From Clostridia bacterium (GTDB taxonomy: Bacteria > Bacillota > Clostridia > UMGS1883): a stretch of DNA of 64,000 nt. Position 1 is the first letter of the stretch, and each line of letters begins with the position of its first letter. The stretch spans positions 1 through 64,000 of the forward strand of contig JAFSGW010000099.1 of NCBI GenBank assembly GCA_017440585.1. Reading direction: 5' to 3'. The notes under the pieces were generated by a model, which ran no database searches, was not told where the DNA came from, and saw only the letters and a program-made list of their open reading frames with translations. A program made the translations under genes and the position numbers. Positions 1 through 64,000 of this stretch are shown here, piece by piece.

Positions 1-241
1 CGGCAAATTTTCCGCCATAGGGCACCAAAATGCTCGACTATACGTCAGTATAGTCTCCGCTTTTAGTATCCTCTGACAAAAAATTTGCTCGATTAAAACT
101 CTGCGACCCTTTCCTTAGGGAAAATTGATGGATTTTTGGCGCGGAGCTTGCCGATAGGCTGGCGCCTTTCAAAAGCGACAAGCCGAAAAGGTGCAATTTT
201 AGCAAGGAAAGGGCATATGGGGTTCAACTCACCTCACCTTA
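1..241. mobile_element. MITE-like repeat element, copy 1 (cut by window edge)
   Basis: This stretch is the same length as 15318-15558 and matches it with only 3 substitutions that I can find in 241 bases. The second copy has terminal inverted repeats, so this is probably the same 277-bp element with its left end outside the window. It contains internal hairpins (actata/tatagt around 36-53; ggcgc/gcgcc around 138-166) and no open frame of note. It ends about 60 bp before the SLH gene and could supply that gene's upstream region. No transposase lies beside it, so any movement would need an enzyme in trans. Confidence 0.75.
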
Positions 242-303
242 TGTCACGGAGGAGCGCTATCCGGTTCGGATTTATCTGAAATTTTTGAAAGGAGATACGA
301 AAA

Positions 304-3300
304 ATGAAAAATCTCAGAAGACTTTTAAGCCTTGTACTGGCAATGGCAATGGTTCTTTCCTTCAACGTGAGTGTTTCTCAGGCGGCAATATATGAAGATG
401 TGCCCGACACTCACAAGTATGCGAAAGCTATTAACCTGCTTTCAGGATTGGGCATTATCAACGGCTACGAAAATGGCGTTTTTAAGCCCGACCACACTAT
501 TACAAGAGCCGAAGCTGCTACAATTATTGTACGTACATTAGGTCTTGCAGACGACGTCAGAATGGGCGACACAATCTTTACGGACGTTGACGGCGACCAC
601 TGGGCATCCGGCTACATCAACATTGCTGTTGAAAACGGCATTATCGATGGTTTCCCCGAGGGTACATTCCTTCCCCAGGACAACGTTACATACGAACAGA
701 TGGTAAAGATGGTTGTTTGTGCTATAGGCCACGACCCTAAGGCGAAAGAGCTTGGCGGTTACCCCGACGGCTTTATCCGTGCAGCAAGCGATGCAAAGGT
801 TACAAAGGGCATTGCAGGCTTAGGCAAGAATCCTGCTCCCAGAGGCCTGGTGGCACAGCTTATCTACAACGCTCTTGAGGTTGAAATGATGGATGCTACA
901 AGCTACAACACAGGCATCCTTGGCACATCCTACACCTACAACGGCAAAACCCTTCTTAATGACTATCTTGACATTGAAAAGGTTGATGCAATAGTAACCG
1001 ATACATATCACACAGGTGAAACCTACTCCCGTCGTGACAAGTTCGTTGAGCTTGAAATTACAGAGGTTTACGGCTTAAAGAACAGAGTGAGCAACTCCCT
1101 TTATGAGGAAGGCGACGTTATCGAATTTGACGAGGGTGCGGCTGAAGAAGCAGGTAACTATCTGGGCAGAGCAATTACCGCTTATGTTGGTGAAGACCGC
1201 GACACCCGTGAGGATAAAATCTTTGCACTCACTATCGACTCCGCAAGAAATGAAGAGGTTGAGGTAACAAAGGAAAAGTTCCACGAAGCAAAGAGTGACG
1301 AAACAGTTATCAGCTACGCAAAGAGAGTTACCGACAAGCGTGTTACAGAGCTTGACCTTGCAAGAGGCGTGACAGTAGTTGTTAATGGTGCAATTGTTAA
1401 CGAGCCCATTACAGACTACTTTGAAGACTTTGACGTAATGACACTTGTTGACAACAACCGTGACAATAAGTACGACTTTATTTTTGTTGACATGTTCAAC
1501 GAAAGCGACGGTGTTGAGTTTGTTGTTGCCGAAATCGAAGAGGACGATGACGTTTACTACTTCGAGGGCAAAACAGGCGAGCTGGAGCTTGACTATGAGG
1601 ACGATAATTCCCTTATCAGAATCATTAAGGACGGCAAGGAGATTGAACCCGACGATATCGAAATTGACGATACAATCACATGCCTTGATGCTTCCAGAAG
1701 CATTATCACAGTTTATGTTTCAAGCGATAAGGTAAAGGGCTACATCGACGAGGTTGACTACGATGAGGATGAATACTACATAAACGATAAGCCGTATGAG
1801 CTTTCCGCAGCATTTGCTGAAGAGCTCAGAGCAGGCGATGAAGGCACCTTCTACCTTAACTACAAGGGTAAGATTGCATACTCCACAGTAGCAAGCCGTG
1901 TTGCAGGCGGTGACTATGTATTCATTGCAAACTACGACACAGAAACACAGTTCTCCAAAACAACCTACCTTGTGCAGGTTATTACAGAAAAGGGCGCAGT
2001 TAAGAGTTACACACTTAAGCCCTCCAAGATGAAGTACGTTGACCACATGGGTAACATGTACAAGAACGTTACTCCCCAGACAGTGTTCGATTATCTTCAG
2101 TTCCACAGAACAAGCCTTTCCAACCGTTACAACGTTCCGGGCTATGTTGGTATTGCCCGTGTAAAGGCTTCTTCTGCAGGTGTTATAAGCGAAATTTACC
2201 TTCCCGGCAGCTATGAAGAATTCTACGAGCAGACAAGATATGCCAACGAAAACAGCAAGGAATACTCCGCAAAGAGAGAAACCTACGGTAACTACGACCT
2301 TGACGGTGACACAGTAGCCTTCCGTGTGGACGACTCCGAGGAGGTTATTTCCGAGGCTGTTGAAGCAGGCACGGTAGATTCCTTCTTCACAGACGGCAGC
2401 AGCTACTGCTTCATCGCATACGGCGAACGTAACGAAGACATTGAAGCACTTGTTATCACAGACGGCATTGCAACAGCAAATTATCAGGACCATGCAATGA
2501 TTGTTACAAAGGTTTCCACAGTAAGAGTTGGCAGCGAAACAACAACAAAGCTTACAGGCCGTCAGGGAGATAGCGACGTAACATACCTTGTTGACCCCGA
2601 CGAAAACTTCCGTGTTGAAGTGGGTAACATTATCCTTGTTTCCGAAAACGCAGAAGGCTTTGTAGATGAGCTTGAGGTGGTTGCTTCCACAACAGATGAT
2701 GCCGACGACCTTTATGAAGCCTTTGACAATGCCGACATCCCCTCCGATGAGGATGCAGGCGTTTACGGCGGTATGGTTTCCGACACTACATCCAAGAGAT
2801 TCAGAATTGAAGGCATTGAAGATGCTTTCTACAACGATACAAAGACAGCATATCATCTTATTGACTACACTCTCAGAGAAACAACCTTCACAAAGGGCAG
2901 ATTCTCCGATATTAAGTTAACAAGCAGATACGACACCTTCGTTGTTGTAAGAACATACGAGGACAATGCTGTTGACGTATTTATCTTCCGTGTGGAAGCA
3001 GGCGAATACGATGTTCCCTCCACAGATATCTGGGATAACATGAGCTCCGCAGAGCCTACAGACGAGCCCACTGAGGAAGCTACAACAGAAGAGCCTACAG
3101 AAGCTCCCACAGCTGCACCTACTGTGGCTACAGAAGCAACAGAGGCTCCCACAGCTGCACCTACTGAAGCTACAGAAGCAACAGAGGCTCCTACAGCTGC
3201 ACCTACTGAAGCTACAGAAGCAACAGAGGCTCCTACAGCTGCACCTACTGAAGCTACAGAAGCAACAGAGGCTCCCACAGCTGCACCTACTGAGGCTACA

Positions 3301-3930
3301 GAAGCAACAGAGGCTCCCACAGCTGCACCTACTGAAGCTACAGAAGCAACAGAGGCTCCCACAGCTGCACCTACTGAAGCTACAGAAGCAACAGAGGCTC
3401 CTACAGCAGCACCTACTGAGGCTACAGAAGCAACAGAGGCTCCCACGGCTGCACCCACAGAAGGCCCCACAGTGGCTGTAACAGAGCCCACAACAGAGCC
3501 TTCCACAGATGGCCCCATCCTTGCAGAGGTTAAGAAGGTTACTGTTGATGAAAAAATGGCTGAGGCTGTATTGAAGCTTATCAATGCAGAAAGAGCTAAA
3601 TTAAACCTTCCCGCACTTGTATGGGATAAGGATGTTGCAAAGGTTTCCGAAGCACACTGTGTTGACATGGCAACAAATAAGTACCTTGACCAGAAGAACA
3701 AGGCAGGATTTGACCTTGCAAAGAGGCTTACAGAGGCAAAGATTAAGTTTACTGCATCTGCCGAAAATCTTGCACAGGGCAAGTTCACAGCCGAGGTTAT
3801 TGTAAATGCCTGGATGAAGAGCGAAAAGCATAAGGCAAACATTGTAAACAAGGACTTCACAAAGGTGGGTATCAGCGTTGCAACAGCAATTGACGGTACT
3901 GTATACTGGACAGTAGACTTTGTTAAATAA
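304..3930 (+). CDS. SLH-domain surface protein with Thr/Pro/Ala repeat linker and C-terminal CAP domain
   Basis: A 1208-aa secreted wall-associated protein. Residues 1-28 are a signal peptide. Two clear SLH repeats follow (about 30-80 and 92-145, with motifs such as FKPDHTITRAEAATIIVRTL) plus a weaker third to about 195; SLH domains normally bind pyruvylated wall polymers. Residues about 200-910 are acidic and related to the 908-aa SLH protein at 35914 (both have TGI.G..Y and IEKVDA/LEKVDA segments), so the two are paralogs. Residues about 915-1060 are a linker with eight copies of a 14-aa TEA/APTAAP unit. Residues about 1080-1208 resemble the CAP/SCP-like family (LINAERAKLNLPAL, VGISVA), often found in secreted proteins of spore formers. 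RBS aaaggaga lies just before the ATG. A terminator follows at 3966. Confidence 0.9.
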   Translation: MKNLRRLLSLVLAMAMVLSFNVSVSQAAIYEDVPDTHKYAKAINLLSGLGIINGYENGVFKPDHTITRAEAATIIVRTLGLADDVRMGDTIFTDVDGDHWASGYINIAVENGIIDGFPEGTFLPQDNVTYEQMVKMVVCAIGHDPKAKELGGYPDGFIRAASDAKVTKGIAGLGKNPAPRGLVAQLIYNALEVEMMDATSYNTGILGTSYTYNGKTLLNDYLDIEKVDAIVTDTYHTGETYSRRDKFVELEITEVYGLKNRVSNSLYEEGDVIEFDEGAAEEAGNYLGRAITAYVGEDRDTREDKIFALTIDSARNEEVEVTKEKFHEAKSDETVISYAKRVTDKRVTELDLARGVTVVVNGAIVNEPITDYFEDFDVMTLVDNNRDNKYDFIFVDMFNESDGVEFVVAEIEEDDDVYYFEGKTGELELDYEDDNSLIRIIKDGKEIEPDDIEIDDTITCLDASRSIITVYVSSDKVKGYIDEVDYDEDEYYINDKPYELSAAFAEELRAGDEGTFYLNYKGKIAYSTVASRVAGGDYVFIANYDTETQFSKTTYLVQVITEKGAVKSYTLKPSKMKYVDHMGNMYKNVTPQTVFDYLQFHRTSLSNRYNVPGYVGIARVKASSAGVISEIYLPGSYEEFYEQTRYANENSKEYSAKRETYGNYDLDGDTVAFRVDDSEEVISEAVEAGTVDSFFTDGSSYCFIAYGERNEDIEALVITDGIATANYQDHAMIVTKVSTVRVGSETTTKLTGRQGDSDVTYLVDPDENFRVEVGNIILVSENAEGFVDELEVVASTTDDADDLYEAFDNADIPSDEDAGVYGGMVSDTTSKRFRIEGIEDAFYNDTKTAYHLIDYTLRETTFTKGRFSDIKLTSRYDTFVVVRTYEDNAVDVFIFRVEAGEYDVPSTDIWDNMSSAEPTDEPTEEATTEEPTEAPTAAPTVATEATEAPTAAPTEATEATEAPTAAPTEATEATEAPTAAPTEATEATEAPTAAPTEATEATEAPTAAPTEATEATEAPTAAPTEATEATEAPTAAPTEATEATEAPTAAPTEGPTVAVTEPTTEPSTDGPILAEVKKVTVDEKMAEAVLKLINAERAKLNLPALVWDKDVAKVSEAHCVDMATNKYLDQKNKAGFDLAKRLTEAKIKFTASAENLAQGKFTAEVIVNAWMKSEKHKANIVNKDFTKVGISVATAIDGTVYWTVDFVK
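3123..3460 (+). repeat. 42-bp tandem repeat coding TEATEAPTAAP linker, 8 copies
   Basis: A 42-bp unit (14 codons) is repeated eight times in frame with few silent differences (cct/ccc, gaa/gag). It codes a flexible Thr/Pro/Ala/Glu spacer between the wall-bound part and the CAP domain. Near-identity between units suggests recent expansion or homogenisation, so copy number could vary between strains. Confidence 0.9.
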
Positions 3931-3965
3931 TTAGCAATTAGTAATTAGCAATGAGCAATTTCGGA

Positions 3966-3996
3966 AACAACCCGCCATATGGCGGGTTGTTTTTTA
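3966..3996 (+). terminator. Rho-independent terminator after SLH-CAP gene
   Basis: Perfect GC-rich stem aacccgcc/ggcgggtt with loop atat, followed by a run of Ts. Confidence 0.9.
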
Positions 3997-4057
3997 TATT
4001 GAAATTAGAATTAATATGTGATATTATGGTAAAAATATCAGAAAACAAGGTGATAGC

Positions 4058-4846
4058 ATGAATTTACGTGATGGGTTAAAGAACACAAAGAGGGTTGTTT
4101 TCAAGGTTGGTACATCCTCTCTTACATATCCTAACGGCAGACTTAATATAGATAAAATTGACCGTCTTGTACGGGTTATTGCGGACTTAAAGAACCGTGG
4201 TGTTGACACGGTATTGGTTTCCAGCGGTGCCATAGGCGTTGGTGTGGGCAAATTAAACCTTGGCGAAAAACCCAAGGATATGCCCGGCAAGCAGGCTGCT
4301 GCTGCAGTTGGTCAGTGCGAGCTTATGTATCTTTACGACAAGCTCTTTTCAGAATACGGCCATGTAACGGGTCAGGTGCTTTTAACAAAGGATGCCATTG
4401 AGCATGAGGACAGACGTATTAATGCACATAATACCTTCATGAAGCTTCTTCAGCTTGGTGTTGTGCCCATAGTTAACGAAAACGACGCTGTTTCCACAGA
4501 GGAAATTGAGTTTGGCGATAATGACACCCTGTCTGCATATGTTGCAACCCTTTGTGAAAGCGACTTACTTGTTATACTTACGGATATTGACGGGCTTTAC
4601 GATGCCAACCCCCGTGAAAACCCCGATGCTAAATTAATAAGCCAGGTGGAAAAAATTACGGAGGATATCCTCGCTCTGGGTGGCTCTGCAGGCTCAAGCC
4701 GTGGCACCGGCGGTATGATAACAAAGCTTTATGCAGCACAGATTGCATCAAAAAGCGGCATTAAAACCGTGGTTTGCTCTGCCGATGAGCCCAAGGATAT
4801 TTACCGCATTTTCGAAGAAGAGGAAATAGGAACAATTTTTGCCTGA
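4058..4846 (+). CDS. proB: glutamate 5-kinase (short form without PUA domain)
   Basis: A 262-aa amino-acid kinase that phosphorylates L-glutamate with ATP in the first step of proline synthesis, in the cytoplasm. Visible motifs are FKVGTSSLT at the N terminus, VSSGAIGVG, NENDAVSTEEIEFGDND (glutamate/ATP site) and GTGGMITKLYAAQIA. It ends right after the kinase domain, so the C-terminal PUA domain of the E. coli enzyme (about 367 aa) is absent; short forms are known. RBS aaggtgat precedes the ATG. The next gene, proA, starts 14 bp downstream, so the pair is an operon making glutamate semialdehyde. Confidence 0.95.
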   Translation: MNLRDGLKNTKRVVFKVGTSSLTYPNGRLNIDKIDRLVRVIADLKNRGVDTVLVSSGAIGVGVGKLNLGEKPKDMPGKQAAAAVGQCELMYLYDKLFSEYGHVTGQVLLTKDAIEHEDRRINAHNTFMKLLQLGVVPIVNENDAVSTEEIEFGDNDTLSAYVATLCESDLLVILTDIDGLYDANPRENPDAKLISQVEKITEDILALGGSAGSSRGTGGMITKLYAAQIASKSGIKTVVCSADEPKDIYRIFEEEEIGTIFA

Positions 4847-4859
4847 GGAGTGGGAAAGA

Positions 4860-6101
4860 ATGATAACTGTATACGAAGCAGGGGAAAGAGCAAAGAAGGC
4901 TTCAAAAAGCATAATGCTCAGAACAAACGATGAAAAAAACAGCGCACTTTTACTCATTGCAAAGGCGTTGAGAGAGCACGCTGACATGATTATTGAGGAA
5001 AACAAAAAAGATATTGCGGTGGCACGTGAAAAGGGCATGAAGGAGTCCTTAGTTGACAGACTCATGCTTGACGGTAAAAGGGTTGAAGCCTTAGCAGCCT
5101 CCGTGGAGGAAATAACCCTTCTTCCCGACCCGGTTGGCGAGGTTGTGGAAGAATGGAAAAGGCCCAACGGGCTTAAAATTAAAAAGGTTAAGGTGCCCAT
5201 GGGCGTTATCGGCATCATATACGAGGCACGCCCCAACGTTACGGTGGATGCGGCGGTTTTGTGCCTTAAAAGCGGCAGCAGTGTACTTCTCCGTGGCGGC
5301 AGTGATGCTATAAACTCCAACAAGTGCCTTGTGGAGGTTATAAAAAAGGCCCTTTCCGAAACACTTATTTCTCCCGATGCTGTTATGCTCTGCGAGGACA
5401 CAAGCCGTGAAAGTGCCACGAAAATGATGAAAATGAACCAGTATCTTGACGTGCTCATCCCCCGTGGAGGAGCAGGGCTCATAAGAAGCGTGGTGGAAAA
5501 CGCCACTGTGCCCGTTATTGAAACCGGCACGGGCAACTGCCACATTTACGTTGACGAAAGTGCCGATTTAGACATGGCAAAGGAAATCCTTATTAATGCC
5601 AAAACACAGCGCACGGGCGTTTGTAATGCGGCGGAAACACTTTTGGTCCACGCCTCTGTGGCAGAAAGCTTCCTTCCTGTGGCAGGTAAGGCACTTAGTG
5701 AAAAGAACTGCCGTATACTGGGCTGTGAAAAAACAAGGGCAATTATTACTGCAGAGGAAGCAACCGAGGCAGATTTCGCAACAGAATTTTTAGACCTTAT
5801 CATTTCCGTTAAGGTTGTGGAAAGCATAGATGAGGCAATCAGTCATATCGAAAAATATTCCACACATCATTCCGAGGCAATTATAACCGAGGATAAGGAA
5901 GCGGCAGAAAAATTCTTCCGTGAAGTTAATTCTGCGGCGGTGTATCACAATGCCTCTACACGCTTTACCGACGGCGGTGAATTCGGCTTCGGTGCCGAAA
6001 TGGGCATTTCTACCCAGAAGCTTCACGCCCGTGGACCTATGGGCTTAAGGGAGATAACCTCCTATAAGTATATCATAGAGGGCGTCGGTCAAATCCGATA
6101 A
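4860..6101 (+). CDS. proA: glutamate-5-semialdehyde dehydrogenase (gamma-glutamyl phosphate reductase)
   Basis: A 413-aa NADPH-dependent reductase that turns gamma-glutamyl phosphate into glutamate 5-semialdehyde, the second step of proline synthesis. The aldehyde-dehydrogenase fold is clear: IYEARPNVTVDAA, SSVLLRGGSDAINSN, PVIETGTGNCHIYVD and the catalytic cysteine segment TQRTGVCNAAETLLV, with HSEAIIT and FGFGAEMGISTQKLHARGP near the end. I start at the ATG at 4860, preceded by gaggagtggg; an upstream in-frame TTG at 4839 would overlap proB and lacks a good RBS. Length is normal for the family. Confidence 0.95.
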   Translation: MITVYEAGERAKKASKSIMLRTNDEKNSALLLIAKALREHADMIIEENKKDIAVAREKGMKESLVDRLMLDGKRVEALAASVEEITLLPDPVGEVVEEWKRPNGLKIKKVKVPMGVIGIIYEARPNVTVDAAVLCLKSGSSVLLRGGSDAINSNKCLVEVIKKALSETLISPDAVMLCEDTSRESATKMMKMNQYLDVLIPRGGAGLIRSVVENATVPVIETGTGNCHIYVDESADLDMAKEILINAKTQRTGVCNAAETLLVHASVAESFLPVAGKALSEKNCRILGCEKTRAIITAEEATEADFATEFLDLIISVKVVESIDEAISHIEKYSTHHSEAIITEDKEAAEKFFREVNSAAVYHNASTRFTDGGEFGFGAEMGISTQKLHARGPMGLREITSYKYIIEGVGQIR

Positions 6102-6105
6102 AAAG

Positions 6106-6143
6106 AGTGGATATCAAAAACAATTGTTTTTTGATATCCACTT
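6106..6143 (+). terminator. terminator after proBA
   Basis: A long stem (agtggatatcaaaa pairing with ttttgatatccact) with a short loop, then a T-rich stretch, just after the proA stop codon. Confidence 0.85.
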
Positions 6144-6164
6144 TCTGTTTTTAAGGGAATAGGA

Positions 6165-6320
6165 AAAATTGTTCAGAATTGACAAATCGAAGGTACACTG
6201 CGGTGTCCGCCCCGCAGTGTACCCTTGCCCGACGGCGTACAAGGGTACGTCGAGAGGTGAGATTTGTCGATAGCAAAAAGGCATAGAATAAGAGCAAACC
6301 ATCGTTAGGCGATGGTTTGC
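6165..6320. ncRNA. conserved structured element, copy A (three-helix junction plus terminal hairpin)
   Basis: An intergenic element shared with 12961-13117. Helix P1 pairs gacaaatc (6181-6188) with gatttgtc (6261-6268). Inside it, P2 pairs ggtacactgcgg (6192-6203) with ccgcagtgtacc (6212-6223) around loop tgtccgcc. P3 pairs ggcgtac (6234-6240) with gtacgtc (6245-6251). After a spacer with caaaaaggcata comes P4, gcaaaccatcg (6294-6304) with cgatggtttgc (6310-6320). In the other copy the helices differ in sequence but still pair, which points to selection for structure. It could be a small RNA or a non-autonomous mobile element; strand is unknown. Confidence 0.6.
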
Positions 6321-6347
6321 TACATTGTGAAGAGATTTAAATTTAGA

Positions 6348-6959
6348 TTATTTTTTTCTTTCAGCTTTTTTGTGCCTTTTTGCGGTCTGGGCGATTTTAA
6401 CATTCCCTTTCTTAACACTATATCCAAATGAGCCTATTTTTTTGCCTAAGGCGAAATACTGTCCGTGGGCATAAGCTGCAAGGGAGCACTTTTCAATGTG
6501 GAACTTACCCTTCTCGTCAATATATCTTTCGTCCACGTTAACTGCAACAATGTCCGCCATGAACATATCGTGACTGCCTAAATGCACAACCTCTGTAACC
6601 TTGCACTCTAAGCTTATGGGGCTTTGGGCAACCATTGGGCATTTTACGATGGATGCCTTTTCCTTTGTCAATTTACAGTCGGCAAATTTGTCGGTATTTT
6701 TACCGCTTCTGCAACCGCAGTAGTCAATAGAGCGGATAATGTGGCTTGAGGGCATATTAATAACAAACTCGCCCGATTCCTTAATCATGTGGTGAGAATA
6801 CCTCTCAGGACGGATAGAAACATAGGTCTTTGCAGGCTCGCTGTTTATAATACCGCACCATGCGGCTGTAATTAAGTTGTCCTCACCGTTTAAGCTGCAG
6901 CTTACCAGTACGGGCGGTACGGGGGCAAGTATTGTTCCGGGTTTCCATGTTTGTTTCAT
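6348..6959 (-). CDS. flavin reductase-like FMN-binding split-barrel protein
   Basis: A 203-aa cytoplasmic protein of the flavin reductase-like (DIM6/NTAB) family. The N-terminal pattern KPGTILAPVPPVLVSC, the central AAWCGIINSEPAKTYVSIRPERYSHH and the GEFVINMPS segment are typical of the FMN-binding fold. Family members reduce flavin or act as small oxidoreductases; the substrate is not predictable. The C terminus is Lys-rich. RBS gaaggaga lies before the ATG. It is transcribed toward copy A of the structured element. Confidence 0.85.
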   Translation of the reverse strand: MKQTWKPGTILAPVPPVLVSCSLNGEDNLITAAWCGIINSEPAKTYVSIRPERYSHHMIKESGEFVINMPSSHIIRSIDYCGCRSGKNTDKFADCKLTKEKASIVKCPMVAQSPISLECKVTEVVHLGSHDMFMADIVAVNVDERYIDEKGKFHIEKCSLAAYAHGQYFALGKKIGSFGYSVKKGNVKIAQTAKRHKKAERKK

Positions 6960-6990
6960 ATTGTTTCTCCTTCGTTTGTAATTGCAACAC

Positions 6991-7013
6991 GGGCGACCAA
7001 TGGTCGCCCCTAC
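6991..7013 (-). repeat. REP palindrome with GTAG tag
   Basis: On the minus strand it reads GTAG followed by the hairpin gggcgaccattggtcgccc. It lies between the flavin reductase gene and tcdA. See the RAYT gene at 43752. Confidence 0.8.
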
Positions 7014-7025
7014 GATTTGTGGGCT

Positions 7026-7730
7026 TTAGTCAGGATTTATCAAATCCTTTATAACCTCTGCTGCCAGGATAAGCCCTGCAACGGAGGGCACAAATGCACT
7101 GCTTCCGGGGGCGTGGCGACCGTTCTGGCTGTCAGCAACAGCATTTTTGGGCTGTTCCTTTGAATATACAACCTTTAATTTTTTAACACCCCGTTTTTTA
7201 AGCTCTGTACGCATAACCCTTGCCAGAGGGCACACAGAGGTTTTATAAATATCCGTAACCTCAAACTGTGTGGGGTCAAGCTTATTGCCCGTGCCCATCG
7301 AGGCTATGAGGGGAATGTTTAATTCATCACACTTTTGTGCAAGGTAAATTTTTGCCGTTACCGTGTCGATGGCATCTACAACATAGTCAAACTGTGTTAA
7401 ATCAATTTCATCTGCCACATCGGGCAGGTAAAACATATTATGCTCTGTTATTTTAATCTCGGGGTTAATGTCACAAAGCCTTTCCTTTGCGGCGGCAGTT
7501 TTCATCATGCCAACGGTGGAGGAAAGGGCAAAAATCTGCCTGTTTATGTTACTTACGCTTACGGTGTCGTTGTCAACAAGGGTGAGTGAGCCAACGCCTG
7601 AGCGTGCCAGTGCCTCGCACACATAGCCTCCCACACCGCCTACACCGAATATGCAAACATGTGCATTTTTTAGTTTTTCCATTGCATCCGTGCCAAGTAG
7701 AAGCTTGGTGCGTGAAAATCTTTCGTTCAT
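7026..7730 (-). CDS. tcdA: tRNA threonylcarbamoyladenosine dehydratase (ThiF/MoeB-type)
   Basis: A 234-aa E1-like enzyme that uses ATP to dehydrate t6A37 of ANN-decoding tRNAs to cyclic t6A. It begins with the family-typical NERFSRTKLLLG, then the nucleotide-binding GVGGVGGYVCEALARSG, LVDNDTVSVSNINRQIFA and DAIDTVTAKIYLA. The TcdA hallmark SVCPLARVMRTELKKRGV follows, and HAPGSSAFVPSVAGLILA ends the fold. I start at the ATG at 7730 with RBS aaggtgat; an upstream in-frame start would add nine poorly conserved residues. Confidence 0.92.
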   Translation of the reverse strand: MNERFSRTKLLLGTDAMEKLKNAHVCIFGVGGVGGYVCEALARSGVGSLTLVDNDTVSVSNINRQIFALSSTVGMMKTAAAKERLCDINPEIKITEHNMFYLPDVADEIDLTQFDYVVDAIDTVTAKIYLAQKCDELNIPLIASMGTGNKLDPTQFEVTDIYKTSVCPLARVMRTELKKRGVKKLKVVYSKEQPKNAVADSQNGRHAPGSSAFVPSVAGLILAAEVIKDLINPD

Positions 7731-7788
7731 AAAATCACCTTGAGAATATAGTACCATAAAAAAGCTGTTATTTCAATAAAAAAGAAAA

Positions 7789-7823
7789 TTTACCAAAAGG
7801 GGACTGTCCCCATTTGGTAAAAA
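7789..7823. repeat. hairpin with GGGGACTGTCCCC core
   Basis: Imperfect palindrome: arms ttaccaaa and atttggtaa around a core of gggg-actgt-cccc. The same core sits in the longer hairpin at 38714-38758 with different outer arms, so this is probably a dispersed repeat that may also act as a terminator. Confidence 0.6.
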
Positions 7824-7830
7824 ATAAAAA

Positions 7831-7894
7831 TGGAAAGTTTACTTGACATTTTTATAAGAGTGTGCTATATTGTAAATGGAAAGCAAACTTTCCA
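7831..7894 (+). promoter_or_regulatory. promoter and operator of XRE regulator gene
   Basis: A near-consensus sigma-A promoter: -35 TTGACA at 7843-7848, 17-bp spacer, -10 TATATT at 7866-7871. A palindrome, tggaaag-caaa-ctttcca (7877-7894), covers the start region, and a half-site tggaaagttt (7831-7840) precedes the -35. This is the layout expected for repression by the XRE protein encoded just downstream. Confidence 0.75.
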
Positions 7895-7909
7895 TCGGGA
7901 GGTGGTCGG

Positions 7910-8107
7910 ATGAAAAACAGACTTGAAGAACTGAGAAAAGAAAAGGGTATACGTCAGGAGGAGCTTGCAGAAGCACTGGAGGTTTCCCGCCAGACCATAG
8001 GCTCACTTGAAAACGGACGGTATAACCCCTCAATTATGCTTGCATTTAAAATTGCAAGGTATTTTAATTTAAAAATTGAAGATATTTTTATTTACGAGGA
8101 GGAATAA
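7910..8107 (+). CDS. XRE-family helix-turn-helix regulator
   Basis: A 65-aa single-domain DNA-binding protein: LEELRKEKGIRQEELAEALE, VSRQTIGSLENGRYNPS, ARYFNLKIEDIF. Such short Cro/CI-like regulators often repress their own operon with a membrane partner. I start at the ATG at 7910 behind gggaggtgg. The next gene begins 2 bp after this stop codon, so the two are co-translated. The palindrome upstream is its likely operator. Confidence 0.9.
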   Translation: MKNRLEELRKEKGIRQEELAEALEVSRQTIGSLENGRYNPSIMLAFKIARYFNLKIEDIFIYEEE

Positions 8108-8109
8108 GC

Positions 8110-8514
8110 ATGAACAAACGTATCAGGAATATAATTCTTATAAATTCGGCATTTGTTGGAGTAGGTGTGCTGCTTTTTGTAGCAGGGCTTATTAAAGGAA
8201 GCAGTTTTCTTATGCCTCTTGGTGCAGGAAGCGTTGTATCGGGTATTGTGAAAACAATGCGGATGGTAAAAATTTTAAAGGGTGGCGAGGCAAAAATAAA
8301 GGAATTTGAAGCCTGTTATGACGAGAGAAACACCATGATAAGTGCAAAAGCAGGCTCTTTAAGCTTTAAGCTTTTCTGCCTGGCGAGCTTTGTCTGTTCA
8401 GCTATATTTGCACTTATAGGAATGGAAGATGTTGCATTGATAATTGCATATGTAGCATGTATGCTTATATTTATTTATCTTGTATGCTATTGGTATTATT
8501 CGAAAAAGTATTAA
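8110..8514 (+). CDS. small integral membrane protein, partner of XRE regulator (DUF2178-like)
   Basis: A 134-aa membrane protein with about four hydrophobic segments (roughly residues 8-25, 35-50, 80-100 and 105-128). Between the two pairs is the motif YDERNTMISAKAGSLSF, the (D)ERN...I..KAG pattern of membrane proteins that often sit beside XRE regulators in Firmicutes. Function unknown; a signalling or stress role is a guess. RBS gaggagg overlaps the end of the regulator gene. A terminator follows. Confidence 0.75.
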   Translation: MNKRIRNIILINSAFVGVGVLLFVAGLIKGSSFLMPLGAGSVVSGIVKTMRMVKILKGGEAKIKEFEACYDERNTMISAKAGSLSFKLFCLASFVCSAIFALIGMEDVALIIAYVACMLIFIYLVCYWYYSKKY

Positions 8515-8520
8515 AAATAA

Positions 8521-8555
8521 CCCCCGACACTAATGTGTCGGGGGTTTGCTGTTTT
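8521..8555. terminator. terminator between convergent XRE operon and FGGY kinase
   Basis: Perfect stem cccccgacac/gtgtcggggg with loop taat and a T-rich tail on the plus strand. Confidence 0.85.
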
Positions 8556-8572
8556 ATCAAAGCGATCCGGTT

Positions 8573-10171
8573 TTAAAAATTACTAACTGCGGCTTTTTCA
8601 ATTTCTACGCCCTTCTTATATGTTACCATATAGTCGTTAAAGCCCTTAACGTCTTCGGGGTTGGGAGCAAGTGTTGTGCCTTCGTAGTTGCAGAATACCT
8701 TGTCGTTAAGGAAGCTTTCGAGAGTTTCTCTGCCCTGCTTTTCAACTGCATATGCTGCAAGAAGTGCCATACCCCAGGCACCGCCTTCGCCTGCTGTGCT
8801 CATAACGGTAACGGGTGTGTTCATAGCAGCTGCCATAAGTGACTGACCAACACGCTCTGTCTTGAAGAGACCGCCGTGACCAAGGAGCATATCAAGTTCA
8901 ACATTTTCCTTTTCAAAGAGAATGTCCATACCGATTTTAAGTGTTGCCATGGTTGCATAAACCTGAGCACGCATAAATTCGGGAAGAGTTAACTTAGCGT
9001 CTGCCTTACGTGTAACAAGGGGTCTGCCCTCTGCAACGTCTGTGATTGTTTCACCGGAAATGTAGTTGTAGGAAAGAATACCGCCACAGTCCTTCGCACC
9101 CTTTTCAGCTTCAAAGTAGAGTGTGTCGTAAAGCTTGGGTGTGGAATATTCAACGCCCATTGCCTTTAATACCTGACCGAAGAGACGTACCCAGTTGTCA
9201 AGGTCTGTACAGCAGTTGTTGCAGTGTACCATTGCAACGGGTGCACCTGTGGGTGTTGTAACCATGTCAATTTCTGTGTAAACGCCCTTAAGTGCTCTCT
9301 CAAGTACTGCCATAGCAAAGATGGATGTACCTGCAGAAACGTTACCTGTTCTGGGAGCAACAGAGTTTGTAGCTACCATACCTGTGCCTGCATCACCCTC
9401 GGGAGGTGCCATGGGAATGCCTGCCTCAAGCTTGCCTGTGGGGTCAAGTAACTTTGCACCCTCTTTGGTAAGAACGCCTGCATCGTCACCTGCATTTAAT
9501 ACAGCGGGGATAACGTCACGAAGAGAGAAGGGAAGGTCGTTAACCTTTAAAAGACCGTCAAATGCTTCAACCATATCCTGGTCATAGTCGCACTTTGTTG
9601 AGTCAATGGGGAACACGCCGCTTGCTTCGCCAACTCCAAGAACCTTCTTGCCTGTAAGCTTCCAGTGAACGTAGCCTGCAAGTGTTGTAACAAATGCAAT
9701 GTCATTGATGTGCTCTTCCTTGTTCAAAATTGCCTGATAAAGGTGAGCAATTGTCCATCTCTGGGGAATATTGAAGTTGAAGAGCTTTGTCAAGCGGTCA
9801 GCAGCCTCTTCTGTGATGGCATTACGCCATGTATGGAAGGGAACAAGCTGATTGTCATTTTTGTCAAAAACTATGTAACCGTGCATCATTGCGGAGAAGC
9901 CAAGTGCACCAACCTTTGTGAGCTCAACACCGTAGGTTTCCTTTACATCCGCTGCCATTTTAGCGTAAGCATCCTGCACGCCTGCCCATACAGACTCAAG
10001 AGCATATGTCCATACGCCGTTTTCAAGCTTGTTTTCCCAGTCATGACCGCCGGAGGCGATGGGGGAATGGTCGCTTGCAATTAAAACTGCCTTGATTCTT
10101 GTAGAACCAAATTCAATACCTAAGGCGGTTTTTCCGCTTTCGATATCCTTTATAATCATATTCTTGTCCAT
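8573..10171 (-). CDS. FGGY-family carbohydrate kinase
   Basis: A 532-aa sugar kinase of the FGGY (actin-like ATPase) fold. Near the N terminus is the phosphate-binding segment [16 protein letters not shown], then [16 protein letters not shown] and [13 protein letters not shown]. In the second half are [27 protein letters not shown] and [10 protein letters not shown], with [11 protein letters not shown] close to the end. The substrate cannot be told from sequence alone; ribulose-, xylulose- or rhamnulose-like sugars are all possible, and the pectin context makes a plant sugar plausible. I start at the ATG at 10171 with RBS aaggaggg. It is divergent from walR. Confidence 0.88.
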
Positions 10172-10202
10172 TTGTAAAACCCTCCTTAATATAGTTACCT
10201 TA

Positions 10203-10231
10203 ATTATATCAGTAAAGCATAGGAAAATCAA
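10203..10231 (-). promoter_or_regulatory. promoter of FGGY kinase gene
   Basis: On the minus strand: TTGATT (10231-10226), 17-bp spacer, TATAAT (10208-10203). Confidence 0.65.
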
Positions 10232-10255
10232 CATATTTCTAAAGGTGGGTCAACC

Positions 10256-10284
10256 TTGACAGAAAGGGGGATTTATTATAAAAT
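10256..10284 (+). promoter_or_regulatory. promoter of walR
   Basis: TTGACA (10256-10261), 17-bp spacer, TAAAAT (10279-10284), about 50 bp before the walR start codon. Confidence 0.65.
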
Positions 10285-10333
10285 ACAGAGTAAGATAATA
10301 TGGTATATTATAATTTGAACAGGAGATGGGAAA

Positions 10334-11026
10334 ATGAGCACAAAAAAGATACTTGTAGTTGAAGACGAAAAGCCTATTTCTGACATTTTAAAGTTTAATT
10401 TAGAGAAAAGCGGATACGAGGTTATTTGTGCCTACGACGGTGAGGACGGCATGAATAAGGCACTTAGTGAAAGCATTGACTTAATGCTTCTTGACGTTAT
10501 GCTTCCCAAGATGGAAGGCTTTGACGTTTTGAAAAGGGTGAGAGAGAAAAAGCAGAACGTGCCCATCCTTATGCTTACGGCACGTGAAGAAGAGGTTGAT
10601 AAAATTTTAGGGCTGGAGTGGGGCGCAGATGACTATATCACAAAGCCCTTTTCCATGCGTGAGCTTTTAGCACGTGTTAAGGCAAATTTACGCCGCACAG
10701 TTACGGAAAACGAGCCTACGGTAAGTGAAATTGCCTCCTTCGGCAACCTTGCAATTAACTATTCACGCTATGAGGTTACAAAAAATTCGGAAATTGTTGA
10801 GCTTACCTTACGTGAGTTTGAGCTTTTAAAGTTTTTGTCTACACAGCCCGGCATGGTGTTCTCCCGTGAAATGCTTCTTGAGAAGGTTTGGGGCTATGAA
10901 TACTTCGGTGACGTGAGAACCGTGGACGTTACCATCAGAAGACTGCGTGAAAAAATTGAGGATGACCCGGCACATCCCCTTATTATCATGACAAAGAGGG
11001 GTATCGGGTATTATTTGAACAAGTAG
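10334..11026 (+). CDS. walR: response regulator WalR/YycF
   Basis: A 230-aa OmpR/PhoB-type response regulator. The receiver domain (about 1-120) has VVEDEKPISDILKFNLEKSG, the phospho-acceptor Asp in LMLLDVMLP and the switch lysine in ADDYITKPFSMRELLARV. The winged-helix domain (about 130-230) has LTLREFELLKFL and RTVDVTIRRLREKIEDDP. The receiver matches WalR (YycF) closely, and walK, yycH and yycI follow, so the assignment is firm. WalR normally controls wall hydrolases. Its stop codon TAG is part of the GTAG tag of a REP palindrome at 11023. Confidence 0.93.
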   Translation: MSTKKILVVEDEKPISDILKFNLEKSGYEVICAYDGEDGMNKALSESIDLMLLDVMLPKMEGFDVLKRVREKKQNVPILMLTAREEEVDKILGLEWGADDYITKPFSMRELLARVKANLRRTVTENEPTVSEIASFGNLAINYSRYEVTKNSEIVELTLREFELLKFLSTQPGMVFSREMLLEKVWGYEYFGDVRTVDVTIRRLREKIEDDPAHPLIIMTKRGIGYYLNK

Positions 11027-11045
11027 GGGCGACCATTGGTCGCCC
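11023..11045 (+). repeat. REP palindrome overlapping the walR stop codon
   Basis: GTAG followed by gggcgaccattggtcgccc (one extra G). The TAG of the tag is the walR stop codon. Confidence 0.85.
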
Positions 11046-11101
11046 GTGTTGCAACAAATGATAAAAGTAAATTAAAGCCGTAAAAAGGGCAGGTATTTTG
11101 T

Positions 11102-12865
11102 ATGTTTAAGAGTATTCAGTGGAAAATAATAACGATTTTTCTTCTGCTTACACTATTGGTTATGATAGTTGTAGGTACTTTTCTGCTGCAGAATATTTCT
11201 GCCTATTACCATGACGATTTTGCAACGACCCTTTCTGCCCAGGCATTTACCCCTGCGGTTTGCAGTGAGCTTGACACGGCGGCAAGGAGCATGGACCCAA
11301 TAGGTGAAATAACCGAGATTATGAACGTGTATTCCATCCGTATGATGATTGACTCCTACCGCAATTACTACATTCTTTCCTCGGACGGGGCAAGGGTATT
11401 GTCATCAAGCGACCCTTTTTCGCCTTCCTCGGTGGATATTACCCCTAACCTTATTTCTGCCATGGACGGCAAGGTTGGCAGTGTTATAGACCGTTCTGCA
11501 AGCTATATGGACTATGCCTACCCCATAAGTGTACGGGGCGAGGTAAATTACATTGCGTATATCGTGGACAGCAAGGATGAGCTTTACGACATTATCCGAA
11601 ACATTTTCATAAACATTTTGTGGGCACTTGTTTTCGGCATGCTCATCAGTGCCTTTTTAGGTCTTATTTTATCACGAACAATCATTATGCCCATCTCCAA
11701 CCTGCAGATAAGGGCAGAACAGCTCTCCGAGGGTGAGTTCGGGCACAGAATAGAAGTGAGAAGCCGTGACGAAATCGGCAGGCTTACAATGGCATTTAAC
11801 GATATGGCATCACGTATTGACCGGAGTTTGTCTGACATTTCTGCCGAAAAGAACAAGGTTGAGGCAATCCTCAGCCAGATGACAGACGGCATTGTTGCCT
11901 TTGACCAGACGGGGGAAATGATTCACTCCAACAGTGCGGCAAGGGAGCTCTCCGGGGTTGACTACGGGGCAGACTTCAAGGATTTTGTAAAGGCGATTAA
12001 TGTTGACCTTACCTTAGAGCAGCTTAACTACCTTGACCGTAACCGTGTTGTTGAAAGGCAGTGCGAAATAGGCAAGAGAATAATAAGAGTGCTTTTTGCA
12101 CCCTATGCCGACGAAGAGGACAAAAACGGCGGTACCGTTGTTGTTATGCAGGATATTACCGAGCAGACAAAGCTTGACATGGCAAGACGTGAATTTGTGG
12201 CAAATGTTTCCCACGAATTAAGAACACCCATTACCACAATAAAGAGCTATGCAGAAACAATCCTTGACATGGCTGAGGAGGAAACTCCCGAAACGGGCTT
12301 CATAAAGGTTATTGAGCAGGAAGCGGACAGAATGACAAGGATTGTTACCGACCTTCTTACCCTTTCAAGGCTTGATAACTCCTCAAAGCAGGCACTGGAC
12401 AAAAAGGTCTTCGACCTTGCATCTTTGGTTGAAAACGTTGTGCAGAAGCTTAAAATTAATGCCAATAACTTAGGGCTTACCCTTTCCTTTGAAAAGGAGG
12501 GGGACACCTCCGCCTTCTACGGTGATCAGGACCGTATGGAGCAGGTTATAACAAACATTGTTTCAAATGCTGTAAAATACACTCCCTCAGGGGGAAACGT
12601 GCGTGTTTCCTGCTCGGCTAAATATACCGAGGCTGTCATTTGTGTTGCAGACGACGGCATAGGCATTCCCGAAAAGGACCTGCCCCGTATTTTTGAACGC
12701 TTTTACCGTGTGGATAAAGCCAGAAGCCGTGAAAGCGGCGGCACGGGTCTAGGTCTTGCAATTGCCAAGGAGCTTGTGGAAATGCACGGCGGCAGAATAG
12801 AAATAAAGAGCCGTGAGGGCAAGGGTACAAGCGTTATTATAAAGGTGCCGATGATAAACGTGTAA
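11102..12865 (+). CDS. walK: sensor histidine kinase WalK/YycG
   Basis: A 587-aa membrane sensor kinase. One transmembrane helix at about 10-30, an extracellular domain of about 135 residues, a second helix at about 168-190, then HAMP (SNLQIRAEQLSEGEFGHRI), a PAS domain (about 250-355), the HisKA box with phospho-acceptor His near residue 370 (REFVANVSHELRTPITTIKS) and the ATPase domain (DQDRMEQVITNIVSNAVKYT, DDGIGIPEKDLPRIFERFYR, GGTGLGLAIAKELVEMHGG). This order is that of WalK, which senses wall synthesis state and phosphorylates WalR. RBS is weak: aaagggcag at 11086 before the ATG at 11102. Confidence 0.93.
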   Translation: MFKSIQWKIITIFLLLTLLVMIVVGTFLLQNISAYYHDDFATTLSAQAFTPAVCSELDTAARSMDPIGEITEIMNVYSIRMMIDSYRNYYILSSDGARVLSSSDPFSPSSVDITPNLISAMDGKVGSVIDRSASYMDYAYPISVRGEVNYIAYIVDSKDELYDIIRNIFINILWALVFGMLISAFLGLILSRTIIMPISNLQIRAEQLSEGEFGHRIEVRSRDEIGRLTMAFNDMASRIDRSLSDISAEKNKVEAILSQMTDGIVAFDQTGEMIHSNSAARELSGVDYGADFKDFVKAINVDLTLEQLNYLDRNRVVERQCEIGKRIIRVLFAPYADEEDKNGGTVVVMQDITEQTKLDMARREFVANVSHELRTPITTIKSYAETILDMAEEETPETGFIKVIEQEADRMTRIVTDLLTLSRLDNSSKQALDKKVFDLASLVENVVQKLKINANNLGLTLSFEKEGDTSAFYGDQDRMEQVITNIVSNAVKYTPSGGNVRVSCSAKYTEAVICVADDGIGIPEKDLPRIFERFYRVDKARSRESGGTGLGLAIAKELVEMHGGRIEIKSREGKGTSVIIKVPMINV

Positions 12866-12879
12866 TTAATTAGCAATTA

Positions 12880-12935
12880 GCAATGAGTAATGAGCAATTA
12901 AGGAAAGAATTTTGCGAGCAAAATTCGATTAGAAC
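12880..12935. repeat. AT-rich dispersed repeat with gaattttgc hairpin
   Basis: Iterated words such as attagcaat and aatgagcaatt, followed by hairpin gaattttgc-ga-gcaaaattc (12907-12926). Similar tracts occur at 3933-3960, 56537-56558, 57268-57360 and 60118-60185. Confidence 0.55.
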
Positions 12936-12960
12936 ACTCTGCACTGAAGGCATCGCTCAC

Positions 12961-13117
12961 AAAAATTGTTCAGAATTGACAAACCGAAGGAAAACACGGT
13001 GTCCGCCCCGTGTTTGACCGTTGCCCGAAGGCGTACATAGGTACGCCGAGAGGTGAGGTTTGTCGATAACAAAAAGGCATAATATAAAAGAAAAATATTG
13101 CTTCTGCGATATTTTTC
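12961..13117. ncRNA. conserved structured element, copy B
   Basis: Same architecture as 6165-6320. P1 is gacaaacc (12978-12985) with ggtttgtc (13057-13064); one pair has changed from T-A to C-G relative to copy A. P2 is aaacacgg (12992-12999) with ccgtgttt (13008-13015) around the identical loop tgtccgcc. P3 is ggcgtac (13030-13036) with gtacgcc (13041-13047). P4 is gaaaaatattgc (13090-13101) with gcgatatttttc (13106-13117), unrelated in sequence to P4 of copy A but still paired. It lies between walK and the secreted-protein gene; strand and function unknown. Confidence 0.6.
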
Positions 13118-13249
13118 CACATTAATAATGAATATGGAATTCGCTTTGTCAATTTATTTGCTTTTTGCAGACAGAGGATTGTCATGAGGATGCGAAAAAT
13201 TGCCTTTTTGTGGTCTGGACAATTTTTTGTAATAGAGCGTTAAAGTGTC

Positions 13250-13282
13250 TGTTATTGTTTTGTAACATTAGTAGTGTATAAT
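13250..13282 (+). promoter_or_regulatory. promoter with WalR-box match before secreted-protein gene
   Basis: TGTTAT-tgttt-TGTAAC at 13250-13266 fits the published WalR consensus TGTWAH-N5-TGTWAH exactly. A sigma-A -10 (TATAAT, 13277-13282) lies just downstream with a weak -35 (TTGTTT, 13255-13260) inside the box. A further half-site TGTAAT lies at 13228-13233. The gene it serves sits inside the wal locus, which strengthens the call. Confidence 0.65.
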
Positions 13283-13324
13283 GAGTATGAGGATTAATGG
13301 AGTATCCTCGCGGAGGTATGGGTT

Positions 13325-13804
13325 ATGAGAAAATCTATTATTTCCGTGCTCTTGGTTTTTGTATTCATTATGACCGCTTCATTGTCGGTTTTTGCACATC
13401 CTGCAACCCTGGCAGACGGAAGAGAGAGTACGGCTTCCAACTTAATAACAATCAAAAAGCCTGACACCGCTTCAACCTCCACCGTAAAGACAACTTATTC
13501 TGTTACGGGTGTTGGTAAAGAGGGTGTGAGCATTTGTATATATACCTATAACGGCTCTGAATATGTTCCCCAGAAGGACGAAAGCGGTGCAGTGGCTACA
13601 TATACAATAGGCTCCTCGGGCGTGTTTTACCGCCAGATTGCACTTAAGGAAGGCGAAAACCGCATTTGCGTGCGTGCCGAAGCAGATAACGGAAGCTATC
13701 AGCTCAGTTATCTCACCATAACAGTTGTTAACAGCTCTGTTATGTCGGATATAAGCTCATTTTCTTTGAATATGCAATCCAAGCTTAATGGTTGGCTTAA
13801 CTGA
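13325..13804 (+). CDS. small secreted protein in the wal locus, unknown function
   Basis: A 159-aa protein with a signal peptide (about 1-24, ending VFAHP). The rest is Thr/Ser-rich and predicted to be mostly beta: TYSVTGVGKEGVSICIYTY, IALKEGENRICVRAEA, SYLTITVVNSS look like an Ig-like or cadherin-type sandwich, as in wall-binding modules. I do not recognise a named family. It lies between walK and yycH, has its own promoter with a WalR-box match, and its own terminator, so it may be a WalR-regulated wall protein. RBS gcggagg precedes the ATG. Confidence 0.75.
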   Translation: MRKSIISVLLVFVFIMTASLSVFAHPATLADGRESTASNLITIKKPDTASTSTVKTTYSVTGVGKEGVSICIYTYNGSEYVPQKDESGAVATYTIGSSGVFYRQIALKEGENRICVRAEADNGSYQLSYLTITVVNSSVMSDISSFSLNMQSKLNGWLN

Positions 13805-13817
13805 GAGTAACGAAAAA

Positions 13818-13853
13818 GAGGGTTGTTGCATTAAGCAATAACCCTTTTTTTTG
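13818..13853 (+). terminator. terminator between secreted-protein gene and yycH
   Basis: Stem agggttgttgc/gcaataaccct with loop attaa and eight Ts. Confidence 0.85.
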
Positions 13854-13871
13854 AATACGGGGTGAAATGTT

Positions 13872-15284
13872 ATGTTTAAGGAAAAAGTTAAAACCTCAAT
13901 AATTATCGTGCTTATCATAAACCTTGTGTTTTTAACATATCATTCCTGGTTTAAGAGTGGCATTTTAGGCTCCGACTGGCCCTATTTTTCCCTTTCGGAC
14001 CTTCCTGTTGCACGGCTTTTCCAGCGCAACAGCTTTGTTAGCGTGCCTAAGGAAAACCTTTCAAAGCCAAGGAAAATTGTTGTGAACGACGGCGAATTGT
14101 GGGTGCCCTATTATAACAGTGACGATGCCTTTGACCGCCTTGACGAAAATGTTGAGGTTGTAATGAAGTGTCTTCTTGATAAGGGGGCAAAGGAAGAGGA
14201 AAAAATTAACTATACAGAATGGATAAATCTTCTTACCCAGAAAAGCGTGTATGTGGAATACCCTATCACCTTTGAACCCAGAATGCTGGCAATGGTGCTT
14301 AATGCTGATTTTGAAAAGCTTCCCTCGGGCATAAGCGTTATAAACGACGTAATCATTATCCCCACGGAGGAGGATAACAGGGTACAGGTTGCCGTAAGAG
14401 ATGCAGTCACAAACGAGGCGTACACCTTCATCGTGGAGGACGATACAATTTCCTTCCCCCAGGAGGTTCTGGCAATGTATACCGATAAGTACAGCCGTGA
14501 CGGGTACTATGAATTTGCCTTTAACACCCTTATAGGTGAAGGTCTTGGCGAAAATAAAATAAAGGTCTCTGATTTAGTGCTTTTTTCCGACAACGAGTCT
14601 GTATACCGTGACATAAAGGGCACAAACCCCCTTACGGGAAAAGGCCATGAAAAGCTTCTGGAAACCTTTTCCTTTAACCCCAAGCCCCTTCGTTACTACC
14701 CTGATGCATTTGGTGCCGATAACTATGTTGAAAACTATGCCACGGTCACAATTTTCCCCGACGGGTACATTGAATACAGTGCCGTAGATCAGGAAAAGGG
14801 TATTGATCTTGACGTTGGCGGTGAAAACGAATACGAGCTTTTGAACCGTGCTATTGACTTTGCGGAAAAGGTGTGGGCATCGGTATCAAACGAGCCATTG
14901 GAGGTACTGGTGTCGGGCATTGAGAGAACAGAGGAAGGCAACCGCTTTGTGCTTGACTATTACTACGGTGGCCGTGAAATTGCCGTGGAAATTTCAAAGG
15001 AGGGCAGAGAAAAGCTGTACCATGCCATTGAAATTGAAACAAAGGGCAACAAAATTGTTCTGTACAGACAGTATTTAAGAAGCTACACCGAGGCAGATAC
15101 TGCAACAAGCCAGGAAAGCTTTATGCTTGCCCTTGACTATTTTGTGGGGCAGTTTGCATCGGAATACGGCGTAATAACCGATTTATACCCCGGGTATTTT
15201 GACTCAGGCTCGGAGGAAGACATTTTAAAAACAACCTGGCTTTGCGAAAAGAACAATTCCGAAGAGAGGTACCCGAAAAGATAA
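13872..15284 (+). CDS. yycH: YycH, regulator of the WalRK system
   Basis: A 470-aa protein anchored by one N-terminal helix (TSIIIVLIINLVFLTYHSW) with an extracytoplasmic remainder, typical of YycH. In Bacillus, YycH and YycI bind WalK in the membrane and modulate its activity. Identification rests on topology, length, position after walK and before yycI, and family-like segments (NAD.EKLPSGISVINDVIIIP, VENYATVTIFPDGYIEYSA). RBS ggggtgaaa precedes the ATG. The stop codon TAA is the first three bases of a MITE-like element (15282-15558) that separates it from yycI. Confidence 0.82.
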   Translation: MFKEKVKTSIIIVLIINLVFLTYHSWFKSGILGSDWPYFSLSDLPVARLFQRNSFVSVPKENLSKPRKIVVNDGELWVPYYNSDDAFDRLDENVEVVMKCLLDKGAKEEEKINYTEWINLLTQKSVYVEYPITFEPRMLAMVLNADFEKLPSGISVINDVIIIPTEEDNRVQVAVRDAVTNEAYTFIVEDDTISFPQEVLAMYTDKYSRDGYYEFAFNTLIGEGLGENKIKVSDLVLFSDNESVYRDIKGTNPLTGKGHEKLLETFSFNPKPLRYYPDAFGADNYVENYATVTIFPDGYIEYSAVDQEKGIDLDVGGENEYELLNRAIDFAEKVWASVSNEPLEVLVSGIERTEEGNRFVLDYYYGGREIAVEISKEGREKLYHAIEIETKGNKIVLYRQYLRSYTEADTATSQESFMLALDYFVGQFASEYGVITDLYPGYFDSGSEEDILKTTWLCEKNNSEERYPKR

Positions 15285-15558
15285 GGTGAGGAGAGTCGAA
15301 CCCAATATGGTTTTAATCGGCAAATTTTCCGCCATAGGGCACCAAAATGCTCGACTATACGTCAGTATAGTCTCCGCTTTTAGCATCCTCTGACAAAAAA
15401 TTTGCTCGATTAAAACTCTGCGACCCTTTCCTTAGGGAAAATTGATGGATTTTTGGCGCGGAGCTTGCCGATAGGCTGGCGCCTTTCAAAAGCGACAAGC
15501 CGAAAAGGCGCAATTTTAGCAAGGAAAGGGCATATGGGGTTCAACTCCCCTCACCTTA
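15282..15558. mobile_element. MITE-like element with terminal inverted repeats, copy 2
   Basis: A 277-bp element. The left end taaggtgaggagagtcgaac and the right end (gttcaactcccctcacctta) are imperfect inverted repeats of about 28 bp with terminal TA. Internally, ttttaatcggcaaatttt pairs with aaaaaatttgctcgattaaaa, actata pairs with tatagt, and ggcgc with gcgcc. It matches 1-241 with 3 differences. It fills the whole space between yycH and yycI, supplies the yycH stop codon and ends 4 bases into the yycI RBS region. Small size, no coding, ends of TA and near-identical copies fit a MITE; no matching transposase is in the window. Confidence 0.75.
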
Positions 15559-15570
15559 AGGAGGAATTTT

Positions 15571-16323
15571 ATGAACTGGTCAAAAATTAAAAACATAATG
15601 ATAATAATTTTAGTTCTTACAAACCTCTTTCTTATACTGAACATCGCATTTTCAAGATATATGTCCCAGGCACTGCCCGAGGGCGTGGGGGAAAGCTTTG
15701 AAAACATTCTTTCAAAGCACGGCATAACCATCGACGAAAAGGTTGTGCCCACCCTTTACGAAATGAGAAGCACAATAAAGGCATCTGCCTTTGATATTGA
15801 CTATTTAACAAGCGTTTTCATAGGCGAAAAGGTGCAGTATGTAAGTGAGGGCGGAAGCCTTGTGGCACCGGGTAACGATAAAAAGCTTACGGTCAGGGCG
15901 GACAAAATTGAGTTTACCACCTTAAAGCCCACTGTGGAAAAGGACGAGAGAGACATTCTTGATGCCTTAAAGCATCTTGAGCTGGGCGGCGAAGGCATGT
16001 TTTATGACGATATAACAGGCTATGTTAAAATGGCGGTAGACTCCATCGAAATAGAGGGCATGTACCTTGATGTTTACCTTGACAAGGATGGGGAAATTGC
16101 CTCCCTCTCCGGCGTGTGGCCAAAAATTGAGGTGGATACCTACAAGGAAAAGGTTTCCCTTATCCAGGCGGTAAATTCAATCATTGTTCAGCTTCCCAAG
16201 GGTAGCCACATAACAGAGGTTGAAAAGGCATTTGTGCTTGACCGTGCCAGTGACGGATTTCTGGTTAAAAACGCTTGGCGTGTGTATAACCAGGGACGCG
16301 GGTATTTATGTTACCTTCGGTAA
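15571..16323 (+). CDS. yycI: YycI, regulator of the WalRK system, C terminus altered
   Basis: A 250-aa protein with an N-terminal membrane anchor (IMIIILVLTNLFLILNIAF) and an extracytoplasmic domain, with the YycI signature near the end (KNAWRVYNQGRGY). In relatives the Trp-Arg-Val motif is followed by roughly ten more residues; here the frame runs at once into a hairpin array and ends YLCYLR, so the natural end was probably replaced. RBS aaggagg directly follows the MITE-like element. The yycJ gene that usually comes next is absent. Confidence 0.8.
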   Translation: MNWSKIKNIMIIILVLTNLFLILNIAFSRYMSQALPEGVGESFENILSKHGITIDEKVVPTLYEMRSTIKASAFDIDYLTSVFIGEKVQYVSEGGSLVAPGNDKKLTVRADKIEFTTLKPTVEKDERDILDALKHLELGGEGMFYDDITGYVKMAVDSIEIEGMYLDVYLDKDGEIASLSGVWPKIEVDTYKEKVSLIQAVNSIIVQLPKGSHITEVEKAFVLDRASDGFLVKNAWRVYNQGRGYLCYLR

Positions 16324-16436
16324 CGTGATATGCCTTCGGCGTGATATGTGCCTTTGGCACGCGATATATTTGCCTTGGGGCAAATGCGATATGCCTTCGG
16401 CGTGGAAATGATGTATTTATGTTACCTTCGGTAACG
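16302..16436. repeat. hairpin array with gcgatat/gtgatat linkers, array 1
   Basis: Five short perfect hairpins with unrelated stems are joined by 7-bp linkers gtgatat or gcgatat: gttacc-ttcg-ggtaac, gcc-ttcg-ggc, gtgcc-ttt-ggcac, atttgcc-ttgg-ggcaaat, gcc-ttcg-ggc. The array is bounded by an exact 24-bp direct repeat (16302-16325 and 16413-16436), each containing the gttacc hairpin. It overlaps the 3' end of yycI. A larger relative lies at 58410-58657. Confidence 0.75.
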
Positions 16437-16444
16437 AAAACAAA

Positions 16445-16473
16445 AAAAGACGAGCGATTTGCTCGTCTTTTAT
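16445..16473 (+). terminator. terminator after the wal locus
   Basis: Stem aagacgagc/gctcgtctt with loop gattt and Ts. The 190 bp from here to 16657 show no gene or clear element. Confidence 0.8.
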
Positions 16474-16657
16474 TTGTTTTTCCCTTATTTTAGTGACATT
16501 TGTTATGTCTACCTTCACAGTGCTTTCAAGCACTTTTATTTTGTCTAACACTTATGATACCACAAAAAACGTAAATGTCAAACAAAAAATGCCTTGTTTT
16601 AGCCAATTTGTCGCAAATGAATAATTTTGAGGGTTCGTTTTTGGGCACTTTGCACAA

Positions 16658-17947
16658 TTAATATGCAGAAGTCATTGTCCAACGCTGTTTTAAGGCTGTA
16701 TCCTTATTCTCCTGAGTAATAGTGCCGTCCTCATTTAATGTGAGATAGAAGGCGGAGTGTACGCTCTTAATATAAACTGTGCCGTCACCGTTCTTCTCTA
16801 AAATCCACTGCTGGTTAGTGTCCTTGCTGGTCTGCCAGGTTATGATGGAAGCACCTGTATCCCTGCTTCTTGCATTTACGTCAAGGCTCTTCTGTGTAAC
16901 AAGGTTCTCTATAACGTAAACGTCCTCGGAGTATTCAATAAGCGACCATTTGAAGCTGTCGGAGGAGTCATCTGCAAGTGCCTTCAAGCCCTCCTGGTCT
17001 GTAAGGAAGCCATCGCCGATGGAAATTGTGCGGTAGGGAGCAGATTCATCGTTTTTGTCAACGGGAGGTGTGTAAATAATTTCAAGCTTCTCGGCAACCT
17101 CGGTATTGGCGTTCAATACTGTGCCGAATTCCACAATCTGCCATACCTGATTAGGTGCAGCTGTTTTTGTGTTCTGAATTATGCCCTCACCTTTAACTTC
17201 GATGGGCAAATGACAGCTGCGGGCAGATATAAGACTGCCTCCTGCCACGTTTTCAACCATAAACTTCTGGTTGTCGCCTGTGCCCATGTCCCAGGTGATG
17301 ATGGAAACGCCGGGTGTTGTGCCGTGAGCGTTTACGTCAAGGTTTTTGCCCGTCAAAACAGACTGAACGTTGTAGTAGCCCTCAAATTCTGTTTTAAGAA
17401 ACTTAAATTCCTGTGCCTTATCGTTTGTATGTGCTTTGGCGGAGAGGGAATTTTCCCCTGCAGTAAGGGCAAGAGAGGTTTCGAGGTTTACAATTGCATA
17501 GGTTTTGTTTTCATCAATAACGGTTGTTGCTACGGGAAGAGCTTTCTTTGTGAAAACAAGTGTTGCAGTATCCTGATACCATTTTGCCTCCATATCAACC
17601 GCCTCAGCCGCTAAATGTGCAGGAAGGTAAACAATGTCGCCTCTTACAATAAGCTGCGCTGAAAGGTCTGTAGGGGTGTATTTTTTGCCGTTAACATAAA
17701 CGGTGACACCTTCTCCCCCTTCGGGGAAAAGGTTAATGCCGTTTATGAAGGCTGTCTGTGTCTTTTTGTCAAAAGCGTATCTTACATTCGTTGCCTCGCA
17801 AAGGGAGGGAAGGGGCACATATGCGGTAGAGTCCTGAAAGAGCATGTCAGAATTTACATGCACACCGTTAACCTCTAAATTTGCAGCCTGTGCACAGATG
17901 CCTGTCAGAAGAAAGATACAAAGAAATACAGAAATAAACTTTTTCAT
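16658..17947 (-). CDS. secreted protein with stalk domain and two ricin-type lectin modules
   Basis: A 429-aa protein. Signal peptide at 1-21. Residues about 25-135 form a copper-amine-oxidase-N-like 'stalk' domain (YVPLPSLCEATNVRYAF, VYLPAHLAAEAVDMEAKW). Two ricin-B-like modules follow, about 145-270 and 295-428, each with the Q-W-type pattern (VQSVLTGKNLDVNAHG, SIITWDMGTGDNQKF; LVTQKSLDVNARSR, SIITWQTSKDTNQQW). Such modules bind sugars. There is no catalytic domain, so it is probably a surface or secreted carbohydrate-binding protein of the pectin locus. RBS aaaggaggaaaa precedes the ATG. It starts 18 bp after the lyase-esterase gene stop, so they are likely one operon. Confidence 0.85.
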   Translation of the reverse strand: MKKFISVFLCIFLLTGICAQAANLEVNGVHVNSDMLFQDSTAYVPLPSLCEATNVRYAFDKKTQTAFINGINLFPEGGEGVTVYVNGKKYTPTDLSAQLIVRGDIVYLPAHLAAEAVDMEAKWYQDTATLVFTKKALPVATTVIDENKTYAIVNLETSLALTAGENSLSAKAHTNDKAQEFKFLKTEFEGYYNVQSVLTGKNLDVNAHGTTPGVSIITWDMGTGDNQKFMVENVAGGSLISARSCHLPIEVKGEGIIQNTKTAAPNQVWQIVEFGTVLNANTEVAEKLEIIYTPPVDKNDESAPYRTISIGDGFLTDQEGLKALADDSSDSFKWSLIEYSEDVYVIENLVTQKSLDVNARSRDTGASIITWQTSKDTNQQWILEKNGDGTVYIKSVHSAFYLTLNEDGTITQENKDTALKQRWTMTSAY

Positions 17948-17965
17948 AATTTTCCTCCTTTTCTC

Positions 17966-20900
17966 TTACTGTGCTTTGCCTTCTTTTGTGATTGTGCTGT
18001 AGGGAGCAATTGTAACAATGCTACTTCCTACCTTCACGCTCTTGTATTCGGGCGAATTATTGAAAATCTTTGTATGAGTGCTGTTTTCAAATACATAAAC
18101 ATCGGAAACGATGCTTGTTACAGCCATGTATTCCTTTGTTTTAAGTAAATTCTGCTCGGATGCATTCTTACTGAAGAGCTCAGCACACTTGCTTGCACCT
18201 GCAAAGGAAATGTGAAGCTTATCTGCCATCTGGTTTGCCTCGTGATTCCAGAGCTGATAATTCTGTGATACGAAGGGTCTGCCCACCTGGGCAAAGTGCT
18301 CGCCTGCAAGGTCATAAAGGTTTACAAAGCTGCAACCAATTTCTTTTGCCACGTCCTCAACGGCGTTGAAGAAGCCGCCGTTGTTGCCGTTGGGCTTATC
18401 AAAGTCGCCTGCATTGCCCCAGGAATAGCCAACGGAGGGCTGAGGCTTAACCAAAATTACCTTTATGCCCTTTGCCTCTGCCTGAGAAACCATGTCCTTA
18501 AGAGCATTTTTCATTGTATCGTGAGTTTTGTCGTCACGGTTACGGTCATTTATGCCGAACTGGATAATGAGAGTGTCGCCCTTTTTACCGGTTTCGAGAA
18601 CTGTGGGGAAGATAACATCACGCCAGTTACGTGCCCAGTCACCGGAAGCGGCAAGGTTTACAACCTCGTATTCGTCGCTAAGGTATCTGTCCAATACCTG
18701 TGCCCAGCCTGTTCTTATTGTGCCGGGCTGAATTTCTGCATCTGTAACAGCAGGGATAACGGGGTAGTAGTTGCAAAGCGTGGAGTCGCCTCCTACAAAC
18801 ACCTTCGGCTTTCTCTTTATAATGGAGGGAGTGGGAGCAACCTCTATTGACTTAAGGAGGGTTGTTTTGCCGTCTATTCTGATTCTTGCATTATCCTTTA
18901 TTTCAACGCTTGTGAATGTGTGATGTGTGTTTTCGGGCACGCCTACTGTGCCGTACATATCTACATTACTGCCTACAACAAAGCCGTTTATCCAGATGTG
19001 ACCACGTTCACGGTCAAACTTTGTGAAGGCAAAGTCATAGGTTCCGTCGGGAAGGTCGATTACATATTCACCGCCTGCTGTGTTGATACCGCCCTTGGGT
19101 GCAAAGGTAAGAATGGGGCTTATTTCAACTGTTGCCTTGGAGGAAGCGTTAACTGTTATTCTGCCGTCCTTTGCCAAAGCTTCTGTAATGAGAACATCGT
19201 CCATTTCATATGTAACGTAGCTTTCACCGTTAATTGTAACGTTTGTGCCACCGTTAATTGTAACGCGGAACTTATCGGCGAAGCCCCAACCACGAACGTC
19301 GAAGGTGTGGTCGCCTGTAAAGGTTGCTATCTGACGGTAGCCGTCACCAAGCCTTGCTCTCATGTCGGGAATTACGGATAAACCTTCTGCCATTGCCTCT
19401 GCCACACGGAATGCACCGTGGTAGGTGAAGTGGGTTTTGTCGGGAAGGTATAACACCTCGCTGCCCTCCATGCCGTACTTATTTGCAACTGCACGGGAGG
19501 CTGCATTAATATCGATAAAGGGAAGGTTAAACTTTTCTGCCGCATCACGAAGAAGTGTTGCATAGCTTACAGCATTGGGGTCAGGCTCACCGATTATGCC
19601 TGTTTCGCCGTTGAACCAGCGGGACTGTGTCTGTGATGCAATGATAACATTAAGACCCTTTTCAAGTGCGGGCTTGATATATTCGTTTTCAAGCATCACT
19701 GTAAAGTCCTCATGGCTTATGTACCTTTCGGGCTTGTTCCATGCACCGTCATTGTGACCGAACTGAATGATAACATAGTCGCCTGCCTTGGAATCGTTCA
19801 TAATGCCGCCCCATCTACCTTCGTTAAAGAAGCTCTTTAAGCTTCTGCCTGCCATGGCACGGTTATGTACCTCAACAGACTCGTCGAAGAACATGGGAAG
19901 CATCTGTCCCCAGCCTGCCTGAGGTGCCGCACTTTCACGGTAGGTCTGGGCTGTGGAGTCACTTGCTACGAAAATTTTCACCTTATCACGCCTTGCCTTT
20001 CCTCTTGTAATTGTTACCTCTCTCTTTTCGCCGTTCCAGTCAACGTTCATGCCGAAGGCTTCAACAATCACTCTTACGGGTACCATTGTGCGGTCATTTA
20101 AAATAACGCTTTCGGTATCCATTTCTTTTTCCACACCGTTCAAGGTGTACTTTCTTGTGCCTATTGTTGTTTCAAAAACGTTCTTGTCCTTTACAATGGT
20201 TACAACACCGTTATCATAGGAAACATCTGCATCAAACGCTTCTGCAATGAAGCGGAGGGGCACCATTGTGCGGTCGTTTGCAATATATGCGGGAGCGTCA
20301 AGTGCTTTCTTTACGCCGTCCATGTCAGCCTCTGCAGAGTCGATAGTGAGCACTACACCGTTTTCAAGGTAGTAGCTTAAATGAGGAGGCTGGTTATAGC
20401 TTGAGTTCTGCCATACCACGCCCATGCGGTAAACATGGTCTGTCATTAAGGGCGGAACAGAAAATTCTGTGGGGATAGTTGTTGTGTAAATGCGGATGGC
20501 GTTGTTATCCTGAGTTCTGAAGATAACCTCTTCACGCCAGTCACCTAAAATGTCTGCCTGGAGGCAGGGATTGGACTTACTGCCGTTATTTGCAGCACAG
20601 CCATCACTTGCTGTGTCAAGAAGCACCTCTCTGTGACCTTCAATGTTAACATCGGAGATAGCAGTGCCACCCAAAAATTCGTCATACAGGTCGCCATCCC
20701 AGTAAATGCGGAAGTTCTGACCGCAGTCATCAACATCAGTAACTGTTTCGCCTAAGGAATTGATACGTCTTGCACCGCTGCCCACGTTTACAATGAAGTT
20801 GCCGCGGAAGGGACCGGGGTTTGCAATAAGACCTCTGCCCGTGTCCTTACCTGCATTTTCGTGGAAAATGATTTCGCCTGTGCCTGCATCGTAGATTGTG

Positions 20901-22096
20901 TAGCCGTACTCGCCGCCCTCGTGAACGGAGAAGTATTCCATACCCTCATTGTCGGGGTCAAAATCACCTAAATGCTGAGCATCACCGTGACCCTTGCCTG
21001 AACACCAGAGCACGGAAAGGTCATGGTCAAGAGTGAGGGAGCCAAGGAAAATTTCATCAAAGCCGTCACCGTCTGCATCGCCAACGGAAAGGTTGTGGTT
21101 ACCCTGACCAATGTATTTGTCGTTGCCTTCGTCCATTGTGTCGAAGCGCAGTGCCTTTGTAAGGGTGCCGTCCTTATAGGTATAAGCGGCAACAACTGTT
21201 CTGCCGGGGCCCTTGCCTGCTCTGCCGCCGTAGTAACCGCGCTGTGTTACCAGATGGGGTGTTACACCGTCAAGGTATGCCACGCAGGCGTTGTAACGCT
21301 CACTGCGGTTGCCTGCATCATCACCGAAAATGATTGTGCTGGGCTCGTTGTTCTGGGGGTCGTAGGGAACACGTGTTACCTCTTTGCCTGTTGCACCTTC
21401 AAAAATGCTTAAGAAAAGGGGGCCGTCAATGTTCTTGCCGCACCATACGTTTGTGTAAACAGCGTTGGGGTCGCCTATAACTTTGCCTGTGCCGTCAACT
21501 GTGCCGTCGCAGGTACGAAGTGCAACCTCTGCTTTGCCGTCACCGTCCAAGTCATACACAACCATCTGTGTATCATGGGCACCTGCACGCACGTTTATGC
21601 CCATGTCAATTCGCCACATAAAGGTGCCGTCAAACTCATAGGCATCGATGTACACCTTATCGGAGTTACCGCCCGTTGCAGCATCCTTCGAGTCAGAGGG
21701 GTCCCACTTTAAAACAATTTCGTACTCGCCGTCACCGTCAAGATCGTCAATTGCACAGTCGTTGGGGGAGTATGTAACGCCTTCACGGGTGGGTGTGGGC
21801 TTTACCACGGGTATTTCAAGGTAACCATTTGCCCATACCTTAACCTCTTTTTTGCCTTCAAGGCTGTAGATGGAGCTTTCTGTGCCCATAGGGTCAAGGT
21901 AGTTTGTTTTGTCTGTTGAAAGAACAAACTGACCGTCACGATAGAGGTTATAGGGACCCTCTGTCATCTGCCAGGAAAGGTAAACACCATTGTCAACCTT
22001 TACGGCAACCAATCCGCCATCGGGGGCGGCAAGCACCGTAATTGCCGTGAAGCACAGCACTAACGCCAAAATAAGCGAAGCGAATAATTTTTTCAT
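17966..22096 (-). CDS. secreted rhamnogalacturonan lyase (PL11) fused to stalk domain and two CE12-like esterases
   Basis: A 1376-aa multi-enzyme. Signal peptide at 1-23. Residues about 25-600 are a PL11 rhamnogalacturonan lyase (DDLDGDGEYEIVLKWDPSDS, DLDGDGKAEVALRT, GQGNHNLSVGDADGDGFDEI, Ca-binding propeller repeats). About 605-725 is a two-part stalk domain (NDRTMVPLRFIAEAFDADVS, NDRTMVPVRVIVEAFGMNV). About 730-940 is a GDSL/CE12-like esterase (VASDSTAQTY, FGHND, PDKTHFTYHG). A beta-rich domain follows, then a second esterase at about 1095-1330 (VGGDSTLCNYY, FGINDRN, DKLHISFAG). Together it would deacetylate and cleave rhamnogalacturonan I. I start at the ATG at 22096 with RBS aaaggagg. Confidence 0.9.
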   Translation of the reverse strand: MKKLFASLILALVLCFTAITVLAAPDGGLVAVKVDNGVYLSWQMTEGPYNLYRDGQFVLSTDKTNYLDPMGTESSIYSLEGKKEVKVWANGYLEIPVVKPTPTREGVTYSPNDCAIDDLDGDGEYEIVLKWDPSDSKDAATGGNSDKVYIDAYEFDGTFMWRIDMGINVRAGAHDTQMVVYDLDGDGKAEVALRTCDGTVDGTGKVIGDPNAVYTNVWCGKNIDGPLFLSIFEGATGKEVTRVPYDPQNNEPSTIIFGDDAGNRSERYNACVAYLDGVTPHLVTQRGYYGGRAGKGPGRTVVAAYTYKDGTLTKALRFDTMDEGNDKYIGQGNHNLSVGDADGDGFDEIFLGSLTLDHDLSVLWCSGKGHGDAQHLGDFDPDNEGMEYFSVHEGGEYGYTIYDAGTGEIIFHENAGKDTGRGLIANPGPFRGNFIVNVGSGARRINSLGETVTDVDDCGQNFRIYWDGDLYDEFLGGTAISDVNIEGHREVLLDTASDGCAANNGSKSNPCLQADILGDWREEVIFRTQDNNAIRIYTTTIPTEFSVPPLMTDHVYRMGVVWQNSSYNQPPHLSYYLENGVVLTIDSAEADMDGVKKALDAPAYIANDRTMVPLRFIAEAFDADVSYDNGVVTIVKDKNVFETTIGTRKYTLNGVEKEMDTESVILNDRTMVPVRVIVEAFGMNVDWNGEKREVTITRGKARRDKVKIFVASDSTAQTYRESAAPQAGWGQMLPMFFDESVEVHNRAMAGRSLKSFFNEGRWGGIMNDSKAGDYVIIQFGHNDGAWNKPERYISHEDFTVMLENEYIKPALEKGLNVIIASQTQSRWFNGETGIIGEPDPNAVSYATLLRDAAEKFNLPFIDINAASRAVANKYGMEGSEVLYLPDKTHFTYHGAFRVAEAMAEGLSVIPDMRARLGDGYRQIATFTGDHTFDVRGWGFADKFRVTINGGTNVTINGESYVTYEMDDVLITEALAKDGRITVNASSKATVEISPILTFAPKGGINTAGGEYVIDLPDGTYDFAFTKFDRERGHIWINGFVVGSNVDMYGTVGVPENTHHTFTSVEIKDNARIRIDGKTTLLKSIEVAPTPSIIKRKPKVFVGGDSTLCNYYPVIPAVTDAEIQPGTIRTGWAQVLDRYLSDEYEVVNLAASGDWARNWRDVIFPTVLETGKKGDTLIIQFGINDRNRDDKTHDTMKNALKDMVSQAEAKGIKVILVKPQPSVGYSWGNAGDFDKPNGNNGGFFNAVEDVAKEIGCSFVNLYDLAGEHFAQVGRPFVSQNYQLWNHEANQMADKLHISFAGASKCAELFSKNASEQNLLKTKEYMAVTSIVSDVYVFENSTHTKIFNNSPEYKSVKVGSSIVTIAPYSTITKEGKAQ

Positions 22097-22137
22097 TTTG
22101 ATTTCCTCCTTTAATTTGATTGGGTAATTGCACCCAC

Positions 22138-22160
22138 GGGCGACCAATGGTCGCCCCTAC
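22138..22160 (-). repeat. REP palindrome with GTAG tag
   Basis: gggcgaccaatggtcgccc followed by cctac on the plus strand (GTAG tag on minus). It lies between two genes of the rhamnogalacturonan operon and shares the flanking word attgca with the copy at 6991. Confidence 0.8.
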
Positions 22161-22178
22161 AAAGGCATACAAAAAGGA

Positions 22179-23417
22179 TTAATCCTTTTTGTATGCCTCG
22201 CCTCCCCAGTAGCGTGTGTTATTGTAAAGCCTTTTAGGCTGGGGAAGTGTCTTATTCTGTGTTTTTGTAATATCAATCTCACAGGAAGAGTATATCACAG
22301 CTTCATCGTTTGAGTAAACAATAAGCTGGTCTGTGTCGCTATCTGTCAAATCGCCCCAGGCAACATAGCCGTCAAAGGGGAAGTTGAAGATTGTGTTAAG
22401 ATAGCCGTCATACACAGCGTTGGGCATTCCGCCGCCACGGCGGTATGCAAGTACATGGTCGGTATGCTTACCGTCAAGGTTATTTATAACCGTGCACACA
22501 CTGCTCCAGCCGGGGATGGTACGCTTTTCCTTATAAAGGCACTCGCCCGTGGAGGAAACAATGAAAATGCCGTCAAGACCGGGGTTTGAACGGTCAATGC
22601 GGTCTAAGCCGCAAACCTCGAGCCCGGGAAGGTCGGGACGAAGGTTACCTATTGCCACATTCTGGCTTTCAACTGTGTCGGTAAACCTCCAGAGAAGCTT
22701 GCCGTCATTTGTCCATGCCGTGAAATCGTCACCGCCTACAACAAGCTCAATTTTGCCGTCCTGATTTATGTCGCCCACCCAGATACAGTCTGCGTGGTCC
22801 TTCATGTCAATTTTCCAGAGGGTTTCGCCCTTGTAGTTTAAAACATCGTAGCCTATAATTACCTCGTCGTGTCCGTCCCCGTCAAGGTCATAGCACCAGG
22901 GGTAATGACCCGTGTTGCCCTCGTGCTCCCACATAACGTTAAAGTTTTTGTCAAGTGCCCACGCCTTGTGGTAGCGGTTCTTTACTATAATATTCTGCGG
23001 ATAGCCCGTGCCCTCTAAGTCGCATATCATGATGCAGTCGTGAGCGTGCTCGTCGGGAAGGGGGTGCTTTGAAATAAAGGAGCCGTCCTTACCGTTAAAA
23101 ATGCAGAGGTGGTCATCCATTGCACATATAATTTCAAGCTGACCGTCGCGGTTTATGTCATAAACCTGGCAGGGAATGTCGGCACCTGAGCCCTGTGCAT
23201 CCGGGTCGATTTCGCCTATCTGCCAGAGAAGGTTACCCTCTAAGTCAAAGGCTGTAACAGCCTGAACGCTGTGGGGCCAGTAGCGGTCATCAAAGTGTGA
23301 GTCGGGCTGTACCATCAAAATTTCCATCCTGCCGTCGTTGTTGATGTCGCCAAGCCACATTCTGCAGAACTTGCCTGCTTTTGTTAAGTTGATACGTGTT
23401 ATTTCCTGTAAAGTCAT
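22179..23417 (-). CDS. intracellular FG-GAP/PL11-like beta-propeller protein
   Basis: A 412-aa protein with no signal peptide. It is built of repeats with Asp-rich calcium-loop motifs (GDINNDGRMEILMVQ, YDINRDGQLEIICAM, YDLDGDGHDEVIIGYDV, GDINQDGKIELVVGG), the same kind of propeller as PL11 lyases. It lacks the long PL11 N-terminal region, so it may be an intracellular PL11-like lyase or a non-catalytic relative. Position between PL11/CE12 and GH105 genes ties it to rhamnogalacturonan use. I start at the ATG at 23417 with RBS gaaagga; longer starts have no RBS. Confidence 0.7.
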   Translation of the reverse strand: MTLQEITRINLTKAGKFCRMWLGDINNDGRMEILMVQPDSHFDDRYWPHSVQAVTAFDLEGNLLWQIGEIDPDAQGSGADIPCQVYDINRDGQLEIICAMDDHLCIFNGKDGSFISKHPLPDEHAHDCIMICDLEGTGYPQNIIVKNRYHKAWALDKNFNVMWEHEGNTGHYPWCYDLDGDGHDEVIIGYDVLNYKGETLWKIDMKDHADCIWVGDINQDGKIELVVGGDDFTAWTNDGKLLWRFTDTVESQNVAIGNLRPDLPGLEVCGLDRIDRSNPGLDGIFIVSSTGECLYKEKRTIPGWSSVCTVINNLDGKHTDHVLAYRRGGGMPNAVYDGYLNTIFNFPFDGYVAWGDLTDSDTDQLIVYSNDEAVIYSSCEIDITKTQNKTLPQPKRLYNNTRYWGGEAYKKD

Positions 23418-23479
23418 AAAAATCAGTCCTTTCGCGTGCCAGTATACTTTTATTAAGTAATTGCAACATTTTTTAAAGG

Positions 23480-23565
23480 TACGGGGACACAGCCATTCAT
23501 TCATTTCCCCCTCGCCTTATGGCAAAACGAGAAAGTGGGTTGGCTGTGGGTAGGCAATGTCCCCA
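23480..23565. repeat. imperfect inverted repeat with ggggaca/tgtcccc ends
   Basis: Outer words ggggacacagcca and tggctgtggg...tgtcccc face each other across about 60 bp in the gap between two genes. It resembles the GGGGACTGTCCCC hairpins at 7789 and 38714. Confidence 0.4.
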
Positions 23566-23574
23566 ATGTGGGTT

Positions 23575-25221
23575 TTAGTTAAGTATTTCGTAAATCGAGA
23601 GTAATACTATACCTATGCCGTGAGTGTCATTATCACGGGGGAGAAGGTCATATTTATAATAATCGTTGGAGAATGAGAACTCACTGCCACGGCACACGCC
23701 GTATACGTTACCCTCTTCGTCCACACAATTTTTGCAGATGCTTTCCACACCGCGGATTGCCGAAGCCTTATATTCTTCACCGAGAAGCCCCCATCTGTAG
23801 CCCCGCATAAAGGAGCAGGCAAACATTGCCGTACAGCTTGTTTCAAGGTAAGCCTCCTCATCGTCAATAACCTGACGCCATCTGCCGTCGGGCGACTGAT
23901 GGGCAAGGTAACCCTCGGAGAGCTTTACAAAGAAGCCTTCAAGAAATGCTCTTTCGGGGTGGCTTTCGGGAAGAGCTTCAAGAAGCTCCGTTAAGGAGAA
24001 GATAAACCAGCCGTTGCCTCTGCCCCAGGGAACAAGGGTGGGAATATCGTGCCTTAAGTCGTAAACATGGCTCATAAGGTTTCTCTCTTCCATGTAAAGC
24101 CACTTTTTATATTGTACAAACTGATTGACAGCATCGTTTATGTATTTTTCCTCACCTGTTATTTTGTATCGGCGTACTAAGAAGGGCACGCTCATGTACA
24201 TGTCGTCAAGCCACATTGTTTCGTTATGGAAGGAATGAAGCTGATGCTGACGGCAGAATGAGCCGTCGGGGTTTCTGGGCTGATGGTTTTCGATATAATC
24301 TGCCACAAAGTCACAAACCTTTTTACTGTCAAGATGGTAAAGGAGCGTTGCCTCTTCAACTGCCGCACAGAAAGCTCCGCAGTCATCCAGTGAGTCAATG
24401 CTCGTTAAAAGGTTGTGAAGGCTTGTTGCACCGCCGTGCACCTTTTTGTCCCACATGGCGTAGTCAAAGGTGTCAAGGGTGCGCTGTATGTGTGCTTTCG
24501 TGTAGTCCTCAATTTTTTTATCCTTCAAAAGCTCTGCTGTACGCATTAAGCCGTACATAACAACCCCTAAAGGATAGTTCCAGTGACCAAAGCTTCCTTT
24601 GCCGTGGTAGGGACGTATCCACATGTCCTCCTCATTAAGACGGCGTGCATCCTCGTTTTCGGGGTCAAGAAGTGCTTTTTCTTCTATGTTGAGCTCGCTT
24701 TCGTCGTAGGTGTGGGTTACGGGGAGCCATTCGCCACCGTTCAAGGAGTAAATGCACCCCTCCTGACTGTGGTCATTGGGGTTCATAAAAATATAGTCCC
24801 ACTTGGCAAGGTGTGTGCCGAAAATACAGCCAAAGCCAAGTGCCGTTTTCTTAAAATGAAGCTCAATTTCGTTAACGCCCCGTTTCACGGGCACGTGAAG
24901 ACGATTTGGAATGTGGTTGTTACGTTCGGTGAAAATGTCTGACTTAAAGAGCTCTTCACCGTTTACAAAAAGAGAGGTTGAGCCTAAAAGCGTAATGTCC
25001 ATACCTATTGAGCCGTCACCGCCCGAAAGGTAAACACACCTTAAGGCTGCCGTATCGCCAATTTTAGCTTCGGGGAAAATTTTGTTCATATCTGCCTCGT
25101 AGCGATAGTCCTTCCCGCGGCGTACACCGCCTGAATAAAATGCCCTGCGGGAAAGAGGCACCTCGGGATTTAATTCCATATACCTGTATGCAATTTTTTC
25201 TGCAATCGGGTAAAAATCCAT
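23575..25221 (-). CDS. unsaturated rhamnogalacturonyl hydrolase, cytoplasmic (GH105/GH88)
   Basis: A 548-aa protein without a signal peptide. Residues about 1-195 are a beta-rich domain (MDITLLGSTSLFVNGEELF), the rest is the six-hairpin barrel of GH105 (LHSFHNETMWLDDMYMSVPF with the catalytic Asp pair, VPWGRGNGWFIFSLTELLE, ETSCTAMFACSFMRGYRWG). The family removes the unsaturated uronic acid that lyases leave on rhamnogalacturonan fragments. It is longer than YteR (373 aa) because of the N-terminal domain. I start at the ATG at 25221 with RBS aaagga. It is divergent from the AraC gene; its start region repeats a 15-bp motif found there in inverse orientation. Confidence 0.88.
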   Translation of the reverse strand: MDFYPIAEKIAYRYMELNPEVPLSRRAFYSGGVRRGKDYRYEADMNKIFPEAKIGDTAALRCVYLSGGDGSIGMDITLLGSTSLFVNGEELFKSDIFTERNNHIPNRLHVPVKRGVNEIELHFKKTALGFGCIFGTHLAKWDYIFMNPNDHSQEGCIYSLNGGEWLPVTHTYDESELNIEEKALLDPENEDARRLNEEDMWIRPYHGKGSFGHWNYPLGVVMYGLMRTAELLKDKKIEDYTKAHIQRTLDTFDYAMWDKKVHGGATSLHNLLTSIDSLDDCGAFCAAVEEATLLYHLDSKKVCDFVADYIENHQPRNPDGSFCRQHQLHSFHNETMWLDDMYMSVPFLVRRYKITGEEKYINDAVNQFVQYKKWLYMEERNLMSHVYDLRHDIPTLVPWGRGNGWFIFSLTELLEALPESHPERAFLEGFFVKLSEGYLAHQSPDGRWRQVIDDEEAYLETSCTAMFACSFMRGYRWGLLGEEYKASAIRGVESICKNCVDEEGNVYGVCRGSEFSFSNDYYKYDLLPRDNDTHGIGIVLLSIYEILN

Positions 25222-25236
25222 AATATCACATCCTTT
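25222..25236 (-). repeat. 15-bp motif aaaggatgtgatatt, inverted copy 1
   Basis: Identical to 25356-25370 in opposite orientation. Each copy holds the RBS of one of the two divergent genes. Confidence 0.7.
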
Positions 25237-25313
25237 AATACTATGATACCGCATAAAAAATGCTATTTGTATATGAGTTTGTTGCCAATATATTGATAAA
25301 TGTGATATATTTA

Positions 25314-25343
25314 TTGACAAAACATTGGATTTTGCGATATTCT
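25314..25343 (+). promoter_or_regulatory. putative promoter of AraC-type regulator gene
   Basis: TTGACA (25314-25319), 18-bp spacer, TATTCT (25338-25343). Confidence 0.5.
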
Positions 25344-25368
25344 ATTCTTGCAGATAAAGGATGTGATA

Positions 25369-26157
25369 TTGTTGCGAAAAACTGTTGTAAACAGATTCCG
25401 CGAATTTGCGGATTTCAACATAATTCAATACGGGCACGAGGATTGCAACCCCGGTTATTCCATAGGTAATTTTGTAAGAAGCAATTATCTCATACATTAT
25501 ATACACAAGGGAAGCGGAACCTACTGTGTAAGAGGGAAGGAATACACCTTAAAGGCTCACGATGCCTTCCTTATTTATCCCGAGGAAATTACTTATTACA
25601 TAGCATCGGAGGATGACCCCTGGGAATACAGCTGGGTGGAATTTAACGGCACGGGTATTTCAAAATATTTCTCGGCAACAGAGTTTTCTCCCGACAAGCC
25701 TGTTATGTTCAACGTTCCTTCTGCAGAGGTGCATATTAAAACACTTTCTGAAACGAACAGTAATAACCCCTATGAAATCACGGGGCTCCTCTACAGCTTT
25801 TTAGGCTCCTTTGTAACCGACAACCCCAAAAGCGGTTCCATGGCAGACGAATACGTGAAGGCGGCAATAAGCTACATACATACGTTCTATTATGTAACCA
25901 CCATCAATGTTGACCAGATAAGCAACTACGTGGGCATTGACAGAAGCTATCTTTATCGCCTGTTTAAGGAAAAGGTTGGCATCTCGCCCAAGAAGTATAT
26001 TATGGAATATAAGCTCAAGACAGCGGCAAAATTACTTCGTGAAACAAGCCTTTCGGTAGGTCAGGTGGCTCTTTCCACGGGCTTTGAGGATCAGCTTTAT
26101 TTTTCAACAGCCTTCAGAAATTATTACGGGGTTTCCCCTACAAAGTACAGAAAATAG
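25369..26157 (+). CDS. AraC-family transcriptional regulator of the rhamnogalacturonan locus
   Basis: A 262-aa regulator. The N-terminal cupin-like sensor domain (about 1-140: IHYIHKGSGTYCVRGKEYTL, HDAFLIYPEEITYYIASED) probably binds a sugar. The C-terminal double helix-turn-helix (about 165-262: VDQISNYVGIDRSYLYRLFKEKVG, SVGQVALSTGFEDQLYFSTAFRNYYGVSPTKYRK) binds DNA. I choose the TTG at 25369, which has AAAGG 8 bp upstream; ATG at 25361 is out of frame. It is divergent from the GH105 gene and followed after 10 bp by a PL11 gene, so it very likely activates both directions. Confidence 0.88.
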   Translation: MLRKTVVNRFREFADFNIIQYGHEDCNPGYSIGNFVRSNYLIHYIHKGSGTYCVRGKEYTLKAHDAFLIYPEEITYYIASEDDPWEYSWVEFNGTGISKYFSATEFSPDKPVMFNVPSAEVHIKTLSETNSNNPYEITGLLYSFLGSFVTDNPKSGSMADEYVKAAISYIHTFYYVTTINVDQISNYVGIDRSYLYRLFKEKVGISPKKYIMEYKLKTAAKLLRETSLSVGQVALSTGFEDQLYFSTAFRNYYGVSPTKYRK

Positions 26158-26167
26158 GAGGATAACA

Positions 26168-29100
26168 ATGAAAAAGGTAATATCATTAATCATATCAGTA
26201 GTTTTGGTGCTTTCCGCCGTGCCCTCTCTGGCAGCGGCAGAAAAAATGCCAAAGTATCAGTCGGTGGCAAGACAGATGGAAAAATTAAACCGTGGTCTTA
26301 TTGCGGTTAAAACTTCGGGTGCCCCCACCAACGGTATAAGTGAAGGTGTGGCACTTTCCTGGAGGCTGCTTGGTGACGAAAGCCTTTCAGATCAGGCGTT
26401 TGACATTTACAGAAATGACGTGAAAATTTTTACTACGGGCAGTCACGATGCCACCTATTATATGGACACGAAGGGTACTGTAAATGACACCTATAAGGTA
26501 GTAAAAAAGGGTGAAAGTGCCTCGGGCGAGCCCGGGGTAAAGGTATGGAAAGAGCATGCAAAGTATGCGAGAGCAAGCCTTGTAAACAACGGAACAAGCC
26601 GTCCGCATGCTTTCAGCTATGTTGACGTGCCCCTTGTACGCCCCGAAAACGTTACAAACCACGGTGGCGGAACAAGTAAGTACTACTCGGGCGGTGGTGC
26701 AAACGATGCCTCCGTAGGCGACCTTGACGGCGATGGGGACTATGAATTTGTTTTAAAGTGGGACCCTTCCGACTCGAAGGATTCTGCCTCAGGCGGTTAC
26801 ACAGGTAACGTATATATTGACGGCTACGAAATAACAGAGAACAACGGGGGCTATATGTGGCGTATCGACATGGGTAAAAATATCCGTGCAGGTGCACACT
26901 ATACCCAGTTCATGGTTTATGACTTTGACGGTGACGGCAAAAGCGAAATTGCAATGAAAACTGCTCCCGGCACAATTGACGGTACAGGCAAGTTTGTAAC
27001 AGAGGTTGGTGACACTGCCGAAATCCGCAATGCAGACAATTATGCCGTGCACCTTTCAGGCAAGGGTATTCCCACCTCAGGCGGTGAATACGTTACAATT
27101 TTTGACGGCGAAACGGGCGAGGCTCTTTACACAAGAGAGGGCATTACACGTAATGCAGTGTCAGGCTGGGGTGACAGCAATTTCAACCGCAGTGAACGCT
27201 ACCTTGCGGCGGTTGCATATATAGACGGTAAAACACCTCACTATATCGAGTGCCGCGGCTACTACAATGCGGCAGTTATCCGTGCCTATAAGTGGGACGG
27301 CTCAACACTTGAATTGGTGTGGGAGCACAAGGCTGAAAGCAATAATTCCTCCACCATGTACGGTCAGGGCAACCACAACCTTTCCGTTGGTGATATAGAT
27401 AACGACGGACGTGACGAAATCGTTTACGGCAGTGCCTGCCTTGACGATGACGGCAAAACAGTTTTAGGTAACACCAGGTTAGGTCACGGTGATGCAATGC
27501 ACATGAGTGACTTCAATAACGACGGTATTCAGGAGGTTTTCTCCGTTAAGGAGGACAGTGCCGGCTATAAAACTGCAGCAGAGCATCTTCGTGTTGCATC
27601 AACAGGGCAGACACTTTATGCTATCCCCGGAAGTGCCGACAACGGACGCGGTGCAATGGCAAACGTGGACGATGAATATGCAAAAACACACCCCGACGCT
27701 CTCGCTCTCGGCTGGAGCTATGCGGCAGGTGAAGCCCATGACCTTACGGGTACAGCCCTTAAGTCAAAGCCGGGCACAAATTCACGTGGTATGACAAACT
27801 TCTTTGCATACTGGGACGGGGACTTGTCCCGTGAAATACTTGACGATAATCAGCTGGGAAAATACGATGCAGCAAACGGCTGGACAATCCGTTTCTATAA
27901 CGACGGTAACGGTTACCTTCCTGCATCAAGTAATAACTCCACTAAGCAGACTCCTTCGCTTGTTGCCGATATATGGGGCGACTGGCGAGAGGAAATCATA
28001 ATGCCCATAGGAAAGGGCGAGGTGGACGGTGTGCCCGAACAGCAATACTTAAGGGTTATGACAAGCGTCATTCCCACAACCTACCGCCTTACAACACTTA
28101 TGCACGACTGCCAGTACCGCTTAGGCATTGCATGGCAGAACGTTGCCTATAATCAGCCTCCCCACACAAGCTATTATATAGGCTCAGCTGCATTGGCTGT
28201 AAACAGCCAGGGTGTTACACAAAACTATCTTGCACCGGCTGTTCCCTATACAGTGCCCCGTTACGTAACGGGCACACCCGTTGAAGGCATGAGCCTCAGC
28301 GTGAATGAAATCACTCTGAAAGAAGGGCAGAGCTACAAAATAACTGCCCGCTTAGAACCTGAAAATGCCACAAAGAAGGGCATTATATGGGAAAGCGACA
28401 ACGAGGCTGTTGCAACGGTTTCCGGTGGCAAGGTGACAGCTCTTGGCGAAGGCAGATGCGAAATAAAGGCAACAACCCGTGACGGTGGCTTTGAGGCATA
28501 TTGTGAAGTGACGGTTCTGCCCGTTAAGGATATAGCTGCTTTGGGCGAAGATGTATTCACCTCTGAATCAGCCTCCTTCACCGGCGGTATTGATTCTGCC
28601 TCACTTCAGAATGTGGAAAGAGAAGAGGGTGCATATTTTGAAAGAGTGTTCACACCTTATTACAGCAACAAGGCAACACTTTCCTTCAAGTTTAATTCCG
28701 GCGGTCAGAAGCTTGACGGCTCCAACTGGAACTGGGACGGACATGAATACACCTTCGGTATTGAATTTTTAGACACTTACGGCAACAATATCTTAAATAT
28801 TTCACAAGCCTATAAATCCGGTGCGCAGGCTACAAGTGCAAGGGTAACGGATGGTTCCTTTGCAGAAATCCGGGCATCCTGGTCTTCCTCCGGCGAAGGG
28901 GAAGAGCCCATGAACCGCTCAAGCACCACATGGTTTGTTACAATGGTATTTGATTATGACTCCGGCACGTGCACAGCAACCATTGCAGGCAGTGACGGCT
29001 TAAAGAAGTACACAAAGGTGTTCCCTCTTAACGGCATGAGCTTCACAAAGCTCCGTTATTGGGTAACAAAGGACGGAGCGGGCTATATTAAGGTTGCTCC

Positions 29101-29812
29101 CTCCCTTACAGACCTTAAGTACACCGTTACGGCAGTTAAGGCAGAAAGCTTTGTGCAGTATGTGTCAAGCGAGGGCAAGAACGTGACATTCCTCGACTAC
29201 GATGAAAATGAGGGCGAGGGTGTGCTCATTGCAGCGGCATACAATAAGGACGGTGCCCTTGTATTTGCCGAGGGTAAGCCCGTTTCTCTCACAAGTACTT
29301 TAACCGAGGACACAATAACCTTCAACTGTAGCTTTGACGGCTACAGAGTAGGGCTTTTCTACTGGAATAAGGTGAATAAGCTTATACCCCTTGGCTTAAA
29401 TGACTCGGCACGTGCCCCCATGGGCAAGCTTGCCCCCGTAAGCTTCACTGCAACTGCAGAGCCTGAGGCAAATAACGGCGCAAAAAATGCCCTTGACGGC
29501 AATCTTTCCACAGCATGGACAAGTCAGGGCACCCACAGCTTAACCTATGACCTTGGAGAAGTTAAAACCATAGGCAAAATTAAACTTGCATTTATGAAGT
29601 ATAATGATAACAGATACATTCCCTTTACGGTTTACTCCTCCGAGGACGGAGAAAACTACGAGGTTATTTACTCCGGTAACAGCGTTGTCGGTTCAGGCGA
29701 TTATATGACCTTTATCACAAACAAAACCGCCCGCTACGTAAAGCTTGAGGCAAGAGGCAACACCACCTCCGGCTGGAACAGTGTAACAGAATTTGAAGTT
29801 TACGGCGGATAA
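26168..29812 (+). CDS. secreted rhamnogalacturonan lyase (PL11) with Big2 and discoidin-like modules
   Basis: A 1214-aa secreted lyase. Signal peptide at 1-24. Residues about 30-670 are PL11 (GDLDGDGDYEFVLKWDPSDS, DFDGDGKSEIAMKTA, GQGNHNLSVGDIDNDGRDEI, WGDWREEIIMP). About 690-770 is a bacterial Ig-like Big2 domain (SLSVNEITLKEGQSYKITAR, IIWESDNEAVATVSGGKVTA). About 780-980 is a beta-rich domain I cannot name. The C terminus (about 1085-1214) is a discoidin (F5/8 type C)-like module (NALDGNLSTAWTSQGTHSLT), likely carbohydrate-binding. It would cleave rhamnogalacturonan I outside the cell. RBS aggagg; it follows the AraC gene by 10 bp, probably co-transcribed. A strong terminator follows. Confidence 0.9.
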   Translation: MKKVISLIISVVLVLSAVPSLAAAEKMPKYQSVARQMEKLNRGLIAVKTSGAPTNGISEGVALSWRLLGDESLSDQAFDIYRNDVKIFTTGSHDATYYMDTKGTVNDTYKVVKKGESASGEPGVKVWKEHAKYARASLVNNGTSRPHAFSYVDVPLVRPENVTNHGGGTSKYYSGGGANDASVGDLDGDGDYEFVLKWDPSDSKDSASGGYTGNVYIDGYEITENNGGYMWRIDMGKNIRAGAHYTQFMVYDFDGDGKSEIAMKTAPGTIDGTGKFVTEVGDTAEIRNADNYAVHLSGKGIPTSGGEYVTIFDGETGEALYTREGITRNAVSGWGDSNFNRSERYLAAVAYIDGKTPHYIECRGYYNAAVIRAYKWDGSTLELVWEHKAESNNSSTMYGQGNHNLSVGDIDNDGRDEIVYGSACLDDDGKTVLGNTRLGHGDAMHMSDFNNDGIQEVFSVKEDSAGYKTAAEHLRVASTGQTLYAIPGSADNGRGAMANVDDEYAKTHPDALALGWSYAAGEAHDLTGTALKSKPGTNSRGMTNFFAYWDGDLSREILDDNQLGKYDAANGWTIRFYNDGNGYLPASSNNSTKQTPSLVADIWGDWREEIIMPIGKGEVDGVPEQQYLRVMTSVIPTTYRLTTLMHDCQYRLGIAWQNVAYNQPPHTSYYIGSAALAVNSQGVTQNYLAPAVPYTVPRYVTGTPVEGMSLSVNEITLKEGQSYKITARLEPENATKKGIIWESDNEAVATVSGGKVTALGEGRCEIKATTRDGGFEAYCEVTVLPVKDIAALGEDVFTSESASFTGGIDSASLQNVEREEGAYFERVFTPYYSNKATLSFKFNSGGQKLDGSNWNWDGHEYTFGIEFLDTYGNNILNISQAYKSGAQATSARVTDGSFAEIRASWSSSGEGEEPMNRSSTTWFVTMVFDYDSGTCTATIAGSDGLKKYTKVFPLNGMSFTKLRYWVTKDGAGYIKVAPSLTDLKYTVTAVKAESFVQYVSSEGKNVTFLDYDENEGEGVLIAAAYNKDGALVFAEGKPVSLTSTLTEDTITFNCSFDGYRVGLFYWNKVNKLIPLGLNDSARAPMGKLAPVSFTATAEPEANNGAKNALDGNLSTAWTSQGTHSLTYDLGEVKTIGKIKLAFMKYNDNRYIPFTVYSSEDGENYEVIYSGNSVVGSGDYMTFITNKTARYVKLEARGNTTSGWNSVTEFEVYGG

Positions 29813-29853
29813 ATTGAGGGAATAAGTAATAGGGAAGAAGGAATAAGTGCGGA

Positions 29854-29888
29854 AACGACCCATTGCATGAGCAATGGGTCGTTTTTAT
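29854..29888. terminator. bidirectional terminator between PL11 gene and spoVFB
   Basis: Perfect stem acgacccattgc/gcaatgggtcgt, loop atga, with Ts downstream on the plus strand. Confidence 0.9.
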
Positions 29889-30457
29889 ATAAGAAGAGGT
29901 TGAATTTGTCTGCCCTGTAAGGCTTCTTCAATTGTGGGAATTATCTGTGTGAAATCTGCAACCAAAGATTTGTGCTTTTTTATCGGGTCATCCTGTCCGA
30001 AGGGGACAAAGTAAATATTTTTCATATTAAGGAGCGAACCTATATTTGTTGCATTGGCGCCTAAGCCGTCGTTGGTGGAAGGGGCAATTATAAGCGGCCT
30101 TTCGTTACGAAGGTGTGCCTTCGCCGCCATGGTAACCGTGCCGTCTGTTACGGCGTGAGCAAGCTTTGCGAGGGTGTTGCCCGTGCAGGGGGCAATAACG
30201 AGGGCATCAAAGAGCTTTTTGGGGCCGATGGGCTCAGCATGGGGAATATCGGCTATTATTTCCTTCTTTGTCAGAAGCATCACCCTTTTGCGAAAGCTCT
30301 CTGCCGTGCCGAAGCGGGTGTCGGTTTCGTATGCAGCATTGCTCATTATAACGGTCACGTCGTATATTTCGGTAAGCTTTTCTAACTGGTTAATTACCTT
30401 GTCAAAGGTACAGAAGGACCCCGTCATCGCAAAGCCTATTCTTTTTGGCTCTACCAT
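29885..30457 (-). CDS. spoVFB: dipicolinate synthase subunit B
   Basis: A 190-aa flavoprotein of the phosphopantothenoylcysteine-decarboxylase-like family. Motifs: IGFAMTGSFCTFDKVINQLE at the start, FDALVIAPCTGNTLAKLAHAVTDGTVTMAAKAH and RPLIIAPSTNDGLGANATNIG. With subunit A it makes dipicolinic acid for the spore core, expressed in the mother cell. It starts 16 bp after the end of spoVFA, so the two form an operon. Presence of both genes argues that the organism sporulates. Confidence 0.93.
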   Translation of the reverse strand: MVEPKRIGFAMTGSFCTFDKVINQLEKLTEIYDVTVIMSNAAYETDTRFGTAESFRKRVMLLTKKEIIADIPHAEPIGPKKLFDALVIAPCTGNTLAKLAHAVTDGTVTMAAKAHLRNERPLIIAPSTNDGLGANATNIGSLLNMKNIYFVPFGQDDPIKKHKSLVADFTQIIPTIEEALQGRQIQPLLI

Positions 30458-30473
30458 GGAGTGAATCCTCCCT

Positions 30474-31313
30474 TCAATTTTGCAGTCTTAAATCGCAGGC
30501 TATATTGCAAGCTGTTTTCTGTATTATTTCTCCTGCACTCTCGGGTGCCACTTTTCCGGGAAGCCCTAACGCCCATATAACGTTAACGCCAAGCATTTTT
30601 GCTGCCTCAAGGTCAACCCCGCCGGGCTTGGAGGCAAGGTCTATCACACCCTGATGAGGCGACAGCTCTGAAAGCACCGTTTTGTCAAAAACCTGTGCAG
30701 GAACGGTGTTAAATAAAATCCGACTTTCCTTTGCCACATGGGGAAGATGGGGAAAATCCACCGCGGTAAACCCAAGGCTTTCAGCCTCCGCAAGCTGTGA
30801 AGGGCTTCTTGCGACTATGGTGCATTCGGCTCCCAACGCCTTAAGGCGCATTGAAAGTGCCCGTGCAACCTTGCCAAAGCCCGTTATTGAAACCTTTGCC
30901 CCGTGAAGGGTAAATGGGAACTCCTCCATGGCTATCTGTATGGCACCCTCTGCCGTGGGCACGGCGTTTAAAATTTCAAACTCCTCACATTCGGCATAAT
31001 CTGCCCAGCGGACGGAATAAATGTCAAAAATGGCTTTCGCTTTTTCGGAAAACCTTCCTCCCAGCACCTTTTTCCTGCCACCGCACAAGGCGGCAATGTC
31101 GCGAAGGGGGATTTTTTCGCCATTTTCAAGCTCTGTGTTTTCACCATCGGGTGAGGCAGGCAAGCCTAAAAGTATTACATCGGCATTGCCAACAGCAACC
31201 TTCAAAGGCTTTCCGCCCTTGTATATTTCAGCCTTGTAGCCTTCACGGATAAAGGCATCGCAGGCTTTCTGTAGCCTTATGCCTCCGCCTATAATCAAAA
31301 ATCTGTCGGTCAT
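30474..31313 (-). CDS. spoVFA: dipicolinate synthase subunit A
   Basis: A 279-aa Rossmann-fold dehydrogenase-like subunit. The N-terminal part has DRFLIIGGGIRLQKACDAF; the NAD-binding part has HGAKVSITGFGKVARALSMRLKALGAECTIVAR, and GVIDLASKPGGVDLEAAKML lies toward the end. It oxidises dihydrodipicolinate to dipicolinate with subunit B. I start at the ATG at 31313 (MTDRF); an in-frame ATG three codons earlier is also possible. Length is normal for the family. Confidence 0.92.
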   Translation of the reverse strand: MTDRFLIIGGGIRLQKACDAFIREGYKAEIYKGGKPLKVAVGNADVILLGLPASPDGENTELENGEKIPLRDIAALCGGRKKVLGGRFSEKAKAIFDIYSVRWADYAECEEFEILNAVPTAEGAIQIAMEEFPFTLHGAKVSITGFGKVARALSMRLKALGAECTIVARSPSQLAEAESLGFTAVDFPHLPHVAKESRILFNTVPAQVFDKTVLSELSPHQGVIDLASKPGGVDLEAAKMLGVNVIWALGLPGKVAPESAGEIIQKTACNIACDLRLQN

Positions 31314-31349
31314 AATTAACACCTCAGTAAATTATATTCATAAAAAAGA

Positions 31350-31380
31350 AAAATGTTATGGTTTCCCATAACATTTTTTG
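31350..31380 (-). terminator. terminator after mecA
   Basis: Stem aaatgttatgg/ccataacattt with T runs on either strand, between mecA and spoVFA. Confidence 0.8.
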
Positions 31381-31381
31381 A

Positions 31382-31957
31382 TTAAAAGCTTTCTCTTAAG
31401 GTTTTAAGTGCATTTTTGCATATTAATTTTCCGTGCTCGCAAACTATGTCACACACGCCTCTGTCGGTTGTTTTAATGCCAAACTCGGAAAAACGGCGGG
31501 CGTGGTCGCTCTCTGTTAAAAGGTGATAGCGTTCATTATAATAATAAAGCTCACCGCCGTCAAAATCCTCCGCAAAGCGTGAAAGGCGGATTGCGTCCTC
31601 AAAGCTTTCAAAGCTTATCAAGGCTAAGCCTGCTTCCTCAAGGGGAGCCTGACGTACCTTTAAGCGGAAACGCTTTTTAGCCTCAGTTAATGCATCCTTA
31701 ATCTCCTCATTTTCGCCCAGGCGTGTTATGTACATAACAAGGCTGTGGTCCTCAGCGGGCATAGCCTCCACCATAAGGCGTGCGTTTTCTGCCGAAAAGC
31801 CAACCTCCTCCTCGGCACGGCGTACAACACTCATCAGAATCTGCTGAATACGGGGTGCATTTTCCTTCACTGCGGCTGCTGTAAGGTTGTGCTCTATAAC
31901 ATCATCGGGGGTGAAGGTTACTTTTATTTTATTTACGTGTATTTTCTCAATTTTCAT
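31382..31957 (-). CDS. mecA: adaptor protein MecA
   Basis: A 191-aa ClpC adaptor. The N-terminal domain starts MKIEKIHVNKIKVTFTPDDV, followed by the acidic linker-containing middle, then the C-terminal ClpC-binding domain (LALISFESFEDAIRLSRFAE, GELYYYNERYHLL). MecA brings selected proteins to ClpCP for degradation and controls competence and development in Bacillus. I start at the ATG at 31957, which gives the classic N terminus. Confidence 0.88.
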   Translation of the reverse strand: MKIEKIHVNKIKVTFTPDDVIEHNLTAAAVKENAPRIQQILMSVVRRAEEEVGFSAENARLMVEAMPAEDHSLVMYITRLGENEEIKDALTEAKKRFRLKVRQAPLEEAGLALISFESFEDAIRLSRFAEDFDGGELYYYNERYHLLTESDHARRFSEFGIKTTDRGVCDIVCEHGKLICKNALKTLRESF

Positions 31958-32029
31958 ATATCTTACCTGCCTTATTGGAACATTATACAACATTAATATG
32001 AAAAAGAGAAGAGGTAAATTGTGAAAATT

Positions 32030-32269
32030 TTATTGCATTATAAGGGCAAGGGCAATACCTGTTGCAAAAAGTGCGGTAACTATAAAGGGCAGAAGGCTGT
32101 GCCGTCTTTTCTCAGCTGTTTTCTTTTCCATAAATTCTGCCACAATCCGCTCCGCCTCACTTACTGCGGAAAACTCGTCTGTGCAGGAATCCTTCAGAAT
32201 AAAAATTGCCTGGGCTATTGCAGGCGAATTGAGCTTGTTAAGTATTATAACACGCTTTGTTGTGTCCAT
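32030..32269 (-). CDS. small conserved protein with C-terminal membrane helix
   Basis: A 79-aa protein. Residues about 1-50 are soluble (TKRVIILNKLNSPAIAQAIFILKD, SAVSEAERIVAEFME), then a basic patch (KKTAEKRRH) and one membrane helix (LLPFIVTALFATGIALALI). Similar N termini occur next to sporulation genes in Clostridia as I recall, but no function is known to me. It lies just downstream of spoIIE and may share its transcription. RBS gggaggga before the ATG at 32269. Confidence 0.7.
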   Translation of the reverse strand: MDTTKRVIILNKLNSPAIAQAIFILKDSCTDEFSAVSEAERIVAEFMEKKTAEKRRHSLLPFIVTALFATGIALALIMQ

Positions 32270-32321
32270 AAAAAATCCCTCCCGATACAATTATTGACCG
32301 GGAGGAAATTTTTATACAGCT

Positions 32322-34670
32322 TTATTTTATAATGGCAGCAAGGACGGTAATATCGTCACGGGGGCTCTTTTTGCACTTTTCCATTGCCCTCTCTACGATG
32401 CTGTCCGCAAGAATGTGGGGGTTATCTCCCGAAAAATTATCAAGGCAGTCAATAAGCCATGTATCCTTAAGGGCATTTTCTCCCGTTGTGTCTAAAACTC
32501 CGTCGGAAATCATAACGGTTATGTCGCCCGAGGAGGCAGGCAGGGTAAAGGTTTCAAGGTCAGGCTTTAAAACAGAGCCTAAGGGCATGCTTTTTGAATA
32601 AAGTGCATCCACTCTGCCTCCCGATTTTGTAAAGGAGGCAACTGCACCGCATTTTATTATCTTTACGGTTTTCTCCCGTGAGTTATATAAGTACAAATCC
32701 GTAGCGGAAAAGGTTGCCTCTCCATAGGGCAGAAACAGCGAGTTTACAAGCCGTACAGAAGCCTCGCCGTCAATTCCTGCTTCGATTAAGTCGAGCAGGG
32801 TATCCGCTGCGGTACGTGCCTCAAGTGCCGCCTTATGCCCGGTGCCCATGCCGTCACAAAGCACGGCGGCATAAAGGCTTTTGTTTATAATCCTCCATCT
32901 TACACTGTCGCCGGAGGTGTTTTTGCTGCCGCATGCCCGCCCCGAGGTTGCAAAGCTCACCTCAAAGGAGGTTTTCGGCACATACTTTACCTCGCAGAGG
33001 GCACAGTCACGCCTGCCCGTGCGAAGCATTTCAACACCGCAGGCAGAGGATACAACATCGTTCACGCCCTTGTCGCAAAGGGAAAATCCGCCACAGTTTT
33101 TTAAGCGGAGCATCACAACGGGGTCATTGTCCTCATCCCGCATAACGGTAACGGAGGTGGGGGTAATTTCCGCCTCCCTCAGCCTTCGCTCAATATCCTC
33201 CGACAAGGCACGGTCAAAGCTGTAGGAGGCGGAAAGCGAGTTAAGTGCCACTGAAATAATTTCCGAAAATGCCTCCATACGGCTTTTTGAAGCATGGCTT
33301 AACTCCTGTAGCCTGCCCTGCCACATTTTTTCAATGCGGTAAATTTCTGCAGAATTGGTAAATGCCTCACGGAATTCCTTCGGACGAAGGCAGTTTACGG
33401 GGAGCATGTCACTTTTAAGCTTGCCCGTTTCAAGGCTTTCCGTTAAAGCCCTTGTGAGAAGAAGAGAGGTTTTATTAAAATCCCTGCTCCAGCAAACCCT
33501 CCTTAAGCCACAGCCCATACAGCCCTTACGGGCAACACGCTCCAAAAACCTTTCCCCTGCATCGCCTTTGGTGCTTCTTGTTTCCTCAAGGGCATTCATT
33601 CTTTTGTCAAGGGTTGTGAGGGCACTGCGGGCGTTTTTCAGAACATACTCGCAGTAGTGGCGTTCATCTAAAGAAACAAGGCTTTTTTCATCCCTTGAGC
33701 CGAAGGCAGAAATTTTCATAAGCCACCTTTCGGGGGTAATGCTGTAAAGAAGGCAGGCGGCAAATATGTCGTACAGATTTATAAGCACCTCTGTAGAGCC
33801 GTTTGCAAGGGCTGTTACAAGTGCATTGGAAAGTATAAAGGCACTTGATGCAGGCAATGCACCGTACACTCCTGCCACGGAAGCGGCAAGGGCACCTAAG
33901 GTGTAGGAAACACAGCTAATGTCAAACCTGCCACTGCCAAGTGCCGAAACAAGCCCCATCACCGAGCCTGCAATAACACCGTGGGAGCTGCCAAGCCTTA
34001 CTGCAAAAACTAAAACCAGGAAAATACAGGCAACCTCCGAAAGGTTAATAAGCCCTAATTGGGCAATGTCCTTACCGCCCCAGAGCACACAGCCGAAAAA
34101 TGCTGCAAGGCTTATTTCCTCCCTTTGTGTAAAAGAAAAGGAAAGGCGTGCCTTTTTAATAACGGGGATGGCAGTGCAGAAGGCGGCAGCTCCGCAGAAT
34201 GCCACAGCACACTCCAAAAATAAAAGCATAAGGTCGTAGGCGGTGGTAAAGGCAATACCTTTGGAGGAGGCAAATATGAAGCACAGCCCCGAGAGGGCAA
34301 GGGAAGCGGTAAAAAGGGAGCTTCGGATGACGGTTTTGTCTTTTGAAGAGGAGGGTAGCTTTTCCGCAATGAGAGCGTAAAGGCACATTGCAAAAATATA
34401 TTTCCCCGTTTCGTACAAGGGCGAAGCGGAAAAAACCTGCCCCAGTATTGCAGAAACCATATATATGTAAGTATATCTGCCATGGAGCACGGCAGCAAAA
34501 AATGCTCCGCCAAAGGGTCTTAAGACGCCGAAAAGGGTAGCCCTGCCGCAAAGGATGCCTGCAAAAAAGAGCAGTACGTCAAACAGTGAGGGGATGGGTA
34601 TTTTTTTCTTTTTCATAAGCCTTGCTATTTTCCCGAAGGCTGTTTTTATTAAAAGCAGAGGGTTGTCCAT
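32322..34670 (-). CDS. spoIIE: stage II sporulation protein E (SpoIIE phosphatase)
   Basis: A 782-aa protein. Residues about 25-320 hold many membrane helices (SLFDVLLFFAGILCGRATLF, GVLRPFGGAFFAAVLHG). A cytoplasmic linker has Cys motifs (CMGCGLRRVCWSRDF). The C-terminal PP2C phosphatase (about 555-780) shows LCDGMGTGHKAALEARTAADTLL, SKSMPLGSVLKPDLE, ITVMISDGVLDT and SPRDDITVLAAII. SpoIIE dephosphorylates SpoIIAA and so activates sigma-F in the forespore. I start at the ATG at 34670. An extended -10 and a possible Spo0A site lie upstream. Confidence 0.93.
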   Translation of the reverse strand: MDNPLLLIKTAFGKIARLMKKKKIPIPSLFDVLLFFAGILCGRATLFGVLRPFGGAFFAAVLHGRYTYIYMVSAILGQVFSASPLYETGKYIFAMCLYALIAEKLPSSSKDKTVIRSSLFTASLALSGLCFIFASSKGIAFTTAYDLMLLFLECAVAFCGAAAFCTAIPVIKKARLSFSFTQREEISLAAFFGCVLWGGKDIAQLGLINLSEVACIFLVLVFAVRLGSSHGVIAGSVMGLVSALGSGRFDISCVSYTLGALAASVAGVYGALPASSAFILSNALVTALANGSTEVLINLYDIFAACLLYSITPERWLMKISAFGSRDEKSLVSLDERHYCEYVLKNARSALTTLDKRMNALEETRSTKGDAGERFLERVARKGCMGCGLRRVCWSRDFNKTSLLLTRALTESLETGKLKSDMLPVNCLRPKEFREAFTNSAEIYRIEKMWQGRLQELSHASKSRMEAFSEIISVALNSLSASYSFDRALSEDIERRLREAEITPTSVTVMRDEDNDPVVMLRLKNCGGFSLCDKGVNDVVSSACGVEMLRTGRRDCALCEVKYVPKTSFEVSFATSGRACGSKNTSGDSVRWRIINKSLYAAVLCDGMGTGHKAALEARTAADTLLDLIEAGIDGEASVRLVNSLFLPYGEATFSATDLYLYNSREKTVKIIKCGAVASFTKSGGRVDALYSKSMPLGSVLKPDLETFTLPASSGDITVMISDGVLDTTGENALKDTWLIDCLDNFSGDNPHILADSIVERAMEKCKKSPRDDITVLAAIIK

Positions 34671-34702
34671 AAAAATCACGTGCCTTTCTTTTGTATATAT
34701 TG

Positions 34703-34737
34703 ATTATAGCAAACTCCTCTTGGGAAAAGCTGTCGCA
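34703..34737 (-). promoter_or_regulatory. putative spoIIE promoter with possible Spo0A box
   Basis: On the minus strand a TATAAT (34708-34703) lies 32 bp before the spoIIE start. A near-match to the Spo0A box (TGTCGCA versus TGNCGAA) is at 34731-34737. No good -35 at 17 bp, as in Bacillus spoIIE. Tentative. Confidence 0.35.
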
Positions 34738-34763
34738 ACAGGTCGTGGGTGGGGGAAAATATA

Positions 34764-34792
34764 TTGCATTTTAAAGTATAATAATATATAAT
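34764..34792 (+). promoter_or_regulatory. promoter of DUF975-like gene
   Basis: TTGCAT (34764-34769), 17-bp spacer, TATAAT (34787-34792). Confidence 0.6.
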
Positions 34793-34826
34793 AGGTAAAG
34801 ACACATGAAAGGGGCAGAAAATTATA

Positions 34827-35588
34827 ATGAAACCTGCATTTCCTACCTATATAATAAAGAGGCGTGCAAAGCTTGCCATGAAGGGAAAGCTTTTTAAGGC
34901 ATTTTTTGCAGCTGCCGTACCCATGCTTGTTACATTTATTGTTTCTTTTCTGGTAATTCTTATGGTGCCCGATGCAAGGGATGCTTTTGCAGTTGGCATT
35001 AACGGACAGTTTGAATCGTTGGAAGCACGGGAAATATATATGAACAATGTTACAAACATATGTATTGACTGCATCGGTCTTGTGGCATCATTGTTTTCCT
35101 TTTTGTCCGTGGGCGGGCAGAAAATGCTTCTTGACATACTCCGGGGTAAGGAGGTTCATGTAAAAAACCTGTTCTGCTATTTCGGTAAGTGGCACATTGC
35201 AATCATTTACCCCGCACTTCAGGCAGTTGTTACCTATATAATAAGAGAAATGCTTGATGCTCTTTTAAATACGGGCGTGAACACCGAGGCGGTAACTCTT
35301 CTTGCCTGGGCTATACAGATAGCACTTTACTTTATTTCCGCAAAGCTTATGTTCTTTGAGCTTGCACTTGCAGATTGTGACTGTACAAGCTTTCTTAAGG
35401 CGGCGAAGGCATCCTGGAGGATGGTTGGCATGAATACGGTTGTAAACCTTATTACACTTTTCTTCTCCTTCATGCTCTGGTTTATAGCATCTGCCTTCAC
35501 GGGAGGCATTGTGCTCATATACCTTCTTCCTTACATCAGCATGTCCATAGCGGTGCTTTATGACGAAAATCTGAAATATAACACATAA
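34827..35588 (+). CDS. DUF975-like integral membrane protein
   Basis: A 253-aa membrane protein with about five to six hydrophobic segments, an N-terminal IKRRAKLAMKGKLFKAFFAA and a middle LDILRGKEVHVKNLFCYFGKW typical of the DUF975 family in Firmicutes. The loop LADCDCTSFLKAAKASWRMVGMN also fits. Function unknown; the family is membrane-embedded and often lies near cell envelope genes. It is divergent from spoIIE. RBS aaagggg is 11 bp before the ATG. Confidence 0.75.
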   Translation: MKPAFPTYIIKRRAKLAMKGKLFKAFFAAAVPMLVTFIVSFLVILMVPDARDAFAVGINGQFESLEAREIYMNNVTNICIDCIGLVASLFSFLSVGGQKMLLDILRGKEVHVKNLFCYFGKWHIAIIYPALQAVVTYIIREMLDALLNTGVNTEAVTLLAWAIQIALYFISAKLMFFELALADCDCTSFLKAAKASWRMVGMNTVVNLITLFFSFMLWFIASAFTGGIVLIYLLPYISMSIAVLYDENLKYNT

Positions 35589-35590
35589 TT

Positions 35591-35650
35591 CTGTAATAAA
35601 AGGGTGGTTGAGAGTGACTTATGTTACAATCAATTACCCTTTTATTACAG
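35591..35650 (+). terminator. long inverted repeat after DUF975-like gene
   Basis: ctgtaataaaagggt (35591-35605) pairs with acccttttattacag (35636-35650), with a 30-base loop. It could terminate the upstream gene. The right arm contributes to the first WalR-box match. Confidence 0.5.
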
Positions 35651-35693
35651 TCTAATTACAGCTGTTGACTTTTATAAAGGCAGCCATTAAAAT
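35644..35693 (+). promoter_or_regulatory. S-layer gene promoter P1 with WalR-box match
   Basis: Minus-strand TGTAAT-tagac-TGTAAT at 35660-35644 is an exact fit to TGTWAH-N5-TGTWAH. Four bases later comes -35 TTGACT (35665-35670), 17-bp spacer, -10 TAAAAT (35688-35693). Confidence 0.65.
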
Positions 35694-35740
35694 ACAAATT
35701 GAGGTTAGGCACCGCGTTTGTTACAGTATGTTATGGAAAT

Positions 35741-35801
35741 TTTACAGTTTTATTACAGATGGAAATAACTTATTGACTACAAAAAAATCAGGTGCTATAA
35801 T
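35741..35801 (+). promoter_or_regulatory. S-layer gene promoter P2 with WalR-box match
   Basis: Minus-strand TGTAAT-aaaac-TGTAAA at 35757-35741 fits the WalR consensus exactly. Then -35 TTGACT (35773-35778), 17-bp spacer, -10 TATAAT (35796-35801). This is a near-perfect promoter, as expected for an abundant surface protein. Confidence 0.7.
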
Positions 35802-35807
35802 CCGAGT

Positions 35808-35913
35808 ATAGTCAGGATGCGAATCCTGTCGAAGCGCAGATGCTTTTTTGAAAGCGGAAGCAGCTGTGCCAAACAAGATTTGCTTTCAAAAAATTTTAAG
35901 GAGGATTTGAGAC
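35808..35913 (+). promoter_or_regulatory. structured 5' leader of the S-layer-like mRNA
   Basis: The leader of about 105 bases has a hairpin caggat/atcctg (35813-35828) and a long-range helix tttttgaaagc (35847-35857) with gctttcaaaaa (35882-35892), just before the RBS aaggagg. Stable leaders of this kind prolong S-layer mRNA life in other bacteria. Confidence 0.5.
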
Positions 35914-38640
35914 ATGAGAAATCTCAAAAAAGTTCTTGCATTAGTAGTAGCAGTAGCTATGATCGCTTCCATGGGTCTTGTTGCTTCCGCAGCTTCCTAC
36001 AGCGACGTTGCTGCTAACGCTTCTTATGCAGATGCAGTTAACCTTCTTTCTAACCTTGGTATCATCAAGGGTTACGAAGACGGTACATTCAAGCCCGACA
36101 ACACAGTTACAAGAGCAGAAGCTGCTACAATGATCGTACGTATGCTCGCACTTGATGACGAAGTTGAAGCAGGCGACACAAACTTTACAGACGTTGCAGC
36201 TGATAACTGGGCTTCCGGTTATGTAAACGTTGCATACGCTAACGGTATCATCAATGGTATGGGCGATGGCACATTCAACCCCAACGGTGAAGTAACATAC
36301 GGCCAGATCGTTAAGATGATCGTTTGCGCACTTGGTTATGAACCCGTTGCTCTTGCAAACGGCGGTTACCTCGGTGGCGGTTACCTCTACGCAGGTTCTT
36401 CTCAGGTAACAGGTTTCACAAAGGGTGTTTCCGGTACAGCTAACGCTGCAGCTTCCAGAGCTACAGTTGCTAGACTTATCTACAACGCACTTGAAGTTGA
36501 AATCATGGACCAGAAGTCCTTCTCTACAGGTATCAACGGTTCCACATACGAAGTTCTTGAAAACAAGACAATCCTTTCTGAGTACCTCGAACTCGAAAAG
36601 GTTGATGCAGTAGTTGTTGGCACATACCTTTCCAGCGCTCAGTACGACGCTGAAGAAGAAATGACAGTTGACGTAGTTGTTACAAAGAGCTACGCTGACG
36701 AAGAAGTTGCTGTTTACGAAGCAGGCGACGAACTCACTCTTCTTGCTGAAGGTACAGATGCTGCTACTCTTCTCGGTTACACAGTAACAGCTTATGTTGG
36801 CGAAAACGAAGACGGCGATGAAGCTATCTTTGCAGTAGCTCCCAAGGCTAAGAAGAACAGCACACTTACACTTGATGCTGACCTCATTAAGGAATTTGAC
36901 GGTGAAAACCTTGTATACTACAAGAGCGAATCCGCTAAGTCCACATCTGAAGCTGAAGTTCAGGCATTTGTTGAATTCAAGGATATCGAAGATGTTGCTA
37001 CAGCTAACATCGTAGTTAACGGTTTCAACGCTGACTATGAACTTTGCACAATGGGTACAGTTGACACAGCTGAAGAAGTTACATTCCTTGATAACGATGG
37101 CGACGGCGACTACGAATTCGTATTCGTAACAGTTCCCTCTGAAAACGCTGTTGAATTCGTTGTAGCTACAGCTGAAAACGATGACGAAATCTGGACATGG
37201 GCTGATGAAGACGAAGAAGAAGATTTCGAAATCGACGAAGAAGACGATACAAAGCTTTACACAATCATTAAGGACGGCAAGATTGCTGACGCTGCAGCTA
37301 TCGCTGAAGGCGACGTTCTCACAGTTCTTGATGACACAGTAAACGTTGTTACAGTATACGTTTCCTCTAAGCAGGTTGAAGGCACAGTTGACGAAGTAGA
37401 CGATGACGTTTACACAATCGCTGGTGCTGAATACGAAGTATGCCCCATCTCCGCTGGCGTAGTTGGCGAAATCGAAGCTGGTGACGAAGGTATCTTCTAC
37501 ATCAACGCTATGGGCAAGATCGCTGCTGTTGAAACAGTTTCCACAATTGCTAACGCTGACTACGTATACGTAATCGCAGCAGAAGCTAAGGAAGGCGACT
37601 TCGGTAAGTTCGAATACCGCGTAAAGGTTGTTACAGCTGCAGGCGCAGTAGAAGTTCTTACAATCAAGTCCAAGAAGGTTGACGTTTACACAGCTGAAGC
37701 AGCTTTCGAAGACGTTGACGCTGTAGAAGCTTTCGAAGAAATCGAAAACTATGTTGGTATCGCAAGAATCGATACAACAGCTGCTGGTGAACTCTCCGTT
37801 ATCTACCTTCCCGGTTCTGAAGAAGACTTCGCAGTTGAAGCTATCTATGAAACAGACGCTGCAGACGAAAACAAGTTCTACAACGAAGCTCGTGGCACAT
37901 ACGGTGTAGTTGACCTTGCTGCTGAAACACTCGTATTCGAAATCTCTGATGACGAAGACGAAGATCTCGAAGACAGAATCACTGTTACAACAGTTGGTAA
38001 GTCCTTCGTTGACGAAGCTTCCTACAGCTTCACAGCATACGGCGAAGCTGAAGAAGTTGCAGACGTTCTCGTAGTAACAGCTGGTAACACAGCAGTTAAC
38101 ACAGAAGCTCCTGTAATGGTAGTTACAAAGGTATCCGACGTTGTTGTTGACGACGAAGATACAATCAAGGTAACAGGTATCGTTGCTGGTGAAAAGGTTT
38201 CCGTAATCGTTGATCCCGATGAAACAGTTGACGTTGAAAAGGGTAACGTAATCCTTTACGTTGAAGCTGGCGAATTCGTAGAAGACGTTGTAGTTCTCTT
38301 CACATCTGATGATGAAACTGTAGGTGACCTCTTCGCAGGTAACGACGACATCGCTCTCGAAGTTGCTGACGACGATAAGGTTTCCGTACACTACGGCGAA
38401 ATCATGGAAAAGTCTTCCAAGAAGGTTACAATCGCTGAAGATGTATTCTACTTTGCTGATGAAGTTAACGTAACAGTAGTTGACTACTGCGGCGCTAGCG
38501 TATCCATCGCTAAGGGTAGCCTTAACAGCGTTAAGACTTCTACAGACAAGTACGTAAGAACTGCTTTCGTTAAGACAGCTGCTGAAGTTGAAGACGAAAT
38601 CACAGACGTAGTAGTATTTGTTACTCCTGTTGAAGAATAA
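35914..38640 (+). CDS. major SLH-domain surface (S-layer-like) protein
   Basis: A 908-aa secreted acidic protein. Signal peptide at 1-27 (ALVVAVAMIASMGLVASAAS). SLH repeats lie at about 28-78 and 90-143 (EDGTFKPDNTVTRAEAATMI, FTDVAADNWASGYVNVAYAN), with a weaker third to about 195. The remaining 700 residues are rich in Glu, Asp, Val and Thr and match the SLH-CAP protein at 304 across its length, but lack the Thr/Pro linker and CAP domain. Codon use is strongly biased (gct, gaa, gtt, aca), a sign of high expression. Two strong promoters with WalR-box matches drive it. This is probably the main S-layer protein. Confidence 0.88.
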   Translation: MRNLKKVLALVVAVAMIASMGLVASAASYSDVAANASYADAVNLLSNLGIIKGYEDGTFKPDNTVTRAEAATMIVRMLALDDEVEAGDTNFTDVAADNWASGYVNVAYANGIINGMGDGTFNPNGEVTYGQIVKMIVCALGYEPVALANGGYLGGGYLYAGSSQVTGFTKGVSGTANAAASRATVARLIYNALEVEIMDQKSFSTGINGSTYEVLENKTILSEYLELEKVDAVVVGTYLSSAQYDAEEEMTVDVVVTKSYADEEVAVYEAGDELTLLAEGTDAATLLGYTVTAYVGENEDGDEAIFAVAPKAKKNSTLTLDADLIKEFDGENLVYYKSESAKSTSEAEVQAFVEFKDIEDVATANIVVNGFNADYELCTMGTVDTAEEVTFLDNDGDGDYEFVFVTVPSENAVEFVVATAENDDEIWTWADEDEEEDFEIDEEDDTKLYTIIKDGKIADAAAIAEGDVLTVLDDTVNVVTVYVSSKQVEGTVDEVDDDVYTIAGAEYEVCPISAGVVGEIEAGDEGIFYINAMGKIAAVETVSTIANADYVYVIAAEAKEGDFGKFEYRVKVVTAAGAVEVLTIKSKKVDVYTAEAAFEDVDAVEAFEEIENYVGIARIDTTAAGELSVIYLPGSEEDFAVEAIYETDAADENKFYNEARGTYGVVDLAAETLVFEISDDEDEDLEDRITVTTVGKSFVDEASYSFTAYGEAEEVADVLVVTAGNTAVNTEAPVMVVTKVSDVVVDDEDTIKVTGIVAGEKVSVIVDPDETVDVEKGNVILYVEAGEFVEDVVVLFTSDDETVGDLFAGNDDIALEVADDDKVSVHYGEIMEKSSKKVTIAEDVFYFADEVNVTVVDYCGASVSIAKGSLNSVKTSTDKYVRTAFVKTAAEVEDEITDVVVFVTPVEE

Positions 38641-38671
38641 TTAAATCATAAACTGAATAAGTTTTGATAAA

Positions 38672-38704
38672 AGAACCCCCGGTCATCAGACCGGGGGTTT
38701 TTGT
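38672..38704 (+). terminator. terminator of the S-layer-like gene
   Basis: Stem aacccccggtc/gaccgggggtt, loop atca, then Ts. Confidence 0.92.
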
Positions 38705-38713
38705 TGTTCCTCA

Positions 38714-38758
38714 CACCTTTCTGCTCAGTGGGGGCTGTCCCCACTGAGCAGAAAGGTG
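38714..38758. repeat. 20-bp perfect hairpin with GGGGCTGTCCCC core
   Basis: cacctttctgctcagtgggg (38714-38733) pairs perfectly with 38739-38758 around gctgt. Core shared with 7789-7823. Confidence 0.8.
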
Positions 38759-38845
38759 CTTTTGTGGCGGGATAAAAAGTTTGCACAAGATATGGTGGGT
38801 GTTCAAAAGTTAACAAAAAAATCCTTAAAAATCACACTTTTTTTG

Positions 38846-38874
38846 TTGACTTTTATGTCTGTTAGGTGTAATAT
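38846..38874 (+). promoter_or_regulatory. promoter of large Ig-like secreted protein gene
   Basis: TTGACT (38846-38851), 17-bp spacer, TAATAT (38869-38874). The start codon is about 390 bases further on, so the leader is unusually long. Confidence 0.65.
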
Positions 38875-39069
38875 TATTGTGTATTATACCCTGAAATTGG
38901 TGTGCTTGGAAAAAGGGTATATATTAAGACTTTAATTCTGGAACAGGGCTTATATATCTTTCTGAGGTCGACAGAGAGCGTAGGCAGCGTGTTCCGCATC
39001 CGGGGTAAGTGCAATGTTGCCCCAATGCTCGTTCGGTCGGAGACCGAAATATAAATGCTTGGAGGAGCT

Positions 39070-39201
39070 ATGTGGTGCATACCACAAACGAAGTTCCTTC
39101 GACAAATCAAAAATTTGGAGGAACCGAGCCTGACCGCGTCCGGTGGACGATTGAGGGAAGGCGGAGGGTTGTGCCGTGGTCGGCAAGCAACGAGCGATTG
39201 A
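39070..39201 (+). CDS. possible 43-aa leader ORF before the Ig-like protein gene
   Basis: ATG at 39070 has a strong RBS (ggagg at 39061-39065) and opens a 43-codon frame ending TGA at 39199-39201, 66 bp before the main start codon. The peptide is basic and not like anything I know. It may be a regulatory leader or an accident of a 44-bp repeat that carries a second RBS. Confidence 0.35.
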   Translation: MWCIPQTKFLRQIKNLEEPSLTASGGRLREGGGLCRGRQATSD

Positions 39202-39262
39202 GCGAAGTTGATGTCGGGTACCACAAACGAAGTTCCTTCGACAAATCAAAAATTTGGAGGAA
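39080..39262 (+). repeat. exact 44-bp direct repeat in the leader (39080-39123 and 39219-39262)
   Basis: Both copies contain cgaagttccttcgacaaatc and end in the RBS tttggaggaa. The second copy provides the RBS of the gene at 39268; the first is followed by no start codon. Confidence 0.9.
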
Positions 39263-39267
39263 TATTT

Positions 39268-42200
39268 ATGAAACTTAAAAGATTTTTAAGCTTAGCAGTT
39301 GCTCTTGCAATGGTACTTTCTATCGTGCCTGCATTCAGCCTTATTGCAAGCGCAGAATTAAGCGATGCAGCTGTTCTCGAATATGCAAAGTCAACAGCTA
39401 CTCTCTTTGATGCAACAAATCCCGCTCCTACAGCAACAAACGATGCAGCTGTAGAAACAGCATATCCTGCTTCCGGTATCACAACAACACTGAATGACGG
39501 TTACCTTAACGTTAATTCCGGTCCCAGATTCCAGTGCTATGCCGGCGACAGCGTAAACGGTAACCAGGGTGTTAACTACCTTAACCTTCCCGGTTACGGC
39601 GTAGGTAACGATTGGGTGCTTGTAAGCTATATTACAGAATATACCTGCGCATGGGGTGAAGTTTTCCTTCTGGATACAGAAGGTAAGCTTCTTACAGGTG
39701 TTCGTTACGGTACAGGTGACAGCAATGCTATGAGCGTTGCATGGGGTCACAATGGTTGGGGCAACAGCTTAACAAGCCAGTTCCCCGGCTACACATTGAG
39801 CAACGAAGGTAAGACTACTGTTGCAAGTGGCAGCACACAGGTTGATGTTCTTCTCAGAAACTATGACGGTTCTTACACAGCTACATATTTTGTTAACGGA
39901 GCAGAATACTGCGTAGGTACATATGAAGGAACCTTCAACGGCCTTGGTCAGATCGGTCTTTGCCGTAACAGCGGTGGTTCCTGGTCTCGTATTTCTTTGC
40001 AGGCACTTAAGATTTATGCAGGCAACAACCCCTCTTCTTCTGATGCAACAACAATCAGCACAGCACTTAACGAGCTTACAGTTGATGCAATGACAAAGGG
40101 TACAGATCTTACTCTTGCTACAACAGCTGCAGACTCTTTCGGAACAACAGTAAATGTTGAATGGACATCTTCCAACACAGATGTTATTGATAATTACGGT
40201 AACGTAACAGCCCCTGCTGAACTCACAAAGGTTACACTTACACCTTCTGCTGAATTCGGTGGCGAAACAGTTACAGGTAATGCTCATACAGTTACAGTGT
40301 TCCCTGCTGTATACACAGCTGAGGATGAATTCAGCGCACTTGGTGCTTCTTACAACGTAGGCGAAAAGGTTGACCTTTCCTCTGTTTCCTGGTATACCCG
40401 TAAGTCCACAGCTGAAGAAACATACGGCGTAACAGGTCTTACAGAAGAAACTGTTAACGGTGTTAAGGTTACAACATTCCCCGGACTTGGTAGTGCAGGC
40501 GCTCTTGGCGACGGCACAGTCAACGCAAGAACATCTATTGCAGTTACACCCGGTCAGGCTTACCTTATCCGTTTCTACTACGGTAATTACTCCTTTGATA
40601 CAAACAACCCCTATGCTTATAACAAGGTATATACAACAGCTGCAAACTATGAAGATGAAGTTGCTATCGACTATGTTTCCGGTACAGCATCATCATCTAT
40701 CGCAACAACAAAGGATGGCTGGACAGAGGTTGAAGAAATTTTCATTCCTTCCGAAAACGCTAACTTCCTTACATTTGTATACAGCTGGTTAGGCGCAGGC
40801 CTTAAGATTGCAGACATGGAGCTCTACACACTTGTTGAAGATACAACAGCTGTAGAAACAGTAACAGAAGTTGCTGACGTTACTGCTGTTAAGGTTATCG
40901 GCGATACAGCAGTAGTTCTTCCCCAGACAGTTAAGGTTACAGGCTCTCTTGGTAGCCATGTTGATGCTCCTATTGTATGGGATGCTCCCGCAACTTACGG
41001 CGTGGGTACAGTAACAGTAAACGGTACAGCTACAGTTCAGTTTGGTGAACAGGATGCTACAACAGAAGACGTTTCCACAACGGTTACAGTTCTTGAAGAA
41101 ACATTCACACTTTCTGACGTTACAACAGTTAACGGTCAGGGTGCAGGTAAGGAAGCTCAGGTAGCATTCCCCGTAGCAATCAGCGACGAATTCAATATGG
41201 AATTCACAGCTAACTACGCTTCTTTCGGCGACCTCTGGATTACAATCAAGACAAAGGATGCAGGCTTCTTCTCTCCTGAACAGATTCCTCTCGGTGTTAA
41301 CGCTTCCGGTGCATTCCGTCCCGTAAACGGTAACGGTTCCGGTGGCAGAGCACAGGCTGACAGCGACCTTGCATACCTTACAACAGGGGTAAACTACAGA
41401 TTCTTCATCACAACAGATGCTTCTACAGATAAATACACAGTATCTATCTTCGACGAAGCAGGTGTAGAAGTAGTTACAGCTGAAAACTTCGGTTACAGAA
41501 CAAATGCTGATGCAATCGAGTGTATCACATCTATCACAAACAACGGTGCAGGTAGCGTAACTCTTACAAACATTAAGGTTAACGCTAACGTTTCCAAGAC
41601 AGAATATACAATCAATACAACAATTGATGGCACAACAACATCCGCTACAGCTTCCTTCTGGACTGATGAAGAAGCTCTTGCTTCCATTCAGGACATTGCA
41701 GGCTACGAAAAGGCTGTTTCTATCGAAGGCACAACAATTACAGTTGTTTACTCCAACGTATACACAGCACACGCTACATTTGTTGACGCTGATGACAACA
41801 CAGTTAAGGTTGTTGATGTAGAGGTTAAGAGAGGCGAAACCTACACAGTGGCAGCAGAAGATGTATTCTTCCTTAAGTCTAACTATGAAGGTCACCTCTA
41901 CTACATCCCCGAAACAGTAATTTCTGAAGATAACAATAATCTTACAGTTTATGTTCAGGACGATCCCAATAAGTATCCCGCTATAGAAGACGCTCTTATT
42001 ACAGGCGTTTCCGAAATCTGGGGTATTAAGGCAACAAACGAAAACAGTGTATTCGTTGCATCTGCAGGCGGAGAAGGCTCTCCCACAGTTGATGCTAACG
42101 GCGAAAGAAATCATGATGCTAACCACACTCCCTCTACTCTTGGTACAACAAGAAAGGGCTTCTTCCTCTTCCCCGTTGTTGATGTTGAAGAAGGTCAGAA

Positions 42201-43617
42201 GGTAACAGCTAATTTCTATGTTCGCACATGGCATGGTAATGGTTTCTCCAACGGTAACCAGACACTTCGTCTTGCAGCTTATGCTGTAACAGATAATTCC
42301 TGGGCTACACTTTCCGATGGTGATACAAGCTATGTAGCAAACGATGCTCCTCTTCTTGAAAGCTGGAATACACCCGTATTCTCTGAATGGTGCTACAATA
42401 ACCCCGGTTATATCACATTTGATATTACAGAGATGATGGTAGCAGCTAAGGCTGCAGGTCTTAGCGAGCTTACACTTAAGCTCAATGCTCCTTACGGTGC
42501 TGCATACATTGCAGAACGTGAAGCAGCAGTTGCAGGCGGTCAGTACGAGGATAAGGTTGCTTATATCGAAGTTTCTGATGCAGGTCTTGTAAAGGTTACA
42601 GAAACAGGTGATGCTACACTTACAAAGAACGGTTCTGCTATGAACGGCTTTGCATACGTTGCTTCTACAGACGATGTTCGTCTTAATGCAGCAGATGCAG
42701 TTGTTATCGGTACAGATGCAGGCTACTATGAAGCTAACAAGAACCTTAACCTTACAGAAGCAACAACATTCGCTAACACAGCTCCTGCAGGCCTTGGTCT
42801 TGCAATGGTAGGCGGTGCTCAGGTACGTATCGGTTCCACAAACCTTGAAGAAGGCGGAAAGCTTGATGCTCTTGCAGACAGTGGTATCAGATTCCTTGCA
42901 ACAGCTTCCTACAGCGATACAGTTCTTGATGACGAAACAGTTGAATTCGGTATCAAGGTATCCGCTGAAGCTTCCGAAAACGTTGCATACATTCCCGCTG
43001 TATCCTTCCAGAATGATGACAACAGCGTATTCTCCGCTGCTATCACAAGCCTTAAGGAATCCAACTACAACAGAAAGTACACAGCTGTAGCTTATGCTAA
43101 GGTTCCCATGGCTGACGGCTCCGTTAAGGAATTTGTAACAGATGGCGTAACAAGAAGCATTTACCAGGTATCTGCAGGTATCATGAAGAATGGTACAGCT
43201 GATGCAGAAAATGCAGCTTACACAGTTGAAGGCGTAGTTAAGAACGTTCTTAACGCTTACGTAAACCAGACAGGTATCCGCCTTTCCTACACAGCTGACG
43301 GTATTGCAGTTGAAGAAAACAAGTACACAGGTGATGTATTCTTCACAGTTACATCTGAATCTGATGGCGACGACGGCTTCAATGTTACAATCACTCCCGA
43401 TGCAACATGGGGTACACCCGCTGAAATTGCAGAGTGGTGGACAGATTATGTAAGATTCAACAACAATAACAGCATTGCAAAGGGTTATATTTCCGCAAAC
43501 TACTATGTTGACGGCGAACCCGTATTTGTTCATGATGATGGTAGTCTTACATTCAACTTCGACACAACAGACGATGGCACAGGCGGTTTTGATGGCCCCT
43601 GGGTTCCCATTGGCTAA
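39268..43617 (+). CDS. large secreted protein with Ig-like modules, unknown function
   Basis: A 1449-aa secreted protein. Signal peptide at 1-28 (ALAMVLSIVPAFSLIASAE). A laminin/lectin-like N-terminal part (about 30-265, with YTATYFVNGAEYCVGTYEG) is followed by bacterial Ig-like modules (VNVEWTSSNTDVIDNYGNVT near 300; APIVWDAPATYGVGTVTVNG near 590), another lectin-like region and a C-terminal domain about 1190-1350 (DSGIRFLATASYSDTVLDDE). No SLH, sortase or catalytic motif is seen. Codon bias matches the S-layer gene, so it is probably abundant, perhaps an adhesin or matrix protein. I start at the ATG at 39268, where the signal peptide begins. Confidence 0.8.
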   Translation: MKLKRFLSLAVALAMVLSIVPAFSLIASAELSDAAVLEYAKSTATLFDATNPAPTATNDAAVETAYPASGITTTLNDGYLNVNSGPRFQCYAGDSVNGNQGVNYLNLPGYGVGNDWVLVSYITEYTCAWGEVFLLDTEGKLLTGVRYGTGDSNAMSVAWGHNGWGNSLTSQFPGYTLSNEGKTTVASGSTQVDVLLRNYDGSYTATYFVNGAEYCVGTYEGTFNGLGQIGLCRNSGGSWSRISLQALKIYAGNNPSSSDATTISTALNELTVDAMTKGTDLTLATTAADSFGTTVNVEWTSSNTDVIDNYGNVTAPAELTKVTLTPSAEFGGETVTGNAHTVTVFPAVYTAEDEFSALGASYNVGEKVDLSSVSWYTRKSTAEETYGVTGLTEETVNGVKVTTFPGLGSAGALGDGTVNARTSIAVTPGQAYLIRFYYGNYSFDTNNPYAYNKVYTTAANYEDEVAIDYVSGTASSSIATTKDGWTEVEEIFIPSENANFLTFVYSWLGAGLKIADMELYTLVEDTTAVETVTEVADVTAVKVIGDTAVVLPQTVKVTGSLGSHVDAPIVWDAPATYGVGTVTVNGTATVQFGEQDATTEDVSTTVTVLEETFTLSDVTTVNGQGAGKEAQVAFPVAISDEFNMEFTANYASFGDLWITIKTKDAGFFSPEQIPLGVNASGAFRPVNGNGSGGRAQADSDLAYLTTGVNYRFFITTDASTDKYTVSIFDEAGVEVVTAENFGYRTNADAIECITSITNNGAGSVTLTNIKVNANVSKTEYTINTTIDGTTTSATASFWTDEEALASIQDIAGYEKAVSIEGTTITVVYSNVYTAHATFVDADDNTVKVVDVEVKRGETYTVAAEDVFFLKSNYEGHLYYIPETVISEDNNNLTVYVQDDPNKYPAIEDALITGVSEIWGIKATNENSVFVASAGGEGSPTVDANGERNHDANHTPSTLGTTRKGFFLFPVVDVEEGQKVTANFYVRTWHGNGFSNGNQTLRLAAYAVTDNSWATLSDGDTSYVANDAPLLESWNTPVFSEWCYNNPGYITFDITEMMVAAKAAGLSELTLKLNAPYGAAYIAEREAAVAGGQYEDKVAYIEVSDAGLVKVTETGDATLTKNGSAMNGFAYVASTDDVRLNAADAVVIGTDAGYYEANKNLNLTEATTFANTAPAGLGLAMVGGAQVRIGSTNLEEGGKLDALADSGIRFLATASYSDTVLDDETVEFGIKVSAEASENVAYIPAVSFQNDDNSVFSAAITSLKESNYNRKYTAVAYAKVPMADGSVKEFVTDGVTRSIYQVSAGIMKNGTADAENAAYTVEGVVKNVLNAYVNQTGIRLSYTADGIAVEENKYTGDVFFTVTSESDGDDGFNVTITPDATWGTPAEIAEWWTDYVRFNNNNSIAKGYISANYYVDGEPVFVHDDGSLTFNFDTTDDGTGGFDGPWVPIG

Positions 43618-43635
43618 TTAAACAAACTAAAAATT

Positions 43636-43667
43636 AAAGGGCAACCGCAATGCGGTTGCCCTTTTTG
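43636..43667 (+). terminator. terminator of the Ig-like protein gene
   Basis: Stem aaagggcaaccgc/gcggttgccctttt, loop aat, then Ts. Confidence 0.9.
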
Positions 43668-43688
43668 TGTGGGGTATGAAAAATGAAA

Positions 43689-43712
43689 GGGGCGACCAAT
43701 GGTCGCCCCTAC
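43689..43712 (-). repeat. REP palindrome with GTAG tag, downstream of RAYT
   Basis: gggcgaccaatggtcgccc plus cctac. The following 30 bp (gtgggggacgggaaaatgct...) repeat at 44287, on the other side of the RAYT gene. Confidence 0.85.
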
Positions 43713-43751
43713 GTGGGGGACGGGAAAATGCTGCGACGTGTGGGAAACGTT

Positions 43752-44216
43752 TTACAAATAAAAGCAATCGTTTTCCCATTTTAATGGATTGGTATCAATA
43801 TATGTCCAAATATTGTTGTAATCCTGTTGATTACGAATGATGTGGTCGTGAAAGGATTTTTGCCAAACAGGTGAACCGACTGTCTTGGATACAGCACCCT
43901 TGAATTGCTGAATTACAGTGGAAATTGTAGGGGCGTGCATTGCACGCCCGTTGTCGCACATAAGCAGAATATGTACGTGATTGGGCATAACAACATATTT
44001 ATCAACGCGGATGTATGGATATAATGTTTCGATATTTAAAATAGCACTGTTCACAATTTCGCCGTATTGTGACAGTTGCGGGCGACCAATGGTCGCCCCT
44101 GCATCATCCCAGAATATACAAGCCTTGTCCTTTGTGCATACTGTTATAAAATATGCACCGCTACGGCTATAATCATAGTTTGGTAAACGATTAGGTTTGC
44201 GTTTAGGGAAATTCAT
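43752..44216 (-). CDS. REP-associated tyrosine transposase (RAYT, Y1/HUH type)
   Basis: A 154-aa single-strand transposase of the IS200/IS605-related Y1 family. It has the N-terminal SRSGAYFITVCTKD, the HUH motif in YVVMPNHVHILL (H80, H82), and the C-terminal WQKSFHDHIIRNQQDYNNIW with Tyr133 or Tyr139 as the nucleophile, then TYIDTNPLKWENDCFY. RAYTs bind REP hairpins preceded by GTAG. Two REP-like palindromes lie inside the gene: residues 40-46 (GATIGRP) and 89-96 (NGRAMHAP) are coded by them. I start at the ATG at 44216 with RBS gaaagga; an upstream in-frame ATG at 44369 would translate two more REPs and is unlikely. REPs flank the gene on both sides. Confidence 0.9.
   Translation of the reverse strand: MNFPKRKPNRLPNYDYSRSGAYFITVCTKDKACIFWDDAGATIGRPQLSQYGEIVNSAILNIETLYPYIRVDKYVVMPNHVHILLMCDNGRAMHAPTISTVIQQFKGAVSKTVGSPVWQKSFHDHIIRNQQDYNNIWTYIDTNPLKWENDCFYL
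43927..43949 (+). repeat. REP-like palindrome inside the RAYT gene (variant stem)
   Basis: GTAG then gggcgtgcattgcacgccc (with one extra G). The stem differs from the common REP (gtgca instead of gacca) but pairs perfectly. Confidence 0.75.
44080..44102 (-). repeat. REP palindrome inside the RAYT gene (GCAG tag)
   Basis: gggcgaccaatggtcgccc followed by cctgc, so the minus-strand tag is GCAG rather than GTAG. Confidence 0.8.
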
Positions 44217-44264
44217 ATGTTGGTGATCCTTTCGTGATTGATATTTTGTTGGAGGTTGTGGAGC

Positions 44265-44287
44265 GGGCGACCAATGGTCGCCCCTAC
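44265..44287 (-). repeat. REP palindrome with GTAG tag, upstream of RAYT
   Basis: gggcgaccaatggtcgccc plus cctac, 49 bp before the RAYT start codon. Confidence 0.85.
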
Positions 44288-44324
44288 ATGGGGGATGGGG
44301 AAAATGCTGCGACTTACGGAAAAC

Positions 44325-44343
44325 GGGCGACCTATGGTCGCCC
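44325..44343. repeat. REP palindrome without GTAG tag
   Basis: gggcgacctatggtcgccc, 38 bp from the copy at 44265 and touching the end of the secreted GH105 gene. Confidence 0.75.
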
Positions 44344-44349
44344 GTTTTA

Positions 44350-46443
44350 TTACTTTGAGTAGGGAACAAGCTCTAAAAGGCTTACCCATTCGTTTATGGA
44401 ATTACCGTGACCTACAACCTTGATATAACGTACCTTTTCCTTGATGAGGGTATAATTGAATTCCACACCCTGAGGTGCATCGCCGTTGTAGTAAACCCTG
44501 TAGTTAACGCCGTCTACAGAAGCATGAATTTCATACTTGGTGCTGCGTTCTGCAAACTTCCAGAAGGCTGCACAAACCATTTCAACATATTGCTCGCTTC
44601 CTAAGTCAAACACAATTTCACAGTCGCCCGTTGCAGCCCAGCGAGTCGCAATGTTGTTATCGAATGCATTTTCTGCAGGGTTTTCAGGCTCGGGGGTCTG
44701 GCTTGCTGTTGCTGAAACTATTTCAATTTTATTTTCGTTTTCTAATTCCGGTGTAACCACCTTATACTCCCAACCCTCCTGCTCGGGTCTTTCGGGAAGT
44801 GTGCCCGACTGAAGGATTTCCGAAAGCATGCCTGCAAGGGGAAGCTGCTGTGTGTAGAAGGGGTTTTCCTTACCGCCTATAATTATGAGCTTATGCTCGT
44901 TGTTCCAGTACACGTATTTGCCTAATGCCTCTGCCGCAACCCTTAAAGGAAGGTAGGTTCTGCCGTTTACAATAACGGGAGCGGTGTTTGCCGTGTGCTT
45001 TTCAGAGTCCACATAATAATTGGGGCTGTTTATAACAAATTGAAGCACAGAATCGTCCTTAACCATTGTAACTGCCTGCAAATCTCCATTCCAGAGAACC
45101 TTTGCCTTTAAAGCCTCGCCCAATGCACGGAGGGGAACCATTGTAACGCCCTCTGTGTTAACAAAGGGTGGTGCATCAATCGCCTTTACGGCTATGCCGT
45201 TGTAAACGTTTTCTGCACCTACCTTAAGTGCTACAGTGCCCATTGTTTTACGTGTGAGGTAGGGATACATATCGCCCTGAACACCGCCATAGTAGCGTGC
45301 TGCCTCGCAAAGTGCATACAAGGTTGCACCAACACCAAAGTTGAAGTTGCTCTCCAAATTTGTGGCATTTGTTGCCGCGGAGCCTATGTGCTGTGTGTAG
45401 CCCACAAAGCCGTCGGGATGAATTGCAGCCTCTGTTAAGTACTTGATGCCGCCCTCTGCATAGGGAAGATATGTTTCCTTATCAAGAAGCCCTGAGTTTA
45501 TGCCGTAGTAGAGTGAATACGTGATAAAGCCCGTGCCGCTTGTTTCGTAGCCGTAGGGGTTCTGGTCACTTGTGGGGAAGTTTGCAAGCATGCTCTGTGT
45601 CCAGAAAACCCTGCCCTCGCTGTCGGTACGGGAGCAGTCAATACAAGCCTTTGCCATTTCAAGATATGTTTTCTTTATCTCGTCGTAATGCTCCCAGGAT
45701 TGGGGAATATCTTCAAAAACACGGGCAAATGCTGCCATTACCCAGCCAACACCACGTGCCCATATGTTCTTTTGTCCGTTAACACGGCTTTTTATGTAGC
45801 CCGGGTCACGGAAGAAAAGATTTGCAGGCTCGCCCTCGTAATTTATACCGCCCTCGCCGTCATACATTCTCTGTTTGCACCATATAAAGGCACGGTACAT
45901 AAAGTCAAGGTATTTTTCGTCCCCCGTTAAGGTGTAAAGCTTGGAATATACGGGCATTGCCATGTGAACGGCATCGCACCAGGTCCAGTAATCGTCTCTG
46001 CCGGTAGCAATCTGTGAATTTGTAATTTCCAGTGTGCGGGCAATTTTCTTTTCGTCCTGCTGTTTGTCAAGGTTGTAAAGGTCAATATAAACCTGGAAGC
46101 AGGTCTGGTTGTCCGCATGATAAACATTTGAATTGCCCTTCCATGAAGACGGGTCAGTGCTTCTGTGGCCCTGCCACTGGTTGTGCTCTGCCCATTTTGT
46201 GGCATAGTCACGGTACTTTTCAATACCTGTTAAATAGTAGGCATCCATACAGCCTATGTAATAGGTTGCCACATCCCACTCATAGCCGGGAGTCCAGGTG
46301 TGAGTTGCTATCCAGTGGTCGTTAACCTTTTTCACATAGCCTTCAAGCTCCTCGTAGGTGTAGGCGTTATCTGCAAGTGCCATCTGCGGCACCATTGAGA
46401 GAAGCATTGCAAGGATTAGCAGTGTTGATAAAACTTTTTTCAT
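44350..46443 (-). CDS. secreted unsaturated rhamnogalacturonyl hydrolase-like protein (GH105) with stalk and discoidin modules
   Basis: A 697-aa secreted enzyme. Signal peptide at 1-22. Residues about 25-400 are the six-hairpin barrel of GH105/GH88 (DDYWTWCDAVHMAMPVYSKL with the likely catalytic Asp, NIWARGVGWVMAAFARVFED, YETSGTGFITYSLYYGINSG). About 405-535 is a stalk domain (TEGVTMVPLRALGEALKAKV, NGRTYLPLRVAAEALGKYV). The last 130 residues are discoidin-like (ENAFDNNIATRWAATGDCEI). It would act on unsaturated rhamnogalacturonan products outside the cell. Its own transcription unit; REPs lie immediately downstream. RBS aaggagg. Confidence 0.87.
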   Translation of the reverse strand: MKKVLSTLLILAMLLSMVPQMALADNAYTYEELEGYVKKVNDHWIATHTWTPGYEWDVATYYIGCMDAYYLTGIEKYRDYATKWAEHNQWQGHRSTDPSSWKGNSNVYHADNQTCFQVYIDLYNLDKQQDEKKIARTLEITNSQIATGRDDYWTWCDAVHMAMPVYSKLYTLTGDEKYLDFMYRAFIWCKQRMYDGEGGINYEGEPANLFFRDPGYIKSRVNGQKNIWARGVGWVMAAFARVFEDIPQSWEHYDEIKKTYLEMAKACIDCSRTDSEGRVFWTQSMLANFPTSDQNPYGYETSGTGFITYSLYYGINSGLLDKETYLPYAEGGIKYLTEAAIHPDGFVGYTQHIGSAATNATNLESNFNFGVGATLYALCEAARYYGGVQGDMYPYLTRKTMGTVALKVGAENVYNGIAVKAIDAPPFVNTEGVTMVPLRALGEALKAKVLWNGDLQAVTMVKDDSVLQFVINSPNYYVDSEKHTANTAPVIVNGRTYLPLRVAAEALGKYVYWNNEHKLIIIGGKENPFYTQQLPLAGMLSEILQSGTLPERPEQEGWEYKVVTPELENENKIEIVSATASQTPEPENPAENAFDNNIATRWAATGDCEIVFDLGSEQYVEMVCAAFWKFAERSTKYEIHASVDGVNYRVYYNGDAPQGVEFNYTLIKEKVRYIKVVGHGNSINEWVSLLELVPYSK

Positions 46444-46456
46444 TTTTATTTCCTCC

Positions 46457-46954
46457 TTAAATAAATTTAATATCATCAAGAATTCGTGAGAAGGCTTCAA
46501 GAAACTTTTTTGTTTCAGCATTTTCAAGGAGCAATTTGCCCACCTTTTCCACGGCTTTTACAAAGTCGGGCTCAAAATCCTCCACATAAAGGGAGGAGAG
46601 AGGGCACATGCCGTTGGCACGGGGGTCAACAATAACCTCTAATTCCCCGTCCTTTGCTATGTAAGGCGTTAAGGGGAAAATCCTGCAGGAGAGAGGCCGC
46701 AGATTTCTGTCACACACACCGTCGCAGGAAAAAAGCGGTGCAAATTTGCCTTTATCGTATTCAAAATCCGTTTCGGAAATGCTTGCCCAGGAGGGAAGTG
46801 AGGTATACATTTCCTCCTCAAAGGGGAAAAGGTACATTCCGTCCCCGTCCTTATCGCCCTCACAGCACGCCTTGTTGCAGGCTCTGCCACAGTCACCGCG
46901 GAGAGGGGTAAGGGTGCCTAAGGCAGCATAAATATTATTATAAAAATCTTTCAT
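46457..46954 (-). CDS. cysteine-cluster protein (YkgJ-like)
   Basis: A 165-aa protein with Cys pairs arranged as in the YkgJ/UPF0153 putative zinc- or iron-binding family: GDCGRACNKACCEGD, SCDGVCDRNLRPLSCRIFPL, NGMCPL. Biochemical function is unknown. I start at the ATG at 46954. The stop of metA lies 6 bp upstream, so they are probably co-transcribed. Confidence 0.75.
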   Translation of the reverse strand: MKDFYNNIYAALGTLTPLRGDCGRACNKACCEGDKDGDGMYLFPFEEEMYTSLPSWASISETDFEYDKGKFAPLFSCDGVCDRNLRPLSCRIFPLTPYIAKDGELEVIVDPRANGMCPLSSLYVEDFEPDFVKAVEKVGKLLLENAETKKFLEAFSRILDDIKFI

Positions 46955-46959
46955 AACTA

Positions 46960-47892
46960 TTACCTGTTGCCTCCCGTGCAATCGTCAAGATTGTAGGGTG
47001 TTGTCTGGTATACAAAGTAGTTCAGCCAGTTGGAGAAAAGCAGGTCATTATGGCTTCTCCAGGTTACAAGGGGTGTGTTGTCGGGGTTATCGTCGGGGTA
47101 ATAGTTTTTGGGCAGGGGAACATTGTCAAGCCCCTTTGCCATGTCACGCTTATATTCCTTGTCCAGTGTGTCGAACTCATATTCGCTGTGACCCGTTACG
47201 AAAACACGTGAATCGTCCTCGCTCTTTACAAGGTAAACCCCGGCTTCGTCACTTACAGCTAAAATGTTAAGGTCCTCATGCTTTTCAATATCGGACTGAA
47301 GCACCGTTGTGTGGCGTGAATGAGGTGCACGGAACACCTGGTCAAAGCCACGCATGAGACGGGAGGAGGGGTAGAGGTTTTTGTGCTCAAACACACCGAA
47401 AACCTTCTCGGGCAGTATAACCTTGTTTATGCCGTGGAAATAGTAAAGTGCCGCCTGAGCCGCCCAGCAGATAAACATACTGCTTGTAACGTTTGTTTTC
47501 GACCACTCAAAAATTTCGCACATTTCCTGCCAGTAGTCAACCTCTTCAAAGGGAATCATCTCCACGGGTGCACCTGTTACAATCATTGCATCGTAGCGGT
47601 TGTGCCTGATTTCCGCAAAGGTTGTGTAAAAGGTTTTAAGGTGCTCCTCGCTTGTGTTTTTCGATTCATGTGAGTCCATGCGGATGAAAATGGGCTCAAT
47701 CTGTAAGGGGGTGTTGGAGAGTGCACGGAGAAGCTGTGTTTCCGTCGTTATTTTTGTGGGCATTATATTCACAATAACAATTTTAAGGGGACGGATGTCC
47801 TGACTTAAGGCACGTGTCTCCGTCATAACAAATATATTTTCACTCATAAGTGTTTTTGTTGCGGGTAAATCGTTAGGTATTTTAATAGGCAT
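46960..47892 (-). CDS. metA: homoserine O-acetyltransferase (MetA family)
   Basis: A 310-aa acyltransferase for the first committed step of methionine synthesis. Motifs: [20 protein letters not shown] at the start, catalytic Cys in [15 protein letters not shown], and His/Glu in [16 protein letters not shown]. The residue that sets acyl-donor choice is Glu ([15 protein letters not shown]), as in MetA enzymes shown to use acetyl-CoA; E. coli has Gly there and uses succinyl-CoA. So this one is predicted to use acetyl-CoA. I start at the ATG at 47892 with RBS gaaagga. I see no SAM riboswitch upstream. Confidence 0.92.
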
Positions 47893-47941
47893 AAAATCAG
47901 TCCTTTCTGTACTTATAATTATAGCTGAAATAAAGCCTTTA

Positions 47942-47983
47942 GTCAACATAATGGTTGACGGCAGGGGCTTTTAGATATAAAAT
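47942..47983 (+). promoter_or_regulatory. promoter with palindrome before unknown 494-aa gene
   Basis: TTGACG (47955-47960), 17-bp spacer, TAAAAT (47978-47983). A palindrome gtcaac-ataatg-gttgac (47942-47959) overlaps the -35. The spacer word aggggctttt also occurs in the promoter at 52192. Confidence 0.5.
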
Positions 47984-48011
47984 ATATGTATCAAAATTTG
48001 GAGAAATGTGT

Positions 48012-49496
48012 ATGAAGGATTTAGCATATTTTAAAATAGAAGAAGATATGACTCCCCGTGACGCATCGGATGCACTTGAAATGGCAAAAAAGGCAGGCTT
48101 TGACGAGGTAATTGTCTATCATCACGAAAAGGCAGACATTACAAATGCCTCCTACCTGGAGCAGCTTTTGTCCCTTTTCCGTGGGGCATACCGCCACAAG
48201 GTGGCACTCTATATTGCCGATGACCGATACGATTTTTCAGGCACGGGCTTCGGTCAGCTTTCCTCTGTAAAAGAGCTGTGGCAGAAGGTTATGGTCATAA
48301 AGGAAAAAAGCGAGGTCTGCCAGGGAGAGGAAATCCTCTGTGAGTATAAAGATAACTGTGTGGTTGCCACTCTTCCGCCCGCACTTGACAAGTTCCCCTA
48401 CGGTCACATGCCCGATTTAACAAACCCCGACAGTGCCCGTCTTATTATTGAAGGGGTGTACAAGCCTCTTATCAACGAGTTTAAAAAGTTTGTTGGATAC
48501 GAATTCAGGGGATTTTTGTGCAATTGCCCTATATGGGACTGTGCGGAATACGAAACCGTGCCCTACAGCAAGGCTGCTGTGGAGAGATTCCTGGAGGATG
48601 CTCCTCTTCCTGAGGTGGATTTGTTTTTTGCAGCAGCGAAGGAGGAAAGCCCGTCGGCGGGATGGAGTGATTATCTGGAATGCTTTGATATAGAAGAAAG
48701 CTTTGTGTTGCCACTGAAAAAGTTCTGTGATGAAAACAACCTTGAGCTTGCCATAGCAACGGGAACGAGTAGTGTGTCTGAAGAATTCGGGAAGGAAAAC
48801 AGTTCGATTTTCATCAACCCGTATGGTGATAATTGCTATATGCCTGACGTTGCGAAAAGCTACGATGCCGTATTGGCGTATAAGCATAAATGCGGGTGTG
48901 TTATAAAAATAGCAAAAGGAATGGAAATGCTTAAAAACATCGGCAGGATTTTTGAGGAATACCCCAACTGTGACTGTGTGAAGCTTTGTGATTTTAAAGG
49001 CACCGATAAAAACTGCTGTGTTCTCATAAACCACAAAAAGGAAGAGGTGTCCTTAGGGCTTCTCATGCCGGGCGAATGGGCAATTTATGACTGGGAGAGG
49101 GACATTGTTTACGACTTTGAGCCAAAAAGGACTTACACCTTTCCTCCCGAGAGCTTTTTATGCCTTGTTAAAAAGGAGGGTGCAATGTACCCTGAGCCCT
49201 TGGGAATAAAGGCAGGCGGTGTTATCACAAAGGAGCTTGAAGTGGCAGAAACCATCCCCTATAAGGAGGAGGGCGGTAAATTCACCTTTACCCTTCCCGG
49301 GGAAGGTCTTTCCGGAAAATATATTGAGCTTGCAGGCGATGGCGGTTATGTGGCTGTGAAATTAGGCTATAACCAATACAAAACCTTAACACGTGCCGTT
49401 TACCCTCTTTACGACTTTTTGTGCGGACAGGAATGCCGGGGCGAAACAGACGGAAAAATTACAGAAATACGTATAATGAAAGAGACCGAAGCATAA
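48012..49496 (+). CDS. uncharacterised protein, possibly glycoside-hydrolase-like TIM barrel
   Basis: A 494-aa cytoplasmic protein (no signal peptide). The start (TPRDASDALEMAKKAGFDEV) and the segment NPDSARLIIEGVYKPLINEF followed by FVGYEFRGFLCNCPIW recall the TIM-barrel part of some plant-polysaccharide hydrolases, where that place normally has an Asp-Glu pair; here I do not see it, so it may be non-catalytic or a distant family. The last 130 residues look beta-rich. I prefer the ATG at 48012, nine bases after GGAG; the ATG at 48006 is too close. Function not known. Confidence 0.6.
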   Translation: MKDLAYFKIEEDMTPRDASDALEMAKKAGFDEVIVYHHEKADITNASYLEQLLSLFRGAYRHKVALYIADDRYDFSGTGFGQLSSVKELWQKVMVIKEKSEVCQGEEILCEYKDNCVVATLPPALDKFPYGHMPDLTNPDSARLIIEGVYKPLINEFKKFVGYEFRGFLCNCPIWDCAEYETVPYSKAAVERFLEDAPLPEVDLFFAAAKEESPSAGWSDYLECFDIEESFVLPLKKFCDENNLELAIATGTSSVSEEFGKENSSIFINPYGDNCYMPDVAKSYDAVLAYKHKCGCVIKIAKGMEMLKNIGRIFEEYPNCDCVKLCDFKGTDKNCCVLINHKKEEVSLGLLMPGEWAIYDWERDIVYDFEPKRTYTFPPESFLCLVKKEGAMYPEPLGIKAGGVITKELEVAETIPYKEEGGKFTFTLPGEGLSGKYIELAGDGGYVAVKLGYNQYKTLTRAVYPLYDFLCGQECRGETDGKITEIRIMKETEA

Positions 49497-49514
49497 GCTT
49501 CGGTCTCTATTTTA
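49481..49514. terminator. bidirectional terminator between convergent genes
   Basis: Perfect stem agagaccgaagc/gcttcggtctct with loop ataa containing the stop codon of the upstream gene. Confidence 0.9.
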
Positions 49515-51149
49515 GTTCACATTTAATTTTCCGTCTGTTAAGGTAAGCACCTTATCGCAGTAATCAAGCACCTTTTTTCGGTGGGTTATAATAAGCACGG
49601 TTTTGCCCTTCTCTGCCTTGAGGGAATTAAGAAGCCTGATTTCCGTGTCCTCATCAAGGGCACTTGTTGCCTCGTCAAGAAGAAGGATGGGTGTTTTACG
49701 TGCTAAGGCACGGGCAATGGCAATTCTCTGCACCTGCCCTTCGCTGAGGCCTGAGCCCTTTTCGCCCAGCTTTGTGTCCAGCCCGTCGGGAAGAGAGTCT
49801 ACAAAGTCCATCTGTGCAATGCGGGCGGCTTCCTCAATGGTTTTTCTGTCAATGTCCGAATAAAAGGCAATATTGTCGGCAATTGTTCCCGATATGAGCA
49901 TGTTGCCCTGGGGCACATAGCCAAAAAGTGACCTTAAGGATGCATCAATTTTTCTGTCGGGGTCACCCTGTATGTACATTCTGCCCTCTATGGGGTCAAC
50001 AAGGCTTAAGAGAAGGCGTATTATGGTGCTTTTGCCCGCTCCGGAAATGCCGCAAAGGGCAACAAATTCACCCTTGTGAATGCACATTGAGGCAGAATCA
50101 AGAATTTTATCGTTCCCGTAGGAAAAGCTTACACGGTCAAAAACAATAGCCGAAAAATCGCTGAGCACGCCCTTTGGTGCCGTGTTGAAGCCTTCGTCGG
50201 CGGCAAGAGTTTCAAATTCCAGAATCCTCTCCGCAGAGGCAAGCATGTTCTGATAGGTAACAAGGAGCGAGCCCATAGACCTTGCAGGGGACTGCACCTG
50301 GTTAACAAGCTGTATCATGGCTGTGAAATCACCAAAGGAAAGCACCGAGGTTGCTATACGAAAGGCGCCCCACAAAATGGTGAAGGCATAACCGCCGGTG
50401 AAGAGCACCATCATGCTCACGTTGGCAAGAATGTTCCATGCATTACGCCTCAGCCTTAAGGAAAGTGTTTCCTTCTGTATGTTTTTAAGGGCACGGGAAG
50501 AGCCCTTTTCCCCTCCGAAAGCTTTCACAACAGTAAGGTTCTGCACGCTCTCAAGCATAAAGCTTAAGGCATTGCCTTCACTTTTTTGCACTTCCTTGTG
50601 GAAAAACTTCATTTTTTTGCTGTAAAGCCTTCCTAAAAGAAGGAGCAGGGGAGATATAATGCAAATGATAAGAGCAAATTGAAAATCGATTGTGAAAAGT
50701 GCCCACAGTGCAAGCACAATCCTTGTAATAAACATTGCCCCGTGAGGGAGAATGTGCATTATACCGCTTGTTATAACGTTTGTGTCGCTCTTTATGCGGT
50801 TTACAATTTCACCTGAATGAAACTTACTTACATCGCTCCACTTTTTGCCTAAAACAGCGGCAAAAAGCCTTTCGCGGAAACGCAATTCCATTTTGCTTCC
50901 GAAGGAAACGGTCATACGGCTGTTTGCCATACGGAGCAGTATTTCAATTACTATTAAGCCAATAAGAATGCCACCCTCTTCAAAAAGAGGCTGCATTGCA
51001 CCTGCCACCGCATAGTCCACAAGGTTTTTCGACAAAAGTGCAAAAACTATTGTGCACACGCTTATTGCAATGTTTGTGATAATAAGCACCACAAGAAGCG
51101 GCAGTATGAAAAGTGAATTGGCAATTATCCATTTTAAGGGCTTGTTCAT
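49512..51149 (-). CDS. ABC transporter, fused permease and ATPase
   Basis: A 545-aa half-transporter of the exporter type. Residues about 1-300 are the membrane domain (six helices, e.g. SLFILPLLVVLIITNIAISV). Residues about 320-545 are the ATPase: Walker A GISGAGKSTIIRLLL, Q-loop FGYVPQGNMLI, signature GLSEGQVQRIAIARALARKT, Walker B ILLLDEATSALDE, H-loop IITHRKK. It should work as a homodimer exporting a peptide or lipid. It follows a PqqD-like gene and three small genes with close spacing, which suggests it exports a small product of that cassette. RBS aaagggg. Confidence 0.88.
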   Translation of the reverse strand: MNKPLKWIIANSLFILPLLVVLIITNIAISVCTIVFALLSKNLVDYAVAGAMQPLFEEGGILIGLIVIEILLRMANSRMTVSFGSKMELRFRERLFAAVLGKKWSDVSKFHSGEIVNRIKSDTNVITSGIMHILPHGAMFITRIVLALWALFTIDFQFALIICIISPLLLLLGRLYSKKMKFFHKEVQKSEGNALSFMLESVQNLTVVKAFGGEKGSSRALKNIQKETLSLRLRRNAWNILANVSMMVLFTGGYAFTILWGAFRIATSVLSFGDFTAMIQLVNQVQSPARSMGSLLVTYQNMLASAERILEFETLAADEGFNTAPKGVLSDFSAIVFDRVSFSYGNDKILDSASMCIHKGEFVALCGISGAGKSTIIRLLLSLVDPIEGRMYIQGDPDRKIDASLRSLFGYVPQGNMLISGTIADNIAFYSDIDRKTIEEAARIAQMDFVDSLPDGLDTKLGEKGSGLSEGQVQRIAIARALARKTPILLLDEATSALDEDTEIRLLNSLKAEKGKTVLIITHRKKVLDYCDKVLTLTDGKLNVN

Positions 51150-51169
51150 AGCTTTGCCCCTTTCTTCAG

Positions 51170-51427
51170 TTATTCGTCAAGAATGCCCGATGCACGGAGC
51201 TTTTCAATAAATGCCCCAACATCGCTCTTGGCTCTTTCAAGGTCAACCTCGTATTCCTCAGTGAGCTTTACGGCTGTTTCATCACAGCTTAATCCCTCAG
51301 AGAGACAACCGAAGATAAATGCACCTGTTTCGTTCATTGTCTGCATGGTTGTATCCTCACCGTCTGTTGCCACAAGCATGTAGCTTCCCATAACTTTTTT
51401 TACTATATAACCGGATTTTATTTTCAA
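51170..51427 (-). CDS. PqqD-family small protein
   Basis: An 85-aa protein with the PqqD fold (winged helix). It starts MKIKSGYIVKKVMGSYMLVA, then MNETGAFIFGCLSEGLSCDE and the C-terminal helix DVGAFIEKLRASGILD. PqqD-type domains bind leader peptides of ribosomally made peptides and hand them to processing enzymes. The start codon is TTG at 51427, with RBS AAAGGGTG; the GTG at 51436 overlaps that RBS. It is followed by the ABC exporter, but no radical-SAM or other maturase is nearby. Confidence 0.82.
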   Translation of the reverse strand: MKIKSGYIVKKVMGSYMLVATDGEDTTMQTMNETGAFIFGCLSEGLSCDETAVKLTEEYEVDLERAKSDVGAFIEKLRASGILDE

Positions 51428-51491
51428 GGTAATCACCCTTTCAGTATTATCTCCTTAATTATACAGTAAAATCAAAAGCTTTGCAACCTTT

Positions 51492-51728
51492 TTAAAAGCC
51501 CATAATAAAGAGATATCCCAAAGCACAAAGGAGAATGTAGTCCTCACTGCCCTCAAGCATGAGCACGGCTATTATGGAAAGGAGTATCCAGTCGTCCTTT
51601 TTAAAGCTTTTAATGTCAAAAATTGGGGCAGGGCGATGCGAAAGAGGCGGACTCATTTTCGGTGGCGGAGGGTAGCTTACCCTTTCACGGGGTGCCTCTG
51701 ACGAGGGGTTCATCTGAATAACTCTCAT
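51492..51728 (-). CDS. small Pro-rich membrane protein, likely spore-associated
   Basis: A 78-aa protein. N terminus Pro-rich (REVSYPPPPKM-like stretch), C-terminal 35 residues hydrophobic (DDWILLSIIAVLMLEGSED, YILLCALGYLFIMGF). Short proteins with such an acidic-hydrophobic tail occur widely in spore-forming Clostridia, function unknown to me. RBS aggaggcagg. It overlaps nothing and follows the 54-aa gene by 9 bp. Confidence 0.6.
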   Translation of the reverse strand: MRVIQMNPSSEAPRERVSYPPPPKMSPPLSHRPAPIFDIKSFKKDDWILLSIIAVLMLEGSEDYILLCALGYLFIMGF

Positions 51729-51737
51729 ACCTGCCTC

Positions 51738-51902
51738 CTAAAAAAGCTTTAAGTCCTTGCCTATTTTCCCTATTGAGGCAAAACGCAGAATGTTTATGGC
51801 ACTGTCCATATAAGGTGCACGCTTAGGGCTTAAAAAGGGTTTTAAGGCAAGAAGGAGCCTTGTGCGGTCATCGGGCGGCACAAGGGAGGAAAGGTTACCC
51901 AT
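51738..51902 (-). CDS. 54-aa hypothetical protein, translationally coupled
   Basis: ATG at 51902 overlaps the stop codon of the upstream gene (TGATG), and the frame ends TAG at 51740-51738. The peptide begins MGNLSSLVPPDDRTRLLLAL and ends with IGKIGKDLKLF. The next gene starts 9 bp later with its RBS after this stop. Coupling and clean spacing support a real gene. No function recognised; the family resemblance to small spore-formation proteins is inference. Confidence 0.6.
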   Translation of the reverse strand: MGNLSSLVPPDDRTRLLLALKPFLSPKRAPYMDSAINILRFASIGKIGKDLKLF

Positions 51903-52147
51903 CAGGGGGTTTTGCCCACCCTTTTTGTCAGCTCCCCCAATACATCCCGTGCCTTTTCGTCGCCCTTTACAGCCTCGGCAATGCTCTTTAAGGAGTCGGG
52001 CATTTCACTTCCGTCGGGCATTTTACCCTCTGTGAGCATTTTTGCCGCATCCTTTCCTTCGGGTGTTGACAAAAACTCCGTTGCCTGAGCTATGCCCTTC
52101 TTAAGTGTTTCAGGGTCCATGTTTTTCAAAAGATTGAATATGTCCAT
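51902..52147 (-). CDS. 81-aa hypothetical protein, first gene of small-protein cassette
   Basis: A small soluble protein, helical and charged (MDIFNLLKNMDPETLKKGIA, TPEGKDAAKMLTEGKMPDG, EAVKGDEKARDVLGELTKR). RBS aaggacg before the ATG. Stop TGA overlaps the next ATG. Together with the genes at 51738 and 51492 it forms a tight three-gene unit leading into the PqqD and ABC genes. Function unknown. Confidence 0.65.
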   Translation of the reverse strand: MDIFNLLKNMDPETLKKGIAQATEFLSTPEGKDAAKMLTEGKMPDGSEMPDSLKSIAEAVKGDEKARDVLGELTKRVGKTP

Positions 52148-52191
52148 ACTTCATCGTCCTTTCGTAATATAATATTCCCGATGCCCATTTG

Positions 52192-52220
52192 TTGACACAA
52201 GGGGCTTTTGGGTGTAAAAT
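52192..52220 (+). promoter_or_regulatory. promoter of phosphodiesterase-coaX operon
   Basis: TTGACA (52192-52197), 17-bp spacer, TAAAAT (52215-52220). Confidence 0.65.
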
Positions 52221-52236
52221 AAACGTGGTGAGAAGA

Positions 52237-52710
52237 ATGAGATTTTTGATAATTGCTGACTCCCACGGCTCAACAAGACGGTTTGACAAGGCAATAGTTG
52301 CCTTTGAGCCCGACGGGATAATCCATCTGGGAGACATTGAACGGGATGTGGAATATCTCATGGATGTGTACCCTCACATTCCCCTTTATGCAGTTGTGGG
52401 TAATAACGACCCCTGGTGCAGAAGAGAAGCGGAAAAGGTTATCGAGGCAGATGGTGTTAAAATTTTTATGACCCACGGCCACCTTTACGGCGTGTGGGAC
52501 AAGGGCTTACGCATTGCAGAGCGTGCAGAGGAATTGGGCTGCAGTGTAGCTCTTTTTGGCCACAGCCACGTGCCCGTGGACGAAGTTTACGGCAATGTGC
52601 ACGTCTTTAACCCGGGCAGTATTTCACGCCCGAGGGTGGGGGAGTACAGCGTGGGTATTATGGAAATTGAAAACGGTGAGGCAAAGTTTGCCCACTGTGA
52701 CTGGTTATAA
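52237..52710 (+). CDS. YfcE/MJ0936-type metallophosphodiesterase
   Basis: A 157-aa calcineurin-like phosphoesterase. All metal-binding motifs are visible: IADSHGS, IIHLGDIERD, VVGNNDPW, FMTHGHLYG and FGHSHVP. Such small enzymes hydrolyse phosphodiesters in the cytoplasm; the native substrate is usually unknown. The start is the ATG at 52237 with a weak RBS (ggtgaga). coaX follows 11 bp downstream. Confidence 0.9.
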   Translation: MRFLIIADSHGSTRRFDKAIVAFEPDGIIHLGDIERDVEYLMDVYPHIPLYAVVGNNDPWCRREAEKVIEADGVKIFMTHGHLYGVWDKGLRIAERAEELGCSVALFGHSHVPVDEVYGNVHVFNPGSISRPRVGEYSVGIMEIENGEAKFAHCDWL

Positions 52711-52721
52711 GGAGGTATTGT

Positions 52722-53495
52722 ATGTTACTTGCAATAGACGTTGGTAATACAAATATTGTGCTTGGTGCCTTCGACGGCAAAGCTCTGGTAAAAAGCTTCC
52801 GTGTTGCAACAAGCTACGAAAAGTCCCGTGATGAATACGGCATGATGTTTCTTCAGCTTTTAATGTTCAATTCAATAAAGGTGGAGGACATTGACGATGT
52901 TATCATCTCCTCCGTTGTGCCTCCGGTTATGTATTCCTTGGAAAGAGCCATAACAAAATACCTTGGCAAAAAGCCCATCGTTGTTACAAACGAGCTTGAT
53001 TTAGGGCTTAACATAAAGTACGAAAACCCCCGTGAGGTTGGTGCCGACAGGCTTGTGAATGCAGTTGCCGTTCACGAAAAGTATAATTGCGATGCCATTA
53101 TTGTGGACTTTGGCACGGCGACCACCTTCTGTGCACTGACAAAGGAGGGGGACTACTTAGGCGGTGCAATCTGCCCCGGTATAAAAATAAGCGTTGAAGC
53201 ACTTTTTTCAAAAACAAGTAAGCTTCCCCGTATTGAGCTTGCTCCCACAAAAACAGTTATAGGCAGAACAACCGTTTCCAGCATGCAGTCGGGGGTTATC
53301 CACGGCTACGTAGGTCAGGTGGACTATATGGTTAAATTAATCCGAGAGGAAATGGGCGTGGAGGCAAAGGTTATAGCAACGGGTGGCCTCAGCGGCATGA
53401 TAAGCGAGGAAAGCAGTACTATTGACATTATTGAGCCTAACCTTACCCTTGACGGATTAAGGGTTATTTACGACAGATTGAAGGTGACAGGATGA
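52722..53495 (+). CDS. coaX: type III pantothenate kinase
   Basis: A 257-aa ASKHA-fold kinase for the first step of coenzyme A synthesis. N-terminal LLAIDVGNTNIVLGAFDG, then GADRLVNAVAVHEKYNCDAI, VDFGTATTFCALTKEG and GGAICPGIKISVEALFSKTS, then VIATGGLSGMI. RBS aaggagg. Its stop overlaps the next start (ATGA), so translation is coupled. Confidence 0.95.
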   Translation: MLLAIDVGNTNIVLGAFDGKALVKSFRVATSYEKSRDEYGMMFLQLLMFNSIKVEDIDDVIISSVVPPVMYSLERAITKYLGKKPIVVTNELDLGLNIKYENPREVGADRLVNAVAVHEKYNCDAIIVDFGTATTFCALTKEGDYLGGAICPGIKISVEALFSKTSKLPRIELAPTKTVIGRTTVSSMQSGVIHGYVGQVDYMVKLIREEMGVEAKVIATGGLSGMISEESSTIDIIEPNLTLDGLRVIYDRLKVTG

Positions 53496-53878
53496 CCGAA
53501 AAAGCAAAATACACACAAAAAGCACCCTCCCTTGGCAATGCAAAGGTAAGGAGCCTTGGGTTTATCGCTCTTGCAACGGTATTTATTGCGGCTCTGGTAA
53601 TTGTAAACTTCCTTCCCTACAGCGGTGTGCTCACACTTATTGTTTTTGGAGCCGGTGCAATAGCAATCCACCGCCTTTTAAGCTCCACCGTTTTCGACAT
53701 TACATATTCCCTTTATGAAAACAAGCTTGTTTTCATACGAAAATACGGAAGGATGGAATGGGAGTGTGAGGTTTTCCCCTTTGATGAGGCAAAGTTTTAT
53801 GCGGATAAAATTGAGCACCGGGGCAAAACCTACGCCTTTTATCCCGATGATAAATTAAAGGAATTTTTAGGTATATAA
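53492..53878 (+). CDS. small membrane protein, coupled to coaX
   Basis: A 128-aa protein with two close helices (about 22-42 and 45-62: GFIALATVFIAALVIVNFL, GVLTLIVFGAGAIAIHRLL) and a C-terminal soluble half (SLYENKLVFIRKYGRMEWEC, FDEAKFYADKIEHRGKTYAF), a layout like the YdbS/PH-type membrane families. Function unknown. It shares a start/stop overlap with coaX. Confidence 0.7.
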   Translation: MTEKAKYTQKAPSLGNAKVRSLGFIALATVFIAALVIVNFLPYSGVLTLIVFGAGAIAIHRLLSSTVFDITYSLYENKLVFIRKYGRMEWECEVFPFDEAKFYADKIEHRGKTYAFYPDDKLKEFLGI

Positions 53879-53893
53879 AATTACAATTCCTAC

Positions 53894-53922
53894 TTGTTTA
53901 TTTGGATTTAATATGTTAGAAT
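53894..53922 (+). promoter_or_regulatory. promoter of the uronate-catabolism cluster
   Basis: TTGTTT (53894-53899), 17-bp spacer, TAGAAT (53917-53922), before fsa. Confidence 0.5.
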
Positions 53923-53959
53923 ATACTTATAAAATTATAATTTGAAAGGATGACCATTT

Positions 53960-54607
53960 ATGAAACTCTTTATCGACACAGCCAATGTTGCCGATATCAA
54001 AGCGGCAAACGACTTAGGCGTTATCTGCGGTGTTACAACTAACCCCTCTCTTATCGCTAAGGAAGGCAGAGATTTCAAGGAAGTTGTTACTGAAATCACA
54101 TCTATCGTTGACGGTCCCATCAGTGCTGAAGTTATCGCTCTTGACCACGAGGGCATGGTAAGTGAAGCAAAGGAGCTTGTTAAGATTCATAAGAACATCG
54201 TTATCAAGATTCCTATGACACTTGAAGGCTTAAAGGCAGTTAAGATTCTTAGTGCTGAAGGCATCAAGACAAACGTTACACTTATCTTCAACTCCACACA
54301 GGCTCTTCTTGCAGCCCGTGCAGGTGCTACATATGTTTCTCCCTTCTTGGGCAGACTTGACGACATCGGCATGAACGGAATGAACCTTATTGAAGAAATC
54401 GTTGACATTTTCGACACACACGGTATCGAAACAGAAATTATCGCAGCTTCTGTTCGTCATCCTGTTCACGTTATCGAAGCAGCTCGCCTCGGTGCACACA
54501 TCGCTACAATTCCTTACAACGTAATCGTTCAGATGTCCAAGCATCCTCTTACAGATGCAGGTATTGAACGCTTCCTTAAGGACTGGGAAGGCGTACCCAA
54601 GAAGTAA
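53960..54607 (+). CDS. fsa: fructose-6-phosphate aldolase / transaldolase-like
   Basis: A 215-aa aldolase of the small transaldolase family. [20 protein letters not shown] and [13 protein letters not shown] start it; the Schiff-base Lys lies in [17 protein letters not shown]; the rest ([53 protein letters not shown]) is typical. It could act on fructose 6-phosphate or serve as an aldolase for a related acid. Here it leads a cluster of keto-deoxy sugar genes that has no recognised KDPG aldolase, so a role in that path is possible. RBS gaaagga. Highly biased codons. Confidence 0.9.
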
Positions 54608-54627
54608 TAAAATAAGGAGACAGTAAA

Positions 54628-55428
54628 ATGAGTATTTTAAATAAATTCAGCCTTGAGGGCAAGGTTGCTCTCGTTACAGGTGCTTCCTACGGTATCGGCT
54701 ATGCAATCGCATCCGGTCTTCATGAAGCAGGCGCAAAGGTTGTTTTCTGCGACATCAAGCAGGAATTTGTTGACAAGGGTCTCGCTGCATATGCAGCTGA
54801 CGGTATCGATGCTAAGGGCTACGTTTGCGACGTAACTGATGAAGATGCAGTTAACGCTATGGTAGCTAAAATCGAAGAAGAAGTTGGCGTTATTGATATC
54901 CTCGTTAACAACGCAGGTATCATCAAGAGAATCCCCATGTGCGAAATGAGCGCTGCTGACTTTAGGCAGGTTATCGACGTTGACCTTAACGCTCCCTTCA
55001 TCTGCGCAAAGGCAGTTATTCCTTCCATGATCAAGAAGGGCCACGGTAAGATTATTAACATCTGCTCCATGATGAGCGAGCTCGGTAGAGAAACAGTATC
55101 TGCTTACGCTGCTGCAAAGGGCGGATTGAAGATGCTTACAAGAAACATCTGCTCCGAATATGGCGAAATGAACATTCAGTGTAACGGTATCGGCCCCGGC
55201 TATATCGAAACACCCCAGACAGCACCTCTTCGTGAAAGACAGGCAGACGGCTCCCGTCATCCCTTCGATGCTTTCATCATCGGTAAGACACCTGCTGCCC
55301 GTTGGGGTAAAACAGAAGACCTTGTAGGTCCTGCTGTATTCCTCGCATCCGATGCATCCGACTTCGTAAACGGCCATGTATTGTATGTAGACGGCGGTAT
55401 TCTTGCCTATATCGGCAAGCAACCCTAA
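54628..55428 (+). CDS. kduD: short-chain dehydrogenase, KduD/gluconate 5-dehydrogenase-like
   Basis: A 266-aa NAD(P)-dependent dehydrogenase. Motifs: VTGASYGIGYAIASGLHEAG (coenzyme), ILVNNAGIIKR, the catalytic Ser/Tyr/Lys set in SMMSELGRETVSAYAAAKGG, and FVNGHVLYVDGGILAYIGKQ at the end. Sequence alone suggests gluconate 5-dehydrogenase or 2-deoxy-D-gluconate 3-dehydrogenase; its place just before kduI favours the KduD role (2,5-diketo-3-deoxygluconate to KDG). RBS aaggaga. Starts 20 bp after fsa. Confidence 0.85.
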   Translation: MSILNKFSLEGKVALVTGASYGIGYAIASGLHEAGAKVVFCDIKQEFVDKGLAAYAADGIDAKGYVCDVTDEDAVNAMVAKIEEEVGVIDILVNNAGIIKRIPMCEMSAADFRQVIDVDLNAPFICAKAVIPSMIKKGHGKIINICSMMSELGRETVSAYAAAKGGLKMLTRNICSEYGEMNIQCNGIGPGYIETPQTAPLRERQADGSRHPFDAFIIGKTPAARWGKTEDLVGPAVFLASDASDFVNGHVLYVDGGILAYIGKQP

Positions 55429-55433
55429 ATTTT

Positions 55434-55580
55434 TGAGTAAAATCGTCATCTTGCCGCCTTGAACCTTGGGGCGGTGCAACAGCACAGCACCCAATGCCCA
55501 AAGCGACAATCTGAACGATTTTCTTTCAAAAATTGCTCTGAGTAAAGAGATGCACAATCTGACGAAATCTCTTTCAAATT
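55434..55580 (+). ncRNA. two-unit structured repeat between kduD and kduI
   Basis: Unit 1: tgagt + aaaatcgt (55439-55446) pairing with acgatttt (55515-55522) + ctttcaaa, with an inner hairpin ccgcc/ggcgg. Unit 2: tgagt + aaagagat (55544-55551) pairing with atctcttt (55567-55574) + caaa. Both share tgagt, caatctga and ctttcaaa, but their stems differ and still pair, as in a structured RNA or a duplicated hairpin repeat. Confidence 0.45.
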
Positions 55581-55604
55581 TTGAAAGTAATAAAAGCAAG
55601 CTGT

Positions 55605-55636
55605 AGCAGGCAGGCAAAAGCCTGCCTGCTATTTAG
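55605..55636 (+). terminator. terminator-like hairpin before kduI
   Basis: Stem agcaggcaggc/gcctgcctgct, loop aaaa, then atttag. It would separate fsa-kduD from kduI, or attenuate. Confidence 0.75.
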
Positions 55637-55656
55637 ATTAAAGGAGGAGAATACCC

Positions 55657-56487
55657 GTGGAAGTAAGATACGATACCCATCCTAATGATGCGATGTTTTA
55701 CACAACTGAAGAATTAAGAGGTCATTACCTCATTGAAAACCTTTTTGAAAAGGGTAAAATCAACACAGTTTATTCTCACGTTGACCGCATTATCGTTGGC
55801 GGTGCAACACCCGGAAGCGATGCTTTAAAGCTGGAAGCAGGCGACGAGCTCCGTGCGGCATATTTTTTGGAGAGACGTGAACTTGGTATTATCAACATCG
55901 GTGCACCCGGTAAGGTTACACTTGACGGTGTTGAATATAGTTTAGGCAACAAGGACGGCTTATACGTTGGTATGGGCACAAAGGATGTCAAGTTTGAAAG
56001 TGACGACGAAGCTAACCCTGCAAAGTTCTACTTTAACTCTGCTCCTGCTCACACAACCTACCCCACAGTATTTATCGATATGGAAAAGGCCAACAAGCGT
56101 CCTATCGGTTCTATGGAAGACAGTAACAAGAGAACAATTTATCAGTATATTCACCCTGCAGTATTAAAAACCTGCCAGCTTTCCATGGGCTTAACTAAGC
56201 TGGAAGAGGGCAGTATGTGGAACACAATGCCCTGCCATACTCACGAAAGAAGAATGGAAGTATACCTTTACTTCGACCTTCCCGAAGATGCAGCAGTTTT
56301 CCACCTTATGGGTCAGCCTCAGGAAACACGCCACATCGTTATGCATAACGAGCAGGCAGTTATTTCTCCCTCCTGGTCCATCCACTCCGGCGTCGGCACA
56401 CATTGCTACACCTTCATCTGGGGCATGGTTGGCGAAAATCAGGACTTTGACGATATGGACCACTGCAAAACAAATGAATTAAAATAA
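55657..56487 (+). CDS. kduI: 5-dehydro-4-deoxy-D-glucuronate isomerase
   Basis: A 276-aa double-cupin, zinc-binding isomerase that converts the unsaturated-uronate product 5-keto-4-deoxyuronate to 2,5-diketo-3-deoxygluconate. The N terminus (VRYDTHPNDAMFYTTEELRG), the middle (VDRIIVGGATPGSD, ERRELGIINIGAPGKVTLDG) and the metal-site motif PCHTHERRMEVYLYFDLPED are characteristic. Start codon is GTG with RBS aaaggagga. Length is normal. Confidence 0.95.
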   Translation: MEVRYDTHPNDAMFYTTEELRGHYLIENLFEKGKINTVYSHVDRIIVGGATPGSDALKLEAGDELRAAYFLERRELGIINIGAPGKVTLDGVEYSLGNKDGLYVGMGTKDVKFESDDEANPAKFYFNSAPAHTTYPTVFIDMEKANKRPIGSMEDSNKRTIYQYIHPAVLKTCQLSMGLTKLEEGSMWNTMPCHTHERRMEVYLYFDLPEDAAVFHLMGQPQETRHIVMHNEQAVISPSWSIHSGVGTHCYTFIWGMVGENQDFDDMDHCKTNELK

Positions 56488-56536
56488 TTCATTTGTTCTG
56501 CAAGTAAAAATAAAGAAATCGGATATAAGAATTAAT

Positions 56537-56558
56537 AAAAAGAATTTTGCATGCAAAA
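56537..56558. repeat. perfect hairpin agaattttgc-at-gcaaaattct
   Basis: A copy of the AT-rich dispersed hairpin (compare 12907, 57337, 60151), between kduI and the LUD gene. Confidence 0.6.
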
Positions 56559-56623
56559 TTCTACCGAAACTATTCACTTTTCACTATTAACTCTTCACTG
56601 TCCGACTGTAAGGAGGACTTATT

Positions 56624-57262
56624 ATGCATTGGGCAAGAAAATGGCAATGTCAGCAGATAGCCAAGGAAATTGTTGACATTTTAAACGAAAAGGGATACAC
56701 AGCCCGCTATGCTGAAAACTGCGACGAAGCAAAGCAGATGATTATTGATACCATTCCCGAGGGCTCATCCATCGCTATGGGTGGCAGTGTTACCTTAGGT
56801 GACATGGGCATGGTTGAGGTTTTCAGAAGCGACAAGTACCGCTTCTATGACCGCTATGCAACAGGTAGCTATGAAGAATGCTATCAGGTTTACCGTGAGA
56901 GTATGATGGCTGACTGGTTAGTTACAGGCTCCAACGCCATCACACGTGACGGCGAAATTGTTAATACTGACTCCTCGGGTAACCGTGCAGGCGGTATTAT
57001 CTTTGGACCTGATAAGGTTATGATTGTTGTTGGTGCAAATAAGGTTGTTGACGACCTTCCTGCAGCATTTGACCGTATCAAGCAAATTGCTCCTGCAAAT
57101 GCAAAGCGTATCGGCCACAGAACACCCTGTGCCGTAACGGGCAAGTGCGAAATGTGCGAAATCCAGCAGAGCGTATGTAATGCAACAAGCATTATACATA
57201 ACGGCCGTAAGCATCCCGGCAGATTTAATGTGATAGTAATCGCCGAAGATGTAGGCTTTTAA
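56624..57262 (+). CDS. LUD-domain (LutC-like) protein
   Basis: A 212-aa member of the lactate-utilisation (LUD, DUF162) family: KEIVDILNEKGYTARYAENC, SIAMGGSVTLGDMGMVEVF, DWLVTGSNAITRDGEIVNTD, and GGIIFGPDKVMIVVGANKVV, with a Cys-rich end (CAVTGKCEMCEIQQSVCN). In other bacteria LutC acts with iron-sulfur partners to oxidise lactate, but LutA/B are absent here and stand-alone members have unknown roles. It lies between kduI and kdgK. RBS aaggagg. Confidence 0.8.
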   Translation: MHWARKWQCQQIAKEIVDILNEKGYTARYAENCDEAKQMIIDTIPEGSSIAMGGSVTLGDMGMVEVFRSDKYRFYDRYATGSYEECYQVYRESMMADWLVTGSNAITRDGEIVNTDSSGNRAGGIIFGPDKVMIVVGANKVVDDLPAAFDRIKQIAPANAKRIGHRTPCAVTGKCEMCEIQQSVCNATSIIHNGRKHPGRFNVIVIAEDVGF

Positions 57263-57267
57263 AAAAT

Positions 57268-57360
57268 CAGCAATTAGCAATTAGTAATGAGAAATTGAAT
57301 GAAAAGAAATTTTGCAGGCAAAATTTCTTCCTTAATTGCTCATTGCTCATTAATCATTAC
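57268..57360. repeat. AT-rich palindromic repeat before kdgK
   Basis: A nearly 90-bp imperfect palindrome: attagtaatgag... and its partner ctcattaatcat around the hairpin agaaattttgc-agg-caaaatttct. Same family as 3933, 12880, 56537 and 60118. Confidence 0.6.
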
Positions 57361-57386
57361 AAATTATTTTAAAGGAGTTGTTTCCA

Positions 57387-58418
57387 ATGGCAAAAGTAGT
57401 AACAATGGGCGAAATTATGCTCAGACTTTCCACACCCGGTAATGAAAGATTCCTGCAGGCAGACGAATTTGACGTTTGCTACGGCGGCGGCGAAGCTAAC
57501 GTTGCAGTATCTTTGGCAAACTATGGTCACGATGCTGAATTCGTGACAAAGGTTCCTTCTAACCCCATCGGTGACTGTGCAGTAGCTGCACTTCGCAAGA
57601 TGAACGTTGAAACAAAGAACATCGCCCGTGGCGGTGAGAGACTCGGTATTTACTTCCTTGAAACAGGTGCTTCCATGCGTGCTTCCAACGTTGTATATGA
57701 CCGTGCTCATTCCTCCATCTCCACAGCAGTAGCGGCAGACTTTGACTTCGATAAGATTTTTGAAGGCTGTGACTGGTTCCACTTTACAGGTATCACACCT
57801 GCAGTAAGTGATGCAGCGGCAGAATTGACAGAAATCGCTCTCAAGAAGGCAAAGGAGCATGGCGTGAAGGTTTCCTGCGACCTTAACTTCCGTAAGAAGC
57901 TCTGGTCAAGCGAAAAGGCTCAGAAGGTTATGACAAACCTTATGCAGTATGTTGACGTTTGTATCGGTAACGAAGAGGATGCTGAAAAAGTTCTTGGCTT
58001 CAAGCCCGGTGAAACAGACGTTACAAGCGGTGAACTTGAGCTTGCAGGCTACAAGAGCATTTTTGAGCAGATGGTAGAAAAGTTCAACTTTGAATATGTT
58101 GTATCTTCTCTCCGTGTTTCTCACAGTGCTTCCGACAACGGCTGGTCCGCTTGCATCTATTCAAGAGACACTAAGGAATTCTATCATTCCCGTGAATACC
58201 GCATTAACCCCATCGTTGACCGTGTAGGTGGCGGCGACAGCTTTGCAGCAGGCGTTATCTGCGGTATGCTGGACGGCTATGACTTCAAGAAGGCTCTTGA
58301 ATACGGCGTAGCAGCATCTGCTCTTAAGCACACAATCCCCGGCGATATGAATATCGTAACACGCGCTGAAGTTGAAACTCTTATGGGTGGCGACGGAAGC
58401 GGACGAGTACAGAGATAA
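57387..58418 (+). CDS. kdgK: 2-dehydro-3-deoxygluconokinase
   Basis: A 343-aa PfkB-family kinase that phosphorylates KDG to KDPG, the last step before aldol cleavage in pectin catabolism. Motifs: VVTMGEIMLRLSTPGNERF at the start, CYGGGEANVAVSLANYGHD (first PfkB signature), DLNFRKKLWS, and the anion-hole/catalytic Asp in DRVGGGDSFAAGVICGML. I start at the ATG at 57387 with RBS aaaggag. The gene ends inside the first arm of a hairpin array. Confidence 0.93.
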   Translation: MAKVVTMGEIMLRLSTPGNERFLQADEFDVCYGGGEANVAVSLANYGHDAEFVTKVPSNPIGDCAVAALRKMNVETKNIARGGERLGIYFLETGASMRASNVVYDRAHSSISTAVAADFDFDKIFEGCDWFHFTGITPAVSDAAAELTEIALKKAKEHGVKVSCDLNFRKKLWSSEKAQKVMTNLMQYVDVCIGNEEDAEKVLGFKPGETDVTSGELELAGYKSIFEQMVEKFNFEYVVSSLRVSHSASDNGWSACIYSRDTKEFYHSREYRINPIVDRVGGGDSFAAGVICGMLDGYDFKKALEYGVAASALKHTIPGDMNIVTRAEVETLMGGDGSGRVQR

Positions 58419-58657
58419 CTTGAAAGGACGGCATAGCCGTCCTTTTTGTTATCTCTGTAGCGATATAAATCCCTGTCGGGATTTGCGATATTCCCCTTCG
58501 GGGAGCGATATACCTGCGGTGCGATATGTTCGGCTCTGCCGAACGTGTTATGGGTGTGAGGGATTTATAGCATATCGCATTTTCATTTTAATGAAAATAT
58601 ATCGCATCCGAATGAAATGAGGATATATCGCATTATTCCGAAGGAATAATATATCGC
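58410..58657. repeat. hairpin array with gcgatat linkers, array 2 (head-to-head)
   Basis: Eight gcgatat linkers: four direct (58460, 58485, 58505, 58521) and four inverted as atatcgc (58572, 58599, 58625, 58651). Between them lie perfect or near-perfect hairpins with unrelated stems: aaatccc/gggattt, tcccc/gggga, acc/ggt, gttcggc/gccgaac; then, past the turn, attttcatt/aatgaaaat, atcc/ggat and attattcc/ggaataat. The first arm, acagagataac/gttatctctgt, includes the kdgK stop codon and encloses the terminator hairpin ggacggc/gccgtcc. Related to 16302-16436. Confidence 0.8.
58421..58447 (+). terminator. terminator of kdgK
   Basis: Stem aaggacggc/gccgtcctt with loop ata and Ts, nested in the first hairpin of the array. 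Confidence 0.8.
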
Positions 58658-58710
58658 CAAACCGCTTTCCAAAATTCTGTGGCAATACACAAAATTTCGG
58701 AAAGTGAATA

Positions 58711-58739
58711 TTGACTTTAGGTAACGGGTATTATATAAT
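58711..58739 (+). promoter_or_regulatory. promoter of the ATPase gene
   Basis: TTGACT (58711-58716), 17-bp spacer, TATAAT (58734-58739), beginning at the edge of the left direct repeat. Confidence 0.65.
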
Positions 58740-58788
58740 GGAATCGAAAAAACTATGGCAATACACAAAATTTCGGGAAGTGAAGTTG

Positions 58789-60087
58789 ATGATTGAAAGA
58801 AAGAAGTATCTTGATAAATTAATAAGCAAAAAAGAAAATGGTCTTGTAAAGGTTATTACGGGTATTCGCAGAAGCGGAAAATCATACCTTCTTTTCAATA
58901 TTTATAAAAGCTACCTGCTTTCTGTCGGGGTCGGTGAGGATTGCATTATTGAGCTTGCCCTTGATGATGATGAAAATATAAGGTACCGTAACCCCTTGGA
59001 GCTTGGTGAATATCTGAGAAACAGGACGGCAGACAAGGAAAGAATGTATTATGTTTTCCTTGATGAAATACAAAAGGTTGTAACCATTCAGAACCCATAT
59101 ATAAAGGATGTTGAAGATAAAATCGGGTTTGTAGATGTTCTTTTGGGGCTTATGAAACGCGAAAATATAGATCTGTATGTTACGGGCAGTAATTCAAAAA
59201 TGCTCTCGTCGGATATTTTGACGGAGTTTCGCGGCAGAGGCGATGAAATAAGGGTTAACCCGTTATCCTTCGGCGAGTTTTATAGTGCATTCCCCGGCGA
59301 TAGGCATGACGCATGGCAGGAATACTGTACTTACGGAGGATTGCCTCTTGTTTTAAAAAAGCAAACTCACGAAGAAAAGGCAAAATACCTTCAAACCTTG
59401 TTCGATAAAATATACTTGAGCGACATAATGGAAAGAAACAAAATACTTTACGAGAAAACAGTTTTAGATGATATACTGAACATTGTGTCATCTTCTATTG
59501 GCTCACTTACAAATGCAAACAATATTGCGAAAACCTTTAAAAGCAATAAGCAAATCAGTATTGATACGACAACTGTAGCTCGGTATCTGGACTTGTTTAT
59601 TGATGCGTTTCTCATTTTTAAGGCGGAGCGCTACGACGTAAAGGGCAGAAAATATATAGGCTCGCCTTTGAAATACTATTTTTCTGACATAGGGCTTCGT
59701 AACGCAAGGCTACAGTTCCGGCAGATGGAAGAAAATCATATAATGGAAAACATTATTTATAACGAGCTTATATACCGTGAGTTCAATGTGGATGTGGGCG
59801 TTGTCGAATACTTTTATCGTGGCGAAGACAAAAAGAGCAAACGTGCAAGTCTTGAAATTGATTTTATTGCAAATAAAGGCAGTCAGAAATATTATATTCA
59901 ATCTGCCTTATCGGTAGCCGATGAAGAAAAACGAAATCAGGAAATACGCTCACTTAAAAACGTGGGGGACTCTTTCAAAAAAATTGTGGTTGTGAAGGAT
60001 AATATCATACCTTATAATGATGAAAACGGAATTTTCTATATCGGCATTGAGCAGTTTTTGCTTGACGAGAGTATAATGAATGGGTAA
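58789..60087 (+). CDS. AAA-type ATPase with DUF4143-like C-terminal domain
   Basis: A 432-aa protein. Walker A (VITGIRRSGKSYLLFNIYK), Walker B (YYVFLDEIQKV), sensor region LYVTGSNSKMLSSDILTEFRG, then LSFGEFYSAF and the DUF4143-type part with a nuclease-like core (FYRGEDKKSKRASLEIDFIA, GSQKYYIQSALSVADEE). These proteins are widespread, horizontally transferred and of unknown role. I start at the ATG at 58789 (MIERKKYLDKLISKKENGLV) with RBS gggaagtga. Codon use is AT-rich. The stop codon overlaps the right 41-bp direct repeat. Confidence 0.85.
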   Translation: MIERKKYLDKLISKKENGLVKVITGIRRSGKSYLLFNIYKSYLLSVGVGEDCIIELALDDDENIRYRNPLELGEYLRNRTADKERMYYVFLDEIQKVVTIQNPYIKDVEDKIGFVDVLLGLMKRENIDLYVTGSNSKMLSSDILTEFRGRGDEIRVNPLSFGEFYSAFPGDRHDAWQEYCTYGGLPLVLKKQTHEEKAKYLQTLFDKIYLSDIMERNKILYEKTVLDDILNIVSSSIGSLTNANNIAKTFKSNKQISIDTTTVARYLDLFIDAFLIFKAERYDVKGRKYIGSPLKYYFSDIGLRNARLQFRQMEENHIMENIIYNELIYREFNVDVGVVEYFYRGEDKKSKRASLEIDFIANKGSQKYYIQSALSVADEEKRNQEIRSLKNVGDSFKKIVVVKDNIIPYNDENGIFYIGIEQFLLDESIMNG

Positions 60088-60140
60088 TTCTGTGGCAATA
60101 CACAAAATTTCGGGAAGTGAATATTGCTCATTACTCATTG

Positions 60141-60185
60141 TATTTAATGTCAAGAATTTTGCAAATAAATTCTTGACATTAAATA
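60141..60185. promoter_or_regulatory. 19-bp perfect inverted repeat over the rpsO -35
   Basis: tatttaatgtcaagaattt (60141-60159) pairs with 60167-60185 around tgcaaat. The right arm contains the -35 of the rpsO promoter. It may be an operator, a terminator for upstream transcription or a dispersed AT-rich repeat. Confidence 0.6.
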
Positions 60186-60201
60186 CATGTTGTGTTAATA
60201 T
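60173..60201 (+). promoter_or_regulatory. promoter of rpsO
   Basis: TTGACA (60173-60178), 17-bp spacer, TAATAT (60196-60201). Confidence 0.75.
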
Positions 60202-60208
60202 AATAAAC

Positions 60209-60280
60209 GGCTTTATAAGCCTTGTCCGCAGGCAAGGGGTTCGGACACTCCGACCAATACCTTTGGCTGACGGGGAATAA
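60209..60280 (+). promoter_or_regulatory. putative S15-binding leader of rpsO mRNA
   Basis: Adjacent hairpins ggctt/aagcc, ccttg/caagg and ggttcgga/tccgacc in the rpsO leader resemble the autoregulatory S15 leader known in Firmicutes. The region ends about 30 bases before the RBS. Confidence 0.45.
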
Positions 60281-60314
60281 TAATTATTATATTATATTTA
60301 TGGAGGTATTTACT

Positions 60315-60578
60315 ATGACACCCGAAAGAAAAGCAGAAATAATTAAGGAATTCCAGCTTTCTCCTACAGATACTGGTTCTCCCGAAGTTCAGATTGCTCT
60401 CCTTACAGAGAGAATCAACCACCTCAACGAACACCTTAAGGAGTTCAAGAAGGACCATCACTCCAGACGTGGTCTTCTTATGATGGTTGGTAAGAGACGT
60501 GGTCTTCTCGACTACCTCACAAAGAAGGATATCGAAAGATACCGTGCAATCGTTGCTAAGCTCGGTTTGAGAAAGTAA
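60315..60578 (+). CDS. rpsO: 30S ribosomal protein S15
   Basis: An 87-aa ribosomal protein: [80 protein letters not shown]. It binds 16S rRNA early in 30S assembly. RBS tggagg. pnp follows, the usual rpsO-pnp order, with a terminator and a REP element between them. Confidence 0.97.
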
Positions 60579-60585
60579 TTACGGG

Positions 60586-60619
60586 CAAGGCGGAGCAATT
60601 TCTGTTCCGCCTTGTTTTC
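60586..60619 (+). terminator. terminator after rpsO
   Basis: Stem caaggcgga/tccgccttg followed by tttt. Confidence 0.85.
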
Positions 60620-60651
60620 ACGTTTACAAACCGAAAAATTCAGGTGCACGA

Positions 60652-60770
60652 GGGCTTATGATAGTTTATTTATCACTTATGAATGGGCGTGAAAACGGGC
60701 GATTAATAATCGCCCCTACAATGTGTTTGCGCCTATCTGTAAGTGATAAACGCATAAGTCCTCATCTAAA
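60652..60770. repeat. imperfect inverted repeat carrying a REP palindrome
   Basis: gagggcttatgatagtttat... on the left faces ...taagtgataaacgcataagtcctc on the right, with the REP at 60697 between them. Confidence 0.6.
60697..60719 (-). repeat. REP palindrome with GTAG tag (variant stem)
   Basis: gggcgattaataatcgccc followed by cctac; the stem has tta in place of cca and pairs perfectly. Confidence 0.75.
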
Positions 60771-60799
60771 ACAAAGTATTTTTAGAAAGGAAAATTGAT

Positions 60800-62896
60800 A
60801 TGTTCAGAACGTTTGAAACAACATTCGCAGGCCGTCCTCTTGTTATCGAAACAGGCAAGATGGCACAGCTTGCTTCCGGTAGCTGTCTTGTACGCTACGG
60901 TGACACAGCAGTTCACGCTGCTTGTACAATTTCTGCAAAGCCCCGTGAAGGAGTAGACTTCTTCCCCTTGGCAGTAGACTACGAAGAAAAGCTTTACGCT
61001 GCAGGCAAAATCCCCGGCAGCTATCTTAAGAGAGAGGGTCGTCCTTCTGAAAAGGCAATCCTTGCTTCCCGTTGTATTGACCGTCCCATGAGACCCTTGT
61101 TCCCCAAGGACCTTCGTAACGACGTGTCTATCGTTACAACAGTAATGTGTGTTGACCCCGACTGCTCCCCCGAGGTTGCAGCTATGGTTGGTGCATCTAT
61201 CGCAGCGTGCATTTCTCCCGCTCCCTTCAACGGTCCCATCGCAGGCGTTAGCGTAGGTCTGGTTGACGGCGAAATCGTTATTAACCCCACACTCGCTCAG
61301 AGAGAAGTAAGTGAAATGTACCTTACAATCGCAGGTACAAAGGAAAAGGTTAACATGATTGAAGCAGGCGGCAGCGAAATCCCCGAGGATTTAATGTTCG
61401 AAGCTATCATGAAGGCTCATGAAGAAATCGTAAAGATCTGCGAATTTATCGAAACAATCCAGACTGCTATCGGCAAGGAAAAGATTGAATATACACCTAT
61501 CGAAGTTCCCGAAGACCTCTACGAGGACATCAAGGCATTTGCTATCGATAAGGTTAAGTACGCTCTTGACACAGACGACAAGAACGTTCGTGAAGAACGC
61601 CTTAAGCCCGTATACGAAGAAGTGTACGAAGCAATGGCTGAAAAGTATCCCGAGGTTGAAACTACACTTATGGACGAAGCTATCTACAAGCTTCAGAAGT
61701 ACATTGTAAGAAGATGGATTCTTGACGAAGGCAGACGTGTTGACGGCCGTAAGCTTGATGAAATCCGTCCTCTTTCTGCTGAGGTTGGCCTTCTTCCCCG
61801 TGTTCACGGTACAGGTCTTTTCACACGTGGTCAGACACAGGTATTGACAACTGTAACACTCGGTACTCTTTCCGAAGCACAGCTTCTTGACGGTATCGAT
61901 GAAGAAGTTGAAAAGAGATATATGCATCACTACAACTTCCCCAGCTACTCTGTTGGCGAAACAAGAGCCTCCAGAGGCCCCGGACGTAGAGAAATCGGTC
62001 ACGGTGCTCTTGCTGAAAAGGCACTCGTTCCCGTAATTCCCTCCCGTGAAGAATTCCCCTACTCCTTGAGACTTGTAAGTGAAGTTCTTTCTTCCAACGG
62101 CTCCACAAGCCAGGGTAGTATCTGTGGCTCCACACTTGCTCTTATGGATGCAGGTGTTCCCATTAAGGCTCCCGTTGCAGGTATCTCCTGCGGCTTGGTT
62201 ACAGAAGGCGATCGTTTCATCACAATGGTTGACATTCAGGGCCTTGAGGACTTCTTCGGCGATATGGACTTTAAGGTAGCAGGTACAAAGAAGGGTATCA
62301 CAGCTATTCAGGTTGATATCAAGATTGACGGTCTTACACCCGAAATCATCAAGGAAGCTCTTATGAAGACACGCGACGCTCGTTATAAGATTCTTGACGA
62401 ATGTATGCTTCCCTGCATCGCTGAACCTCGTGCAGAGCTTTCTAAGTATGCTCCCAAGATCTTCACAATGACAGTTGACCCCGAAAAGATTGGTGATATC
62501 ATCGGTAAGCAGGGTAAGACAATCCAGAAGATTACAGCCATGACAGGCGTTAAGATTGACATTGAGGACGACGGCACAGTTCTTATCGCAACAACAGACA
62601 CAGAAGCTGCTGAAAAGGCTATGAAGCTCATCAACGGCGTTTGCGGCAACATCGAAATCGGTGAAGTATTCCTCGGTACAGTTACAAAGCTTATGGACTT
62701 TGGTGCATTTGTTGAATTCCTTCCCGGTAAGGAAGGCCTCGTTCACATTTCCAAGCTCGACCATAAGAGAGTTGAAAAGGTTTCTGACGTGGTTAGTGTT
62801 GGTGACGAAATTATGGTTAAGGTTATCGAATTTGACCGTATGGGCAGAATTAACCTTTCCCGTAAAGACGCTCTTCCCAAGCCCGAAGCTGAATAA
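60800..62896 (+). CDS. pnp: polynucleotide phosphorylase
   Basis: A 698-aa 3'-5' exoribonuclease that degrades mRNA with phosphate. Two RNase PH domains (start MFRTFETTFAGRPLVIETGK; second with RVHGTGLFTRGQTQVLTTVT and SRGPGRREIGHGALAEKAL), KH domain (IGDIIGKQGKTIQKITAMTG) and S1 domain (GTVTKLMDFGAFVEFLPGKE) are all present at normal length. RBS aaagga. A terminator follows at 62931. Confidence 0.97.
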   Translation: MFRTFETTFAGRPLVIETGKMAQLASGSCLVRYGDTAVHAACTISAKPREGVDFFPLAVDYEEKLYAAGKIPGSYLKREGRPSEKAILASRCIDRPMRPLFPKDLRNDVSIVTTVMCVDPDCSPEVAAMVGASIAACISPAPFNGPIAGVSVGLVDGEIVINPTLAQREVSEMYLTIAGTKEKVNMIEAGGSEIPEDLMFEAIMKAHEEIVKICEFIETIQTAIGKEKIEYTPIEVPEDLYEDIKAFAIDKVKYALDTDDKNVREERLKPVYEEVYEAMAEKYPEVETTLMDEAIYKLQKYIVRRWILDEGRRVDGRKLDEIRPLSAEVGLLPRVHGTGLFTRGQTQVLTTVTLGTLSEAQLLDGIDEEVEKRYMHHYNFPSYSVGETRASRGPGRREIGHGALAEKALVPVIPSREEFPYSLRLVSEVLSSNGSTSQGSICGSTLALMDAGVPIKAPVAGISCGLVTEGDRFITMVDIQGLEDFFGDMDFKVAGTKKGITAIQVDIKIDGLTPEIIKEALMKTRDARYKILDECMLPCIAEPRAELSKYAPKIFTMTVDPEKIGDIIGKQGKTIQKITAMTGVKIDIEDDGTVLIATTDTEAAEKAMKLINGVCGNIEIGEVFLGTVTKLMDFGAFVEFLPGKEGLVHISKLDHKRVEKVSDVVSVGDEIMVKVIEFDRMGRINLSRKDALPKPEAE

Positions 62897-62930
62897 GGCT
62901 GACGATTTTGGCGCAGACATTATAAAATTA

Positions 62931-62957
62931 AAAGGGGAGAGGAAACTCTCCCTTTTT
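62931..62957 (+). terminator. terminator after pnp
   Basis: Stem aaaggggagag/ctctccctttt with loop gaaa, then Ts. Confidence 0.88.
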
Positions 62958-62972
62958 CAATGTGGTGATTGT

Positions 62973-64000
62973 ATGAATAAGATTACAACTTTAAAAAACG
63001 GACTCAGGATAATAACCGAGGTTATGCCCGGTGCACAGAGCGTTTTTGTGGGCGTGTGGGTCAAGGCAGGAAGTGCCAACGAAAAGGACAGTGAGTGGGG
63101 CATAAGCCACTTTATTGAGCACATGGTTTTCAAGGGCACAGAAAAAAGAACCGCACAACAGATAAGCGAAGAAACAGACTATGTTGGCGGTCAGGCAAAT
63201 GCCTTTACATCCAGGGACTGCACCTGCTACTACTCAAGAACGCTTCCTGAGCATATGGAGCTTTCCTTCGACATCCTTTCCGACATTTACCATAACCCCC
63301 GTCTTTTAAAGAAGGATATTGACCTTGAGAGGGGCGTTATAAAAGAGGAAATCATGATGTATGAGGACTGCCCCGAGGATCTGGTTCAGGACAGGCTTCT
63401 TGCTGCAGTTTACCCCGACAGTGCAATAGGAAGGGAAATTGCAGGCAGTTTGGAGTCGGTAGATGGCTTGAACCGTGAAAAAATGGTTGACTATATGAAC
63501 CGTTATTACACTCCCGACAACACGGTTATAACCGTTTGCGGAAGGTTTGACGAAAAGATGGCAATAAGCCTTTGCGAAAAGTATTTCTCCCACCGTATCA
63601 CAGCCTTCTCCGGCAACAGGGTAATTGTGCCCCGTTTTGAAAGCGTTGACGTAAGGTGGGAAAAGGACATTGAGCAGGCTCATTTGTGCCTTTCCTATCC
63701 TACAGTAAAGCTTGGAAGCGACAAGGAAAGCTATACATTATCTGCCTTAAGTAACATTTTCGGCGGAAGCATGTCCAGTAGGCTTTTCAACAAGGTCCGT
63801 GAGGAACGTGGCCTTTGCTACAGCGTTTATTCCTACTCCTCCCAGACAGAGGTTTCGGGGCTTTTCAGCATTTATACAGGTCTTAATGCAAATTGCCTTA
63901 ATGCTGCTGAAGAGGTTATACATAATGAGATAGCACGCCTTTTAAAGGATGGCATAACCGACTACGAGCTTACAAAGGGCAAGGAACAGCTTAAGGCGGC
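62973..64000 (+). CDS. M16-family zinc peptidase, partial at window end
   Basis: An open frame of at least 342 codons that leaves the window. It starts MNKITTLKNGLRIITEVMPG and has the inverted zinc motif in HFIEHMVFKG plus the downstream Glu in ERGVIKEEIMMYEDCPED, and the RLFNKVREERGLCYSVYSYS segment of the family. Family members are processing peptidases of about 410-430 residues, often placed after pnp in Firmicutes. RBS is weak (gtggtga before the ATG). Confidence 0.9.
   Translation, partial: MNKITTLKNGLRIITEVMPGAQSVFVGVWVKAGSANEKDSEWGISHFIEHMVFKGTEKRTAQQISEETDYVGGQANAFTSRDCTCYYSRTLPEHMELSFDILSDIYHNPRLLKKDIDLERGVIKEEIMMYEDCPEDLVQDRLLAAVYPDSAIGREIAGSLESVDGLNREKMVDYMNRYYTPDNTVITVCGRFDEKMAISLCEKYFSHRITAFSGNRVIVPRFESVDVRWEKDIEQAHLCLSYPTVKLGSDKESYTLSALSNIFGGSMSSRLFNKVREERGLCYSVYSYSSQTEVSGLFSIYTGLNANCLNAAEEVIHNEIARLLKDGITDYELTKGKEQLKA

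Follow-up and report, generated by a model that had tools for sequence, protein, structure and literature searches.

Introduction

The repeats bcr1 to bcr18 of the Bacillus cereus group are dispersed, intergenic, foldable, MITE-like sequences which occur in multiple copies, some of them being transcribed within untranslated regions and some showing a conserved structure (PMC3446304). ERIC/IRU, BOX, RUP and SPRITE are further small structured mobile repeats of intergenic regions which may end up within transcripts; of these, SPRITE resembles a terminator, ERIC is predicted to form a single long stem-loop and BOX is modular (PMC2267715, PMC3049150). REPs, finally, are short palindromic extragenic hairpins which are present in many copies and moved by a RAYT (Y1) transposase (PMC3116915).

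Here, we describe two copies of a dispersed structured element, about 260 to 290 bases each, within a window of 64,000 nucleotides which comprises positions 1 to 64,000 of contig JAFSGW010000099.1 from a Clostridia bacterium (assembly GCA_017440585.1). On the best reading the element resembles bcr1, ERIC and BOX in kind, from which it would differ as judged by their published descriptions. With bcr1 to bcr18 it shares a similar size, dispersal, foldability and multiple copies. Compared by description, it differs from these repeats, which are described from one species group, in that it spans 13 families of Clostridia, possesses a deeper multi-junction fold which covaries over a long range, and occupies a fixed position at stop codons. 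Likewise, its fold, taxon range and stop-codon placement distinguish it from ERIC and BOX as described. Similar to REPs and REPINs it is palindromic, extragenic and multi-copy but, unlike these, it is present in copy-rich genomes which lack Y1 transposases.

The copies probably make up a new family of mobile elements which are non-autonomous, dispersed and non-coding and whose plus strand adopts a single multi-junction structure. The common but little-studied gut Clostridia thereby gain a sizeable structured element with strong covariation and as many as about 48 copies per genome, and it becomes testable how small structured repeats move without a recognised enzyme as well as whether mobile elements supply genes with new 3' ends and terminators. 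Its copies also alter proteins, as exemplified by the tail of a flavin reductase encoded in the window.

Results and Discussion

Extent and fold of the two copies

A repeated structured element had been noted in a sequence-only reading of the window at both places concerned, and both copies are confirmed. They lie on the plus strand, copy 1 extending from 6153 to 6409 (P00 to P00') and copy 2 from 12954 to 13239, as delimited by the folds of minimum free energy (MFE) and the pairing arms and, for copy 1, by the family alignment. The range of 6165 to 6320 originally assigned to copy 1 turned out to be too short, since downstream of P4 three more helices are completed by their 3' strands, which lengthens the element by about 100 bases. 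Folded without constraint, copy 1 (6150-6412) yields an MFE of -118.7 kcal/mol (z -11.9) and copy 2 (12948-13250) one of -107.4 kcal/mol (z -7.7), with no shuffled sequence folding as well in either case. Both folds reveal an identical architecture. On the outside, P00 and P0 form a stem which ends in a three-way junction giving off P1 and P5; P1 leads to another junction, from which P2 and P3 emerge, and P5 encloses the P4 hairpin together with a variable stretch.

In copy 1, the 5' arm of P00 (6153-6160, AAGGGAAT), whose sequence varies from copy to copy, is paired with ATTCCCTT at 6402-6409, and that of P0 (6165-6177) with 6386-6398. The 5' arm of P1 (6178-6188), a helix showing double changes in the family, pairs with 6261-6271. 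The P2 hairpin, which one subtype lacks, occupies 6192-6223 (6192-6203 with 6212-6223), and the P3 hairpin (6234-6251, GGCGTAC/GTACGTC) represents the best-conserved sequence of the element; both are backed by covariation, P2 in addition by arm pairing. The 5' arm of P5 (6273-6282, GCAAAAAGGC) finds its partner GCCTTTTTGC at 6374-6383, and the stretch 6374-6409 provides the 3' strands of P5, P0 and P00. P4 (6293-6321), in the family average a hairpin with an A-rich base and a GC-rich top, is terminator-like on the minus strand in this copy. In copy 2, the pairing arms place P00 (CGCTC/GAGCG) at the outer ends, the 5' arm of P0 at 12959-12974 (partner 13214-13230), that of P1 at 12975-12985 (partner 13057-13067), P2 at 12989-13019, P3 (GGCGTAC/GTACGCC) at 13030-13047 and P4 at 13090-13117. 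The 5' arm of P5, ACAAAAAGGC at 13069-13078, pairs with GCCTTTTTGT at 13202-13211.

Between the copies, pairing is maintained by a double change from T-A to C-G in P1 and by a change from G-T to G-C in P3, both as originally described, and additionally by an exchange of G-C for A-T in P5. P00, P2 and P4 are paired in both copies despite differing sequences, in the case of P4 again in agreement with the sequence-only reading. The description of P2 held in part: pairing around TGTCCGCC is indeed kept, but over 12 versus 8-10 bp instead of 12 versus 8, and the supposed invariance of this loop does not extend to the family, where other loops occur and one subtype is entirely devoid of P2.

Covariation and the folding strand

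In a core alignment of 17 sequences two-sided changes are found in 17 of 25 pairs, and doubly changed cells amount to 45 compared to 10.8 in shuffles. For 82 distinct sequences, whose alignment was fitted to the covariance model and hence leans towards it, 355 doubly changed cells are counted versus 91 in shuffles, and 96.8% of the cells are paired, a share which falls below 50% once the alignment is slid by one column. When the arms are taken by anchors, independently of the model, own pairing reaches 95% of the cells in P5 and 84% in P0 versus 70% and 75% upon shuffling, none of 2000 shuffles being as high for either helix. For the arms of P00, too, pairing within a copy surpasses pairing between copies (0/5000 in the own-versus-cross test). 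No helix is without covariation, which extends to pairs separated by about 100-230 nt. These data, along with the compensated changes at the fixed rplT locus described below, support that the element is under selection for structure, as had been proposed from the two window copies; the fear that further copies might show no covariation did not materialise. In P2 there are almost no G-U intermediates, and hairpin-repair mutation may contribute to its changes. Such repair provides no explanation for P0, P1 and P5 because the strands of these helices are far apart.

G-U cells outnumber A-C cells by 105:15 in the core and by 126:30 in P0, and G-U is the commonest pair, and a conserved one, in P1 and P0. 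This large excess identifies the plus strand as the folding strand, which also folds better than the minus strand in a folding comparison. A functional reverse strand, suggested by the position in the 3' UTR of a gene, was rejected on the same counts. The compensated changes in place, as well as the large size of the fold, suggest that the folded plus strand is a functional molecule, most likely an RNA. The label "candidate ncRNA or hairpin element" holds within its limits; the element may be transcribed and act as RNA.

Copy number, subtypes and taxon range

A BLAST query of 141 bases retrieves 41 matched pieces from the 2.2 Mb genome to which the window belongs. A covariance model confined to the core (P1-P3) and built from 17 copies likewise gives 41 matches in this genome and further ones in relatives, so that the initial worry that a genome search might return the two window copies only is dispelled. 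The element is present in 28 of the 60 genomes of the relatives set, with a maximum of 48 copies per genome, and in 55 of 391 genomes of the class Clostridia, distributed over 13 families and 32 genera. Numerous genomes from other families are without any match to the model and serve as a negative control. The carriers of a 25-base core pattern are gut and environmental assemblies of Clostridia and Oscillospiraceae. Three subtypes can be distinguished: one has P2, one lacks it and one contains about 100 additional bases in P3. The P3 inserts of about 100 bases in L014, L017 and L018 (G000 contigs C91, C81 and C79) are similar to each other.

With curated thresholds, Rfam 15 contains no match to the element in the window, and 20 loci gave tRNAs only; a lax Rfam search with copy 1 produced matches at chance level only. 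Copy 1 finds no match in plasmid DNA or in the phage DNA of INPHARED. The literature offers general analogues only and does not describe the element, which a compilation of 3161 RNA candidates from human microbiomes (PMC8040213) could nevertheless include. The element is uncatalogued, and its fold, taxon range and stop-codon rule are undescribed for bcr1, ERIC and BOX in the cited literature.

Presence, absence and change in place across species

For a comparison of sites, a query of joined C-termini was used to retrieve the orthologs of three further congeneric species. At no fewer than nine loci, at least, which carry the element in its own genome it is absent from other species of the genus, where a terminator or other sequence is found instead. 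In the genome of the window, L049 and L052 (next to ilvE) still possess a terminator beyond the element, which indicates that the element entered in between the stop codon and this terminator. An insertion into the terminator loop splitting its arms, an idea prompted by the copy-specific outer stem, was discarded on account of the intact native terminator at these two clear loci. At several loci the element entered just before the stop codon and supplies a new one. The compared species are too distant for a base-by-base view of the insertion junction. Behind phosphoglucomutase, G001 contains a truncated remnant of the element (L264), while a full copy is located at the own-genome locus.

Behind rplT, the element is common to G000, G001 and G003, whereas G002 has a plain terminator. 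All three copies have the same unusual P1; judged by eye, they show compensated differences in P2, P3, P5 (GGC/GCC versus AGC/GCT) and P0 (GCACA/TGTGC versus GCAGA/TCTGC and TTTAG/CTAAA versus TTCAG/CTGAA). No terminator other than the element was seen at this locus. These changes would most simply be accounted for by selection for the fold while the copies remain in position, gene conversion from other copies being the alternative. The question raised at the outset of whether copies move or stay in place thus receives a two-sided answer: judged from these sequences, the element is mobile on species time scales, yet certain copies keep both their position and their fold.

The compensated rplT copies of three species and the nearly invariable position at gene 3' ends are also what one would expect if the copies were a non-mobile family of regulatory RNAs of the host, or of elements of 3' UTRs, whose members are gained and lost between species by recombination. 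This explanation appears unlikely to us, as it is at odds with the absence of the element from at least nine orthologous sites occupied by ordinary terminators, with near-identical copies and tandem arrays, with a copy in phage and with the unrelatedness of the neighbouring genes.

Placement at gene ends

In 74 of 93 copies a gene on the opposite strand faces the 3' end of the element. The stop codon of this gene is located at most about 30 nt, and often at most 10 nt, from the element end in 58 of the 74; the underlying gene calls are crude longest-ORF calls, adopted in place of a hexamer-score caller which missed many genes. The plus strand of the element is antisense to the abutting gene. 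The left flank often consists of a terminator hairpin ending in T's, with a mean MFE of -12.0 compared to -6.9 on the right. No promoter above chance is detected upstream of the element.

In the window, a bidirectional terminator hairpin of the left gene (6104-6144) directly precedes copy 1. On the other side, the flavin reductase gene (6348-6959, minus strand, Pfam PF01613) has its last codons and its stop inside copy 1, and the C-terminus of the protein reads GNVKIAQTAKRHKKAERKK compared to PTTKKRK in the G002 ortholog. As judged from this comparison, copy 1 replaced the C-terminal tail of the flavin reductase. The terminator-like P4 of copy 1 on the minus strand suggests that an inserted copy may terminate the gene which it follows. 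The terminator-like appearance of P4 and of the left hairpins could raise the suspicion that the copies are ordinary intrinsic terminators alike by convergence, which is hardly credible in view of the conserved core sequence and of long-range covariation over about 260 nt.

A first, longer pattern gave no match among viral contigs; with a shorter one, three near-identical phage contigs of IMG/VR (L355-L357) were found to harbour one copy each. In L357 (4800-5000), surrounded by terminase, head and lysis genes, the 3' end of the element directly follows the stop codon of the major head protein (capsid) gene beside a terminator, so the placement rule also holds in a bacterial virus. Phages are a possible vehicle between hosts.

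Tandem arrays and element borders in G023

G023, a genome with 98% completeness and 48 copies, contains elements in tandem with two bases in between, and near-identical copies occur alongside such arrays. Here, identity starts sharply at a 36-base hairpin and stops sharply at the last GGCCCC of the element. The element borders are inverted, in the manner of MITE-type terminal inverted repeats with own-copy pairing of the outer arms, and by eye show no consistent direct repeat or target-site duplication. The 36-base hairpin, CGTAGCAAAA...TTTTGCTACG, is a separate repeat with 29 copies in G023 (e.g. L333-L347); it directly precedes nearly every element examined there and appears to travel with it.

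Mobilisation

Placement, gain and loss, tandem arrays and inverted ends argue for a mobile, non-autonomous element. As is characteristic of MITEs, it is short, non-coding, dispersed and present or absent at orthologous sites; no autonomous transposon relative was encountered among the loci fetched. None of three candidate enzymes tracks the copies: RVT_1 is absent from G000, G022, G023 and other copy-rich genomes, Y1_Tnp from the copy-carrying genomes G002, G011, G023, G025 and G026, and IS110 transposase from G000 and G023, leaving G023 with none of the three. An origin from REP/RAYT or IS200/IS605 was rejected because of the copy-carrying genomes without Y1 transposase, and an IS110 bridge-RNA element because of the two genomes without IS110 transposase. 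A new movement mechanism is possible.

Group IIC introns insert next to terminators in a single orientation. Since the element shares this terminator-adjacent, orientation-specific placement, we considered that it might be a degenerate intron of group II (IIC-like), or the RNA of some other retroelement, which a reverse transcriptase moves in trans into terminators. We regard this as very improbable and rejected descent from a group II intron: unlike such introns, the element has neither an Rfam intron domain nor a linked or co-occurring reverse transcriptase, as illustrated by the copy-rich genomes without RVT_1 named above.

The folded molecule could also be single-stranded DNA, a transposon or recombination substrate bound by a recombinase, with transcription being irrelevant. 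Strand-specific folds bound by a recombinase are indeed known from attC sites and IS200/IS605 ends, and the missing promoter signal, insertion beside hairpins, tandem arrays, inverted termini and a plus strand antisense to the abutting gene all suit this explanation. Conserved G-U as the commonest pair in P1 and P0 and a two-junction fold are, however, more typical of RNA, and Y1 transposase does not follow the copies. We take single-stranded DNA seriously, yet as the less likely nature of the molecule.

According to the preferred reading of a mobile element folding as RNA, the plus-strand molecule would be recognised by a putative trans-acting enzyme or RNA-binding protein, and copies which lose the fold would no longer spread. 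An insertion separating stop codon and terminator would be tolerated because the reading frame remains almost intact and terminator-like hairpins (P4, and the outer stem plus T-run) are carried along; some copies, as at rplT, may then act as the 3' end of the gene. It is a bolder and rather doubtful proposition that the element exemplifies a new terminator-seeking, structure-dependent class of mobile RNA or single-stranded DNA in Clostridia and phages, moved by a ribozyme or by an enzyme other than reverse transcriptase, Y1 or IS110, and repeatedly domesticated as gene 3' ends.

Other repeats

Further repeats were met beside the element. The right flanks of L295, L302, L303 and L306 in G023 share a downstream sequence, TTACCATTTTGATATGCGCTGCGCTGAAGGA..., which constitutes another repeat family. 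A different dispersed repeat (TTAGCAATTAGCAATGAGTAATGAGCAATTAAGG-like) adjoins the element at 12866-12950 of the window and at L044. Elsewhere in the window, 304-3930 encodes a long protein of secreted type with a tandem EATEAPTAAPTEAT repeat in front of its C-terminal domain.

Follow-up and report, generated by a model that had tools for sequence, protein, structure and literature searches.

In many cells the S-layer protein ranks with the most abundant proteins, and its synthesis has to keep pace with newly formed wall surface. How could a bacterium connect the two? This question is raised by a gene for an S-layer-like protein in a 64-kb window (the whole stretch of 64,000 nucleotides analyzed here), which is preceded by two tandem promoters and by two matches to the binding consensus of WalR, a response regulator of the cell wall that is essential. 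The first-pass annotation had proposed that WalR may control the S layer in addition to wall hydrolases. From comparison with related genomes, we consider it likely, with good confidence, that these boxes serve as WalR-type operators through which transcription of the principal S-layer gene is activated. The features on which the argument draws are the following.

10334..11026, plus strand: probable walR (yycF), an OmpR-family response regulator, by profile and structure scores
11102..12865, plus strand: probable walK, a HAMP-PAS-HisKA-HATPase sensor kinase, by profile scores
35623..35660, minus strand: distal array of four half-sites with 5' bases at 35660, 35649, 35638 (degenerate) and 35628
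35644..35660, minus strand: distal WalR-type box TGTAATTAGACTGTAAT, TGTAAT-N5-TGTAAT, 4 bp upstream of the P1 −35; in this genome and one congener
35665..35693, plus strand: promoter P1, TTGACT, 17 bp, TAAAAT; TTGACT-17-TACAAT in the congener
35720..35757, minus strand: proximal array of four half-sites with 5' bases at 35757, 35746, 35735 (degenerate) and 35725; same array in the congener
35741..35757, minus strand: proximal WalR-type box TGTAATAAAACTGTAAA, TGTAAT-N5-TGTAAA, 15 bp upstream of the P2 −35; deeply conserved
35773..35801, plus strand: promoter P2, TTGACT, 17 bp spacer ending in TGC, TATAAT; extended −10 (TGn), conserved in relatives
35808..35913, plus strand: predicted 5' untranslated leader from P2, 106 nt, with its start placed 7 nt after the −10
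35813..35828, plus strand: 5' hairpin CAGGAT-GCGA-ATCCTG, read from the sequence; not part of the minimum free energy fold of the leader
35834..35887, plus strand: H-type pseudoknot A-B-A'-B', from comparison (A 35834-35845 with A' 35858-35869; B 35850-35855 with B' 35882-35887)
35898..35904, plus strand: Shine-Dalgarno sequence AAGGAGG, read from the sequence
35914..38640, plus strand: S-layer-like protein of 908 aa with a signal peptide-like start and SLH domains

Both boxes are present at the positions and on the strand given by the first-pass annotation, and both fit the direct repeat TGTWAH-N5-TGTWAH of WalR-regulated promoters exactly. Each also lies upstream of a −35 hexamer, as do the sites of the activated class of WalR promoters, with a gap of 4 or 14–15 bp in the units described below. 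The description of the boxes as standing just before a −35 holds loosely, since the distal gap is 4 bp and the proximal gap 15 bp; the two differ by 11 bp, or one helical turn. At 21 bp, each box is followed by another TGTAAC half-site, with a degenerate half-site (GGTAAT or CATAAC) in between, so that each box forms the gene-proximal half of an array spaced by 11, 11 and about 10 bp. This fourfold arrangement is not class-wide, as TTACA is rare at the corresponding offsets upstream. P1 and P2 are both sigma-A-like. The proximal box and P2 make up a widely conserved unit, and the combination of distal box and P1 was seen only here and in the one congener. The two promoters may respond differently, as the first-pass annotation suggested. 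The same one-turn shift occurs before a distant S-layer gene in another genome (L030 in G053), where a 4-bp gap separates the box from a full-consensus promoter.

The SLH domains of the 908-aa protein score 98.6 bits against a Pfam cut-off of 20.8. From these domains, the signal peptide-like start and the conserved strong promoter, we infer that the product is a lattice-forming S-layer protein. A second SLH gene of the window (304-3930), 41% identical to the S-layer gene, has no box in the 303 upstream bases that the window contains.

Could such short motifs be chance matches in AT-rich intergenic DNA? The excess in the window alone is modest: TGTWAH-N5-TGTWAH occurs three times against 0.42 expected, and 1 of 100 shuffles also reached three. 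The third match (13250-13266) lies on the coding strand downstream of walK, shortly before an open reading frame at 13325. Over the whole genome, TGTAAY-N5-TGTAAH gives eight matches and the reversed control none. Two of the eight are the S-layer boxes, two fall inside open reading frames and the others are scattered between genes. We rejected the idea of a general WalR regulon in this genome, as no wall hydrolase with a box was found among these eight matches or among the amidase relatives. Searches for ribosomal protein L14 and EF-Tu domain 3 found neither in this assembly, which is 93% complete and thus appears to be without those regions. In 21 genomes of the family, TGTAAY-N5-TGTAAW matches 68 times and its reverse 18 times (sums over rows). 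Seventeen of the 68 are S-layer hits, including two near contig ends, one with its gene not visible (L067) and one with its gene found by protein search (L087). The motif is not equally common in non-promoter DNA: 29 of the 51 non-S-layer matches in the family are intergenic, even though coding sequence makes up about 91% of the DNA fetched.

Relatives, too, speak against chance. A protein search of 60 genomes led to 30 S-layer loci, and the box is present in 22 of them, always in the same orientation, on the strand opposite to the gene and 108 to 254 bp before its start. Among the eight loci without it, two belong to more distant SLH paralogues with 42% identity (L012 and L013), one is a plain absence (L032), and five come from matches that do not begin at the start codon, so that the upstream window may miss the promoter (L034–L038). 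Of 24 box-promoter units, 18 have a gap of 15 bp between box and −35, three have one of 14 bp and three have one of 4 bp; the −35 reads TTGAC followed by G, T or A, and the units with 14–15 bp end in TGn-TATAAT, once in TGn-TATGAT. As a composite, box, −35 and −10 occur in 112 of 391 Clostridia genomes, and the reversed control in none. A stricter pattern applied to a phylum-wide draw matched 10 of 398 genomes, namely this one and nine from two families outside the class. Ten SLH-bearing genomes chosen from ten families all contain box plus TTGAC (control 0), directly upstream of an SLH gene in nine; in the tenth (G042) the match is on another contig. The boxes at S-layer promoters are not chance: box, orientation and spacing are all conserved, the composite has no control matches in 391 genomes, and the probability we leave to coincidence is negligible.

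A scan of named genomes recovered at least 118 stretches with the composite, and the 80 listed include Alkaliphilus, Tissierella, Sporosalibacterium, Caloranaerobacter, Fervidicola and Thermovorax. An open reading frame of at least 60 aa follows in 75 of these 80 loci, and its first 420 aa were scanned. Among the matches listed, 42 of the 75 frames contain SLH domains. The 33 without an SLH hit in this N-terminal stretch count against our reading; they comprise, among the matches listed, 8 RtcB proteins, 4 and 2 proteins with bacterial Ig-like domains, and a remainder with single or no hits. At the eight RtcB (RNA ligase) loci, which include several Ruminococcus flavefaciens and also other Clostridia, the composite is followed by a leader of 166-200 nt.

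Having established that the boxes are real, we turn to the protein that may bind them. As the first-pass annotation had pointed out, a fitting regulator is encoded in the same window (10334-11026), followed by its putative kinase (11102-12865). Against the NCBIfam model for YycF (NF040534), the regulator scores 327.5 bits, below the curated cut-off of 340, and for this reason we call it probable WalR; YycF is nevertheless its nearest family by about 90 bits, with MtrA next at 236.2. The kinase likewise stays below the cut-off for WalK (481.9 bits against 725 for NF033092), which is its best match of all families listed. Compared with solved structures, the DNA-binding domain of the regulator scores 122.4 bits to VicR, 121.9 to YycF and 119.9 to WalR, and about 60 to PhoB. 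A stretch of 21 residues containing the recognition helix is identical to that of S. aureus WalR (2zxj), which makes it a WalR-type helix. No walHIJ neighbors recognized by NCBIfam or Pfam were found downstream of walRK (window 10334-16323).

The boxes themselves agree with this assignment. Position 17 of the WalR consensus was left free in the scans, and G is found there in 0 of 69 S-layer-type promoters at a background of about 0.155; position 6, left free in a loose scan, has G in 0 of 26 promoters. Both absences agree with the "H" of the consensus, with a weight that is lowered by the relatedness of the sequences. In eight loci of the family, a wall amidase of the Amidase_3 type is also preceded by the box in the same orientation; the name was read from four full sequences and from the similar starts of the other four. 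The wall-amidase relatives in the genome studied here and in G002 are without a box. Further matches lie upstream of small HPr-like proteins (five loci) and near a CdaR-like regulator gene (three genomes of one genus), all named by sequence reading.

The box might instead be bound by a different member of the OmpR/PhoB family that shares the direct-repeat geometry, such as a PhoP/PnpR-type protein or a WalR-like paralogue encoded on contig C76. The genome contains six OmpR-type regulators, the one in the window and five others. Of the five that were scanned against the YycF model, that of the window scores best (327.5 bits), and next comes the C76 paralogue, which reaches 262.6 bits and has a similar helix. 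The half-site of PhoP is TTHACA, which would demand T at a position where the S-layer boxes have A, G and T about equally. The one plausible pst promoter inspected in this genome, that of pstS, has TTAACC repeats instead of this box, and PhoP-type binding would also have to be reconciled with the recurrence of the box before wall amidases. Direct repeats of 11 bp are nevertheless common to the family. Cyanobacterial RpaB reads TTACA repeats (PMC6331805). We regard another regulator as unlikely and WalR as the best candidate. Comparison of box, spacing and promoters across relatives lends strong support to the proposal that the S layer, too, may be under WalR control.

How might WalR act at these promoters? 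WalR sites of S. aureus that lie upstream of the −35 are associated with activation, whatever their orientation (PMC10746227). RpaB, too, is an activator when its site lies ahead of the core promoter (PMC6331805). Because these two regulators activate from upstream sites, activation is the likely mode at the S-layer promoters. We propose that WalR~P would bind the TGTAAH-N5-TGTAAH direct repeat on one helical face; in this genus, two dimers in tandem would probably occupy the four half-sites. From a position 15 bp upstream of the P2 −35, the bound protein would help RNA polymerase at a strong extended −10 promoter, and the second, genus-level copy would act likewise at P1, one helical turn closer. 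S-layer synthesis would then be coupled to the WalK signal that sets wall-hydrolase expression.

Binding by WalR could also lead to repression, or serve only to balance P1 against P2. WalR is able to repress in other species (PMC10746227), and at this locus the proximal array is located downstream of P1, so that transcription from P1 must cross it and could be blocked by WalR bound there. Yet each box is upstream of its own −35, which is where sites associated with activation lie in S. aureus, and P1 is confined to the genus level, whereas the unit of box and P2 is widespread in the class. Repression or balancing therefore appears quite improbable to us, and activation by WalR is the mode that we carry forward.

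Transcripts from these promoters would carry a conserved leader with a pseudoknot; it ends immediately upstream of the Shine-Dalgarno sequence and probably stabilizes the mRNA or tunes its translation. In the leaders of relatives, an H-type pseudoknot ends before an A/T-rich stretch that is followed by the Shine-Dalgarno sequence. In an alignment of 20 leaders (A2), 84.5% of the cells pair, compared to 40-53% with slid partners, and two-sided changes occur at 8 of 14 pairs. In 14 more distant leaders (A3), 79.1% pair, compared to 31-49% with slid partners, with two-sided changes at 12 of 24 pairs; most of the support comes from helix A, at 86.4%, with 66.4% for the weaker helix B. RNAalifold found helix A in A3 unaided. 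Leaders for A2 and A3 were picked by hand for likeness and the structures written from one member each, which somewhat favors these percentages. A further set of 11 Tissierellia-like leaders (A4) aligned poorly and was left out of the count.

A covariance model built from 19 leader cores matches the window at 35824-35889. At E values up to 0.01 it finds 14 of the 60 relatives, each on the sense strand and upstream of an SLH gene, together with three antisense echoes at the same places as sense matches. Three of the 14 lie outside the training set (G002, G027 and G043), and the one in G043 is not a close copy and precedes an SLH gene that also carries the box. Weaker matches (E 0.015-0.1) were seemingly unrelated where inspected. 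Pseudoknot prediction from the window's own leader is weak, with 11 of 20 shuffles as good, and so the case for the pseudoknot rests on comparison. Among 83 leaders, counting duplicates and those of genes other than S-layer genes, 43 scored above every one of 20 shuffles, 11 were equalled by a single shuffle, and 15 did no better than the shuffles. Three short leaders (L014, L017 and L022) have no A-B-A'-B' pattern. The leader has no match in Rfam, either at the gathering threshold or as a credible weak hit.

The retention of a WalR-type site before S-layer genes in many Clostridia points to a coupling between coat production and wall growth, and its fixed spacing offers a direct, testable link between the two. 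With sites of this kind, the regulon of WalR would extend to genes other than those for hydrolases, and the S-layer mRNA would have a second control point in its conserved leader RNA. As a tentative extension, on balance doubtful, the S-layer gene may be the most conserved WalR target across Clostridia and part of a two-stage module: WalR would set transcription by the status of the wall, and translation or stability would be set by the pseudoknotted leader, acting as an RNA sensor of a ligand or a protein, either a riboswitch or an autogenous sensor of S-layer or wall. Such a module would match coat supply to wall surface at both levels.

The closest known system is the WalR (YycF/VicR) regulon of Bacillota. 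The locus resembles it in the TGTWAH-N5-TGTWAH repeat, in the walRK genes encoded here, in the same box before wall amidases of the family, and in the placement of the site ahead of the −35, which is also found at activated genes (PMC10746227). It differs in its target, the main SLH S-layer gene, in a spacing locked at 14-15 bp, in the extended −10 and, in this genus, in the four half-sites per promoter. A second comparison is with Clostridioides difficile, where the cwp genes are of the CWB2 type. Overexpression there revealed that WalR raises six of them, cwp2, -5, -12, -16, -17 and -66, and an influence of WalR on the S-layer of B. anthracis was suggested earlier, as cited in the same paper (PMC9210968). 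WalR action on S-layer genes is thus not new in kind. Both in C. difficile and here an S-layer gene is the target, in our case by predicted sites; the difference lies in SLH genes with a conserved promoter site. Cyanobacterial RpaB and its HLR1 element share an OmpR-family regulator, TTACA direct repeats and activation from upstream of the core promoter. RpaB, however, belongs to another phylum and controls photosystem and high-light genes (PMC6331805). The leader, finally, may be the published "SLH motif", a riboswitch candidate upstream of SLH-protein genes in Synergistaceae, Clostridia and Negativicutes (Stav et al. 2019; PMC6429828); the likeness lies in a structured RNA placed before SLH-protein genes. 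Searches of open PMC text for WalR and S-layer gave mostly incidental mentions, judged by title, and those for YycF/VicR and S-layer protein or for SLH and a regulator binding motif gave nothing on SLH promoters among the matches listed. In the same text, no paper was found on an S-layer together with a pseudoknot or untranslated region in Clostridia, nor on a conserved WalR-type site at fixed spacing in SLH promoters across Clostridia, joined to a structured leader. Set against these systems, what appears new is the depth of conservation and the architecture of the link between WalR and the S-layer.

Follow-up and report, generated by a model that had tools for sequence, protein, structure and literature searches.

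An inverted pair of REP hairpins within the reading frame of a clostridial RAYT gene

We analyzed a 64,000-nucleotide stretch of DNA (the window) from a Clostridia genome and found that its RAYT gene contains two REPs in frame and mutually inverted, REP A at 44080 and REP B at 43927. Two inverted REPs thus form one unit, as in a REPIN. Sequence comparisons show that the sites, their orientation and their frame are fixed among homologues, that A and B change in concert, that dispersed REPs tend to match the internal type, and that one A–B unit lies outside a gene. We infer that recognition by the RAYT protein causes the likeness of A and B, and likewise infer any benefit of linkage or seeding. 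These results suggest that the RAYT gene carries two of its own REP substrates in inverted orientation, a built-in REPIN that would link enzyme and substrate, travel with the gene and occasionally be mobile, a reading that we hold at a probability of roughly 0.55.

The RAYT gene and the palindromes of the window

The initial annotation had placed a RAYT gene near the palindromes, and this gene is real. A profile built from relatives matches E. coli TnpAREP (4er8; E 5.1e-12), which is also the best fold match of the predicted structure (mean pLDDT 87.6; VIA-align Z 12.6, rmsd 3.2 over 128 residues). The HUH motif is H80-V-H82 (NHVH), the catalytic tyrosine lies in Y139-IDT-N143-P (YIDTNP, the Y---NP motif), and a WQ motif is present; H80, H82, Y139, and N143 are invariant in the alignments. 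The NCBIfam REP transposase model NF047646 matched with an E of 6.5e-20 and 71.5 bits, below its curated cut-off of 80, which is a threshold for automatic naming rather than a biological feature, so that the shortfall lowers only the automatic label. W118, Q119, H125, and R128 have the same spacing as W94, Q95, H101, and R104 of E. coli TnpAREP, residues that text passages of Quentin et al. (2018; PMC6006769) tie to GTAG recognition. Q119 and R128 are invariant in both alignments, H125 is invariant or nearly so, and W118 is nearly invariant in the first; with this spacing, recognition of GTAG by the window RAYT is plausible.

All nine palindrome copies claimed for the window were found, compared to a chance expectation of 0 (100 shuffles), and the tag counts were as described, with GTAG on seven, GCAG on one, and no tag on one. 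The start that the annotation gives as 43689 moves to 43690, and the positions 11023 and 43927 mark where the tag begins rather than the hairpin (Table 1). Two copies (44080 and 43927) lie within RAYT coding sequence and the remaining seven outside any long ORF. The palindromes are thus repeated, tagged in eight of nine copies and extragenic in seven of nine, which are the features of GTAG-class REPs. Pairing, which had been said to be kept in the stem variants at 43927 (GGGCGTGC/GCACGCCC) and 60697 (GGGCGATT/AATCGCCC), is perfect in both. The hairpin at 44325–44343 is now probably a terminator between two minus-strand genes.

Table 1. Coordinates of the RAYT gene and REP features in the window
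Feature	Position	Strand	Remarks
Dispersed REP, intergenic	6991-7013	-	GTAG-type palindrome, tag included
Dispersed REP	11023-11045	+	TAG stop of the ORF that ends at 11026 is part of the GTAG tag
Dispersed REP, intergenic	22138-22160	-	Tag included
REP downstream of RAYT gene	43690-43712	-	Tag included
RAYT (TnpAREP-like HUH/Y1 transposase) gene	43752-44216	-	154 aa, MNFPKRKP...ENDCFYL
Internal REP B, inverted to A	43927-43949	+	GTAG + GGGCGTGCATTGCACGCCC; gene strand encodes GRAMHAPT
Internal REP A	44080-44102	-	Tag GCAG; encodes AGATIGRP
Internal inverted REP pair A..B, REPIN-like, in RAYT frame	43927-44102	-	Contains HUH codons
REP upstream, 5' region of RAYT gene	44265-44287	-	Same orientation as A
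Untagged REP-like hairpin	44325-44343	.	Extended stem (13 pairs) with A/T runs
Dispersed REP, compensated stem variant GGGCGATTATTAATCGCCC	60697-60719	-	Tag included

Genome-wide (2.2 Mb, 103 contigs), the REP core matched 14 places when as many as three mismatches were allowed, compared to 0 for a backwards control pattern. Two further copies, resembling the one at 43927, were located on contigs C36 and C86, and the maximum in a relative was 26 REP copies. REPs usually number more than 100 per genome, and with 14 places in 2.2 Mb this is therefore a small family, not one of typical REP abundance. Partial checks of the two conditions that the annotation had said would refute it left it standing: the hairpin outnumbers its control pattern in the genome, and among relatives without a RAYT, ten genomes together contained just two REPs belonging to the three types that were searched for. 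The proposal that the window holds an enzyme and its REP family in a spore-forming member of the Clostridia stands as to the RAYT, the family, and, by its relatives, the Clostridia; that the host is a spore former is plausible, and a Spo0A gene scores above cut-off in the genome. Inverted pairs, which the annotation had proposed to look for, are represented by A and B within the RAYT frame. Its interpretation is supported but incomplete, as this in-gene pair, the main finding, was missed.

Several other features of the window were recorded. The ORF at 10334–11026, whose stop comes from the GTAG of the REP at 11023–11045, gave a weak match to the N-terminal half of the Spo0A model. The REPs at 6991–7013 and 22138–22160, together with REPs in loci L010 and L012, are sense-oriented and precede a start codon by ~10–45 nt, which differs from the usual 3' location of REPs. 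A 914-aa open frame (40789–43533, minus strand) antisense to a 1469-aa ORF (39208–43617) probably reflects codon usage and is not a real gene.

Two fixed sites in RAYT genes and their concerted change

Site A lies before the HUH motif and site B is the loop after the HUH strand; both are loops in the predicted structure, with model confidence below that of the surrounding core. The two sites are about 180 nt apart (172–230 nt from tag to tag in the genes listed). To determine how widely they are occupied, we surveyed homologues from 391 class-level genomes, taking up to 18 kb around each RAYT, and from 80 named loci, which gave 144 distinct RAYT genes, 141 of them with all landmarks. Perfect hairpins of at least 8 pairs were present at site A in 53 and at site B in 60 of these 141 genes, compared to ~4 at each site after synonymous shuffling, and other regions of the RAYT genes were at the null level; synonymous shuffling accounts for less than one-tenth of the in-gene hairpins. 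GTAG directly 5' of the hairpin marked 44 of 53 at site A, and CTAC directly 3' marked 56 of 60 at site B. With one mismatch allowed, hairpins were found in 100 (A) and 116 (B) of 141 genes, compared to ~3 at random positions, and the in-gene GTAG was in a single codon phase in 105 of 108 cases.

Both hairpins occur in 93 genes, whereas one or the other is missing from about one-third. Among named genomes, both sites are present, for example, in Ruminococcus flavefaciens SAb67, R. bicirculans 80/3, Gemmiger formicilis, and Flavonifractor An10, and they are also present in a Spirochaetes MAG and a Synergistaceae MAG; neither was found in Flavobacterium stagni or in an Anaerolineae MAG. Among the RAYT matches from the 391 genomes, we saw no gene with the A–B segment cleanly excised. 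REPs upstream of the RAYT start in the surveyed genes are mostly 26 to 184 nt away and mostly in the A orientation.

Individual loci showed further arrangements. In locus L263 (G035:C53:14500-16137; 928–1638), site A of a RAYT ORF is occupied by an in-frame tandem array of about nine GTAG REPs, with VGAIHESSESPTHT repeats at a 42-nt period and more of the same kind just upstream, and L086 has three tandem in-frame REPs at this site. Other RAYT-like sequences near contig starts (G000:C67:119-890 and C69:119-319; L015, L017, and L018) had no strong GC-rich hairpin in the stretch examined, and one has an internal stop. An IMG/VR contig classed as viral (L353) bears a RAYT whose A and B hairpins are identical (GGGCGATCATTGATCGCCC); as it was the only viral contig found, we did not adopt phage carriage of RAYT genes as a general feature.

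The two in-gene hairpins are strongly alike. Across the 93 genes, A and B arms were identical at a mean of 7.62 of 8 positions (95% of bases), compared to 4.67 (58%) after permutation (0 of 10,000 permutations), and when each distinct A arm was represented by a single gene (39 genes, and thus 39 stem types) these values were 7.54 and 4.51. In the 37 of these 39 genes with equal hairpin lengths, A/B identity was 95% and 94% for the arms and 81% for the loops (57% when permuted), and the neighboring 12 nt on each side were 30% identical, which is chance; A/B similarity ends at the REP edges. The window gene itself differs between A and B at two of eight arm positions. Over all genes, there are 35 A/B arm differences, and 28 of these keep pairing in both hairpins. 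In gene pairs less than 65% identical outside the hairpins, which are not independent of one another, most differ at both sites and ~4% at just one.

The same DNA, stem GGGCGACC, is read as a VGATIGRP-like peptide at A and a GRPMVAPT-like peptide at B. Because the reading orientations are opposite and the peptides different, selection on the protein cannot keep A and B alike. One palindrome read as two peptides is a clear case of a DNA-structure constraint that crosses two places of a coding sequence.

REPs could also land by chance in a nearby RAYT gene, survive where its loops accept them, and have no role; text passages of Quentin et al. (2018; PMC6006769) read REPs inside RAYT genes of TnpAREP/RAYT subclass 2.4 in this way, as tolerated insertions of little impact. 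That A and B sit in loops of lower model confidence agrees with this, as do the tandem arrays of L263 and L086, which indicate that the site A loop accepts extra REPs, and the homologues lacking one or both hairpins. Random insertion, however, predicts no matched inverted pair, whereas A and B are of the same type with compensated changes, and their orientation, codon phase, and position are fixed over 39 stem types. The pair is also kept where no other copy was found in the genome, as in G096 (75% complete), in which the only two copies of its REP type are A and B themselves. We consider chance insertion unlikely.

Dispersed REPs and an A–B unit outside a gene

The type of the dispersed REPs tends to agree with that of the hairpins in the local RAYT gene. 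Among 112 tagged hairpins located no more than 8 kb from the genes, 46 matched the internal type, compared to a mean of 9.5 and a largest value of 24 when types were swapped between genes. Type GGGAGCGC was present outside the gene in 25, 8, 6, and 2 copies in the four genomes whose RAYT carries GGGAGCGC, a mean of 10.3, compared to 0.07 in 61 others (found in 2 of 61). Two other stem types had the same trend, less sharply (Mann–Whitney p 0.0014 and 0.0007). The matching is not absolute, as G073 and G223 have many REPs of a type carried by none of their RAYT genes examined.

Comparison of flanks revealed no RAYT-gene sequence beyond the hairpin beside the dispersed copies in G000, G002, and G073. 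Because most dispersed REPs thus lack adjoining RAYT-gene sequence, they are not generally copied from the gene, and we rejected general export from it as their source. An apparent GCAATTA-CCCAATA resemblance in G000 was at chance level (p 0.22–0.96 for the copies concerned). Most dispersed REPs in G002 (L281–L296) also have sequence outside the hairpin in common, TTGCCGGATTTT-GTAG...GCTTACACAGATTTACGG, which makes the unit repeated there longer than a REP. Loci L312–L314 (G053:C1) contain several copies of inverted pairs of two REP types, GGGCGGATA-like and GGGACGATG, with a near-identical spacer. Locus L260 (G035:C16, ~1546–2313) has, outside RAYT genes, a tandem array of seven REPs that are oriented alike, spaced ~126 nt apart, and similar in their flanks.

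In G011, from the same genus, an A..B stretch lies between greA and mrp, outside any gene. It is bounded exactly, from the GTAG of A to the tag of B, and is 72% identical to the window A–B DNA. The greA–mrp junction has no REP in G012 and G013, and a single B-type REP in G000. This pattern would fit movement of the internal unit and later decay to a single REP, in one case. A profile search of the 391 genomes for further A–B fragments gave extra matches mainly in G035, and those inspected were damaged or tandem gene copies, not clean units. G035 (L252–L262) has about fifteen RAYT A–B matches, many at contig ends; its RAYT genes seem to be multi-copy, which is unusual for RAYTs.

In-gene hairpins might instead lower RAYT expression, as mRNA structure or as DNA bound by the protein. 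Hairpins are known to repress IS200-type transposases, and GC-rich 9-bp hairpins in frame, with REPs upstream of the start, are consistent with such autoregulation. Simple attenuation needs neither the A/B sequence likeness nor a match to dispersed REPs, however, and we regard autoregulation as rather improbable. Least probable is homogenization by template switching without selection: inverted repeats ~180 nt apart can correct one another, which could keep the arms perfect and alike and agrees with loops that are also more alike than when permuted, but it leaves unexplained the match to dispersed REPs, the conserved tags, and the exact stop of similarity at the REP edges. Each of the three alternatives, chance insertion included, leaves part of the evidence unexplained.

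A proposed built-in REPIN and known systems

According to the built-in REPIN reading, DNA encoding two change-tolerant protein loops would keep a GTAG-tagged hairpin at A and the same hairpin, inverted, ~180 nt on at B. The protein would bind and cleave both as single-stranded DNA, as it would the dispersed copies, and A and B would be kept alike since one protein must recognize both. With a shift of the recognized stem in a lineage, the two copies inside the gene would shift as well, and dispersed copies would tend to be of that type. The pair would tie enzyme to substrate, travel with the gene, and occasionally leave it as a mobile unit; candidate benefits are this linkage, seeding after transfer, or regulation. 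Several observations weigh against this reading: the A–B unit outside a gene is a single clean case, RAYT-gene sequence is absent beside most dispersed REPs, type matching has exceptions, one hairpin is missing from about one-third of the genes, and in the window gene A and B differ and the A tag is GCAG. More tentatively, the pair may be a functional REPIN under selection for single-stranded DNA structure, a reference substrate that re-seeds REPs after horizontal transfer and couples REP type to specificity.

These results bear on the question of how RAYTs and their REPs stay matched. As enzyme and REPs lie in one stretch of DNA, with 39 stem types available, specificity can be studied by comparing gene pairs, with no whole-genome search.

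Subclass 2.4 is said to correspond to group 4 in the RAYT classification of Bertels et al. (2017). By comparison of motifs, the window RAYT has the NH[IFV]H and WQ motifs and the in-gene REPs of this subclass, and its YIDTNP is one consensus position off YIxNNP. Text passages of PMC6006769 give mainly Cyanobacteria and Bacteroidetes as subclass 2.4 hosts, and the in-gene REP site that they describe is site B here. In-gene REPs were therefore already known; those passages contain no second fixed site before the HUH motif, no inverted pairing, and no concerted stem change, and so neither the fixed inverted pair nor its concerted change.

The GTAG superfamily (Di Nocera et al., 2013; PMC3733652) shares with the REPs described here the tag, the palindrome, some intragenic copies, and stop codons supplied by the tag. 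Many of its intragenic copies fall within replication and repair genes, for the most part at varying positions, and the terms Firmicutes and Clostridi are absent from the main text of that paper. In Pseudomonas, two inverted REPs form the REPIN unit and single REPs are interpreted as remnants (Bertels and Rainey, 2011; PMC3116915). As in that system, an inverted REP unit is linked here to a RAYT of matching type; the Pseudomonas REPINs, however, are extragenic, whereas the best-preserved inverted pair here lies inside the RAYT gene.
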